Source: Spinacia oleracea (taxonomy: Eukaryota > Streptophyta > Magnoliopsida > Caryophyllales > Amaranthaceae). Taken from it: 64,000 nucleotides of DNA. The DNA lies in contig NC_079492.1 of assembly GCF_020520425.1 (NCBI RefSeq), positions 37,389,542-37,453,541 of the forward strand, written 5' to 3'. The notes under the pieces are model-generated. The model had not been told where the DNA came from, searched no databases, and worked only from the letters and a program-made list of their open reading frames with translations. Within the stretch, counting starts at the first letter, position 1, and every line of letters begins with the position of its first letter. The position numbers and the translations under genes are program-made. Below, piece after piece: positions 1 to 64,000 of the stretch.

Positions 1-511
1 TACCCGGATTTTCACTCTGTACAAGTATTGGTTCAGGTTGTGCTGGCAGTACCACTTCATGCTCTAGGGTTTCGTAGAGATTTCTAACCGGCATCACACC
101 CGGGCGATTGCCGGTAACCACGATCGGATTTCCCTCTGTCCTCCTTGAGGACAGTTCAGCCATTTCTTTCATGACGGCCGACGCCGTCAGCAGCTGTTGT
201 GGTGTGAACCTTTGGGACAACGCCGAGAGGTTGCTCTGAATCTGTGGGGGTGATGGGGAATCCTGTGCCCTTTCTTCCATGGACGTTTCGTCCTCTATGA
301 TAACGTCGTTCGGGTCTTCAAAACCTGGGGGGGCAATGCTTATCTGTGACTTGAGTGTTTTTGGGGGAGGATCGGTAAGTGGTGTGACTTGGCAGGTTGA
401 GACAGGTAAGAGAGAAGGTTTGACTGCGGGTTGTGCTACTGATGTTGGTGTGATAACTGCTGATTGTGGGAGATTGTTGTTTTTTCTAGGTTTTTTGTTG
501 TTGGTATCCAT
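1..511 (-). CDS. Ty3/gypsy gag N-terminal region, cut by window edge
   Basis: An open reading frame runs leftward from an ATG at 509-511 to the window edge without a stop, about 170 codons. It starts MDTNNKKPRKNN and is rich in Pro, Ser, Gln and Thr, as in the leading part of plant gypsy Gag proteins. It lies just inside a primer-binding-type sequence (about 549-561) and an LTR-like block, which is where gag belongs. No zinc knuckle or capsid motif is visible in the part shown. The lineage (Tat/Retand-like) is inferred from the TGGCGC-type primer site and is uncertain. The rest of the element must lie left of the window. Confidence 0.55.
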   Translation of the reverse strand, partial: MDTNNKKPRKNNNLPQSAVITPTSVAQPAVKPSLLPVSTCQVTPLTDPPPKTLKSQISIAPPGFEDPNDVIIEDETSMEERAQDSPSPPQIQSNLSALSQRFTPQQLLTASAVMKEMAELSSRRTEGNPIVVTGNRPGVMPVRNLYETLEHEVVLPAQPEPILVQSENPG

Positions 512-563
512 GATGGCTGATTTACTTGACAAGGTTGGGAGATCCCCTCCTTCTAGCGCCAAT

Positions 564-1000
564 TGTTCCGGTATGATTTGGGAACGGTTGGAGATGTCTT
601 GCTGGTTGAGTGCTACTGTTATCCTGTTGATATCCTGCGCAGATAACAAAGATGAACTAGCCTCGAGGGTGATTCGAGGATCCCCCCTCCGATGCTAAAG
701 TCAGATATGATGAGTGATAAGTATTTTGGTTTTAGTGGAAATGATTGTGTTTGCGTACCTTTTGTCATAAATGAAGCCCATATATATAGGCGCGGGTCGG
801 GCGTACGGACAAATGGGTCCTACCCGATTGATAGCGACCCGTTGACCTCTTGGTTTGGTCACGTGCCTCCCCCCTACCGGCTTGTAAGAGATGCTGGTAG
901 GGAATAATAACTGCCGTTAAGGATTAATAATAACTGGTCACGTGCCTCCTTAACAGTTTGGCGATGCTACCAGCCAGCTGGTAGCATACCCGTACAGACA
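564..1000 (-). mobile_element. 5' LTR of a minus-strand Ty3/gypsy element
   Basis: Read on the minus strand, a likely LTR ends in CA at 564, followed after AT by a primer-site-like TGGCGCTAGAAGG (561-549). A TATA-like run lies at about 780-788. The outer end is placed at 1000, where the minus strand reads TGTCTGTACG; this edge is inferred, because the partner LTR and the target duplication are outside the window. A nearly perfect hairpin with 9-bp arms (GCTACCAGC/GCTGGTAGC) lies at about 965-984. The string GGTCACGTGCCTCC occurs twice (about 858 and 937), both copies containing a CACGTG box. Confidence 0.5.
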
Positions 1001-2018
1001 CTTTTAGGTTTCCCCTTTCACACCTTAAGAAACCAAAAAGTTGATGCATCGAGTATACTGCCTCTACCAAAAGAACTATGACAAACTTTCCAAAACTGTA
1101 TTTTAGAGAAAGAAAACTCGTGAAGAAATAGTAGCTTGGACCTTCTTAAATCAAAACCAAAATTATATTAATAATAATGAGAAATGAACAAAAATATGTA
1201 CAAGGGAGAATAGGAAAAGGCAAAAGTAAAAGGGAAAGCAATGTGGTTCTGCTCGTGTATGTAATTGGCCAGATACTTGCAACATGTGGAAGAATTTCTC
1301 ATCCTTCTTCTTGCCTTAGGAAGCTATATGTTGAGCTGGTCTCGGTTTTGGTAACCTGTATACGATGCAAGGAGCAGACAATTCAGATATTTGATTGATT
1401 ATGGATAATAATTAATGTGAACAAGATGCTATTCATGGAACGCATCCACATCTTTGAACAATTTCTTCTTTTTGTTTATACGGGCCTAATGCTCAAGTTT
1501 GAACGCAGCCACATCTTTGAACAAGATGCATCATACTCCAATGAAGCCGAAGATGAAAATGGAGAAGATTCTGAAGGTGGAAAGGATATTAGAAAAGGAT
1601 CTAGCTTATTCAGTACTGACAGTATTCTGTGGGTTTTGCCATCAGATGACCTAATGAACCCCATGGTCCAGGGTTCAGTAAAGGGGGAGGGGGTTGCATA
1701 GCAAGTCTTTGAGAAATAATGGATTTCATTAACCTCGAAACTAATATTATTAATGTAAATAAGCTAAATTTACAAAGGATTTAGTATAATTACCATCTAT
1801 AGCCTATTCCTATCAGTGAAACTTCAAGAAAAATATGATGATGAAGATGATGTATCAGCAAGAACCTGCAATGTGGTACATATATAGTTGATGTAAGCCC
1901 ACTAATTAGGGAAAGATACCAATAATATCAAACAATGTATGTTGCAAGGTCTAGTCAATACAAATTCCATTGCTACAAAATTCAGATATATACCTCTAGC
2001 TGCTATTCCGTAAATTGA
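1001..2018. other. Unassigned sequence between two retrotransposons
   Basis: No recognisable gene was found. Short open frames occur but lack family motifs. The phrase CATCTTTGAACAA recurs at about 1449 and 1510, suggesting small local duplications. This may be 3' flank or UTR of the exon-like segment at 2019-2151, or decayed transposon DNA. Confidence 0.3.
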
Positions 2019-2151
2019 TCATTCTGAAAACTCCATGTGTCTGCATGAGTCTGTCGGAACACTAGCTGCAACAGCTTTAGTAACAATTGATCTCACATGT
2101 GATGGCTCACCAACAAAACGAGGCAATAAGGTAACATGCTCTGTCAACCAA
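2019..2151 (-). pseudogene. Exon-like fragment of an unidentified host gene
   Basis: On the minus strand a pyrimidine-rich tract ending in CAG (2154-2152) looks like a 3' splice site. It is followed by 43 codons ending in TGA at 2019. The peptide contains LLPRFVGEPSHVRSIVTKAV, whose composition and lack of stops look protein-coding, but I cannot name the family. The copia LTR of element A begins only 12 bases upstream of the acceptor, at 2166, inside the presumed intron. Any upstream exons would lie beyond 13522. It could be the last exon of an interrupted gene or a captured fragment. Confidence 0.35.
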
Positions 2152-2165
2152 CTGAAAGAAAGTAA

Positions 2166-3607
2166 TGTAGGGTTATGAATAATATAAACAATATAATTCA
2201 TGCGGAAAAACCATAAAGTCAGGAATCCAAATTAATTGCCACATAGTCAATTAGCATAATTAGGATACATACAATGTGATGCGTGCCTTCCCTAGCTGCT
2301 CCCGAACCGAACAAGAACAAGTTTAGGACTCGGGAATATTCCCTAAGGTTTTATGTGCACTCGGGAAACTCACAATAATGTTAGGCAAATATTAAATTCT
2401 CTCTTGAACTTAATGTATTGGAATACTTATGAATTGCATTATAAACTGTGATCATGAACCACATATTTATAGGGTGGAAATAACGGAGTTTGAATTCTAC
2501 TAGGAATCGAATAACTAAATCCATCAGGGTTCTAGTTAAATAATATCATTAGAATTTTAGGTTTAATCAAATACCTAAGTATTTCAGATTTAACTAAAAT
2601 ATCCAGTTTGAGTAGAAGTAGGAAAACACGATTTCTTGACAACCAAGTAATCCTAACCGGCCAAGGCATTGCATGCGTGGCCTTGAGCCCACGCTGCTAC
2701 GCAGCCCGCAGCTCCGCAGCCCACGAGTGGGTGTTGCTGCTCGGCTCGGCCTAAGAGCGCTGGGCACTGGCAGCAAGCACGCGGCCCATCTTGTTGGGCG
2801 CCGCTTTGCTCGGCCTGCTTTGCTCGTTGCTCCCGCGCGCAGGCTTGCTGGCGCTTGCGCTGGACCTTGCGTCTCCCAAGCTCGTTCGTCGAGCGTTCAT
2901 ACGTCGCGCTTCCGATTCGTTTTCCGATTCCGGAATTCGTTTCCGATTCGAACAAATATTTAACATTTCCGATTCCAGAATTTATTTCTGATTCGAACAA
3001 ATATTTAATATTTCCGATTCCGGAATTTATTTTCGATTCGAACAAATATTTAATATTTCCGATTCCGTTATTTATTTCCGATTCCGACAATATTTCCGAT
3101 TCCGGTAATATTTCCGTTTCCGGCAATATTTTTGATTCCGGGAATATTCGTATTTTCGATAATATTTTCCGCTACGTACCATGTTTCCGTTTTCGGCAAC
3201 ATCTACGACTTGGATAATATTTATATTTCCGTCATGATCCATATTTACGTTTCCGGCAATATCATCATTTTCAGAGCATTTTATATTTTGCCTTTTGACA
3301 ATTTCAGCTCCCACTGGAACCGAGATCCGTCATTTCCGAATGTCCATAAATATTTTATTTAATGAATAATATATTCACTCAAATACTTTATCCGTTCACG
3401 TACTATTTGTGTGACCCTACGGGTTCAGTCAAGAGTAAGTTGTGGATTAATATTATTAATTCCACTTGAACTGAAGCGGCCTCTTGCTAGGCATTCAGCT
3501 CACTTGATCTCACTGAATTATTAACTTGTTTAATCAATCAATATTGAACCGCATTTATTAGACTTAGCATTGAATGCATACTTGGACCAAGGGCATTATT
3601 TCTTTCA
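2166..3607 (-). repeat. 3' LTR of element A
   Basis: On the minus strand the LTR runs from TGAAAGAAAT (ending at 3607) to CCTACA (2166). The adjoining polypurine-like tract is at 3608-3618 (CAAATGGGAGAC type). The minus-strand TATA box is TATAAAT at 2465-2471. A GC-rich block (2660-2890) adjoins a minisatellite of TTTCCGATTCCGG-like units with interspersed AATATT (about 2915-3290). The LTR is about 1.44 kb, longer than the copies in B because this array is larger. Confidence 0.88.
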
Positions 3608-4465
3608 GTCTCCCATTTGTCCTTAGGGACAAGTGTGCATAACCTAATTCCTTTCTCGCTTGATGCTTGCTCATGAACATAAGGTAAGAGTAGTCATCCT
3701 TATTATGTCCAGAGGTATTTCTCGGTTTCAGAGTTCAACTGATCAAATAAACAGATAATCATATCCTATGATTCATCTGAGCACGGCCATGCATTTTTCA
3801 GTTTCTAGCTCTCCGAGTGGCCTTGTACAACTTTCAACATCTCATCCCGATTTATGGGAGGACAATCCCAATCTTGTGATCTTGAGGTTAGACTTTGTTT
3901 GATAGGTGATTACCTGAGAGTTTCCGTTATATTATCCTTTTACGGTGCGACGCTTGACAACGTCAAAGTAACCAGTTCTCAAACAAGTAATCTCAAATCA
4001 CTCAGGTATTGAGGATTAATGTCTAATAATATAATGAAATTTACTTATGACAGATTTTCATCTCTTACAGTAAAGTTTCATAGGTCTTTCCGATACTAAT
4101 ATTCTCAAGTAAGTATCTATGCAAATGATTGCGACAATGCCATGTCCACATAGTTCAAGAAACAGAACTACTAGTCATCTTGCATTCTAGTCGTCTAGCG
4201 TTTTCTATGCTTCCACCTTTATAGAAAACTTCTGACCAGGGACCATTTTTAACTTTTGACATTCAAGTTCACTTGATAGACATTTCTTAGTCACATGACT
4301 GGTCCTGACAGTCTATCTTGAATATATCGTCAAATTGAAAGGACTCATCATTTAATAAACCACAAATTAAATGGAAAAATGAATTCTATTCATTCATATG
4401 AATGGTTAACCAAAACGTTTTACAAAGTTTTAAACTCTAAAACTTTAAAACATTTATTAAGCACA
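3608..4465 (-). other. Noncoding segment between pol and 3' LTR of element A
   Basis: About 860 bp lie between the ancestral pol stop and the polypurine site. The same stretch is present at 16457-17285 in element B, so it is a regular part of this family. No open frame or conserved motif is visible on either strand. Confidence 0.6.
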
Positions 4466-7400
4466 TCAAAGCCATTCTCCAAAATGCTTGATTCCCATAA
4501 CTGCAGTGTGTGAGTTGTGCTTCTCTTGCGGCAGAGGTTTAGTTAATGGATCTGAGATATTGTCGTCAGTTCCAATATATCTTGCTTATCTCGACTTCTT
4601 TTCATTCAACGAACTCTCGTAGAAGGTGAAATATACGAAGTACATGCTTGACTCTCTGGTGATGTCTAGGCTCCTTTGCCTGTGGAATAGCTCCATTATT
4701 GTCACAATATAGAGCTATTGGTCCTTTAATGGAGGGGACTACACCAAGTTCACCTATGAACTTCCTTAGCCAAATAGCTTCCTTTGCTGCTTCATGTGCA
4801 GCAATGTACTCCGCTTCAGTTGTAGAATCCGCAATGGTGCCCTGTTTATCACTTTTCCAGCTTACTGCACCTTCATTAAGGCAGAAGACAAACCCAGACT
4901 GTGATCTGAAATCATCTTTGTCGGTTTGGAAACTTGCGTCGGTATATCCTTTAACAATTAATTCATCATCTCCACCATAGACCAGGAAATCATCTTTGTG
5001 CCTTTTCAGGTACTTCAGAATGTTCTTGGCGGCAGTCCAATGCGCCTCTCCTTGGTCTGACTGGTATCTGCTCGTAGCACTAAGTGCATGCGCAACATCC
5101 GGGCGTGTACATATCATAGCATACATGATTGAACCAATCAATGATGCATATGGAATCCCACTCATTCGTCTAAGCTCATCCAGTGTTTTTGGGCACTGAG
5201 TCATGCTTAGAGTCATTCCATGAGACATGGGTAGGTAGCCTCGCTTGGAGTCTGCCATCTTGAACCTTTCAAGCACCTTATGGATATAAGTGCTTTGACT
5301 AAGTCCAATCATCCTTTTAGATCTATCTGTGTAGACCTTGATGCCCGGTATGTACTGTGCTTCTCGTAGATCCTTCATCGAAAAACATTTCCCAAGCCAA
5401 ATCTTGACAGAGTTCAACATAGGAATGTCATTTCCGATAAGTAATATGTCGTCGACATATAATACTAGAAAATCATTTTTGCTCCCACTGACCTTCTTGT
5501 ATACACAAGATTCGTCTGCGTTTTTGACGAAGCCAAAGTCACTGACTGCTTCATCAAAACGTATATTCCAGCTCCTTGATGCTTGCTTCAATCCGTAAAT
5601 GGATTTCTTAAGCTTGCATACCTTTTTAGCATTCTTTGGATCCTCAAAACCCTCAGGTTTTTTGAAGGAAATAATGCCCTTGGTCCAAGTATGCATTCAA
5701 TGTTAAGTCTAATAAATGCGGTTTAGTATTAATTAACAAGTTAATAATTCAGTGAGATCAAGTGAGCTGAATGCCTAGCTAGAGGCCGCTTCAGTTCAAG
5801 TGGAATTAATGATATTAATCCACAACTTACTCTTGAATGAACCCGTAGGGTCACACAAATAGTACGTAAACGGATCAAGTATTTAATGGCATTAAATGCT
5901 CTATCTATGGATATTCGGAATCGACGGATCTTGGTTTCAGTGGGAGCTGAGATCGTCACAAGCAAGAAATGAATACTCCGGAAACAATGATATTCCCGGA
6001 AACGGAAATATGGATCATATCGGAAATATAAATTTTATCCAAGTCGTAGATGTTGCCGGAAACCGAAACATGGTACGTATCGGAAAATATTATCGGAAAT
6101 GGAAATATTGCCGGAATCGGAAATATTGTCAGAATCCGAAATATTATCGGAATCGGAAAATAATTCCGGAAACGGAAATATTAAATATTTGTTCGAAACG
6201 GAAATATTAAATATTGTTCGTATCGGAAATGAATTCCGAAACCGGGAATTTTATCGGAAGCGTATCGTACGAATAAGAATCGAGCGAGGCCTGCCGGACG
6301 AAGGCCCAACACGAAGGCAGGCCATCGCCCAGCAAGCAATGGCGCGCCACAACACAGCCCAAGGCTGCGGCAGGCCTACCGCAAGGCAGGCCCATCGCGT
6401 AGCTAAGGCCATGGCAGCCTCGTGGGCTTCGGTAGCTCGCATGGGCTTCGTGGGCGTGTGGGCTGTGCGCGGGCATGGCCTGCATGCTTGCGGGTCATGC
6501 TCGTGTGTGTGTTTGTGTCCATGCATAATTCCTAAAACTATTAGGATTTGATGTATGATTAAATTCCTATTCCTATTAGGATTAATTAATTAATTAATTA
6601 GAGTCCTTGTAGGATTCTAAGTTTAATTAAATCGTATCCTACTAGGATTCAAATTCCCTTTGCAAACCTCTATAAATAAGGGCCTAGGGTCATAATTTAT
6701 GGGTATGATTGAAGTATTCAAAGGGTAAGTTTTTGAAAGAAAATTCAGCCACTCTCTTGCACTAATAGCCGAAAATTCCTAAGCACCTTAAGGGCGATTC
6801 TAGTTGGTCAATCTTGAGGCGGATCCGGACGTACTGTGGACTATCTACGGAGGGACGACACTTGGAGTCCTAAAGACTTGTTCTTGTTCGGTTCGGGCGC
6901 AGCTAGGGAAGGCACGCTACAAAGTGTATGCATCTATACTATGCTAAATGATTATGTGTAAATAATATGCTTTCCTGGCTTTATGATTTTTCCGCATGAT
7001 TTATTTATTGTCATATGTATCATAACCTAACAGTTGTGTCATAAACACAATTTCCGTTAAAACGCCGTTTAAGAAAACGGTTTTGACATCCATCTGCCAT
7101 ATTTCGTAAACGTAATATGCAGCGATTGCTAACATTATCCGAATAGACTTTAGCATTGCAACTAGTGAAAAGGTTTAATCGTAATCCACACTGTGGACTT
7201 GCCTGTAACCTTTTGCAACCAATCTAGCTTTGAAAACTTCTAGTTTCCCACCATTGTCCTTTTTCAGTTTGAAAACCCATTTGCTTCTTATGGCTTGGTA
7301 GCCATCTGGCAAATCGACCAAATCCCAAACTTGGTTTTCAGACATGGAGTCTAATTCAGATTGCATGGCTTCTTACCATTTGTTGGAGCTAGGGCTCGTC

Positions 7401-9704
7401 ATAGCTTGTTTGTAAGTCGCAGGTTCATCGCTTTCCAGCAATAGAACTTAATGGCTCTCGTTCGTCAAAATACCTAAGTATCTTTCTGGTTGAGACCTAT
7501 ATCTCTGCGATCTACGCGGGGTTACATTTCTAGTTGGTTCTTGATTCCCACCAGATACTTCTAAAGATGTCTGAGTTTCAACCTGAATGTCATCTTGAGC
7601 ATTCTCTAGAGTTTGTTGTTCGACTCGAATTTCTTCGAGGTCTACTTTTCCCCCACTTGATTTTGGAAATGTGATCTCTTTCCAAAAAGATACCATCTCG
7701 AGCAACAAACACCTTGTTCTCAGATGTATTGTAGAAGTAATACCCCTTTGTTTCCTTTGGGTAGCCCACAAGGATACATTTGTCAGATTTCGGTTGAAGT
7801 TTGCCAGAAATTAATCGTTTGACGTATACTTCACAACCCCAAATATTAAGAAAAGACACATTTGGAGGCTTTCCAAACCATAACTCATATGGAGTCTTTT
7901 CGACAGCTTTAGACAGAGCTCTTTTTAGTGAGTGCAGCTGTGTTTAGTGCATGTCCCCAAAATTCTATTGGAAGTTCGGCCTGACCCATCATTGCGAACC
8001 ATGTCTAGCAAGGTCTTGTTCCTCCGTTCCGACACACCGTTCCATTGTGGTGTTCCAGGAGGAGTCAATTCTGATAGAATTCCACATTCTTTCAGATGGT
8101 CATCAAATTCATAGCTCAGATATTCACCGCCTCTATGAGACCGCAGTGCCTTAATCTTCTTGCCTAATTGATTCTCTACTTCACTCTGAAATTCCTTGAA
8201 TTTGTCAAAGGATTCAGACTTATGCTTCATTAGGTAGACATAACCATATCTACTGAAGTCATTAGTGAAAGTGTTAAAGTAGCTGAAACCACCTCTAGCA
8301 TTTGAACTCATTGGTCCACATACATCTGTATGGATTAAACCCAATAGTTCAGTTGCTCTTTCTCCAACTTTAGAGAAAGGTTGCTTTGTCATTTTGCCAA
8401 GTAAGCATGATTCTCATTTACCATAATCCTCTAAGTCAAATGGTTCTAGAATTCCTTCCTTTTGAAGTCTTTCTATGCGTTTCATGTTACTTTGGCCTAA
8501 TCGACAATGCCACAGATAGGTGAGATCTGAATCATTCTTTTTGGCCTTTTTGGTATTTATGTTATAAACTTGTTTGTCGTGATCTAGTAAATAAAGTCCA
8601 TTAACTAATCTAGCAGATCCATAAAACATCTCTTTAAAATAAAACAAGCAACTATTGTCTTTTATTAAAAAGGTAAATCCCTTAGCATCTAAGCAAGAAA
8701 CAGAAATGATGTTTTTAGTAAGACTTGGAACATGGAAACACTCTTCCAAATCCAAAACTAGCACAGAGGGCAACGCCAAAAAATAAGTTCCTACAGCTAA
8801 TGCAGCAATCCTTGCTTCATTTCCCACTTGTAGGTCGACTTCACCCTTGCTTAACCTTCTACTTCTTCTTAGTCCCTATGAATTGGAACATAAGTGTGAG
8901 ACACAACCTGTATCTAATACCCAAGAAGTTGAATTTGCAAGTATACAGTCTATAACGAAAATACCTGAAGATGGAACGACCGTTCCGTTCAGACTTGGTG
9001 CCGCCAGTTTGCTTAGTTGGGCTGGCCTTCTTGCCACCTTTCTTAGCATTCCTCTTCTTACCAGATTTCTTGAACTTGCCCCCACGCACCATAAGAACAT
9101 CTTGCTTATCACTTTGAGCGTCTTTGCAGCGGTCTTCAGCATACCGTGAAGCTTAATTAGTGAGCGTTTTGTCCAGACTATTCATACTGTAGTTCACCTT
9201 GAACTGATCATACCCGCTCTGTAGAGAATGGAGGATGCTGGCTACAGCCATTTCCTGAGAGAACTGCTGATCCAGCCGACTCATATTCTCATTTAATCCA
9301 ATCATCTTGAGAACATGTGGACTAACGGGCCCGCCCTTCTTGAGCTTGGTGTCAAGAATTTGCCTATGAGTCTCCAATCTTTCGACTCGAGCCAGATCTT
9401 GGAACATGTTCTTTAACTCACTGATGATCGTGAAAGCATCTGAGTTGATGAACGTTTTATGTAGATCTGCACTTATGGTTGCAAGCATTAGACATTTTAC
9501 ATCGTTGTTGGCATCAATCCAACGATTGAAGGCTGCCTGAGTGACCCCTTCCCCCGCGGCTTCTGGCATCGCCTCTTCCAGGACATACTCCTTTTCTTCC
9601 ATAAGAACTATTTGCATGTTCCTTTGTCAGTCAAGGAAGTTTTTCCCGCTCAACTTCTCCTTTTCGAGAATTGAACGGATGTTGAATGAATAGTTGTTTG
9701 CCAT
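4466..9704 (-). pseudogene. Gag-pol polyprotein of element A, multiply disrupted
   Basis: Gag (UBN2-type) starts at ATG 9702-9704. It is followed by protease (LDTGC still visible near 8907), integrase, reverse transcriptase (YVDD box near 5450) and RNase H (TEAEYIA near 4800). Damage seen by comparison with element B: a stop at 9627-9629; a deletion of roughly 140 bp near 8990 that removes the zinc-knuckle stretch; a stop at 8414-8416; His in place of the Asp of the integrase RGGEY block (codon 8135-8137); a stop at 7175-7177; a stop at 4602-4604; and a solo LTR inserted at 5663-7032. The frame was read through to TGA at 4466. The element cannot encode its own enzymes; any mobility would need help in trans. 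Confidence 0.88.
5663..7032 (+). mobile_element. Solo copia LTR inserted in opposite orientation
   Basis: A complete LTR of the same copia family (TGAAGG...CCTAACA) lies on the plus strand inside the reverse-transcriptase region of element A, which is on the minus strand. No internal region follows, so it is a solo LTR, normally the product of recombination between two LTRs. The flanks are GTTTTT on the left and GTTGT on the right, a decayed 5-bp target duplication; element A resumes in register at 7033. A plus-strand TATAAATA box is at 6671-6678. The Cys-free GC-rich cassette (6285-6520) and the CCGGAATCGGAAAT minisatellite (about 5975-6250) match the other LTRs in position but not in detail. 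Confidence 0.85.
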
Positions 9705-12319
9705 AGTTAAAACTACAATTGAAAAGAATAAACAAATAAATAACCATTCATTTTCTTAATAAACTTAAATTCTAGAATTCATGCATAATTCAATATTTAT
9801 TAAGCATTTTATTCGAGTTTTTATGTTCCGGCAGGTGTGAATAAAATGAATCCAAGATCCTTAAATCATTGAAGAATTAAGCACATTATATATTTAGACT
9901 CAATTCTAAAATATTTTAGGTAAGTAAATCCTTTGCTAATAGTCTAGAAACTACTCTTGGTTGATAGGCACGTCTAAGAACTTATTAGGTAAACCTATCT
10001 CATTTGCCACGACATAAAAGGACTCCTTACTTATATCGTTGAGTTTCACCAAAACTAATATGTACTCAAAATTATTTGTGTACCTTACCGCTTTAGGATC
10101 AACAAGTAACACCTCGCTATGGCGGAAAACTATTACTTAGATTGATGTAAAGGTTAAAGTTTGGAACTTAAGGCTCTTACTATGTTGGTTAGATTTTAAG
10201 TGAACTAAAATCCATAATCATGCAACATAATCAAGCCATAATCTCATGCATAATTAGGACATATTTAAAGCAATAAGTAACTTAAAGCATGCATAAGATA
10301 TAAATGTGATCTAGTATGGCCCGGCTTCATCTTGAAGCTTCAACTTCAAACTCCGTCTTTGAAAATAGATTGGAAACTCCGTCTTGAATTTCACCATGGG
10401 AGGCGCCATTTTCTTCAAATAGGATATGCTATAATTAAAACTAATTACAACTATTTGATGGTACGTAGACCATATTTAAAATAAAAACTTTGGTGCATTA
10501 GACCAATTTTACATTTAAATTAATGGTACGCAGACTATATTTTCTATCCTATTTGGGCCATACTAGTCACTTTCCATAACCGGCAAAATAGTACATTTAC
10601 AATATACCATTCACCCATTCATTTATCAATGAATGGCCCACATAGCAAGTTAATAGAAAAAAAAAATCATGCATCACATAATCATTTGCAACAACTAATC
10701 AAGGGTTCCAATAATCTACAAATTATTCAACCTTATTAGTTCTAATCGAGTTGTTTTAACCTTAAAGGAATGTAGACCTAATCAAGAGTTAATGACTAAA
10801 AGCTCCCACTAAAAACAAGAATTTACATGCTTTACAAATTTTAAACATAAAATTGTATTTCCTAATCCAACCGGAAACTTACAAATTTGATTAAAATTTA
10901 AAGCTCATATAAAATAATATTTAAATCCCTTAATTTTATTTTTAGTTGATTAATTAATTTAAATTTTATCAAGGTTTTAATTTTAGTAAAATAATTAGTA
11001 TAAAATAATTTATAATAATTAAATTAATCAAAATTAAATTCCGAGAAAAAATTAAATTACGAAATTAAATTTAATTAAAATCGTTTTCAACCGAAACGTA
11101 AACAAAACGGCCCAAACATACCAAGGCAAGGCCATAGGCCGAAGCCCATGCCTCGCCCAAGCACCAACTCCGCAGCGCACATGGGCCGCATGCACAAAGC
11201 AGTGTCCAAGGCCCGTGTAGCTGTGGCCGAGTGATGCACCATCGCAGCGCAGCAGCTCCTCGCTGTGCCTGCTGCCTGCTGGTCGTTGGCTGTGCGCTGG
11301 GCCGTGGCATGCGCAGCGGCACTCGAGCTCCCTTGCTCGTTTGCTGCTTCCTTTCCTCGTGCCTTGCGCTACGATGGATCGTCGCCCAATTTACTCGACC
11401 ACCCGCACAGCACACACGGCACAGGGCCTAGCCTGCCGCGCATGCCTTGCTTGCTCATTGTCTCGTACCGCATGGGCGACGAGCTCCTTTGCTCGTCCTC
11501 GCATGCCCGCACTATGCAACACCCCTTAAGGGTAACACTTAGCTTCCATTGCTTCATGCGTGCAAGATTGGTGATCGGTTTATAAAAGTTAATAATTTTT
11601 ATATTTTAAATTTAACAACAAATTAATAAAACATATTAAGTTCATTAAATTTGGGCGAAAAATCGAAAATTTATTATTCAAATTAATTTCCGATTACATG
11701 TATTTTTAGGGATTAAAATCTAGGTCATAAAATTTTAAAACTTTTCAATTTTAACAAATTTTATGGTGGTTTTTAATCATAGGATCCTAATTAAATTATC
11801 AATTAATTATGAAATTCAAATCAAATTCTAAATTATTTGAAATTCAACAAATTAATTACAATTACAAGTTAGGTTGTATAATTAACAAGATTAGGCTTTA
11901 AAATTGTTAAACATATACAGTAGGTCAATCATAGATTCAAGATTTACATACAAGATTCGCAAATATTTAATTTAACATCATAAAAGTTACAAATTTTGCA
12001 TTCGAAAAACTAAAACCTCTGAAAAGTCATAGTTAGGCTTCGAATTTGGGAATTCTGGGTTCGGCATCAAATCTTTGATTTTTGTCCAAATTTTAAAACG
12101 TTGTTTACATGCGAAATTCACTACAAAATTATAAGATTCCGACCATTATTGACAAAACTGCCGAAAAAATCCTGCAAACATATAATCAAATAATCGCACG
12201 AATTTGCATTTAATTACATACACGAAATTAATCCCCCTTTAATTCATTGCAAATTTATAAAATTTAATCCATGTTAACTATAATTGATTATGGAATTAAT
12301 TAGAGGCACGTGATACCAC
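9705..12319 (-). other. Leader of element A with GC-rich island
   Basis: About 2.6 kb of AT-rich DNA lie between the 5' LTR and gag. The homologous leader of B is at 21281-21610 plus 43109-45417. A GC-rich island at about 11100-11540 gives short open frames with no family motif; its composition (GCCC/CATGGGC repeats) resembles the GC cassettes of the LTRs. The primer-binding site is at about 12304-12318. No conserved protein was seen. Confidence 0.6.
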
Positions 12320-13522
12320 TGTAGGGTTATGAATAATATAAACAATATAATTCATGCGGAAAAACCATAATGCCAGGAATCCAAATTAATTGCCACATAG
12401 TCAATTAGAATAATTAGGATACATACAATGTGATGCGTGCCTTCCCTAGCTTCCCACGAACCGAACAAGAACAAGTTTAGGACTCCAAATGTCGCCCCTT
12501 CGTAGATAGTCCAGAGCACGTTCGGATCCGCCTTAGATTCAACCAACTAGAATATTCTCTAAGGTTTTATGTGTACTCGGGAAACTCACAATAATGTTAG
12601 GCAAATATTAAATTCTCTCTTGAACTTAATATATTGGAATACTTATGAATTGCATTATAAATTGTGATCATGAACCACATATTTATAGGGTGGAAATAAC
12701 GGAGTTTGAATTCTACTAGGAATCGAATAACTAAATCCATCAGGATTCTAGTTAAATAATATCATTAGAATTTTAGGTTTAATCAAATACCTAAGTATTT
12801 CAGATTTAACTAAAATATCCAATTTGAGTAGAAGTAGGAAAACACGATTTCTTGACAACCAAGTAATCCTAACCGGCCAAGGCATTGCATGCGTGGCCTT
12901 GAGCCCACGCTGCTACGCAGCCGCAGCCCCGCAGCCCACGAGTGGGCGCTGCTGCTCGGCTCGGCCCAAGAGCGTTGGGCGTTGGCAGCAAGCACGCGCG
13001 GTCCATCTTGATGGGCGCTACTTTGCTCGGCCTGTTTTGCTCGTTGCTCCCGCGCGCGGGCTTGCTTGGCGCTGGGCCTTGCGTCTCGCAAGCTCGTTCG
13101 TCGCGCTTCCGATTCGTTTTCCGATTCTGGAATTTGTTTCCTATTCGAACAAATATTAAATATTTCCGATTCCGGAATTTATTTCCGATTCGAACAAATA
13201 TTTAATATTTCCGATTCCGGAATTTATTTCCGATTCAAACAAATATTTAATATTTTCGATTCAGAAATTTATTTCTGATTCCGACAATATTTTCGATTTC
13301 GGTAATATTTCCGTTTCCGGCAATATTTCCGATTCCGGCAATATTTCTATTTCCGATAATATTTTCCAATACGTACCATGTTTCCGTTTCCGGCAACATC
13401 TACGACTTGGATAATATTCATATTTCCGTCATTATCCATATTTCCGTTTTCGGCAATATCATAATTTCAGGAGCATTCTATATTTTGCCTTTTGACGATT
13501 TCAGCTCCCACTGGGACCGAGA
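12320..13522 (-). repeat. 5' LTR of element A, truncated
   Basis: Aligns with 2166-3607 from the CCTACA end through the minus-strand TATA (12681-12687), the GC-rich block (12870-13090) and the TTCCGATTCCGG minisatellite (13105-13460). Similarity stops at about 13522, after the ACTGGGACCGAGA segment; the remainder is replaced by unrelated DNA. The loss removed the outer end and hence the target duplication. Confidence 0.82.
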
Positions 13523-14255
13523 GGCAGATGTATTTCAGAATAAAAAAATTGGTGAGATCTTTTTCGTTGAATTCGAATATAAAAAGTTAAAAATAAATAG
13601 TAGCATAGGAAATTGACCCCTAATGATTATGCAAGTTCAGATGTTTACCACATAGCACTGCAATCCAAAGACAAAGGTGAGGATAAATTGCAACTACAAA
13701 CAACATGGACACAGTTTCTCACTCGCAGCAAACCAGTACCTCTCCCTCAGTGTTTAAATAGTTATCTCACTTCTTTGATCCTATTGTAATGTTTGGTTCA
13801 TATGATACCACCCAAAACCCCATGTTGGCTAACAGATTACATGGCTTTTTTCGATACACAAAATGGAGATTCAAAATCATTAAATACATTTCCAGCTGAA
13901 CTTTGTCAGAGAATATGATCACAAATGTTATGGTTGAAACCCTTTTGTAGCCATCCAAGTACCCACCATCAGTGGCGGCCACTTAGGGATACAGTTTGCA
14001 AATTATGAGCATATTAGTTGGAAATGCAAATGTGGGGCGTCATTCTACAGTCCATAACTTTTAATTTCTTTGCTCTGTTTTCTGTCTTTGAGTGAAGTCT
14101 AGAGTGAAATTATCTCTGTACAAATTAGGGATTCAGTTTGACATCTGAGTCGAATCAATGTAGAAGTATAGTATATATTAGTCATCTGTACTAAATTAAT
14201 TATCTAGTTTTCTCAAGATTTTGAGTCAAAAATACATCAATCGTGAACATGTATA
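13523..14255. other. Unassigned DNA right of element A
   Basis: No gene or element termini were recognised. A minus-strand open frame at 13767-13982 has no family motif. The segment could be 3' flank of the mitochondrial-carrier exon that follows. Confidence 0.3.
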
Positions 14256-14530
14256 TCACCAAATTAGAGGACTCACATTTCCTTGTACCTTGGCCTTACT
14301 GTCTTGGTTAAATTTGAATTTGAATTTTATCCACCAGATATGAGATATCCCTTGTCGCTTGTACTGATACAAAATGTTCAGCCAAGACTTCATGATGTCA
14401 TAAGTCGTGAAATCGATGGCTACGGACGGGACAACTTTGATGTAGTTAATACTCAGACGAGCAAACATCTGCCTCCATCCTTGACTTTGCACAACCCCTC
14501 GAAGTCCTTCGATGGTATTTCTATACCTTG
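14256..14530 (-). pseudogene. Terminal exon of a mitochondrial carrier gene
   Basis: A minus-strand splice acceptor (TTTGCAG ending at 14531) opens a frame whose peptide reads RYRNTIEGLRGVVQSQGW and then FARLSINYIKVVPSVAIDF with TYDIMKSWL. This is the conserved last third of plant mitochondrial carriers (third repeat, final transmembrane helix), closest in my memory to the coenzyme A / ADP carrier group. These proteins exchange cofactors across the inner mitochondrial membrane. The usual GLSINY is ARLSINY here, and the C-terminus runs on for about 30 atypical residues to a stop at 14256. Upstream exons were not found before copia element B (15567). It is either a gene split by B or a fragment carried by the Helitron whose end is at 15448. 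Confidence 0.6.
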
Positions 14531-14906
14531 CTGCAAATTATCAACCTGGAAACAAATTTTATCATATAAAGGCTTGAACATTGCTTACTATTCATGTAAC
14601 AGTGGATTTACGAATATAACCCCAATTTCCTTCATTGTTTATTTTTGTCTTTTCCTTGGTAAAAGTGAGATTATGGTTTTACCCCTCCCCTTTCATCAAA
14701 TCTTATGTGCCACGTTCCTTTCCATATGCTGCCACACCCTTTCCTCGCCCTTTCATTTTGAGTCCTTTCTCATTGCTTCAATGTCCTACTCCTACCAATT
14801 AATACGACAACGTATGTATTTAGTTAGAATTTTTTTGTTTAAGAATCAAAGTAAAATTTTATTGGATATCAACGGTATGTGGTTATAAACAATGTAATGG
14901 AAATAG

Positions 14907-15236
14907 TACTTACACAGTATTTATTTAAGGGATACACTTGGCCGGGTACGAGTATTAAGAAGAAAAATTAAATGAAATAAAGTAATAAAACAAGTGGGAT
15001 TGGGGTAGATATTTTAATAAGTAAAACAAGTGGGGACCATGTCATATTAGAAGGGTGGGGGTGGGGTATAGTTCTGAAATTATTTGTTTAATAGGGTGGT
15101 GGGACATAGAATATATTACATAGATTATTTAATTATATGGTGGAGTTGATAAGTTACTAAAAAGAGCAATTGTATCTCTTAAATAAATACGGCTGAAAAA
15201 GGCAAGTGTATCCCTTAAATAAATACGAATGGAGTA
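14907..15236. mobile_element. Stowaway-like MITE
   Basis: The ends are inverted copies: GTATTTATTTAAGGGATACA near 14917-14936 on the left and its complement near 15201-15226 on the right. The outer right edge is CGAATGGAGTA, as in plant Stowaway elements whose ends read TACTCCATTCG. TA occurs at both borders (14907-14908, 15235-15236). An extra degenerate copy of the right arm lies at 15165-15193. There is no coding capacity. The left edge is more decayed, so its exact base is uncertain. Confidence 0.6.
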
Positions 15237-15413
15237 CAAGGCATAATAGTTGTGTAGAAAAGTATCCATTATAGCAAGACTTCGCATGTAATCAATTTCG
15301 TATTATCAATTACGTGCAAATAGAACTTTAGCATTGTTTTTCTAGCATTTAACATAAATTATAAACCGTCTTTTACATAATATTTTTATAAAATAATTTA
15401 TTTATACCTTGAG

Positions 15414-15448
15414 GGATCGTGCAAGCTAGCGCACGATCCAACATCTAG
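15414..15448 (+). mobile_element. Helitron 3' terminus
   Basis: A perfect 9-bp stem, GGATCGTGC (15414-15422) and GCACGATCC (15431-15439), with an 8-base loop is followed by AACATCTAG and then T. A GC-rich hairpin just before a CTRR end inserted next to T is the hallmark of Helitron 3' ends. The matching TC 5' end was not located, so the extent of the element is unknown; the mitochondrial-carrier exon could lie within it. Confidence 0.55.
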
Positions 15449-15566
15449 TTTTATCTAAAAGTCAGCCCTCATACACACAACACTTTTTCATGGAGTTTAT
15501 TGTCACATAAACCATCTGATCAACAAGTTATCATGCACTTTGTACAATATAATTAACTGTTGGATA

Positions 15567-16456
15567 TGTTAGGTTATAATACATATAAATCATATATATT
15601 TCATGCGGAAAAACCATAAAGCCATGAATCCACATTAATTGCCACATAACAATTAGCATAATTTAGGATGCATACTCTTTGTAGTGTGCCCTTCCTAGCT
15701 GCTCCCGAACCGAACAAGAACAAGTTTAGGACTCCAAATGTCGTCCCTCCGTAGATAGTCCACAGCACGTTCGGATCCGCCTAGCATTGCACCTAAGGTA
15801 TTATGTTTTATTCGAATATTTTGAGGCAATATTAACGTTAATTTTAATCCTTAAAACTATGTGAATATTTGAAATTATGTGTTTATAAATTGTGAATGCC
15901 ATCACATATTTATAGGGTAGGAATAATGGAATTAGAAGTCTACTAGGTTCCAAGTAATCTAATTCTATTAGAATTAGACTTTAATTAAAACTAGTAACTT
16001 TAGGAAATTATCTTTTAATCAAATCTTAATTGCTTAAGGATATTATCTTTTAATCAAATCTTAACCGAGATCCGTCGATTCCGAATGTCCATAAATGGAG
16101 TATTTAGTTCCTTTAAATACTTGATCCGTTCAAGACTGAGGGCCTGTGTACGATAGGTCTCAGGTTCGAATTCCCCCGCCCCCATTTGTAATTTATATTG
16201 CCCTTGTGGCTCATTCGCACCAAAAAAAAAAAAAAATACTTGATCCGTTCACGTACTATTTGTGTGACCTTACGGGTTCAGTCAAGAGTAAGCTGTGGAT
16301 TAATATTATTAATTCCACTTGAACTGAAGCGACCTCTAGCTAGGCATACAGTTCACTTGATCTCACTGAATTATTAACTTGTATAATTAATACTGAACCG
16401 CATTTATTAGACTTACCATTAAATGCATACTTGGACCAAGGGCATTATTTCCTTCA
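15567..16456 (-). repeat. 3' LTR of element B, internally deleted
   Basis: Same ends as the 5' LTR (TGAAGG at 16456, CCTAACA at 15567), with a minus-strand TATA at 15908-15914. Relative to 45418-46665 it lacks about 500 bp, including the whole GC cassette and the TTCCGATTCCGG minisatellite. At the junction a 23-bp stretch (16007-16029) is repeated exactly at 16042-16064, like templated filler from end joining. A SINE sits at 16133-16236. Confidence 0.9.
16133..16236 (+). mobile_element. 5'-truncated SINE with poly(A) tail
   Basis: An insertion absent from the other LTR copies. It has a tRNA box-B-like GGTTCGAATTCC (about 16162-16173), a short body ending GGCTCATTCGCACC and a run of 15 A. It is flanked by an exact 15-bp duplication TACTTGATCCGTTCA (16118-16132 and 16237-16251). 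Box A appears to be missing, so it is likely 5'-truncated. It inserted after B, because B's 5' LTR lacks it. Confidence 0.85.
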
Positions 16457-17285
16457 GTCTCCCACTTGTCCTTAGGGACAAGTGTGCATTTCCTAATTCC
16501 TTTGTCACTTGATGCTTGCTCATGAACATAAGATAAGAGTTGTCATCCTTATTATGTCCAGAGGTATTTCTCGGTTTCAGAGTTCAACTGATCAAATAAA
16601 CAGATAATCATATCCTATGATTCATCTGAGCCCGGCCATGCATTTTACAGTTTCTAGCTCTCCGAGTGGCCTTGTACAACTTTCAGCATCTCATCCTGAT
16701 TTATGGGAGGACAATCCCAATCTTGCGATCTTAAGATTAGACTTCGTTTGATAGGTGATTACCCGAGCGTTGCCTTTATAGCCTCCTTTTACGGTGCGAC
16801 GGTTGACAACGTCAAAGTAACCAGTTCTCAAACAAGTAATCTCAAATCACTCAGGTATTGAGGATTAGTGTCTAATAATTTTATTGAAATTTACTTAAGA
16901 CAGATTTTCATCTCTTACAGTAAAGTTTCAAAGGTCTGTCCGATACTAGTCTTCCCAAAATAAGTATCTATCCAAATGATTACGACATTGACATGTCCAC
17001 ATAGTTCAAGAAACAGAACTACTAGTAATCTTGCATTCTAGTCGTCTAACGTTTTCTATGCGTCCATATTTATAGAAAACTCCGACCAGGGACCATTTTC
17101 AACTTTTGATATTCAAGTTCACTTGATATATCTATCTTGAATATATCGTCAATTTGAAGGGACTCATCATTTTAATAAACCACAAATTAAATGGAAAATG
17201 AATTCTATTCATTTCTATGAATGGTTAACCAATAACGTTTTACAAAGTATTAAACTCTAAAACTTTAAAACATTAAATAAGGACA
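16457..17285 (-). other. Noncoding segment between pol and 3' LTR of element B
   Basis: Counterpart of 3608-4465. It begins with the polypurine-like CAAGTGGGAGAC (minus strand, 16457-16468), directly next to the LTR. No coding potential was seen. Confidence 0.6.
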
Positions 17286-20200
17286 TCAAAGCCATTCTCC
17301 AATATGTTTGATTCCCATAGCTGTAGTGTGCGAGTTGTGCTTCGCCTGCGGCAGAGGTTTAGTTAATGGATCTAAGATGTTGTCGTCAGTTCCAATCTTG
17401 CTTATCTCGACTTCTTTTCTTTCAACGAACTCTCGTAGAAGGTGAAATCTACGAAGTACATGCTTGACTCTCTGGTGGTGTCTAGGCTCCTTTGCCTGTG
17501 CAATAGCTCCGTTATTATCACAATATAGAGCTATTGGTCCTTTAATGGAGGGGACTACACCAAGTTCATCTATGAACTTCCTTAGCCAAATAGCTTCCTT
17601 TGCTGCTTCATGTACAGCAATGTACTCCGCTTCAGTTGTAGAATCCGCAATGGTGCTTTGCTTAGCACTTTTCCAGCTTACTGCACCTCCGTTGAGGCAG
17701 AAGACAAACCCAGACTGTGATCTGAAATCATCTTTGTCGGTTTGGAAACTTGCGTCTGTATAACCTTTGACAATTAATACATCATCTCCACCATAGACCA
17801 GAAAATCATCTTTTTGTGCCTTTTTAGGTACTTCAGAATATTCTCGGCAGCAGTCCAATGTGCCTCTCCTGGGTCTAACTGGTATCCGCTCGTAGCACTG
17901 AGTGCGTACGCAACATCCGGGCGTGTACATATCATAGAATACATTATTGAACCAATCAATGATGCATGTGGAATCCCACTCATTCGTCTACGCTCATCTA
18001 GTGTTTTTGGGCACCGAGTCTTACTTAGAATCATTCCATGAGACATGGGTAGGTAGACTCTCTTGGAGTCTACCATATTGAACCTTTCAACCTTATTGAT
18101 ATAAGTGCTTTGACTGAGTGCAATCATCTTCTTAGATCTATCTCTGTAAATCTTGATGCCTAGTATATACTGTGCTTCTCCTAGATCCTCCATCGAAAAA
18201 CATTTCCCAAGCCAAATCTTGACTGAGTTCAACATAGGAAGGTCATTTCCGATAAGTAATATGTCGTCGACATATAATACTAGAAAAGAAATTTTGCTCC
18301 CACTGACCTTCTTGTATACACAAGATTCGGCTGCGTTCTTGATGAAACCAAAGTCACTGACTACTTCATCAAAACGTATATTCCACCTCCTTGATGCTTG
18401 CTTCAATCCGTAGATTGATTTCTTAATATTGCATACCTTTTTAGCATTCTTTGGATCCTCAAAACCCTCAGGCTATGTCATAAACACAGTTTCTATTAAA
18501 ACGCCGTTTAAGAAAGCGATTTTGACATCCATCTGCCATATTTCGTAATCGTAATATGTAGCAATTGCTAACATTATCAGAATAGACTTTAGCATTGCAA
18601 CTGGTGAAATGGTTTCATCGTAATCCACACCGTGGACTTGCCTGTAACCTTTTGCAACCAATCTAGCTTTGAAAACTTCTAGTTTCCCATCCTTGTCCTT
18701 TTTCAGTTTAAAAACCCATTTGCTTCCTATGGCTTGGTAGCCAGCTGGAAAATCGACCAAATCCCAAACTTGGTTTTCAGACATGGAGTCTAATTCAGAT
18801 TGCATGGCTTCTTGCCATTGCTTGGAGCTAGAGCTCGTCATAGCTTGTTTTTAAGTCGCAGGTTCATCACTTTCAAGAAATAGAACTTCATAGCTCTCGT
18901 TCGTCAAAATACCTAAGTACCTTTCCGGTTGAGATCTATATCTCTGCGATCTACGCGGGGTTACATTTCTAGATGGTCCTTGATTCTCACCAGATACTTC
19001 TAAAGATCTCTGAGTTTCATCCTGAATGTCATCTTGAGCATTCTCTAGAGTTTGTTGTTCGACTCGAATTTCTTCGAGGTCTACTTTTCTCCCACTTGTC
19101 ATTTTGGAAATGTGATATCTTTCCAAAAAGATACCATCTCGAGCAACAAACACCTTGTTGTATTGTAGAAGTAATACCCCTTTGTTTCCTTTCGATGGCC
19201 CACAAGGATACATTTGTCAGATTTTGGTTGAAGTTTGTCTGAAATTAATCGTTTCACGTATACTTCACAACCCCAAATCTTAAGAAAAGACACTTTTGGA
19301 GGCTTTCCAAACCATAACTCATATGGAGTCTTTTCAACAGCTTTAGGCAGAGCTCTATTTATAGTGAGTGCAGCTGTGTTTATTGCATGTCCCCAAAATT
19401 CTATTGGAAGTTCGGCCTGACCCATCTTGATCTAACCATGTCTAGCAAGGTTCTATTCCTCCGTTCCGACACACCGTTCCATTGAGGTGTTCCAGGAGGA
19501 GTCATTTCTGATAGAATTCCACATTCTTTCAGATGGTCATCAAATTCATAGCTCAGATATTCACCGCCTCTATCAGACCGCAGTGCCTTAATCTTCTTGC
19601 CTAATTGATTCTCTACTTCACTCTGAAATTCCTTGAATTTGTCAAAGGATTCAGACTTATGCTTCATTAGGTAGACATAACCATATCTACATAAGTCATC
19701 AGTGAAAGTGATAAAGTAGCTGAAACCACCTCTAGCATTTGTACTCATTGGTCCACATACATCTATATGGATTAAACCCAATAGTTCAGTTGCTCTTTCT
19801 CCAACTTTAGCGAAAGGTTGCTTTGTCATTTTGCGAAGTAAACATGATTCGCACTTACCATAATCCTCTAAGTCAAATGGTTCTAGAATTCCTTCCTTTT
19901 GAAGTCTTTCTATGCGCTTTATGTTTATTTGGCCTAATTGACAATGCAACAGATAGGTGAGATATGAATCATTCTATTTGGCCTTTTTGGTATTTATGTT
20001 ATAAACTTGTTTGTCGTGATCTAATAAATAATGTCCATTGACTAATCTAGCAGATTCATAAAACATCTCTTTAAAATAAAACGAGCAACTATTGTCTTTT
20101 ATTAAAAAAGGAAAATCCGTTAGCATCTAAGAAAGAAACAGAAATGATGTTTTTTAGTAAGACTTGGAACATGGAAACATTCTTCCAGTTCCAAAACTAG

Positions 20201-21280
20201 CCCAGAGGGCAACGATAAATAATAAGTTCCTACAGCTAATGCAGCAATCCGTGCTCCATTTCCCACTCGTAGGTCGACTTCACCCTTGCTTAACCTTCTA
20301 CTTCTTCTTAATTCCTGCGAATTGGAACATAAGTGTGAGCCACAACATGTATCTAATACCCAAGAAGTTGAATTAGCAAGTATACAGTCTATAACGAAAA
20401 TACCTGAAGATGGAACGACTCTTCCGTTCTTCTGATCTTCCTTAAGATTCAAGCAATCTCTCTTCCAATGCCCCTTTTTCTTGCAGTCAGATAAAGAAAA
20501 TACCTGAGGAATGCTAAGATTCTTGCATTCAGATTCAGAAGTGGGTTGGCTCACCTTCTTCTTTTCAGACTTGGTGCCGCCAGATTGCTTAGTCGGGCTG
20601 GCCTTCTTGCCACCTTTCTTAGTATTCCTCTTCTTGCCAGATTTCTTGAACCTACCCCCACGCACCATAAGCACATCTTGCTTATCACTTTTGATCGTCT
20701 TTTCAGCAGTCTTCAGCATGCCGTGAAGCTCAGTGAGCGTTTTGTCCAGACTATTTATACTGTAGTTCAGCTTGAACTGATCATACCCGCTATGAAGAGA
20801 ATGGAGGATGGTGTCTATAGCCATTTCCTGAGAAAATTGCTGATCCAGCCGACTCATATTCTCAATGAGTCCAATCATTTTGAGAACATGTGGACTTACG
20901 GGCTCGCCTTTCTTAAGCTTGGTCTCAAGAATTTTCCTATGAGTCTCGAATCTTTCGACTCGAGCCAGATCTTGGAACATGTTCTTTAACTCACTGATGA
21001 TCGTGAAAGCATCTGAGTTGATGAACGTTTTCTGTAGATCTGCACTCATGGTTGCAAGCATTAGGCACTTTACATCCTTGTTGGCATCAATCCAACGGTT
21101 GAGGGCTGCCTGAGTGACCCCGTCGCCTGCGGCTTCGGGCATCGCCTCTTCCAAGACATACTCCTTTTCTTCCTGCATAAGAATTATTTGCAAGTTCCTT
21201 TGCCAGTCAAGGAAGTTTTTCCCGTTCAACTTCTCCTTTTCGAGAATTGATCGGATGTTGAGTGAATTGTTGTTTGCCAT
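17286..21280 (-). pseudogene. Gag-pol polyprotein of element B, disrupted
   Basis: Gag starts at ATG 21278-21280 (MANNNSLNIRSILEKEKL) and is open through protease to about 20150. A zinc-knuckle remnant (CKKKGHWKRDC) lacks its first Cys. The protease box has Cys instead of Gly (codon 20345-20347). Integrase keeps the HIDVCGPM, RSDRGGEY and NGVSER blocks (19949-19440). RT keeps YVDD (about 18270) and RNase H keeps TEAEYIA (about 17640). The pol end GEWL with TGA is at 17286. Breaks: frameshift near 20150 in a T run, frameshift near 19430, stop at 18473-18475, and frameshift at about 17810-17830. It is better preserved than element A but not functional. Confidence 0.9.
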
Positions 21281-21610
21281 AATAAAAACTACAATTGAAA
21301 AAGAATAAACAAATAAATAACCAGTGACAGTTCTCTTAATAAACTTAAATTCTAGCATACATGCATAATTTATCATTTATTAAGCATTTTATTCAAGTTA
21401 TGTGTTCCGGCAGGTGTGAATAAAATGATTCCAAGATCCTTAAATCATTGAAGAATTAAGCACATTATGTATTTAGACTCAATTCTAAAATATTTTAGAT
21501 AAGCAAAGCCTTTGCTAATTGTCTAGAAACTACTCTTGGTTGATAGGTACGTCTAAGAACTTATTAGGTAAACCTATCTCATTTGCCACGACATAAAAAG
21601 ACTCCTTACT
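21281..21610 (-). other. Leader of element B, gag-proximal part
   Basis: Matches 9705-10030 of element A and stops at the ACT target site of CACTA E1. The leader resumes at 43109. No coding potential was seen. Confidence 0.7.
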
Positions 21611-22718
21611 CACTACAAAAAAACAGGACTCATAGTGACGCTTTTTTGGTCGAAAAGTGGCGCTAAAAAGGCGTCACAATTTTCTATAAGGACGCTTCAC
21701 AAAATCGTCATTATATTTTGGGCCACTATATAATGACGCTTTTATTAGCCACAAAGCTCAAATTTTGTGAAGCTTTTTTAAGCCACTCCTTTAATATAAG
21801 GACGCTTTTAATGGTTGATTTTTGTCGATCTACATTTGAGCCAAATCGATTGTGATGCCACAAAGCGTCACAATTTACCTCCCCATATTTCCCACCCAAA
21901 CGATTATGATGCAAAAAAGCGTCACAATTTACCTCACCATTATTTCCCACCAAAACACATTTGATGCAAAAAAGCGTCACAATTTACCTACCAATCATAT
22001 TTTTTTATATTTTTCTAAATAGAGAAACTTTATAACCAAAACTTTATAGCAGCAACACTATAAAACCTGCAAACAGCTCAGCAACCAACCACAACAGAAA
22101 CAACTGACTGCAAAAACAGAACAAAACAGCAGCAAACACTCATCCGATCCATGTGCATATTTGCACTGTCCAGTAATCAAACGTACTTGTAATCACATAC
22201 TTAATTTTAATTAAAAATATCAATGTGCGTATTTGCACTGTCCAATAATCAAACTAGTTAAGAACATACCAAAATAAAAATAGGATCTTATATTATATAT
22301 CCATACATCAAATTTTTGTCTTATCAAATCACACTAGAAATAAAAATAACTTATTTCGTTCCTTTCACATCAAAGAACTGTTGGTTCCTAAATCCCCGTG
22401 ATTGAGATCGGAGCTTCATATCTTGATCTAATTGTTACCTTTGCCACCTGAATCATCATTAATCTACACATAAAAAAAATGGCATATTTGTGAAATGTAA
22501 AAAGCATTATAACACTATTTTGGAATAACCAAAAAATCACTATATAAGAAGTCATCTTATATAGCTAGTCTCATAGAAATATGTTTATTTCATTTCAGGT
22601 ATGATCAACAAAATCAAGAAAATCACTATATGTATAATCTGTTCATTACATTTCAGGTATTACTCTCTCTAGTCTCTTTCCCATTTTTTTTTTATGATTA
22701 CGAGTTTTTCTTGATGTT

Positions 22719-23627
22719 TTGCGGTTGAATGCAATATTTTATGCACCAGATATAGTGTGTGCTGGGCAGGATGACCAAACATTGCCTTCAATCCCCATTA
22801 CTCCTATTGAGGAAGAAGATCAACCAGATCCCTCGTCTGATTCTATTACTTGTCCCAGTGCTACTACTAAGTCATACCCGCTGGTGGGCCAAGGTGGGAC
22901 ATTGGCTGATGGAGTAGCACGTTGTGGTCAAGCAGATGCATCAAAAGCTGTTCTTACTGCTGTGGCGAAGAGCAATGAGCAGATTGACCACGACCTGCTT
23001 GTAAAAATTCTAAGTAATCCGACAATTTTAGAACAGTTAGTTAGGCATCAAGGTCCTCAAAGTATCCCCAAGCCTTTATCTTCTGGAGCACCCGTGTACA
23101 GGATGGATACACCAGCTCCTCCTCCTCAGTATAATAATATGGAAACAGGATCATCCTCATCCCCAATTATGATGTCAAATGGGTTAGTATACCCGTCTAC
23201 TAATGGTACTAGACCTATGACCCATCAGCAATCAATCCCACCGCTCTCTGTACAGTCTGGTTCTGGTTCCCAAATGAAGGACCTCAACTACTATAAGAAC
23301 TTGATTCACCAACATGGAGGAGAAAGGCAAGGCGAGCCTCAACCTCAACCTCAAGCTCAACCTCCATTTTCAACCCATCCCATTCCCATCCATCATTCAG
23401 GAATAATAGATCAAGAAGTAGATAATTCAAAACCAAGGGATGCAAAACATAAGATGATGAAGCCTTGTATTTATTTCAATAGTTCAAAAGCTTGCAGACA
23501 TGGTGCGAATCGTATTTATCAACATGACATGTCGCTCCAGCAACGGGTTAGTAGCATCTCAGAAATGCAGAGTGCAAAGAGAATGAAGATGGATAGAGAT
23601 ATTAGAGGACCACAGTCATACAGTTAA
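22719..23627 (+). pseudogene. Captured CCCH zinc-finger protein gene fragment
   Basis: A 302-codon open frame without stops. Residues about 88-110 read like the short helical block DHDLLVKILSNPTILEQL. The middle is Pro/Ser/Gln-rich. The C-terminal KPCIYFNSSKACRHGAN with YQH is a single CCCH finger (C-x8-C-x5-C-x3-H). This layout matches plant single-CCCH nuclear proteins of the Arabidopsis C3H6/C3H30 type. The third zinc ligand is Arg (codon 23511-23513), so this finger should not bind zinc normally. The N-terminus is missing relative to the family: the frame probably enters from an intron-like AG near 22749, so the first ATG may not be real. It lies inside CACTA E1, opposite to the transposase genes, and is read as a transduplicated host fragment. 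Confidence 0.65.
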
Positions 23628-26449
23628 GTTAATCTGATGATAATTTCTTTTTGGTTCCAGGAGATTTTCTTAATCAATCTCCTGAAAGAATTGTGCCAGA
23701 TTCGTAATTCTTAATCATATTCTTAATTTATGTTCTTGCAACAACCAGCAGCAAAGTATTCATATTTTATAATTTTTGATATTATTTGATCAAAAGAGTT
23801 CATTCTTTTCCTGTTCTTCTCCTTCAAATTCCAAGTTCCTGATCAAAATTCCTAGAAAGTTGGGATTTTGACTGCTTTATTTTGGTTTAACTTTCTGCCC
23901 TTTTTGGTAGGAAGGTAAGTTTTCTTTTGGTGGGAAGAAAAGGCATCATTCTAATTGTTTGTTTTTTCTTTTTATCCTCGGGTCATTTGGATTTAAGTGA
24001 TAATGGTTGGCTGGCAGGGAGGAGGAACATAAGAGATTGATAAAAAAAAATACATAGCTAAATAAAAAAGAGAAAGTATAAGGAATATAACTGACCATCA
24101 GTATTGCTGATTCTGTACCATCTAAAAGGTCCGATGACACATTTCCTTTACGTACTTCCTTCAAAACTTGTCCAAAGTACGAAGCAATCATCTTAAATGT
24201 CTTTGTTGTTTCATCAAACTTGTTGTCCAGCACTTGATTGTGTTGTGCAAGGTCTTCATTTTGCTTCTTTACAACTGATAATTCAACTTTTAAGTTCTCC
24301 ATTTCAATATCACTATTCTTAAGATAGCCAGACCCTTCTTTCCTCAACAAACCATCCACTCCAAAGATGTCACTTTGCTTCACTCCAAAGCCATAATTTA
24401 GAGGACGTTTAGGCACTTCACCTCCGTACATAAGTTCATTAAAGACCTCATTCTCAATTTCGACCTTAGACTTGGAAGTAGAGGAACTCGCAAGGTTTTC
24501 TTGGAGTTTATTGTTTGCATCCTCCTGGTACATAATAAGAAATGCGTAAGGTTTAGATGACAAAAATATGAATTATTGAATGAACTCAACGCAATGGATA
24601 CCATAAATTGACGAGATATTGTGCCCTCTTTAAAGCTTCCATCTTCTTTGGCATAAACTGATTTGTAAAACGTCAATTCGCTATACTCTCCCTTCTTCTC
24701 TTTATGCAACATTAGGAAAAAAAATTCAACAAACTTATGGAGTAGATTGAGGCTGATTAGAGCATATATGATTAGCACCTATAGCAACTGAAATGCAACA
24801 AATCAAATAATGTAAAAAATCATACAAGATCTTCTCTTCGATTAGCAAAGCTTGTAGGACCACTGTTGTGAATATGACCTCGTACTGCTCGAGCATCTTT
24901 TCCAAGTTGAGATAATTTCTAAGTTCATAAATCAATGTAATCATGAATCGGAGATAAAAAAAAGTAGCTTACTCAAATCAGTATTTGTTGGGGTTACATA
25001 CCGTGCCCTTTAGTGAAAACAATAATCGACCAAATCATTCCAACTGCTACTACATATTCCATCAGGAATACTATCATAATTTTGATCTAGAGTTTTATTC
25101 ACTAGATCAAAGTACTGCTTCTTCAATATATACCTATGATTCTTCCATGATTTACCAGCACGCCTCACAATTGCCTTGTCAACTACCAGCCCATCAGGTA
25201 TCACAAAATGTTCCATCAAAGACAAAAAAAAAAAAAAAAAAAATCAAGTTACATCACATGTTACATCACATCATTGGGATAGACACAAATCAAGTTTGAA
25301 TGTTGGGGAAATTCTAAATTTTAAAATTAATAAAATAGATATGTCCAGTGTCCTAGTTATAACATAACTCTAATATTGATGGATAAGAGGGAAATAGAAA
25401 TCAGGTACTGGGGCACTTGTTAATGTTTGTTGACACTGTTATACAGACATAATATACTACTGCTAAGAAATATTGGAGTCTCTGGTCTTCCATTTTACCA
25501 TTTTCAGTTGGCTTGATCTTTGACACCCTTTTACTTAATGCAAGTTGCATTTCTCTGTAAAGACTTGTTTGCTATAGTTTTAGCTTGTTATACCTACACA
25601 GAGCATATTGGATTCTCTAGTCTTTCACTTTAATTGGCTTGATCTCTGACCCCATTTATTTCTTGCAATTCTCGGTGAAGACAGTAGAAAAGCTCCTCTT
25701 GTTTTCTGTACTTTTAGTTTCTTACCACACCATTCTATCCAGTAGAACTATCATTATAGGATATTATCTGGTGACACGAAATTGCATTTCCTTTCTTTAC
25801 CACATCCGCCGTTTTTTTAGTTGTCCCATTTTGACTTTTAACACTTTTCACATCCCTCACTTTAACCATGTTTCTAACTAATGCTTTGTATATAAATGAA
25901 ATGTTATTGGATTTTTCACAATGTATATTTTTAATGTATCAGTATTTTAAATAATTTTTACTAATAGATACAAAGATTTCAAGATATTGATGGTCAAAGT
26001 TGTGTTGATGGCAAGCGTGTCCAGTCAAAATGGATTAACTAAAAAAAAGGAGCAAGTACCAACTAGATATAGATATTGCTAAATTATAGCTTTAAAGAGG
26101 TAATTTTCTGCTTTCTGTAGCATCTGATTGACATAGTGTTGAGATGGGGCTGCGGGATAATAGTTTCTCCCTATCTTACAATTAAACAGACACTTTAGTT
26201 TATCAAATGTTTCTATGTCTGTGCTTTGGAATATAATTGCTTGCTTGAGAGTGGTTTGTATGTTTGAGAAATCTTCATCAAGTACTCGTGCAACATTTTT
26301 TATACACATTGTTTTTTATTATTATTTGTGAACTTGGTCTAGGAAGAAGCTATTGTTTTATATTTTAATTGAATAATATTACCGTGGGGTATTTGAGATT
26401 GAGAAATGGTGCTGAATTGCACATGCATATTGTTAGCTGATTATAGGTT

Positions 26450-26512
26450 AACTGAAATCCTGGATATTAATACTGTTATGTGCCTGAAATCCTGGATATT
26501 AATACTGTTAAG
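26450..26512. repeat. Short tandem duplication
   Basis: CTGAAATCCTGGATATTAAT with ACTGTTA occurs twice, at about 26452-26478 and 26485-26511, inside the long intron of the Transposase_24 gene. Confidence 0.8.
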
Positions 26513-26900
26513 GACCTTTTCAGTGTGTTCAGGGGAAATGGAAAGGAACTAAGAAAGTGTAAAGAGGGTAAAGGAATCAAGAATGGGAGTTCGATCATTT
26601 TTGTTTGATAGTAGTAAGGAATAAATTCTCATTCCCATTCTAATGTTTTGTTACTCAAAGTAATACTGAAAGTAAAAGAAAATAAGCTTCCATGGTAAAA
26701 CCAGTTTTTTCCTACGGAAGGAATATCTTTGCAACCAGTCAAAGCAACTAAGCTATCCTTGTTCTTGTCAAGATTTGTATTTGATGTAATGAAAACCTTA
26801 TTCTAATTGTTGTTGACTAGCTTAACCTAGTGAATATCTTGTTCTTATTGACAGAAGCCCTGCAGATAAAACCTCTCTTGTCTCACTGTGTCTCACTGGT

Positions 26901-27013
26901 GAACAAGGATTCAGACCTGTCAGTGATCTCAGTGTGTGCAGACCTGTTTAGCTCCCTGATGAACAAAGATTCAGACCTGGTCAGTGATCTAAGTGTGTGC
27001 AGACCTGTTTAGC
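26901..27013. repeat. Two-copy tandem repeat, about 59-bp unit
   Basis: Two near-identical copies containing GATTCAGACCTG, AGTGTGTGCAGACCTG and TTTAGCT, from 26901 and from 26961. They lie in the intron of the Transposase_24 gene. They have no stop-free function of their own, although the short frame at 26830-27012 is created by them. Confidence 0.8.
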
Positions 27014-28631
27014 TTAGGTGTCTCATTTAAGTTCCGAACCTTATTTGCCTCCTATTAAATTATGAGCTACAAGAGCATCACATGCTTATACTTACCATGC
27101 ATAGTAATATGTAAAAATATAATCTCATTGGTTGACAAATGCGCAACTAGTTGATCATGAATGAAAAGGTTAAGAACGATAATCTACATACCCGAACCAT
27201 TGTAACGATATTAGATTTTAACTTCTTGTTCACAGCACGCCAGGTTTTGATTCCCACTGGACACAATGAATCGTTTTTTGCAATATCACCGAGGAAACTC
27301 ACAAGGATGGAACCACATTTTCGGAGAGATTCACAGAATTCATTGAGCTTGACATAGTATCTTAATCCTTTTTCATCAGTCCAAACGTCTCGAGGCTGGA
27401 CTGAACCCTTCACGAGATGGCGTTTTCCATTAGCATCTGCCAGATTTAAAGATATAGAGTTACGTGTAATAATTAAAAAAAACAACTCGATTACATAGAA
27501 TCACCAATATATAAATAAAAAACAGGTGCATCTTTTATGTAGAGATATGTTTTTACCTATAGCTAGAACCTCTTCCTTCTCATCAAACTTCACGCTTTTC
27601 GGCCAATTTGCAACTATAATCCGGCGTCGAGGTTTTGATGCTTTCACACTAGTCTCTCCCCAATCTCCTTCGTTCAATTCTTCTTCACTTTCAGAAACTG
27701 ATTCGTCTGGTTCATCAGAACTGTAATTTGGCATAATTTCTGACTCAGCCTGAATGGATGGAGTAGATCGCTCAACATGAAAGGATGGAGTAGATCGCTC
27801 CATGGGAGATGTATTTGCACTAACATCCATGTATGTTGGAGGCCTCTGAACAAAAACCCGATCACTATATCCATTTTTATTCCGTGTCATGGAGTCTTAT
27901 GGTGATGGTGTAGGAGGAGGTCGTGACAGCACATGTTTTTTTAATCCCATGGGTGGAACAAATGAATTTTTCTCTGAATATGGTTTGGCACCTGTGAAAG
28001 AAGACACACTTGGTTGTTGTACAGCTTTGTGAGGCAGACTTGTAGCTTTGACAGAATTTTGTGAAACTTTCTGAGGTTGATGGGTAGCTTTATGAGGCTG
28101 TTGGGTAGCGTTATGAGGCTTGGCATGTTGTGCTTCTTTTTCTTCTTCTTTTTCTGCTGCTATTTGAATGAGATTTGGAAATAAAGGGCCATGCGACCAT
28201 CTACTTTCAGCCATTTTTCTTTGTGGTTGTGGTGCTCCTGTAAGAGTGGATGAAATTGAGTGTTGCGATGGTTTAGAGGATGGTTGTGATAGGCTAAAAG
28301 ATGGTTTTGATGATGTTTGAAGTTGGGGCTTTGAAGGTATGGAAGTAGATTCAGGCATGGATGATTTCGGAGCAACCATGGACGGAGATGATGTAGAAGA
28401 CGTAGGCTTTTTTACAGTTGTGGATTGCTTGATGGGTTCTGATATATATCCAAATGTTTGTGACACTCCAAGTGTTGGAGGGCATAATGGTCCCCATTTT
28501 TGGGTGGATTTATCAGAAGATTTGGCTGACTTTGGTGAAGCAAGGCTCGAGTCTTCACTAGCAGTAACTATGAAGGTTCTTTTACTCCTGTAACTCATTT
28601 TTTCAGTTCCTGTTGAGCAAGTGAGAAACAC

Positions 28632-29360
28632 AATTATTCTATCAGAAATTCTGAACTAGAATGTGAGCCGAGAAATTAAACTATCACTCAAAATAATAAG
28701 CGAAAAAGCACACAAATAGAATCATGTACGTAGATTTTAGATAAATTTCACAGGAGGGGTACACTAAGCGTAGAAAAGCTTCTGAAAAAATGATGTTGGC
28801 TACACAAAGAAAATCCCTTGTGAGTGAGAGTGACCAGGCAACAAAAGGCATATATCCACCATCTCCAAAATCACCTAACTCTGTATTCAAGACCTTACAA
28901 TGTAGCAGGAGTCCTAGGTTTTCCCCTTAAGCCAACCATAACATTAACACTGCACCTGAGATACAAGACACTAACCCAACAGTGTTTGCTATACAATGCA
29001 TTTCACTTTATTCAAGGAAATCAAATGTTAAATTATTACTGATTTATTATATGCGTTTACATTATTGTTTCATATCTTATTAATTTTGGATTTTATCTGA
29101 AAATTATAGGAACTAAAACCTGAGACAGGCATAGATTTTGAAATTAGCTGGCTCACCGAGATTTTTAGAAGCCTTTGCTTTTAATGAGGTAATAGTTTAT
29201 TCTGCCTCCACGTTGATTTTGTTCCCTTTGCCACCCAGACTCTTCAGTATAACCCTCATAGGCCCTTGCATAGGAAGATTTTCTAGCTGTTTAGCAGCTA
29301 ACTCACTGAAATTAGGATACCATGTTGCTTTTGGTCGATGAAAATTAGAAATTACCATCA
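28632..29360. other. Unassigned spacer in CACTA E1
   Basis: AT-rich DNA 5' of the Transposase_24 gene, likely including its promoter. No conserved coding motif was recognised. Confidence 0.4.
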
Positions 29361-29579
29361 ATCAAGCCACCCAGAATGAAAAGGGGAGTTGGAAGACCTA
29401 GCAGAAACAGAAGGAGAGAAGAAGGAGAAGAGCAGCCAGGGAAAAGACCAAAAACTGTGAAATGTCAGAAGTGTGGTTGTTTTGGGCACAATTCTAGGAC
29501 TTGTAAGGGAGGTCTGACCGGAAAGGAAATGAGAGAAACAGATGAGCCAATTGTTATATTTTTCCATTGTCAACCGTAG
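29361..29579 (+). pseudogene. MULE (MuDR-type) transposase C-terminal fragment
   Basis: The frame gives IKPPRMKRGVGRPSRNRRRE, then KCQKCGCFGHNSRTC, a C-x2-C-x4-H-x4-C zinc knuckle. The basic GRP-linker plus CCHC knuckle is the usual C-terminus of Mutator-like transposases. The catalytic DDE part is absent nearby, so this is a fragment inside CACTA E1. It ends at a stop at 29577-29579. Confidence 0.6.
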
Positions 29580-31269
29580 TATCTCTCAAACTACTAGTAT
29601 CATACTATGCACTACATCCCTGGATATAGTTGCAGCTGAAGAAACATTCATCTTTATTCGTGCAGCAAGCTCTATCCATAAATCCTGCAGTTTATGATAG
29701 GATACCGGTTACTTGGTTTCAGAAGAACCTCTGATTTTATGCACAATTACGCTATATCCTATACATGCTATTATACTTATTGATCTGATGCTCGTTTTGA
29801 TCTCAGGTATATTAAGTCAAGTGGGCAAATGGTAAACTTGTATCTCAAGCAAAGAAAAGATGTTTGAAGGTTCAATGGAGCAAAGCTACTCTTTATATTT
29901 TTAGATTCCAACACTTCAATTATCGTACAATTTTTATTGCTGGTTGTAACTGCTTGTTCAAGAATTACAAATCTTGGATGACAACAGAGCTGGAATCAGA
30001 TTACCTAAGTCTGAGATTGCAGTAGCAAGTAATGATAAAGAGGAAGTAAAAGAGTGTTTGTCATTTTAGCAACAAGGTACATTTTAGCTGTGATTCCCAG
30101 GATGTTGTATGGGTTGGGTTTTATCTTGATAGGAGAACTGTTGCATTTCCCAAAGCTAAGAGAGAGAATTCTATGTGACAATAGTTGTTCAATCACCCCC
30201 AGTCAGAAAAGGGAACAAAGATGGAATATGTTCGTAGTTTTTTTTACTGTCTCAGTTTCTATGCTACATTTTTTTCTTAGTTGTTTAGCTCAGTATGACT
30301 AGTTTGGTTTAGCTTCTAGGTTGTATCTTCTCTGTTTTCGGCATAATTACCTTTTAAAACTTGGTGTTCTTTTCCCTTATTTTACCAGGCTATGGAGAGG
30401 CAAGGAACAGAGTTTCAGTCCGATTGTAATCTAAACCGTTTTGCATTGATTTGATACACCATGGAAGTGGATAAATTAAGCAGACAATTTCAACTACTTA
30501 AAAAAGAAGCTAAACATTTTCTGGAACAGGAAAAAAAATCATGTTTTTAGGAAAGAGTGCACAGAAATTTGCTTAAAAACTAAACAAAGAAATAATTAAT
30601 GGTAAAACCAAAGAGAACTAGCATAGTTCCGCAAGTAAAAAAGAGGATCACACAATATAACAAATGTTTTCATTTATATCTTCATGAGAATGGCAGCTAC
30701 TGTAGATTGAATGAGACATTCTAATGGTACGGAGACACTGTAAAGCACTTAAGCTAGTCGTCTAGTCTATATTTCTGAACACTCAATCAGCTGCTGATAT
30801 CTTACACAAAACAGTCACAGAACCCAGGGAATAATCATCACTAACCTGTATAATACGATGTAGTAATTCCTTGATAAAAAGGATAAAACTTAGCAGAATC
30901 GCCAACAGCCTCTCATACACAAGTAAAGAATAATGGTTAGAGCAAGAATTAGGAGATAGTACAAATTTCGAATGCTACATAGTCATCTAATTCAGAACTC
31001 GCCTTTCTCCAACACTTCTTACTCCAGTCCAGTTTGAAAGTATCAAGTATAGCTACCACAAGCATATCAACCGCAAGAAAAATATACACTACTCAATTTA
31101 CAAGACACGAGAGAAAATAAATGATATTACTAAACACAATGCAATATGAATCATAGGATAGAACACATAGAACGTAATTACTAGATTGAAAGTAAAATAA
31201 AATATTCAATAGATGGAATCAATAGAATAGAAATACAAATATAAAGAGAAACAATTAAAAAAAACATGA
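29580..31269. other. Noncoding DNA between E1's two transposase genes
   Basis: About 1.7 kb, AT-rich, with only short frames on either strand. It presumably contains the 3' end of the TNP2-type gene. No further genes or repeats were recognised. Confidence 0.4.
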
Positions 31270-34200
31270 TCAATCTAACCCACCCTCTCCCTCTACTTCT
31301 ACTGGTAAAGAATCACCTAAATCAAACAAGTCCCTAAGCTTATTCTTAACAACATGCAACCATCCTTTTTGAATCTCATCTTCTATGTAAAAAACTTGTT
31401 TTGCTTGAGATGAGAATATAAATGGATCATCTTGCAACAATCTGCCAGTATGCATCAATTTTGAGAAATTGACACATACGTCGCCATTTGGATATGTTCT
31501 TACACCCCTATGAATGTCTACCCAATCACAACGAAACAATACAACTCTGTAAGCTCCATAGTAATTTAATTCATAGATATCCATCACTTTTCCAAAATAT
31601 GCATCTCCATCTGCTTCAACCATAATTCCAGAATTTTGTGTCAGCAGACGACAATCGCAATCCATGGAAGGGAATTTAAATCCATTGATGATGAATCCTT
31701 TTAATTTTCTACCATAACAATACAAACCACCCGCTAAAGCTTTTCTTAGTTTCTCATCTTTGGTGGTGGCATCTATGCAATGTACCTACGATGATACATA
31801 GTAAAATCAAATACATTGTTTTTAAAAAAAAAACTAAGTATTTATTTCACATTAAAAGAACTTATTTTAAAAGTAACCTTATTTTGCAACCACCCTCCGA
31901 ATTCATTGATGATCCAGTTGCTTTCATCACTCTCCGTGGCGGAACTTTGTGAGTTCATGTGACGCTTCTCCATTAAAAATTCACTTCATGTAAGAAGAAA
32001 TAACTTAGAATGATCTATTTCAACAACATATAATTCATAGGAAAACTAACATAATACTTACTCCATATCCCATTTGATCGCATCAGAGTGAAGTAAAACG
32101 TAGCGATGAGCTTGTTTTAAGCTTTTGTCATCAAGGCGAATGGTGACCTCCTTCCCAACAACTCGGCCACCAATGTTAAACAAGTAATCATTGGAATTTT
32201 AAATCTCATCATCCATCCTCGTAGGTATGTTAAAGATGGTCTTAACACCTTCAAGATATCTCGAACAAAACCTAATTGTCTCCTCTAAAAGGAAGCCTTC
32301 CGCAATAGATCCTTCAGGTTGGGCTTTATTGGTTACATGTGATTTCAAATGGGACAAGTACCTTTCAAATAAAATATTTTTACTTTTAATATAATAAATG
32401 TGAAATATTTAATAAAATAATATAATTAAGACATGGAAGACAATTAACCTTTCAATGGGATACATCCATCTGTATTCCACTGGTCCACCAAGTTTAACCT
32501 CCTCCACTAAGTGAATCAACAAATGGACCATGATTGTGAAAAATGAAGGCGGGAACTCTATTTCCAACTTACAAATAGTTAAAATGATTTCATCTTGAAG
32601 ATCATCTAAATCATCTGGATCAATAGTAGTAGAGCACAACCTCTTGAAAAAAGAAGACAATCCAGCCAACAAGTCAATCACTTTTGTAGTGTTAGAAGCT
32701 CTTAAGGCAACAAGAAGGATATCTTGCATTAGAACATGGTTGTCATGACTTTTGAGGTTAATCAACTTTCTTTGCTTCATATTCACACAACTAGAGAGGT
32801 TGGATCCATATCCATCCGGAACTTTAAGTTTCTGCAGAACATTTAAGAACCTCTCTTTCTCCTCAGTAGACATAGAATAGGAAGCTGGAGGCATGTATTC
32901 ACTTCCATTAGGATTAGTACTAAGCCAAAGGTGAGGCTTTATTCTCCATTTTCAAGAGCTTTTCGATCATCCCTACTATCTCTACTCTTATCCATACTAA
33001 GAAGAGTTCCCAAAATATTCTCAGACACATTTTTCTCCATGTGCATTACATCTAAATTATGCCTTAAAATATTATGCTCCCAATACACCAAATCAAAGAA
33101 TATGCTTCTCTTGGTACCAAAAGCACTTTCATGTTGGACATCATTGTTATCATTATCTCCTCTTTGTCTCTTTTTCTGTGGTGCCTTCGACTTTCCATAA
33201 ACATACTCGACCTTTTCTTGTTCACTCAATATATCAGTCCCGCTAGGACGAGATGGAGCTTTACCCCACTCATTAGTTCCATACTTCTCACAAAATTTGT
33301 CACCCTGAATTCGATATGGGTGATCTGAAGGTAACCATTTTCTATAGCTACAATAACAAATCTTGTTCCCAAATCTATCAGAAGGCGTGGAATCTATGCA
33401 TATAGGACATGCACTGTAACCTTTTGTGCTCAAACCAGGGAGCATTGCATAGCCAGGAAAGTCATTAATAGTCCAAAGCAAAGCCGCGTGCAAATTAAAT
33501 TTCTTTCCTTCAAAAGCATCAAAAGCTTCAACCCCCGTCCACAACAATTTCAATTCATGCACTAATGGCTGCAAATACACATCAATATCATTTCCAAGAC
33601 TTGCTTTTCCAGGAATAAGTGTGGAAAAAATGAAAGAAGATGGTTTCATACATAACCATGGTGGAAGATTATAAGGAATCAACATCACTGGCCACGTACT
33701 ATAAGTGGTGTTCATTAAACGATAAGGATTAAACCCATCACTCGCAAAACCTAATCGAACACTACGAGGGTCGAATGCAAAATCTCTATGACGCTCATCA
33801 AATGCCTTCCATGCTAAGGCATCTGAAGGATGCCTCAAAATCTTCTTATCATCTTCACCCAATCGCTCTGTATCATGCCATCTCATATATTCTGCTGTTT
33901 CTGGTGACATGTAGATTCTTTTTAGCCTCGGGATAAGAGGGAAATATCGCATTACCTTAGCTGGCACACCCTTCTTATGAGTATCCGTACCTGGATCACT
34001 TGTAATGCCACCCTTACCCTTAGTTTTCGCCCACCTCGATGTACCACAAACATGACACTTGTCTTTCTCTAAAAATTCACCCAAATACAACATACAATTA
34101 TTCGGACAAGCATCAATCTTTTCATACCCAAGACCCAAGTCTTTTATCATTTTCTTACTGTAATAAAAGGATGAGGGAAAATCAAGTATTTGGGGAAACG

Positions 34201-35646
34201 CATCTAGAATTAGCTTCAACAGCATGTTGAAAGATTCAATGGACCAATGATTCATACACTTCAAGTGAAACAAGTGTAAAAGAAAAGATAACTTTGAAAA
34301 GTTGGTACACCCTTCATATAATTTCTCCTCAGAAGCTTCAAGTAACTTCTTATACTTCGCCTCTTCCTCTTTCGTAGAATCATCATATTCAGCATCACTT
34401 TCATAGGTCACTGGCTCCTCAATCCACTCATCATCCTCCCGTGTTTCAAAAGTTAGGCAATTGGGAAACGTATTAACACTAAAAGTTTATCTTAATAGTC
34501 CTCCCATATTATCTCGACTAACAAACCCACTTTCATTATTTAGGGATCCTTCACTAGTATTCCCTCCATCACTACCAACCACACGATGAATCATATCCTC
34601 TTTACCGTGAAAGATCCTTTTCTTATACGACTTATAAAACCCCTTAAACAAAGTATGTGCCTCTACTACATTTACCGGGAACCATTTCTCCACCTTACAA
34701 TTCTTACAAGGGCGTCTAATTTTTCCATGGACTAGATCTTCTTTAGCAAACTCAATGAATTGCATACACTACTACAGAAATGTCATTTAATAGCGTTTTT
34801 TTAATAGCGATTTTGCCCTTTCCCCTGTTAAAGATATTAAATACAACATATTATAGCGCTTATAAAATAAGCACTGTCATATCTCTACTTACTATAGCGC
34901 GTCATAATACACCGCTATTAAATCTATTAAAAAATAAAACAAAATAAATCAAAACTTAGAAAAATTAAAATAAAGAAATTGGTTCTCTTTCTTCCGTTTT
35001 CTTCTGCTCCTACCAAACCCTTTCAATTGCGCCTTTTTCTCTACTCTCAACTTCTCAAGACTGCCAACCAAAGCAACGATTTCAATGCTATACAATGCCG
35101 ACAGCGCGAGGTTTCTCTATCTTCCTCTCATTTTGGTATGTTCTTCTTCAATTTTTTTAAAAATTTTACTATGAATTGTGGCTGATGCAGATTACAAAGC
35201 ATATTAGGGATCGAAGAGGATTTCGTCGGGGAATTGAATTGAATGAGTTCCAGAATCACCCTGTATCGGAAATTGTTCTCTTATTTTTCTGGGTCTGTAT
35301 AAATTTGTTGTGATTTAACTGATTTACTACTCACAAAGTCACATTGTCTAGCTGGGTTTGGTTCGAGGGTTTCAAATTTCTGTATTTAGGTTATGGAGTT
35401 GGCTGGAATTGAGGTCTTAAACTCCTTAAGAACTGATATTAATTGGGTATGAGAACACTGTTTATGTGGGATTATCTTTCAAAAAATGTCATCCTTAGAT
35501 CACAATTTGTCAGCTTGTTTGGTGATTTCTAGTAAAATATCAACAAATCAAATATTCTCATGTTTGTATGATCAAGTTGTTATACCTGTTAGAATGATGA
35601 TTAGTATTTGCAAATTGCGAGGGTGTAAAAACACATTGTGATGCAG

Positions 35647-35880
35647 AAAGACAGTGATGCTGTGAAGGATGCTCTTGATCAGTTAAGCGAAGTTGGTTGG
35701 GCCAAAAGGTGGAGCTCTCAGCCGCGTATCTCTCGTCGCTCAGTAAGTATCCTATGTTCAATAATGGCTAAATCAGCAAATGCTACTTCAAGAAAAGTCA
35801 TTATGTGCACTTGTAAAGTACAGACCTCACTCAGGGAGCTGACAACTCTTGGGATAAAGAATGCCGAGAATCTAACAATA
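35647..35880 (+). pseudogene. Two-exon captured fragment of an unnamed host gene
   Basis: Exon 35647-35742 follows a GATGCAG acceptor and ends at GTAAGT. It encodes KDSDAVKDALDQLSEVGWAK and RWSSQPRISRRS. The next exon, from 35824 after a TACAG acceptor, gives TSLRELTTLGIKNAENL. The joined phase is kept across the 81-bp intron. The peptide resembles a conserved plant protein whose name I cannot recall with confidence. The fragment ends at TGA 35890 with unrelated codons. It lies within E2. Confidence 0.5.
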
Positions 35881-37624
35881 CGACGAATTTGAAGGAAGAG
35901 CCTCCTGCGAAGTGTGGATTGAGTTCCGCATTTGTCAAGGTTTGTTTTTCTGTGTTCAGTATTGATTGATTATGCCCTAGTTTTGTAGTCTGACATAATT
36001 GAGGGTTTAATTTGAATTTGTCATTTATGTTTGGTTATCATTTTGGGGGATGTTTATTGGGTGAAATTTTATATAATGAAGGTTCGCGGATGATAATGGG
36101 GGAGATAAGAAGTCTTTTTTTCATGCAATTTCCTTTTCTACCTATTGCAATTTCAACAACTTTTTGTCCAGAAGGAAATCTTAGACTACTTAAAACTGAA
36201 TGCTATTAAGAAAATTCAGGGTTGTGTATAGAGACAATCGATTATGGTTAAAGAGGAAAGTTTTGGCCTCCTGATAAAGCTTCTCTGTCAGAAATATACA
36301 TTTCCACGGACACGGTTGTTCTCTCTAGTGAGTGCTTAGGGAGGGGCAATAGTAGTAGTACAAGAAGATTTATCACCTGATATTTGCTGATTATAGTAGC
36401 GTAGCAAGAGAAGCCCCAAATCCTTGATTTAGCCAGGAAAGACTGCACTGCTTATGGACCTTTTCTTTTGTTCTTAGTAAGTTAGGCTTTTCTCTTTCGG
36501 TCCTTCCCATCTGCACCTCACATCTCGGCACAGTGGGACGTGTAACCCGCATACTGTCCCATTTAACTACATTTGTTCCTGTAATCACTAAAGATCTTGG
36601 AGCTTTTGGATTTGATTCATGTTTGTTTTCAAAAGCCACAGATATCCATAACATAAGAGGCCTTATAGAATTCAGAAATTAGTCATTAAAGAGAACCAAG
36701 GTCTACTCCTAAAAGTCCCAATGTATGTAGAGCATATTACTATTAAATGATGACTCATCAGTAACATCGTACACCTGCAGAATACCCATGTCTCCACGAT
36801 AATAAGCTGAAATGACAAACTCGAAAAGTTCTTTTTTTTGGCAACGAAACAAACTAGAAACAAAAACTAGCTCCTAACTTCTGTAGCTAACATGTGGGCT
36901 TCAGACACCAGGGATCTAAATTTAATACATTTGATGTGACTAAAATCTAAAACCAAAGACCTAATGTATTACAATATTAACAATTTCTTTGGGGGCGTTA
37001 TCTAGATTCTAGAGTTTGAAGAGCCGTAAGGTGGTTACTGCAATTATCACATGGTTCCCAAATTGCCTTGCCTGCTATAGACCTAATAACATAACCATAA
37101 CTTCAGAGTGTAGGAGAAGAGGCCCAATAATTAATTTATGGAATATTGTGGTAAAAACATAGAATTTGGGCTCATTGTTCAGCACACTCAAGACAGTCTT
37201 TGACCTCCTGCATTTCTTGTATGAAAGGAACTATCAGTATGTATGTCTGTGGTACCTTATGGTGTACTCGTATTATTGACTACATTTGAATGTGAGATAT
37301 AGAAGAGAAAGAGAAGATGAAATCTAAGTAGTGTCACATTGTTAGAAGGTTTTTAAAACCTCTGTTGTGAATTTCTATATTCGATCAAATTTTGTTATTT
37401 GTGACTGCGTTGCTTTGAAGGGTTTTGACTAGAGAATTGTTTGTAAAATTAGAATAACAAGTCTGTGAAGATTGAACCTCTTATGCTGCTTTCAAGATGA
37501 ATTATTTGTAGACTTCAGGAGATTCGATGCCTTTTGAAACTGACAAACTGTGCATGACAGTGAAGCTTGTATTTAAAGGAGGGAAGAATTTGTTTTGTTG
37601 CTTTCTTTATCACAGTTCGCATTC

Positions 37625-37985
37625 GGGATACCTTCTGGAAATTGCTTCTTACTCTTGTCGACTTGCCTGCAGGGAGTTCTTCATGTCAATCTACTCACTC
37701 TATACGCAAATCTTAACACTATTGATCTTTCTATTAATAACTTGAATGGATTGTTGTCAAAAGATTTTCTCAGTTCATCCAGAAATACTATTATTTAGTA
37801 AACTACAGATCCTTGACCTGTCAGCTAAAAAACAATCTGGGCCTCTTTTTTTTTCTTTTTTTTTTTTGAGGCCATAACTGCTAAATCCTATACTAGTCTT
37901 CAGACTCTGAATCTTTCCATGAACCTGTTTGGCTTGTGGGTCCCTATCTGAGCTTCATTTGGCACAACTTGTCTGATTCTTTGTC
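37625..37985 (+). pseudogene. Captured leucine-rich-repeat fragment, BRI1/BRL2-like
   Basis: Broken frames give LYANLNTIDLSINNLNGLL followed by SKDFLSSS, then LQILDLSA, then SLQTLNLSMNLF. These are consecutive plant-type LRR units. The order and the phrase KDFLSSS recall the ectodomain of BRI1-like receptors, especially BRL2/VH1. Stops and frame changes separate the units and no kinase or transmembrane part is present, so this is a small decayed captured piece inside E2. Confidence 0.45.
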
Positions 37986-38731
37986 ATCTTGCAAGTGGCT
38001 TGAATAACAAATACATTGCCTTTGAAGGTGTATGTTGTTAGTTATTTGAATGAGATGTTGATTACTTCGGGGCCAAATATGGTGGCAATGGATTTATTAG
38101 GGATGAAAATATTTACCATGTATTTAATAAGTTAAAGAATGATAAGAACAAGTTTAAGTTTGATTTCCAGATTGAGAATGAATTAAGAGAAATTTGTAGT
38201 ACTTGGGCAAAAGAAATCGTGCAAGTATTTTTCGAGTTAGTAGGAAGAAATAGAGAAGGCTCTAAATAGAGTTTTTCTTTCATATATGACACGTATTTAG
38301 ATACTCATGTATATATTTGAAACAGTAAATTTAAATGGAGTTTTGCTTTCTTTTGTATTTAATATTTTCCCCCTTCTATATGTATGAATATCTTATACAC
38401 TGTTGTTTCACAATACTTTTTTCAGATTGCCAGTTTCCAAGTTATGACAGAGCATATTGACGAAGTAAGGACTCAATGGGTACACCATGTTGTTCAACAA
38501 CTATATAATAGCTAGGTTACGTAGACGGAACCAACAAACATAAGACTTTATTAATTAATGTAATTTACGTAGTTTAATGTTTAGAATTTTAGTTTAGATC
38601 TATGTAATCGGTTTTATTAGGGTGACAATTGCAAAAATTCTTTTAATTGAGGTTTGGAAATTAATTTTCAACTATTTACTATTCTTCAATATATGGTGTT
38701 GTTTTGTGCAAAAAATGAAATATTTTTCATG

Positions 38732-38734
<3 letters not shown>

Positions 38735-38805
<71 letters not shown>
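38735..38805. repeat. (TA)n microsatellite
   Basis: An uninterrupted TA run of about 70 bp near the right end of E2. It creates an Ile/Tyr-repeat open frame that is not a gene. Confidence 0.95.
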
Positions 38806-38809
<4 letters not shown>

Positions 38810-39409
38810 CTTTTATAGCGCTTCATATACATCCGCTTTTAGAAAATAATTTAAAAGATGGCGGTAAATATTTAACAGCGTTTCTTTAATAGCGCTTACA
38901 ATGTGCTATGAAATAAACATTTGAATTATCCTAATGTTACATATGACAGCGCTTTGAAAAGCGCTATTAAAGGTACCTTTTACTTTTAATAGCGGAGCCA
39001 TCAACAGCGCTTCAAGAAGCGTTGTTAAAAGCATTATTAAGCGCCATTAAAAGCATTTTCTGTCGTAGTGATACAACCCTCGACATACTTAGGGTGGCCA
39101 ATAGGTAGATCGATCCAACTTGTATCCATATCTATATGAAAATATAGTAATAAGATATATAATTATCATACGTCGTATAATAGGAATTGCTTATAAATAA
39201 ACGTTATGATCATTCTTAGAACCTTGATATTACATATAATTCAAATAGGAACTAGTTAAAAATAATTATTTACATAGGAGATTAATTCAAGTGAATATAA
39301 AATCAAACACCTCCATACACAACTCTACTAATATTCAGTATCTATGTTCATCTTCTTGCTAGAAACTACTTTCATTCAATTCCATATCATATCTTTTTTA
39401 GCAAACTAG

Positions 39410-39525
39410 GTGATACTTTCAACTTCACATGAATTCAACAAGGAAAATAAAGCATGTGAGTTTAGCAGACAAGATGATACTTTCAACTTCACATGAATTC
39501 AACAAGGAAAATAAAGCATGCGAGT
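39410..39525. repeat. Tandem duplication, about 62-bp unit
   Basis: Two almost identical copies of a segment beginning GATACTTTCAACTTCACATG and ending AAAGCATG[T/C]GAGTTT, at about 39411-39465 and 39475-39525, in the 5' part of E1. Confidence 0.85.
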
Positions 39526-40363
39526 TTCACAAATTTATGAACACCAAAGTTTCAATAAAATAAATAAGATGGTAAAAGCTAAAAGAAAATAATAAGTCAT
39601 AAGTCTAATCATTGCACTCAAATTTTAGTTTGATTATACGTATTAATTGATCATTTTATAATTTACACAACCACAAGTCGAGTAGGAAAATAAAGGCAAA
39701 TTTTATATAATATTAAGAATGTCAAATTTAACAATAAGCACCTGTAAAACGCTTGGAAAGGAGATGTCGAGACAAAGTAGATCCTAAACTCCACGAAACT
39801 CTTAAAACCGGTGGCCACTTGAATTAAAGTCCAAAAACTTCCGCTGCTTCTGCAAAAAGATACTTCAAACAAAATTTCACGAATTAAAAATAACATCAGG
39901 AACGACTTAGTGTCCAGGATATCATAAATTTTGTCTCTAACCAAGTACGTACACATGAACATAGAATGCCGCATACTCTAGGCATTTAATTTAATTTCTA
40001 GTTTCCTATATCTCGATCTACATTTCCCACACCAAATTCATTTCACCTGGAGAATTTATTAATCAAATTAAGAGCTCCTTAATTTTATATTAATTTTGAT
40101 GGAAGAGCTCTTTAACAAACTCTCAATCTAAGTGTTCAAGAACTCTAAACAATCAACCAACAACTGCACCAACTAACCAACAACCTAAAAATCAAAAACA
40201 AAATGCAACAAAAGAACTACAATTAACAAAGGCAAACACTGAATAAAACACGAACAGCATATTGGCAGTAGATTAGGCAGAAAATCACGATACAGAATAT
40301 CAGATCGAAGAAAAAGCATATCATTAGCAGATCAGATTCACAACAGCAAGCAGTAGCAGTTCA

Positions 40364-40460
40364 CACTACTACAAAACCCATTTATTCTCGACATTATGGC
40401 CTCGGCGCCAAAGGGAAACCGCTGCGTGAAATTCAGGTTTCCGATTTTACATGATTCTTA
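40364..40460. mobile_element. Orphan CACTA-type left end
   Basis: CACTACTACAAAACCC followed by CTCGAC and GGCGCC motifs matches the left ends of the D family (47225, 50196). No matching right end was found within E1, so this is a truncated or captured end. Confidence 0.5.
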
Positions 40461-40654
40461 TTCCATTGACCTGATTAAAGTTTCTTTTTAGCAGATAAAT
40501 TGTGATATCAAGAAGCCAATAGGACACTGATTAAAGCCTTGACAGTATAGATTCAATGCACAACCCTTTATTGTGGCTTTGGCAGAGTAGAATAATTCTG
40601 TTGTAGCTCTACGGAAAATCAAACCCGATTCTGGAAATATTTTTTAAGACCAAG

Positions 40655-41150
40655 GCATTTATATTTTTTTGGTAAATAAGGTATATTTTATTACCAAAAG
40701 GTAAAAGCCAAATAGAATTGAAACAAACAAACAGCAAAACAAAAACAGCTAAGGGAGCACAAACCCGCATCCCAAGCTAAAAACACAAAAGCAACCACAA
40801 AGAGACAAACCAAGCGCAGAAGAGAACAACACAAAAGAACAGCAAAACAAAACAGCAGCTGCATCAGAAAGCAACCAACAATGCAGCAAGCAACTGGTAC
40901 ACTACAACTACACTACAACTACAGTAAGCACACAACACGTAGCTGCACACACTGACCACACACCAGGATGAGAAGAACAGCAGCCCTTCAAATAGCAGGC
41001 CAAACAACTGCACAAACGCAGACAGACAACCAGAAGCGGAGGCACAAAGCAAAACTGCAATAGGATACAGACTGAAAACCAGACTGCAAATTGAACACCC
41101 TGAAAAACTGACACCCTACGGCCTACACTAAACATCTTAACCACTCAACT
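40655..41150 (-). mobile_element. Possible LINE 3' end
   Basis: On the minus strand this reads as a GT-rich tract that ends TTTTGGTAATAAAATATACC followed by TTATTTACC and A7, resembling the 3' UTR and tail of plant L1-type LINEs. No reverse transcriptase and no clear target duplication are visible. The open frames here are products of the biased composition. Confidence 0.35.
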
Positions 41151-43108
41151 CCAATCTGTCAACTAATTATATCAATAAACAGAACAGCCTAGTCGTTGTA
41201 AGAGCTTCACCAGAAGTTTCAAGTGGAATTTGGATATGAATAAAAGGTCTCTCCTTAGCATAGGCTGATGAGATTTTAGGTATAAGATTATCCACATTTT
41301 CCAGAAGTACAATCTTTTAAAAACCAGGTTGATTATGAATTATTGGTGTATTGAGAAAAGGGTCACACGATTCAATCTCGTTGAACAGGTAAGCTATATT
41401 GTTCACCAGGAAAAAAAAACCAAACCATACAATACATCCAATTCCTAATTCTAAAAGAACCAATAATCTACCATAATAACCATCATGTATGTAAAAGCTT
41501 CAACCAAAATTTTGGTATCAATGAAATTTTCTAAATGTGTTAGACACTCAAGAAAAAAGCAAATTCCAGCTTACTCCCTACATTGTTACTCCCTACATTG
41601 TTACCTGCTTAATTGAACAGAAACCTATCCAAGTTCCTTTTACCAGCTATAGCTCGAAGGCTAGTGTTGATGAGTTGATGAATAAATTTTATGTTCAGGA
41701 AGAGTGTTGTTTCATAGTAGCTCGAAGTCTGGTGTTAGATGAATAAATTGTATGTTCAGGAAGAGTGATGTTTGATTTCACTCTGTAGTTTTTTTTGCTT
41801 TTTTGTTTTTCCCTTTCCTAGTATGTGAATGTAAAGACTAAGGAGTGTGTTTTACCACTCTTGAAATATAAATAAAGTAGTGCTACGAAAATGTGATTCT
41901 CAAAATTACAATGCTGCCATCATCAACTAGGATTAATGCTGAAAAAATTACCATAATATTTCATCAAGAAACATAATTTTTTACTTACCCTTTTCTTTTA
42001 CCATGGATTGTTGACACCACTTTGAAACATGTAGGTACACAAACACCTAAAAGGTTCTCAATTAGCATACAAATCCTAAAAATGATCATTCAGAAATTGA
42101 TCATTCAGGTTAACATTTAGACCCTACTTTGTGATACAGTTTGTGATACACTGCATTGACTCAATATGCTCATTCAACAATAAGAAATTAAATTTCCATT
42201 TCTTAATCAAAATCAAGTGTCTTAGACAACAAATTCATAACCAATCCGTATAACTAAAAGAACCGAAATTCACTCAATTCAGTATGGAAGTTCACATAAA
42301 AACACAAAGTAATTGCAGAATTTTTAATTAGAATATGCTGCCCCTTAAAATTCGAAGGTCCAAAAAAAATACGTAGAATTCTTGTGTCCCTAGTTCTCAT
42401 AAAAATATCCCCTTCGTCCTTAACCCCATACTTTCATGGACACCTCTCCCCTAAAATTCAATTGCAAAAAGTAATTTACAATTAACTTGAAAAAAAACGG
42501 GTATAACATCATGAACTTACCGGTGAAATCTGCGATGGCTCTGCAATGGCTCTGCGATGGCTTTGTTACGACTCTACGATCGGGTTCGAATGAATTCTTG
42601 CAATTACGAAATCAAGTCGTGAAAATCCAAAGAAACTTGCAATTAAAGATGAATTTAGGGTGGAGTGAGAATTAGCTTGCAATTATAGGCTTCTCCAGAT
42701 TTCCCATTTATACTGGAATGGAATGAGAGAAATTTGAGTTGAGGATCGGAGATCATTAATTTGGTGAGTATCTGGGGAATTTTTGAGAATTTTCTGGGAT
42801 TTTTTGCTGAAGAATAGAGGAGGGAGCAGCGAGTCGGTTGTTAGAGTGGAGGAGGTTGAGAATTTCGTGGGTGTCGTGTAGTGTATACGTGAGGTTTCTG
42901 AAATCTCCAAATAAGCGGGAGTTAAACACGTGGTCAGGTGCAATGGTTATTTTTATAACATTGTGACTCTTTTTGTGGCCAATATTTATTTAGACACCTA
43001 AAATCGTCATTATATACATATCTAGTTTTCGTGACCAAAAAAATATTGTGACCCTTTATAAAAGCGTCATAGCAAAAGCGTCAATATATACTCTATTTTC
43101 TTGTAGTG
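41151..43108. other. Right subterminal region of CACTA E1
   Basis: No gene was recognised. A small duplication occurs at 41574-41603 (ACTCCCTACATTGTT twice), and phrases such as ATGTTCAGGAAGAGTG repeat at 41692 and 41753. The last 150 bp contain GCGTCA/TGACG motifs leading into the terminal inverted repeat. Confidence 0.5.
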
Positions 43109-45417
43109 ACTAATTATATCGTTGAATTTCACCAAAACAAACATGTACTCACAATTATTTGTGTACCTTACCCCTTTAGGATCAATAAGTAACACCTCGC
43201 TTAGGCGGAAAACTATTACTAAGATTGATGTAAAGGTTTATCCAAGTAAGTGTTATTTTGGCATGGCACCTTTTAACTCGATTTTTAAAGTTTGGAACTT
43301 AAGGCTCTTACTATGTTGGTTAGATTTTAAGTGAACTAAAATCCTTAATCATGCAAAATAATAAAGCCACAATCTCATGCATAATTAAGACATATTTAAA
43401 GCAATAAATAACTTAAAGCATGCATAAGATATAAATGTGATCTAGTATGGCCCGACTTCATCTTGAAGCTTCAACTTCAAACTCCGTCTTGAAAATGGAT
43501 TGGAAACTCCGTCTTGAATTTCACCATGGGAGGCGCCATTTTCTTCAAATAGGATAAGCTATAATTTAAACTAATTACAACTATTTGATGGTACGCAGAC
43601 CATATTTAAATTAAAAACTTTGGTGCATTAGACCAATTTTACATTCAAATTAATGGTACGCAGACCATATTTTCTATCCTATTTGAGCCATACTAGTCAC
43701 TTTCCATGACCTGCAAAATAGTACATTTACAATATACCATTCACCCATTCATTTATCAATGAATTGCCCACATAGCTGGTTAGTAGAACATATTATGCAT
43801 CACGTAAATATTTGCAGCAATTAATCAAGGGTTCAAATAATCTACCAATTATTCAATCCTTATTAATTCTAATCAAGTTGTTTTAACCTTAAAGGAATGT
43901 AGACCTAATCAAGAGTTTATGTCTAAAACGCTCCCACTTAAACCAATAAATTTACATGCTTTACTAATTTTAAACATAAAATTGTATTTCCTAGTCTAAC
44001 CGGAAACATACAAATTTAATTAAAATTTAAAGCTCATATAAATTATTATTTGAGTCCTTTAACTTATTTTCAGTTTATTAATTTAATTAATTTAAATTTA
44101 ATCAAGGTTTCAATTTTAGTAAAATAATTAGTATAAATAAAATTTATAATAATTAAATTATTCAAAATTAAATTCCGAGAAAAAATTTAATTACGAATTT
44201 TAAAATTAATTAAAAAACGTTTTCCAACTGAAAATTAAAATTAAATTCAAAGCGCATCAATCGGGTCAAGACGAGGCCATGGGCTTGCGCCCATGCCCCG
44301 TCGAGTCAACGAGGCAGCAGCGCCCCTCGACTGATCACACAGCAAGGCACGAGCAGGCCACACGCACACGCAGCCAGCCCAGCAAGCCACGCATGCGCGC
44401 AGCCTGCTTGCTCGCTATGTTCTGGCTTGCTCGCTGGGCGAGGCAGCGCTTGCTCCCTGCTCGCGCGCCTCATCTCGCTTGTGCCTTGCCCCTTCGCCCC
44501 ATCCGCCCATGCTCGCAGCACACAGCGCCTAGGCAGGCCCACTGCCTTGCGCGCATGCCACGCTCCTTTGCTCGCTGCATTCGTGCCGCATGGGCGACGA
44601 ACTCCCTTGCCCGTCGTCGCATGCCCGCACTATACAACACCCCTTATGGGTAACACGTAGCGTCCATTGCTTTGTGCGTGCAAGATTTATGAGCGGATTA
44701 TATAAAAATCAAAACTTTTTAATTCAAATTTATAGACAAATTAATAAATTATATTAATTTCATAAATTTAGGGCGAAATTTATTATTCAAATTAATTTCC
44801 AATTATCATGGATTCAAGTCTAGGTCATAAAAATTTAAAATTTACCAAATTTAATAGTTTTTATGGTGGTTTTTAATCATGTATACCTAATTAAATTTTC
44901 AATTAATTATGAAAAACAAATCAAATTCTAAATTATTCGGATTTCAACAAATTAATTACAATTACAAATTAGGTTGTATAATTAACAAGCTTAGGCATTT
45001 AAATTTGTTAAACTTATACAGTAAGTCAATCAAAAATTCAAGATTTACAAACAAGAATCGCAAATATTTAATTTAACATCTTAAAAATTACAAATTTTGC
45101 GTTCGAAAAACTAAAACCTCCGAAAAGTCATAGTTAGGCTTCGAATTTGGGAATTCTGGGTTTGGCATCAAATTTTTGATTTTAGTCAAAATTTTAAAAC
45201 GCCGTTTACATGCGAAATTCACTATAAAATTATACGATTCCGAACATTATTGACTAAACTGCCGAAAATTCTGCGAACATATAATTAAATAATCGCACGA
45301 ATTTGCAATTAATTACAAAAAATCGAAATTAATCACCCCTTTAATTCATTGCAAATTTATAAAATTTAACCATGTTAACTAATTATTATGGAATTAATTA
45401 GAGGCTCGTGATACCAC
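43109..45417 (-). other. Leader of element B, LTR-proximal part
   Basis: Colinear with 10030-12319 of element A, including a GC-rich island (44270-44660) that differs in detail from the one in A. The primer-binding-type TGGTATCACGAGCC lies next to the LTR (minus strand, about 45403-45416). No conserved protein was seen. Confidence 0.7.
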
Positions 45418-46665
45418 TGTTAGGTTATGATACATATAAATCATATATATTTCATGCGGAAAAACCATAAAGTCAGGAATCCAAATTAATTGCCACATAA
45501 CAATAAGCATAATTTAGGATGCATACTCTTTGTAGCGTGCCCTCCCTAGCTGCTCCCGAACCGAACAAGAACAAGTTTAGGACTCCAAATGTCGTCCCTC
45601 CGTAGATAGTCCACAGCACGTTCGGATCCGCCTAGAATTGCACCTAAGGTATTATGTTTTATTCGAATATTTTGAGGCAATATTAACGCTAATTTTAATC
45701 CTTAAAACTATTTGAATACTTGAAATTATGTGTTTATAAATTGTGAATGCCATCACATATTTATAGGGTAGGAATAATGGAATTAGAAGTCTACTAGGTT
45801 TCAAGTAATCTAATTCTATTAGAATTGGACTTTAATTAAAACTAATAAATTTAGGAAATTAATCTTTTAATCTAATCCTAATTTCTTAAGGATTTGATTC
45901 ATGCACGAACTTCAACACACACGCGCGCACGGCCCACAAGGGGCGCAGGCCATGCGCGCGCGCGGAGAAGCCCACACGCTGCTCGCAACCCACACGCTGC
46001 TCGCAGCCCATGGGCGCGTTGGGCCTTGCGTGCCTTTGGCTGCTGCTGCGTTTTGCCTTGGGCGCTGGGCTTGCTAGGCGTGGGCCTGGCTTCGTGCTGG
46101 GCCTTGCGTCTAGCAAGCTCGTCCGATGTTTATTTCGTATGACGCGCTTCCAATTAATTTTCCGATTCCAGAATTCATTTCCGATTCGAACAATATTTAA
46201 TATTTCCGATTCCGGAATTAATCTCCGATTCCGAAAATATTTCCGATACGTACCATGTTTCCGTTTCCGGCAAACATCTACGACTTGGATAATATTTATA
46301 TTTCCGATACGATCCATATTTCCGTTTTCGGCAATATCATCGTTTTCGGAGTATTCATAATTTGCCTTTGACGATTTCAGCTCCCACTGGAACCGAGATC
46401 CGTCGATTCCGAATATCCATAAATGGAGTATTTAGTTCCTTTAAATACTTGATCCGTTCACGTACTATTTGTGTGACCATACGGGTTCAGTCAAGAGTAA
46501 GATGTGGATTAATATTATTAATTCCACTTGAACTGCAGCGGCCTCTAGCTAGGCATACAGTTCACTTGATCTCACTGAATTATTTACTTGTATAATTAAT
46601 ACTGGACCGCATTTATTAGACTTAGCATTAAATGCATACTTGGACCAAGGGCATTATTTCCTTCA
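45418..46665 (-). repeat. 5' LTR of element B
   Basis: Complete LTR of 1248 bp from TGAAGG (46665) to CCTAACA (45418) on the minus strand. TATA is at 45759-45765. A GC-rich cassette with CGCG runs lies at 45900-46120 and a short TTCCGATTCCGG minisatellite at about 46150-46350. GGATA follows at 46666-46670 as the target duplication. Confidence 0.92.
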
Positions 46666-46670
46666 GGATA

Positions 46671-47224
46671 AGATGGTGATAGTTAATTGACCATTATTAA
46701 GACTTCCAAACTCTGCTTTCTCAGTCGTCAAATTGATCATAAGAACCAGAACCGGTACGAAATATGGCAAGAAAGCGATAAACAAAAAAAATCTGATTGT
46801 TCAATAATGCAGAATAAAACTAACAATACACACTTCCCCGTCTCATTTTGCACGAACATCTGATTATATGATATTCATGGTGACATGGACGACACAACCA
46901 TATTCATTTTGCATGATCAATGCATTTTTCAAAATATTTGAACAAAATATTCTAAGGAAAGAACAAATTCTATGGCTCACCAATTACAGACACTAAGGAT
47001 CACCAACAACGATAAATTATACCAATGAAACTAAATGCATCAGCATTTAGAGCGAACAGATTCACGTATGTAAGTGCTAAGACACTCACTGAAACTATAT
47101 CAATGACTCTAAGCAGACCAGTAAGTAAAGAAGACAGATACAAACATCTATCTGAATTCATACAACTTCAAGCAAACATTTCCCATAAAAGAAACAAACA
47201 TCTAATTCTCATTTGCAAGCCAAA
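46671..47224. other. Flanking DNA between copia B and CACTA D
   Basis: Continues the sequence interrupted at 15566. About 550 bp, AT-rich, with no recognised gene or repeat. It ends at the AAA target site of CACTA D. Confidence 0.4.
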
Positions 47225-48543
47225 CACTACTACAAAATGCATAGTTTTTGGACGCTGGCAACTCGACGCCTCTGTGTAGGTGTTGGAGGAAATATTGATT
47301 TCCGCTTTTCTCACGACGCCTTTTGTTGTCTAGGTATTTCTCGGCAGCTTACCGCGTCCAGATTTTACGTGTTTTGCACGTGAAATAATTCCAGGCCCAA
47401 CTTATCTATCGTTTCATGTTCCAACCCTGTCTAAATCCCAAAACTGCTCCTCCAATACTCACCTTATTCTCTTTCTCTCATGCCTCAACCGATCATAAAT
47501 TGGAAATTGAGCAGATAAAAAGCTTGAAGAAGGTAATGAAATTTGTGTCTCTCCCGTTCTCCTCTTCTTTTTTTCTCATTGATATTTATTTAAAGTTGTA
47601 TTTTATTTTCAGATCTATTATAGTTCTGATTTTAGGGTTGTCTTTTTCCGATTTTTTCAAGTTTCCAGATTTTTTTTTTCTTTCATACGCTTCTCTGGGA
47701 TGGAAAGTCAGTTCGTCGAAGCTTGGCGAGGATTTTCTGTTGTCTCGTCTCCAGTTATGGGCTCTCAAATTTTAAAGGTTTTCATCCTATCCCTAACTCA
47801 TTCTTCAAACATTTTACTTCTTATGTTTTATTGCTTGTAATTTTTTTTATTGCTTTAATTTTTTACTTTATCTGATAAATTCTTATTGCTATTGTGTAGC
47901 GCTGAACAAGAAATTTTTGAGATTTTGTTGGAGCAATGTGAGATTAAGCATCAGAAAGCATGTGGTAATAGGTAATGCCTTTGTTTCTGTTAAAATTCAA
48001 TAAAATTAGAGTTGTTTTTAGCCATTTTCATTAGTGTGAAATTGCCTACTCTTAGCTGTGTTGTTAATTTATGTGGTTCGTGGACGATACTTTGATTATA
48101 TGCTTAATAATTTTTGACAAAACGGATGGATGCTTCTGAAAATATTGGATGGAGATTGAGGTTCTTCATTATACAAATTAAAATGCTTTTTGGACAAGTC
48201 TGATGCTTTATTGTATTGATATTAATTGTTACTCTTCTTGTAGGTATTGGTATTTCTATTTATCCTTTTGAGACTATTTACATTTCTTATTACTGTCACC
48301 TATAGCTAAGTGGTTCTAGTTGCAAGGCTATTACTGGAAAAAGTTTAAATCTTGATATTATTTATTATTTGGCTTTGATATATAAACTGAATTAAGGTTT
48401 GTGCCAATATCTCTCTAATGTTTATCTAATATGGTGTATACCTGCAATTCATGACATTATCAACTAGACAACAACTTAGTAGATGAAATTTTGTGGAAAT
48501 CAAATTATTGGTTTACTTAATGCCAATATAAATACAAGTTCAA

Positions 48544-49493
48544 CTTTCCGTAACCACCAGAACCAATGTTGTTAGCTTCGGAGAAGTTGTGGGTACATTT
48601 CTACAGCTCTTCCGGTGTGAATAATCTGGCTTCTTTTAACTGAGGAACATCACCACCGATTCCTTGTGGATCCCAGGATACTACAGTGTTGAACATTAAT
48701 CAGCAAGCTTCATATTTTTAATTTCTTAATTACATAGATAAAGAAAGTTGTTAACTACCAAATAGATTGGCTTGCTGCTTCGCTTTCTTTGCTCTCTTCT
48801 TTTGAAAATACGCATAGCCTCCCACACATATTAACAGCAACAATAAAATGGAAATTCCTATGGCAGCACAACAATTATAACTGTATGACTGTTGTCTCAT
48901 GACCTTCTTGTAGATATAGGAAGCCGCTAAGTGAGAAAGGTTATGAATGGGTAAAAGGGGGACTACAATGACAAACCAAGATAGAGAGAGAATATTTATA
49001 GTAGCCTCTTGTATCTGAACCTTCAAAATGTGTTTATATATCAACTCTAAATACATAGGGACCGTACTCTTCAGGTGGCTTGTAGGTCTGGTTGCCGAAC
49101 ACAAACGCTAGTGAGATAACTCCCATTCTATTGAAATAATCTATCCTAGCGGGAAATAATGCCAAATTCATATTTAGGTAGCCAAATTCATCCACATTTA
49201 CATCCCTAATTGCAACAGACTCTACAGGCAGCCTGAAATTTTGAAGTCTTCGCAATATATCCACCTGAAGAGCCCTGAAATAATTTGAGCTTCCGAAGGA
49301 AGATGGAGCTCTGAATATAAACTTTCCAGTGAACAGATATGCACAATTGCAGATAGGGATGGAAATTTTCTCCGAAGGACAACGACGATCAGGACTAGAT
49401 TGCAATGTAGTATACCAGGAACCAGGATTCTGCTGAATGTTGCAGTAATGGAATGTCACCCGATTATCTTGACAAAATGGATTATCAGCTAGC
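48544..49493 (-). pseudogene. Captured LRR receptor-like kinase fragment
   Basis: Exon from 49493 (after TTGCAG) encodes LADNPFCQD, CPSEKISIPICNCAY and FGNQTYKPPEEYGPYVF, the Cys-containing juxtamembrane ectodomain of plant LRR-VIII-1 kinases (At5g49770/HPCA1-like). A later exon (about 48900-48762) has the transmembrane helix ISILLLLLICVGGYAYF then QKKRAKKAKQQ. The exon 48680-48544 has SWDPQGIGG, FSEANNIGSGGYGK, the glycine-rich loop. An in-frame TAG (48601-48603) stands where Lys is usual. Most of the kinase and the LRRs are missing. It lies inside CACTA D, so it is read as captured rather than native. Confidence 0.7.
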
Positions 49494-50058
49494 CTGCAAA
49501 ATAATGGACATGCCATCAGTACAGTAAGAACTGAATTCACATAAGGAGTAATAATGATAAAGTGAAAATCTATTTTATTATCTTTAACTGTTAGATATCA
49601 GTTTTGTGCTAAACTTGTTAATCATGAAACAAGAACTTTAAAACACGAGACTACATTGGTGATGAAAATAACTTTCATATGTACTCACCCATATCTTTTT
49701 CCATGTTCTCTTCCACTCTCTATATTTTCTGCTGACTTAAGCATACTTGGCTTTTGACAATAACCCATAACTACTTGGAGAGCTAGGAAGGCTTCTCAGT
49801 TTTATTTGTTTTATTTTTATATGTTGTCTTTTTTTTTGAGGGAATGTTCTTCTGTCTTTTTAAAATTCTTTTTAAAATTCTTGCATAATTGTATGATATT
49901 ATACTTCTGTCCCGTCCAATCGTCCATTGATTGTCTTGACCATTACTCCGTATGTGGTACTGGTGCTCTCTAAGTGTGTTATGTGTTTCATAATGAAAAA
50001 ATGTTAGTTTTATTATTTCGAGAACTGTGATACTCATTTGATATTTGGATATTTGCAG

Positions 50059-50195
50059 AGAAATGTGAAAGATAGCCATGAAGATTCTTTTATAAGAGAA
50101 AAGAGGATCCTCGGCCAATCAGCCCCACAGTTTACTCTGCGGAAATTCGAACCAGCTAAAAAGATAAGACAGTTGCAGCCATCATCTTCAAGGAA
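50059..50195 (+). pseudogene. Exon-like segment cut by a CACTA-type end
   Basis: After an acceptor-like TTTGCAG (50052-50058) the frame reads RNVKDSHEDSFIREKRILGQ then SAPQFTLRKFEPAKKIRQL, with no stop, until CACTACTACAAAATACGG begins at 50196. The family is not recognised. It may be a captured exon interrupted by a further insertion. Confidence 0.35.
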
Positions 50196-50358
50196 CACTA
50201 CTACAAAATACGGTATTTCTAGACGCCAATAGCTCGACGCTGCCAATGAAGCGCTGGGGGAAATTTGGAATCCCGTGTTTTGTCGACGTCTAAAGTCGTC
50301 CTTCTTATTTCTCCTCCAAAAAACGCGTCGAGAGGGGTAGAAATCAGTCACTTGCAAG
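50196..50358. mobile_element. Second D-family left end
   Basis: CACTACTACAAAATACGG followed by GACGC, CTCGACGC and GTCGACGTC matches the left end at 47225. The preceding bases are GAA, while the only right end available (57358) is followed by AAA, so pairing is ambiguous. Confidence 0.6.
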
Positions 50359-50639
50359 CACTAGTGGAAAATGACTCATTTCCATCGCACATTTAAGGTC
50401 ATTTGCGTCGCACATTGCGCGACGCAAAAGGTCGCGACGCAAATGACTCTCATTTGCCACGCACATTAGCTAAATGTGCGTGGCAAATGACTTTTCTGGC
50501 GCCATGCTGAAAAGTCATTTGCCACGCACATTAAGCTAATGTGCGTGGCAAATGACCTTTTGGCGCCAAAAAAAATAAGCCATTTGCGTCGCACATTAAG
50601 CTAATGTGCGACGCAAATGACTTTGAATTTTGTAAAAAA

Positions 50640-50650
50640 AATAGGTTTCA

Positions 50651-50742
<92 letters not shown>

Positions 50743-50753
50743 TGAAACCTATT
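50640..50753. repeat. AT-rich near-perfect palindrome
   Basis: AATAGGTTTCATTTTAA (50640) and its exact complement (ending at 50753) flank an (AT)n run of about 80 bp. The whole can fold into one hairpin. It lies in the left subterminal region of CACTA F. Confidence 0.9.
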
Positions 50754-51600
50754 ATATAGTAAAATGGACAACTCATATTATTAAATAGAACCACATCAAA
50801 TCAGTAAGACTTACAATACAAAAAAGCTTGAAATATCTACAACAATATATTTCATCTAACGGTTTCTCTTGACACCCAACAAAAAAAATAAAAAAAAATT
50901 AGCTGCTGCCCGGAATCCTCTAATGTTTCCCTTGCTTCTAGTGTAGTATCGAGCAACGTCCCAACAATAACTATATCTGTGAGTAAATAGAATGACACAA
51001 TTACAAATAAAGAGTGGATCTTGATATGAAATATCAGCAAATTCAATAGAACAAAGTATAAACACAAAGATGGGAGCTTTTAGGAGCAGATACAACTTAA
51101 CAGACCAGGAAAAAAAACAGCTAAAAGCGGAAATTTTACTCTGTAAGTCTTTTTTGAAATGGGGATTTTGGCATGCTGGAAGTTAAGCGAAGAAAACTGA
51201 TTACTCTAGAAGATCGAGTAGGGAAGGCTCATGAGGATCAACACGGATACTCTGATTCCCAAGTAAATCACAAAAACTCATTTCACAATCATATCAAAAA
51301 GTCTATAAATTGCAAAAACAATCTAAATAATAATCCTAGCATGCACATACAGTCATACAGATCGAACAAAAGACGAAGAAAATAAATTATGGACACCGAG
51401 TCTCGGCTTTTTTATATAGAAGACTTCAAAGGATACTAGCTATTCAACAATTCCTACTGTACAACACGAAAACCTCTTAATCAGCAACTGCATATCTTAT
51501 AAGAAAAGTAGCAGTATACGTATACTGGTGATTAGTCACAGTTTTTACATTCGATCAGTTAATCTAATTAATACGAAACTTGCATGCATATATGATATAC

Positions 51601-51729
51601 CTTTAGCCGAGCAATTGTATAATAGTCCGGGAAGGTCGTTGATGGTGTATGCATCTAATACATTTGGACCACCTCCAGTTTGCAGTGCTTCTGAAATGAC
51701 TGCCTCAGTAATAGCATTCCACCACTCTC
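51601..51729 (-). pseudogene. Captured laccase exon
   Basis: A 129-bp exon (43 codons) between a TTATTGCAG acceptor and a G|GTATAT donor encodes GEWWNAITEAVISEALQTGG and PNVLDAYTINDLPGLLYNCS. Plant laccases have this GEWW...INGxPGxLYNCS block in the second cupredoxin domain. Laccases are secreted multicopper oxidases that polymerise lignin. The frame is open, but no copper-binding His motif is included, and no other laccase exon was recognised. It lies inside CACTA F, same strand as the TPS exons. Confidence 0.7.
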
Positions 51730-52397
51730 CTGCAATAATCCCACATATCATATAATGTTTATTTTCTGAAACATATACAATGAATTGAAGCATAGAATAC
51801 AGTTGTATGATTAGAGGTGGAAGCATGCATTACCAAAGATAAGAGGGACTTCCTTATAGGGTTTAAAAACAGTTCAAATCTAGGTATTAAGCAATATTTA
51901 CAGAACAAAAAGATGAAAATAGATGATGAGTAGGAGGTAAATGCGGTTTAAAAACAATTCAAACCTAGGTATTAAGCCATATATATTTACAATATAAAAT
52001 ATCAAGAATATATACGCCATATGCGCTTGAAGGAAAAACAGAAGCCATAATACAGTTTACCAAAGCAGGGGAGAATCGAAAGAAACTTCCATTGCCAACC
52101 AAATACTGCAGCCATTATTAAGAAATAGAAGTATGAAGTCTAAACGTAAACAATTAATACCATCGTCTATAAGATTTGAATTTTTCATAACAAATTTTTA
52201 TCTACAAATCCTCAAACTTGTTCATCATCACAAAATCACGAGGTGAATTGGACAAAATCATAGCGAACAAAAACGGTACGCCTGAAAATCTGTAAGAGTT
52301 TATGGGACTACAACCAACACAACAGCATTCAAACCGACAAATAGAATTGCACAAAAAGGAACTGAGCTACGATAAAAGATTTCGATTTCGATTTTAC

Positions 52398-52699
52398 CTT
52401 CTCCAGAAAATGACCGATGCATAACACATAATCAATTGGTGATTTCAATGGTTTACTGTGCACTATTTCCCCTAATATGCGATCAATAGCAGAACCCTGC
52501 ATTCAAAACCCCGAATTTGACAGAACAAATAACTATGTAAAACACTTTCCCCAAAATGAATACTATCAATAAACCAATTATGAATTGCATTTGAAAAATC
52601 CTACCTTTGTAACACCTACTGGTCGAACCTCAACAGACCTACTACCTTGCACAACTTCAACGGATGAGTCCCTTGCTTGCAATCTTCCAAACTCAAAAT
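52398..52699 (-). pseudogene. Captured trehalose-6-phosphate synthase exons
   Basis: Exon 52699-52605 encodes FGRLQARDSSVEVVQGSRSV and EVRPVGVTK. After a 108-bp intron, exon 52496-52398 encodes GSAIDRILGEIVHSKP and SPIDYVLCIGHFLEK. These are the C-terminal phosphatase-like domain of plant TPS proteins, closest in memory to class I TPS1 (VEVRxVGVTKGxAIDRIL, YVLCIGHFLGKDED). Full TPS makes trehalose 6-phosphate from UDP-glucose and glucose 6-phosphate. Both splice junctions are canonical and the frame is kept, so capture was from genomic DNA. Catalytic regions are absent. It lies inside CACTA F. Confidence 0.72.
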
Positions 52700-53573
52700 C
52701 TGCAGAAGAAACATATCCGAAGCAAGCAATGAGTTAAAATGACAGGAAAACTACCTAGGACAAGAAACATAGCAGCATATTGGTATTAAGGAGTAAATAA
52801 ATGACGTGAAACTAAGTAGGCCAAGATATATATCAGCATACTTATAATTCCATACAAGGGAAGTATCACGAAGCTCAATAGTCGAACGAGGAGTTCTTTC
52901 TTTAAAATACTAAAAAACATGCTGCAGAAACATGAACCAAACAGTCACAAGTGAATACAAAGACTAAATCATAAATAAACAAACAAACAAATAAAGCAAA
53001 CTTGATAATTCAAGCTAGGCAGCATCTCAGTGGATTTAGTGTAAACTTTCAACCACCTTCTCCCTCGGTCTCCTTCCTCCCTGGTTTTCTTTTACTTTTG
53101 CCATTTTCTTCTCAATTTGTTATTTTCAATCTACTTTGGTTTAGAAAATCAATTATTTTCTATTCTTTGATTTGGCGATAAATTTCTACAATGATTTTAT
53201 CATTTTATTCAACTTTGATGAATTACTCATTAATTTATCACATACTCAAATTAGCAAACTCATTGATACTATCATCAACTAATAATATGATGCACAAAAA
53301 GGAACTGAGATTAATTACCTTGACGCCATTTTTGGCTTGCCCTTCTCTTCTACAGCTGTTATCCCACAGATGTGCTTCATACCGCCACGTCATCTATGCC
53401 TGTTCACAATTTTTAAAAATTAAAAATTTACCATTTACATTTCCAAAATGAAAACAAATTTATTTAAAAAATAAAAATTTACCTCGTAACACCTCTGTAA
53501 ATGGAGGTCCTCTGACCAAAAGTATCAGAAATCTTCTTCCGCCATTGTTGTTGTTGTTGTTCTTGTTGTTATG

Positions 53574-54221
53574 TAGGGATGTCAATGGGGCGGGGCGGAT
53601 GCGGATGTAGGTCCCTCCATCCCCATCCCCACCTAAAATTTTCATCCCCATCCCCGCCCCATCACCCATGGCGGGTACAAAGTTCATCCCCATCCCCGCC
53701 CCAACGGGTGTAAGCTAAAATCCATCCCCGCCCCGCCACCCAACTGGGTATCCATCCCCGTCTTATCCCCGCTTCATACCCGCGCTACTACCCGCCTAAT
53801 TTTTCTTATTTAGCAAACATTTGCCATATATACGGAGTAATCAAAGTTAACTATAGAAAAAAAATACCTTATGACTAAAGTAACTTATATAATCGAAAAA
53901 AATACTCGTCATAACAAAAAAAATCCAAACAAAAAATATAAAAATCTCACCTAAATTTATATTATCACCTAAAGATGCAAATAAATCCAAATTCACCCCA
54001 TCACCCATTGCGGGTATGAAGCGGGGCGAGTGGGGATGGGGCGGGGCGGGCGGGGATGGGGCGGGTTCAACACAAAATCCACACCCGCCCCATCACCCAT
54101 GGCGGGTACGATTTTTATACCCATCCCCGCCCCATCACCCGCCAAACCTACCTCCATCCCCGCCTACTTGGGGCGGATGCGGGGCGGGTCTCCGGCAAAA
54201 CCCGCCCCACTGACATCCCTA
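53574..54221. mobile_element. hAT-type MITE, 648 bp
   Basis: Terminal inverted repeat TAGGGATGTCAATGGGGCGG, matched at the right end by CCGCCCCACTGACATCCCTA. An exact 8-bp duplication TTGTTATG lies at 53566-53573 and 54222-54229, the hAT signature. The interior has long runs of GGCGGGGATGGGG / CCCCATCCCCGCC. There is no transposase. It sits inside CACTA F. Confidence 0.9.
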
Positions 54222-55974
54222 TTGTTATGGATGTTGTTAGCGGTGTAACTCGGGACCAACTCGGTCTAAGTCGACTCAACAGATGCCCCAAACACTAAGC
54301 CCCACTTCCACCGCACCCAAGATGAATCGCCGCCGAGTCATCCACCTCAGAGCCGGAGTTTGCAGAGAACGCGGCTTGAAATCCGGCTGAAGACGTCATC
54401 GCTTTCAGATCTGGGTTTGCCTCATTCGTATTCGCTAAGCTTGAATTTTAAAACAAATTTTAGAGATTGGGATGATTAGGTGAGAGGAGACTTTGAAGGG
54501 AAAGCTCGATTCTGATTCTGAAGGAGAGACAGAGAAACTTTGGAGTTTCAACAATGGAGATCTGGAAAATTTGAGAGAGAAAGAGTTGTACAGGGGAGGC
54601 AGTCCGAATATGAGAGAGAAAGGGAATAGGAGCAGGTAGGTCAAGCGTGACTGCGTCGCACCAAAATAAAAATTAAAAAAGGTAATAATTAATTTTACCT
54701 CCTCTGCGTCGCAGAATTACTAATCTGCGTCGCAGATTAGTAACTTTGCGACGCAAAGGAGGTAATATTTTGCGTCGCATTATTACTAATCTGCGACGCA
54801 CATGACTCTGGGACTATTTTAGAGTCATCTGCGTCGCAGATTAGTAATTCTACGACGCAAATGACTAATTTTAATGCTTAGAAATGTCAATTGCGTCACA
54901 TGTTTAAATGTGCGAGGCAAATGTGGTGATGCAAATGATTGTTTTTCCACTAGTGAAGTCACGTGTTGCATCATTAGCCAACAAGTTCAATGCTTTGGGA
55001 GAAAATAATACCCCACTCCTTCCGTAACAACCAACCTTAGCCGCCCCATTCCCATTTTCTCTCACATCTCTCCTCTCTAGAAACTGAAAAAGATCTTATC
55101 TTTCTCATCTCAAATTGCCTCTACTTGTAATTCATCAAAGTGAAATGTCACCGACTCAAATTGCAACATAGAATGTTATCTGATTTAGAGAAAAGGCTTC
55201 AATGTAGATCTAAACGGCACTGTTATATCTCAAACACAAGGTAACAATCAATTCACATATCTCTTAATTATGTTACTTCGTTCTGTCTCTTTTCGATTTC
55301 GGAATTTTGATGGATTTTCTGGGTTATTATTGCTTATTGTGCTTTTTGGGTTGTATATGAATTGATTTGAGCGTTTCTAAATAATTTTGTGGATTTGACA
55401 ACATTTCCCTTGGTTTAATTGATACTGGGATTGAATGCAGGGATACACTTTTTATAATAAGTTTATTTGTTGGGTGAATTTGCTGGTATTGACTTTTCTA
55501 CTAAGAATTTGCTTAGCTTGGATGCAGTTCATGACCTTAATTGTTTATATTTAATTTGCAATGAAGTTTCTTTAATTTTATATTTCAACTTTGAGCTTCA
55601 ACTTTCCTGCATATAATCTAACTTTCGTCTGCAAATTACACATACAAGTTCTTTTACAATTTCTTTTATCATCTGCAAATGTAATTAAAAAATAGTTTGT
55701 TTCCTTCTGACTGTTGCCGATCAGCTAAAAGGAAAATCAAAAGTGGAGTATTCAATTTAAAGAGAACTCCAAGCAATAAAATAAAATATGTTTACCGGGC
55801 TTTGTTTTTTAATAAGACACCCATTTTTATTACTTTTGTTTCTTGCCTTAAGCATGTTAATTGTAGTGAGGTAGTTTTTAGACAGGCATAAGTCTCTCTT
55901 CTGATTGTAAAATTCTAAAAGTTATCTAATTGTCTGTCGGGCTGAAATCTGAAGCATTTATTTACTTAATGCAG

Positions 55975-56711
55975 GCAGAGGCAGAGGCTAAATTACATGG
56001 AAGCGATGAAACTGGAAATTGAACGCCTCCGCTTAAATCTTTCTACTGCTGAGCGATATAGGGCTCTATTGGCAGTTAGCACAGATCCTGCTTCTATAAA
56101 TCTGAATCTGTTGCTGGATGATCTACAGATGATAAGATTCTGCAGGATCACTAGTCTTGCAATGGTGGGACAAGCAGCTCTTGAAGATAAAATTACTAAA
56201 TCAATTGGCCTTGAGAAAAATGACGATGATGTCATTGATTTCTGGAATGTTTCTGGTTTTAGACAGAGTTGTGTTGGCGGTGTGTGTGAGGTACATGCTG
56301 AAAATGGGGGAGGCGGTGCAAATATCTACCGTGAAATCATCAGCAGATTCCTCAAGGTCTTTGTTGTGTTCTCATTATGGGAGAAACGTTTGTCAAATAT
56401 GTTGTGCTGGAAGGGGAGCATCTCTGCTTGCAAGTTATAGTACAAGGGGTTCTTTAAACTCTAATTGTGGACAAGGCCACAGTGGCTCAAGCCATGGAAG
56501 CCAAGCTGACATCTATACTAATAACAACTATGTCACATCAAATGGGGTCATCTGTAAACAGTGCTGCAGTGATGTTGTGCTGAATGCATTAGTACTGGAT
56601 TATGCCAGGGCCTTGTTAAGCTCCAGAAGAACCACTCATGTTGGTGCTGCTGCTTTTACAGCTTTGGATAAAGTCCTTGAATTTTCCTTGAAACTAGTAA
56701 AAGGTGTATAA
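55975..56711 (+). pseudogene. Captured SAC9-like phosphoinositide phosphatase C-terminus
   Basis: After an AATGCAG acceptor the frame reads YMEAMKLEIERLRLNLSTAE, then LLDDLQMIRFC and DDDVIDFWNVSG. In the next frame it reads CQICCAGRGASLLASY, GVICKQCCSDVVLNALVLDY and a stop at 56709-56711. The series of CxxC pairs with this coiled-coil start matches, from memory, the far C-terminal region of plant SAC9. The frame changes at about 56306-56310 in a run of five G, so the product is broken. The SAC phosphatase domain is absent. It lies in CACTA D on the plus strand. Confidence 0.6.
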
Positions 56712-57361
56712 CTTAGCTGAATTCCCATTTGCCAGCCTTTTGTACTCGGTCAATTATTTTTTCTATTTTGATCACTCCCAAATGATGTTTTATTTAAGTG
56801 TCTTTAACTACACTTCATTAAATAATATGCTTTACGCGGTACGTTAATGTTTTATTATGTATATATATTATATATATGTGATACATGAATAGGTACGTGG
56901 AATAAAAAGAGCTTGTATGCGATACACGAATACATGGAGAAAAAAAGCTTATACAAACAAATGTGGACGCTTTTTGGAGTCGTGTTATAAAGCTCATTTA
57001 GATTAAAATTCACGACAGCCACAATTGTTTTGGACGCTTATAAACGTAGACAACCCAAATTTCTCGACGCTTTTAGGCTTCGAAAAATTAAATAGTTAAA
57101 AGGTGGGCATAGCGGGAAATAAAGTTTATCGACGCCAATATCTAAAGTCTAGACGCATAAAAGCGTCGAGGTTCTCGACGCCATACAAAAATGGGGTCTG
57201 CGAAAAGCGTTGACGTTCTCGACGATCAAAGGCCTCGAGAAAATTCTCGACTTCAAATTTATCGACGCTTTAAAGCGCCGAGGTCTAAATTCTCGACGCT
57301 TAATAGCGTCGTAAAACGGTCCAAAAAGCGTCTTTAAAAGGCGGGATTTGTAGTAGTGAAA

Positions 57362-57715
57362 ATGTATAGCTTAATCAAGGACAAACAACAATAATTCAAA
57401 GTCTACCTATAGTCTCATAAATTTTGGATAGTAAGATTTGAAATAATCTTATCATACATTAGGAATTTGAAATAAAAATCATCAATTAACAATTCAAACA
57501 ATCGGGCAAAAAGATACTCCAATTCACAAATTAACCAAAATAATTAAACCCTAGATTCATAAGAATTTTTTTAAAAAAGGTGCAAAACTAATTGAATTTG
57601 GAAATCAAGCAAATGACCCGGCGTATTTCTTACCCTTCAAAAACCAAGCAATATGACCCGCCGGAAAATGCAAACCAACCGTATTGACATTTTCGCGGCG
57701 CCGACAACCTAGGGT
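57362..57715. other. Unassigned AT-rich spacer
   Basis: Flank to the right of CACTA D. No gene or repeat was recognised. Confidence 0.4.
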
Positions 57716-57945
57716 TTGCCTCTTCGCGGCAGTTTAATTAGCGTGTTTCTTAGAGGCAGTTCGGCGTATTCGACGTTTCTTAGCCTTCTTCGCGGCAGTT
57801 CAGCGTGTTTCTTAGCCTTCTTTGCGGCAATTCGACACCTAGGGTTTTCCTCTTCGCGGCAGTTCATCGTGTTTCTTCGCGGCAGTTCAGCGTGTTCGGC
57901 GTTTCTTAGCCTTCTTCGCGGCGCTGACACCTAGGGTTTGCCTCT
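57716..57945. repeat. Imperfect tandem repeat, TTCTTCGCGGCAGTTCAGCG type
   Basis: About six degenerate copies of a 25-45 bp unit (CTTCGCGGCAGTTC...GTGTTTCTTAGC). Both strands give spurious Arg- or Ser-rich open frames. It adjoins a decayed CACTA end. Confidence 0.75.
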
Positions 57946-58408
57946 TCTTGACATCGCAGATCTTGAATTTTCAGAGAAACTGCACAAATTTTGGTGAGAG
58001 GAGACGTCGAAGGATAAGGTTGATATTGCATGTGTTGTTGGAGGAGAGATGAAGAGGTGTTGGAGTACCAACAAAGGAGATTCTAAAAGAATAGATGAGA
58101 GAAAGAGGGGGGAGGCGGAAAGTTTGTGGTGTGCTGGATCAAAGTGAGAAAAGGTTACTAGAAAATACTTCAATAACCATTGCGTCGCTGATTTACAAAT
58201 GTGTGACGCAAAATGAGTACATTGCATCGCTGATTAGTTAATCTCCTACGCAAATGATTGAAATTACCTGTACGAGATACACTTGCGTCACAGGTTACTA
58301 AATCATCGACGCTAATGATAATCTTAAACCCAATTGACTATGTTTAAGTCACTCATTAAAATGAGCGAGGAAATTATGGCGACGCAAATGAGTAGTTTTG
58401 TACTAATG
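57946..58408. mobile_element. Decayed right end of an F-like CACTA element
   Basis: The stretch GAGAGGAGAC...GGGGGAGGCGG (57990-58110) parallels 54480-54600 in F, and several degraded TTGCGTCGCTGATT/GACGCAAATGA motifs follow. It ends AGTTTTGTACTAATG at 58408, a mutated form of the CACTAGTACAAAA-type terminus. No left end was found. Confidence 0.55.
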
Positions 58409-58490
58409 AAACAAGTTAAGAATCACTTCCAATCTTCAAAACTCAAAATAACAAATTAAGAATACAAAGAGTGGTTAATAATAATAATAA

Positions 58491-58746
58491 TACTTCATCC
58501 GTTCCGGAAATATTGCACCATTTATTTTTTTCACTATTCACACCACAACTTTGGCCATTTTTTGTGATTAGTACGCAAGGAAATTTTAGTAATGTGGATA
58601 ATGTTAGATTCGTATCGACATTTATTTTCTAAATATTAATTTTTTATAATTTTTAGTTGCACACGGTTAGAGATATTAAGAGTCAAAGTAATGATTAGAA
58701 GAGTAAAAGTTAACCATGATGGGATATATCCGGAACGGAGGAAGTA
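58491..58746. mobile_element. Stowaway-type MITE
   Basis: Inverted ends TACTTCATCCGTTCCGGAAA (58491) and TCCGGAACGGAGGAAGTA (ending at 58746) with TA at both borders. About 250 bp, noncoding. The CTTCATCCGTTCC end is typical of plant Stowaway (Tc1/mariner) MITEs. Confidence 0.8.
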
Positions 58747-59026
58747 ATAATAATGAATTGAATAATCTTTACCATAGATTATTGTACCAAGTAAAAAGAC
58801 ATTACACCATACTGATTACTGAATTACTGACATAAATTGAACTTCCTGCATACTCATATCTCTCTCTTTTCTCTTTCAATCACTTTTCCCAATAACACAT
58901 GAACCAAACAAACACAAACACAAACACATTCAAACTTAATTGACAAACCACACCAAAGCATGGGGAACTAAATCATTTTCACTTTTCCAAATACTTTTTT
59001 GTTTTAATTTTACTAATCTTTGTTTC

Positions 59027-60577
59027 TTAGTGTTTGTAACACTTGGAAGGCTCATACGCAAAGGGACCCACTTTGAAGACTGTAAATGGCTGAGGCTTTG
59101 TAGGTGGGGCCATCTTTTTGTCAAGGAATAGAAAAGCTCCTGAAACTCCTCCGTTTAGATTGGTTGCATGGGAGCATGGCCCACTGTTCTTGGAGTTGGG
59201 CCTATTTATCAGGAACACCTTGCATTTGTGGGACCCGTATGTGGTTATGTATTTTGGGGCTTCAAGAAAGAAATATCCGTTCTTGTCCGTCGTTGATGCC
59301 TTCTTTATCAGGTACTTTGTGTTCGTACACCTTAACTCCACTGTTGCTCCTGCATTCCATAACATAACACAACACAAATGTAATCGTTACGACAAGAGTG
59401 TTAGATCGGTGTAATTCTATGTTTTTAGAATGTTTAAACGATCAAGAGATGTGTTAATTCATTTAAACACTACAAGGGACTACCGTAGTACTACTCCATG
59501 AGTATAAAATACGGTCAAAGTTTATTTTATTCCTTACTCCTTACTCCGTATAACATACGGACGACCTCTGTTACGGTGTTACCCATATGTACGTATTATT
59601 CATTTTAACTCAAATAATCGTGTCAAATCCTCCCTACATGGTTATGGACGGTTGAACATTTCATTTTGGACCAAAATAATGGATCCATTTCACAAAATAA
59701 TTTGTTGGGCACTTAGAATACGGGTATCCGAATCCAGGTAACATAGCGGACGACTAATAAGACGAACGAAAAAAGAGGTACGTACTTTCATGAAAGTGAC
59801 TTTTGAGAGATGGGTTAGTGACTTAGTGTTGTTAAATCCATAAGTTCTCGTAATAATTTATGAGATCTAAGCAAAAAGTACTCATATTATCAAACTAACC
59901 ACTCCAAAATAAAAATAAACAGTAAAAAAAAAAGACAGAATCAAACCAGAAAGAGGAGAGGCGCCCAAGAGAGTATCAACACCAGAATAAGAACAGTTCT
60001 TGCAGTAAACAACACCCTGAACCGCCACCAGCTTCCTCGGAGGCAAACTGTAGGGAGCTGGAGCCTTAGTTGGTGGCTTCACAGGAGAGTAAGAAGGCGG
60101 CTTTGCTGGTGAATGAGACGGTGGCTTAACTGGTGAATGAGACGGTGACTTAACTGGTGAATGAGCGGGTGGTTTAGGGAGTGAAGTAGGAGGCTTGGAA
60201 GGGTGGTAAGCAGGGGAAGGAGAAATAGAATGGTTGTGGTGATGGCTGTGATGGTGGTGGGAGGGAGCTGGGGAAGGAGACAGAGAGTGGTTGTGGTGGT
60301 GGGAGGGGGCGGGTGCGGGGGAAGGAGACAGAGAGTGGTTGTGGTGGTAGGAGGGGGCGGGTGCAGGGGAAGGAGACAGAGAGTGGTTGTGATGGTGGAT
60401 GTGGTGGTGGTGATGGTGGTGGGAGGGGCCGGGAGCAGGGGCTGGAGAAGAGGCGGAGTAAGGAACAGAGTGAGAGACGGCATGCAGGTCATCAGAAGTA
60501 GTAGTAGTGAAACAACTAGCTAATGTTAGCACTAGAAAAGAGAGAGAAAAAGCATGGGGAAGAGAGATAGTACCCAT
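59027..60577 (-). CDS. Non-classical arabinogalactan protein, AGP30/31-like
   Basis: Two exons, 60577-59947 and 59349-59027, give 317 residues; the splice G|GTTTGA...TGCAG|GA keeps the frame. The protein has a signal peptide (MGTISLPHAFSLSFLVLTLA), then His-rich and SPSPAPAP repeats (residues about 50-125), a KPP/SPVKPP Pro-rich region, and a C-terminal PAC / Ole e 1-like domain with six Cys (VVYCKNC, LRCTN, HKCKV, GPCS, SKCYKH). Such proteins are secreted, hydroxylated and glycosylated wall proteins that bind pectin and galactans. The ATG at 60575-60577 is chosen because the in-frame ATG at 60646 lies only about 15 bases from the TATA box and would precede transcription. No defects were seen. 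Confidence 0.9.
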
Positions 60578-60660
60578 TTTCTTTGAGAACAGTAATGAGG
60601 AGAGAGAAAGTGGAAGAATATGGAGGTTTGAAGTAGAGATTGGCAAATAGAGATGTGCTT

Positions 60661-60668
60661 CATTTATA
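60661..60668 (-). promoter_or_regulatory. TATA box of the AGP gene
   Basis: The minus strand reads TATAAATG at 60668-60661, about 85 bp upstream of the chosen ATG. Transcription would start near 60635, leaving a leader of about 55-60 bases. Confidence 0.7.
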
Positions 60669-60802
60669 GAAGTGGTATGGGGAACTTGCAGGAATGCAGG
60701 ATAAATTGACTGTGGTTAAACTGGGAATTCGTGTGAGCAATAGATTACTCTCTACATTTTACCCCGGTAAAACTTTTGATATCATATGGGCATTAGAAAA
60801 AA

Positions 60803-60892
60803 AATGTATGGGTTGAGTTGTGTTCGTGTCAAACAAATGGGTTGAGTTGTGTTCGTGTCAAAAAAATGTATGGGTTGAGTTGTGTTCGTGTA
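60803..60892. repeat. Three-copy tandem repeat upstream of the AGP gene
   Basis: ATGGGTTGAGTTGTGTTCGT with GTCAAA occurs three times (about 60808, 60837, 60870), about 230-300 bp upstream of the AGP start. GTCGGGTCAAATTTCG follows. It may be a decayed repeat or an upstream promoter feature. Confidence 0.75.
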
Positions 60893-63800
60893 TGTTGTCA
60901 TGTCGGGTCAAATTTCGTAATTCTAGTAATATATTTTCTCTGATTTTTTTAGTTGCAACACTTTGATTTTCACGTTTGTCAATGCATATCTTAAACAATT
61001 AATATATTTAATTACCGATAAGTAAAAAAATTAATAAAAATTATTTTCGCAAAATATACATTAAGACGAATCTAACAAGATTTCACATGAATATGTTTTT
61101 TCCTAAAGTATAGATCCTAAAAAAATAAACAAAGTAGATTATATAAATAGTGCAAAAAATAAAGTATTACAACTATTTTGAATCGGATAAAGTACTCCTG
61201 ACATAGTGATAAAGTACTCCGAATTATCTATTACTTTATTACTTTATACTAAAACAGACACCTGGAATAACACATGTCAATTCCTGGTGCAAATTTTTCC
61301 CTAAAAAAAATCCCAAAAAAATCTTATCTTTATTTATATTTTAAATTTTCTATTATTTTTATTAACCATTTATGTATAGAAAAAAGAATACTCCATATAT
61401 GTTTATGGAAATAATATATGTCACATAATAATATGTTATTTTGGCAATATTTTAGTCAAATCAATATATTAATAATGGAAAATATACTTACTTAATATTT
61501 TGGTTAAATCAGCATATTAGTATATCGAATATTTTGGTCTAATTAGCATATTAAGCACATAAAATATGCAGTATGTAATCTGGCTGAAATTGCAAGATGG
61601 TTAAGTGACTAATGTTCAAGATTTATTTATTATGGAGTAACTTAGGAAGATATATTTCAGTCAAATATACTATAGAAAACTGGCTAAATAATTTTAGAAA
61701 ATCTGTATGTGCACGGGACCTAATCTAGTTAGGAATAAACCCGACAAATACATTATAGAACAAATAGCAAAAACAAAAAGACATAAGTGTTTGTGAGAAA
61801 ATTTAGATTTCCTCCCCTCAAATATTATGGTACTAGATTTTAGCCCGTGCGATGCACGAATTTTATTTAATTGTTAAGTTAAAATGAAATTCCTAGATAT
61901 ACTAACTGCTATATTTTATACGTAGTATATTATATTAGATTAGTTTTTTTATTTTGGATCAAATATCATTTTAGATTTTTTTTATAATTATTAGAGTGTC
62001 TGATTTTGGACGAAATTGTATACGCGTAATATTAGTAATTAATTTAATTAAAAAATAATTTTGAAATCTTATTTTTCATTGGTCGAAACCATTAGATTTC
62101 CTACGTGGCGCTCTAATATTGGATTAGTGTTTGATTTGGTTTGAATTTTATTATAGATTGTTGTTTGGTTTTGGATGAATTTTATTTTAGATTTATTTTT
62201 TAATTTTTAGAGTGTTTGATTTTGGATGAAGTTGTATATATTAGTAATTAATTAATTATATTATCTATGTGGCACCTAATTAATTATCTACGTGACAGTT
62301 GATTTTTTTAATTCAAAAATAAATTAGAAATCTTATTTTTCATTGGCCGAAACCAATAGTAATCTTATTTTTCATAGCACGAATTTTATTTAGATTATTA
62401 AGTTCCTACAAAATAATACAATAACCGCTCAATAGATGATTCCTCTTATCAATGTATTTTCCCTCTTATTTTCTAGTTAGGCCTAAACCCTCTTTTATAG
62501 GCTAAACTACAAACCTCGTAAACTGGGATACATTAAACTTGCCTCCAAATATAATATATTTGTTGTACATACAAACCAAAAAAATATATAGTTTCCTAAC
62601 TACAATTCTAATTAATCTAGGAAACTAAATAATAAATAAATACTCCGTACCAAGTAACTAATTTTCTTAAGTGATTCCACGTGAGATTTCCATTAGGAAT
62701 TCTCTCAAGTATCTAAGTTGGAATAACCTCTTAGTATTTGTCTTGGGGTGTAATTAATTGCTGGACTTCGACTCCAATCGTCGACACAGGTTCTCGTTGT
62801 TTTAATTAAATTGCGTTTAATTTCTAACAGTATCAAATAATTATATGAAGGAGATGATGCGTCAACATGTCTTAGGAAGCTAGGGTATCGAGCTAAAGAG
62901 CAATATATGCAAGTATGAAATTAGGTGTATGACAATCTCTAATGGGAAATAATTTTGGTACACCTATTGTGAGACACAATTTCACGTGTTTTACTTACAA
63001 GGTGGTATACCTAAATCAATATAATTAGGTCGGCCTAAATCAGTTTTCAATCTCGACTAGTATTAGTTTAAGAACTAATGATCATTCATAGCCCTAATTG
63101 AGATGGACCAAATCATTGCGCGACAAAGTTTAGTGGTTACTATTATGGCATTGATGAGCATATTTTGTTCTTCAAATTTCTACTTAAGATAAAAACTATT
63201 GGTTTTTTGTTTTATTACTACTTTTATAATTCTAGCCGTTAGACTAATTGTCTAATTGCAGGAGCTAATGTACGGGTTCAATCATTGAGCTTTGTGTCTA
63301 AAGCCTATAACTTAGGAGCTAATGCCACAAATAAAAAAGGGGAGGCTATTAGAGGTTTCCCATGCAAACCCATTAGAAATTCTTTGTTGATTCTTAATTT
63401 AGCAAACCCATTAATTTATACTTGTACACCACACTTTTGCAAAGAAACATGTTTAATCTCGATATTCTTGTATCAATACTAACCGTGTAATAGATTAATT
63501 TATACTAACCGTTTTAAAATAATTTTACATTTTTTGTTTTAATTCATTTCATAATGTTATTTACATTTCGTTTTATTCTATTTATGGACATGAAAACTTA
63601 TTATTTTACCTTTCTTAACTCACAACATTTACAACTTTTCACTCATTTTCTTTTACTCTGTTCATTTTTTCCTTACACCCACCCACTTTTATTTTTTTAC
63701 ATATTACTCTTACATTATACATTTTTTTTTATATTCACTCGCTTTTTTACACACTCTTCCTATTTTATTTTTAATACTAGTCTTTTATGCACACTATGCA

Positions 63801-64000
63801 TGCGAGATTATATAAAAACTAAAAGTTGCGTTATGACAACTAATCACAGTAAATAATATGCTAGAAAAATTATTCAAAAAGTTCATATGAAGAAAAATTA
63901 GATATAATCTCTAGTTAAAAGCATTTACATAGTTAAACAATGTAATACACATATTATATGAAGAAAAATCTAAACTGTAGTACTAAAGTAAAGAAAATTA
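60893..64000. other. AT-rich intergenic DNA with Helitron-like termini
   Basis: No convincing gene. Two Helitron-type 3' ends are visible: plus strand GTGCACGGGACCTAATCTAG ending at 61728 before T, and minus strand CGTGC-ATC-GCACG stem then GGCTAAAATCTAG ending at 61833 before T. A weaker copy of the same phrase (GCACGAATTTTATTTAGATT) is near 62376. The frames at 63285-63482 and 63554-63856 have no family motif and reflect composition. Confidence 0.45.

What the first reader, a model, noticed from the sequence alone, without database searches (positions are those of the whole stretch)
50359..54955. CACTA element carrying laccase and trehalose-phosphate-synthase exons together
Sequence: a 4.6-kb element with matched termini and AAG duplications holds a 129-bp laccase exon (51601-51729) and two TPS exons (52398-52699), all on the minus strand with intact GT-AG sites. 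Knowledge: plant CACTA elements can capture gene pieces. Inference: two unrelated genes were acquired by one element in the same orientation, giving a potential chimeric transcript.
Basis: partly seen in the sequence, partly recalled or inferred. Interest (0 to 1): 0.7.

Follow-up and report, generated by a model that had tools for sequence, protein, structure and literature searches.

The report
Jumping gene carrying three gene scraps
A short plant jumping gene (CACTA type) has picked up pieces of at least three ordinary genes - a laccase, a trehalose-phosphate synthase and an AP2-type regulator - and spread them to several places in the genome; elements of this kind are already known from other plants, and the gene scraps look decayed rather than useful.

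Summary
Window 50359-54955 is a CACTA-type element with exact 13-bp ends and an AAG duplication, carrying laccase and TPS exons on the minus strand with GT-AG sites. Donor genes lie in the same genome on C1 and C4. Introns came along, so genomic DNA was captured. Six dispersed copies carry both pieces.

That capture is older: five sister elements share one AP2 piece and lack laccase and TPS; one of them, L049, was shown to hold splicing-factor CWC22 exons instead.

A laccase-TPS fusion protein is not supported. Splicing TPS to laccase shifts the laccase frame in 6 of 6 copies, and exon changes among copies look neutral (3 silent, 17 replacement, 2 stops). Transcription could not be tested.

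This is a Pack-CACTA element with pieces of several genes, like soybean Tgm-Express1: a new member of a known kind, of modest interest.

The parts
50359..54955 (.). Whole non-autonomous CACTA-type element (4,597 bp)
   Evidence: exact 13-bp terminal inverted repeats, AAG TSD; other copies in genome
50356..50358 (.). Target-site duplication AAG, left
54956..54958 (.). Target-site duplication AAG, right
50359..50371 (+). Terminal inverted repeat CACTAGTGGAAAA
54943..54955 (-). Terminal inverted repeat CACTAGTGGAAAA
50359..50760 (+). 5' subterminal region: repeated TTTGCGTCGCA motifs, long palindrome and TA repeat
   Evidence: fold z-score -29; largely shared with sister elements
51522..51863 (-). 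Captured laccase segment (end of one exon, intron, 129-bp exon, start of next intron)
   Evidence: 89-91% to laccase loci L024/L025 on C1
51601..51729 (-). Laccase exon with GT-AG flanks
51834..51863 (-). Partial upstream laccase exon (3' end only)
51892..52351 (.). Backbone block shared with sister elements, between the laccase and TPS pieces
52366..53017 (-). Captured TPS segment (two exons plus introns)
   Evidence: 84% to donor L046 on C4; 89% for copy L020
52398..52496 (-). TPS exon b
52605..52699 (-). TPS exon a, with 36-bp deletion private to this copy
53054..53246 (.). 193-bp piece matching C4:40851368 (nature unknown)
   Evidence: 95%
53297..53538 (-). Captured AP2-type gene segment, part 1 (exon 2, intron, end of exon 1)
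   Evidence: 90% to donor L062 on C3
54232..54412 (-). Captured AP2-type gene segment, part 2 (exon 1)
   Evidence: 95% to donor L062; also in five sister elements
53574..54221 (.). Nested 648-bp hAT-like insertion, TSD TTGTTATG
   Evidence: 33 further matches listed, a lower bound; named from its ends and TSD, not by a library search

Best explanation
A non-autonomous Pack-TYPE CACTA element (Pack-CACTA). Its ends and subterminal repeats are of the kind that a CACTA transposase supplied in trans would recognise (inferred). It carries intron-containing pieces of at least three host genes: an AP2-type transcription factor, trehalose-phosphate synthase (C-terminal part) and laccase (shown). The AP2 piece was taken in first and is shared with sister elements; laccase and TPS came later, as separate captures in one lineage (inferred from shared and private blocks). 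Capture was at the DNA level, by faulty repair or by re-mobilisation of neighbouring insertions (inferred). The unit was then copied to at least six places, after which the exons drifted without visible selection (shown by sequence). If transcribed at all, it would give a non-coding or scrambled spliced RNA, not a working fusion enzyme (inferred).
For: Exact TIRs, 3-bp TSD and clustered subterminal repeats; TSD ATA in copy L019. Six copies with both laccase and TPS: 6 of 9 laccase-exon matches (the other 3 are laccase loci on C1) and 6 of 36 matches to the TPS stretch (1 is the donor, 29 match only the neighbouring backbone). Copies lie 0.4-1.2% from their majority sequence over window 50978-53498. 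Donors keep introns and domains: laccase L024, TPS L046 with GT20 and TPP domains, AP2-type L062. Five sister elements, L047-L051, share the terminal blocks and the AP2 exon-1 piece but match no captured laccase or TPS stretch; four share the middle block in full and L051 only 43 bases of it. Codon changes among the six copies in the exons: 3 synonymous, 17 replacement, 2 stop; exon variability (2-8% of sites) is like that of non-coding stretches (4-6%) (where two TPS exon limits were one base off).
Against: No transposase partner with these ends was found (not searched genome-wide), and there are no RNA data. Matched TSDs were seen for 2 of 6 copies (window, L019); L020 sits in a C-run, L018 and L022 have no intact 5' end in what was fetched, and L021 has a candidate 5' end 3 kb upstream whose flank (ATT) differs from its 3' flank (ATG). 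Between donors and majority form, the TPS exons show 5 silent and 0 replacement codon changes and the laccase exon 1 and 1, which could hint at past constraint; polarised against laccase paralogues, 2 of 129 exon sites and 10 of 213 other sites changed on the element side, too few to decide.
Confidence: 0.93

Rival explanations
1. The element makes a spliced chimeric TPS-laccase (or AP2-TPS-laccase) protein that has a function.
For: All pieces lie on one strand with intact GT-AG sites in the window copy; TPS exons read open in 5 of 6 copies. Soybean Tgm-Express1 yields spliced chimeric RNAs (PMC1947982, abstract and Background read). Few replacement changes between donors and majority form.
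Against: TPS to laccase splicing shifts the laccase frame in 6 of 6 copies, and in the window copy it then meets a stop; copy L021 has a stop in TPS; copy L018 has a stop in its native laccase frame; the AP2 exon-1 frame stops after ...GSGA in 5 of 5 A-type copies that hold that piece; changes among copies look neutral.
Confidence: 0.04
2. The element acts mainly as a source of small RNAs: its hairpin end or antisense reading of the captured exons makes siRNAs that dampen the donor genes.
For: The first 402 bases of the window copy fold far better than shuffles (-221 kcal/mol, z -29); exon identity to the donors is high (2 of 129 and 5 of 230 bases differ for the majority form).
Against: The hairpin is in the subterminal repeats, not over the gene pieces, so its siRNAs would target the element itself; no small-RNA data.
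Confidence: 0.1
3. Native gene(s) at this locus, with the CACTA ends a coincidence.
For: None found.
Against: Six dispersed copies with the same inner arrangement and the same 3' end; donors elsewhere; matching TSD.
Confidence: 0.01

Closest known systems
Pack-CACTA / Pack-TYPE elements (Arabidopsis, rice, maize; PMC8903248, passages read)
   Same: Non-autonomous CACTA ends around genomic pieces of host genes; [quoted passage not shown]
   Different: Different species, termini and donor genes; here an older shared AP2 capture with later different cassettes is seen by comparing related elements
Tgm-Express1 of soybean (PMC1947982, abstract and Background read)
   Same: CACTA element, 5.7 kb, intronic and exonic pieces of five unrelated genes
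   Different: Tgm-Express1 lies in an intron of F3H and is transcribed into spliced chimeras from the host promoter; no transcript is known here
CACTA elements with captured fragments in Chenopodium (PMC8978399, passages and sections 9 and 15 read)
   Same: CACTA elements in plants related to spinach, the likely source (relationship recalled); an 80-bp AP2 fragment was among the captures
   Different: Those fragments lie upstream of a coding domain of the element, so those elements keep coding sequence; whether the AP2 fragments are related was not tested

Membership tests
CACTA superfamily | Inverted ends beginning CACTA | tested here: met
CACTA superfamily | 3-bp target-site duplication | tested here: met
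   AAG in the window copy, ATA in L019; not shown for the other four of six copies
CACTA superfamily | Clustered subterminal repeats | tested here: met
   14 of 16 window matches inside the element, 0.7 expected in the whole window
CACTA superfamily | Mobilised by a CACTA (Transposase_21/En-Spm) transposase | not tested
   A Transposase_21 ORF lies at 32939-34486 in the window, but these ends were not found near it; no genome-wide search for a partner
Pack-TYPE (Pack-CACTA) | Non-autonomous, carries host-gene pieces instead of transposase | tested here: met
   no ORF of 150 aa or more inside the element
Pack-TYPE (Pack-CACTA) | Donor genes identifiable elsewhere in the genome | tested here: met
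   laccase C1, TPS C4, AP2-type C3
Pack-TYPE (Pack-CACTA) | Multiple copies showing mobility | tested here: met
   six copies with both genes; 42 exact family 5' ends
Pack-TYPE (Pack-CACTA) | Observed transposition or transcription | not testable with these tools
   no RNA or resequencing data

The most novel reading that the evidence does not exclude
A modular clan of CACTA elements that repeatedly swaps host-gene cassettes into fixed slots between shared backbone blocks, always in one orientation (laccase, TPS and AP2 here and CWC22 in sister element L049 all read from the same end: 4 of 4, a 1 in 8 chance), because a promoter in one terminus favours elements whose cargo splices cleanly.
Probability: 0.1. 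Interest if true: 0.55.

Novelty: new member of a known kind. Interest (0 to 1): 0.3.

Why it matters
It is a clean, young example (copies about 1% from their majority sequence) in which order of capture, donors and intermediates can be read from one genome: AP2 first, then CWC22 in one branch and laccase plus TPS in another. That makes it a useful case for working out how CACTA elements take in and swap gene pieces, and a warning that these exons may be annotated as genes.

Tried and rejected
Fusion protein: tested by reading the splice chain in all six copies; rejected. Selection on captured exons: neutral pattern among copies; the donor-to-majority comparison shows few replacement changes, but the polarised laccase comparison (whose non-exon columns include a few beyond the captured stretch) has too few changes to claim constraint, and the sampled gene may not be the true donor. 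Donor of 50969-51515: none found (15 matches, 8 of them pieces of family copies and 7 short matches of 79-94%); a possible terminal exon reading SIRVDPHEPSLLDLLE* on the minus strand stays unexplained. Transposase partner: only the window ORFs were looked at. The sigma-70 promoter scan is not informative for a plant. PMC6379663 (Pack-CACTA mobilisation) is not held, so its content is known only from passages of PMC8903248 and PMC13317346. Paper searches showed no report of this element in the rows listed: 3 of 3, 20 of 94, 8 of 9 and 8 of 364 papers; the rest were not seen, and subscription journals are largely not covered. The alignment identities of copy L020 (92-93%) are lowered by its unrelated 3' half.
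Full report
The genome. The window is G000:C6:37389542-37453541 of an assembly of 894,210,420 bases in 242 contigs. Contigs C1-C6 are chromosome-sized (115-189 Mb). The published spinach Monoe-Viroflay assembly totals about 894.3 Mb (PMC8668906, passages read), so spinach is the likely source; this is inferred, not tested.

The element. Window 50359-54955 begins and ends with exact inverted 13-mers CACTAGTGGAAAA and is flanked by AAG on both sides. The motif TTTGCGTCGCA and near matches crowd both ends: 14 of 16 matches in the window lie inside the element, with 0.7 expected by chance in the whole window. The first 402 bases fold far better than shuffled sequence (z -29). A 25-bp form of the family's 5' end occurs 42 times exactly in the genome and never in the reversed control; the window copy itself has a variant of it.

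Copies. A DNA search gave five further copies with long matches at 95-96% identity (refetched as L018-L022). Both the laccase exon and the TPS exons are in all six: one search lists 9 laccase-exon matches, 6 in elements and 3 in laccase loci on C1; one search lists 36 matches, 6 in elements, 1 in the TPS donor and 29 to the adjoining backbone only. Over window 50978-53498 the copies lie 0.4-1.2% from their majority sequence. All six keep the 3' end. Copy L019 has a matching TSD (ATA), L020 lies in a run of C, and L018, L021 and L022 lack a clear pair. The 5' portion of L022 continues about 10 kb away, which points to a later insertion. Two partial copies were also seen: L023 holds a 5' part and L063 a 3' part. 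L020 and L063 share a different 3' half.

Laccase. The captured stretch is about 342 bp (51522-51863): about 30 bp of one exon, an intron, the 129-bp exon and the start of the next intron. It is 89-91% identical to laccase loci on C1 (L024, L025). L024 has the multicopper oxidase domains; L025 was not domain-tested. The majority form of the exon differs from the best donor at 2 of 129 bases and scores as laccase.

TPS. The captured stretch is 52366-53017. It is 84% identical to L046 on C4 in the window copy and 89% in copy L020. L046 encodes a glycosyltransferase 20 and a trehalose-phosphatase domain, as a plant TPS does. The two exons encode part of the C-terminal, phosphatase-like domain. 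The window copy alone of six lacks 36 bp in frame.

A third gene. Window 53297-53538 and 54232-54412 match one gene on C3 (L062) at 90% and 95%, in order and on the same strand as the others. Its reading SDTFGQRTSIYRGVTR / [21 protein letters not shown] is AP2-like; Pfam AP2 gives E 4.9e-4 for this short stretch, below its curated cut-off, and the finer name (ANT/AIL type) is recalled. In the window copy the hAT-like insertion lies between the two pieces; four other copies have the site without it, and L020 lacks the site. A further 193 bp (53054-53246) match C4:40851368 at 95%.

History. Five sister elements, L047-L051, taken from the 29 backbone-only matches, have the same 5' end; an exact 3' end was found in L047, L049 and L050, not in L048 or L051. 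They share with the window element a 5' block (117-433 bases), a middle block (about 370-460 bases in L047-L050; 43 bases in L051) and the 3' block; of these 15 blocks 11 are 83-88% identical, the extremes being 75% and 98%. All five carry the AP2 exon-1 piece with the same junction, at donor position 289, and none matches the captured laccase or TPS stretches; L047 matches L025 elsewhere, outside the laccase piece. In L049 the slot where laccase sits here holds exons of splicing factor CWC22 on the same strand (Pfam MA3 E 5.3e-10 and 4.3e-5; best PDB hits named CWC22 E 1.2e-9 and 5.4e-15). Only L049 was tested for this; the other four share most of that DNA. The middle block lies between laccase and TPS, so these two were probably separate captures. 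Hence: AP2 first; then CWC22 in one branch, laccase and TPS in another; then spread of the latter to at least six sites. The order is an inference.

Function. Read in the TPS frame, the splice chain TPS a - TPS b - laccase shifts laccase out of frame in 6 of 6 copies, and in the window copy it stops there. Copy L021 has a stop in TPS, L018 a stop in the native laccase frame. The AP2 exon-1 frame stops after ...GSGA in the window copy, L018, L019, L021 and L022 (5 of 5 that hold the piece) but is open there in the five sister elements. Codon changes among the six copies: 3 silent, 17 replacement, 2 stop. Against this, the donor-to-majority comparison shows only 1 replacement against 6 silent codon changes; a short stem lineage or an unsampled true donor would explain it, and polarising with paralogues leaves too few changes to judge. 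I read the exons as passengers. Transcription, chimeric or not, is open: soybean Tgm-Express1 shows that such elements can be spliced into chimeric RNAs from a host promoter (PMC1947982, abstract and Background read).

Known kind. Pack-CACTA elements with DNA from several loci are reported (PMC8903248, passages read), as are CACTA elements with gene pieces, including AP2, in Chenopodium (PMC8978399, passages and two sections read). This element is a new member of that kind.

Noticed in passing
window 31270-34486 (-): ORFs of a CACTA transposase gene (Transposase_21, DUF4218, DUF4216 in separate ORFs); no CACTAGTGGAAAA ends near it.
   Followed up: partly
window 55970-56711 (+): Stretch resembling the SAC9 C8D domain (Pfam E 1.9e-7 for 56136-56711), seemingly split over two frames, about 1 kb from the element; gene or pseudogene not settled.
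   Followed up: no
window 53574-54221: 648-bp GC-rich hAT-like repeat with 33 further matches of 94-98% identity, a lower bound.
   Followed up: partly
L049 3720-3959 and 4332-4607 (-): CWC22 (MA3) exons captured by a sister CACTA element.
   Followed up: partly
window 51180-51255 (-): Possible terminal exon reading SIRVDPHEPSLLDLLE* in the element; no donor found.
   Followed up: partly
window 4602-9626 and 17286-21376 (-): Two sets of ORFs that look like Ty1-copia retrotransposon polyproteins (read, not tested).
   Followed up: no
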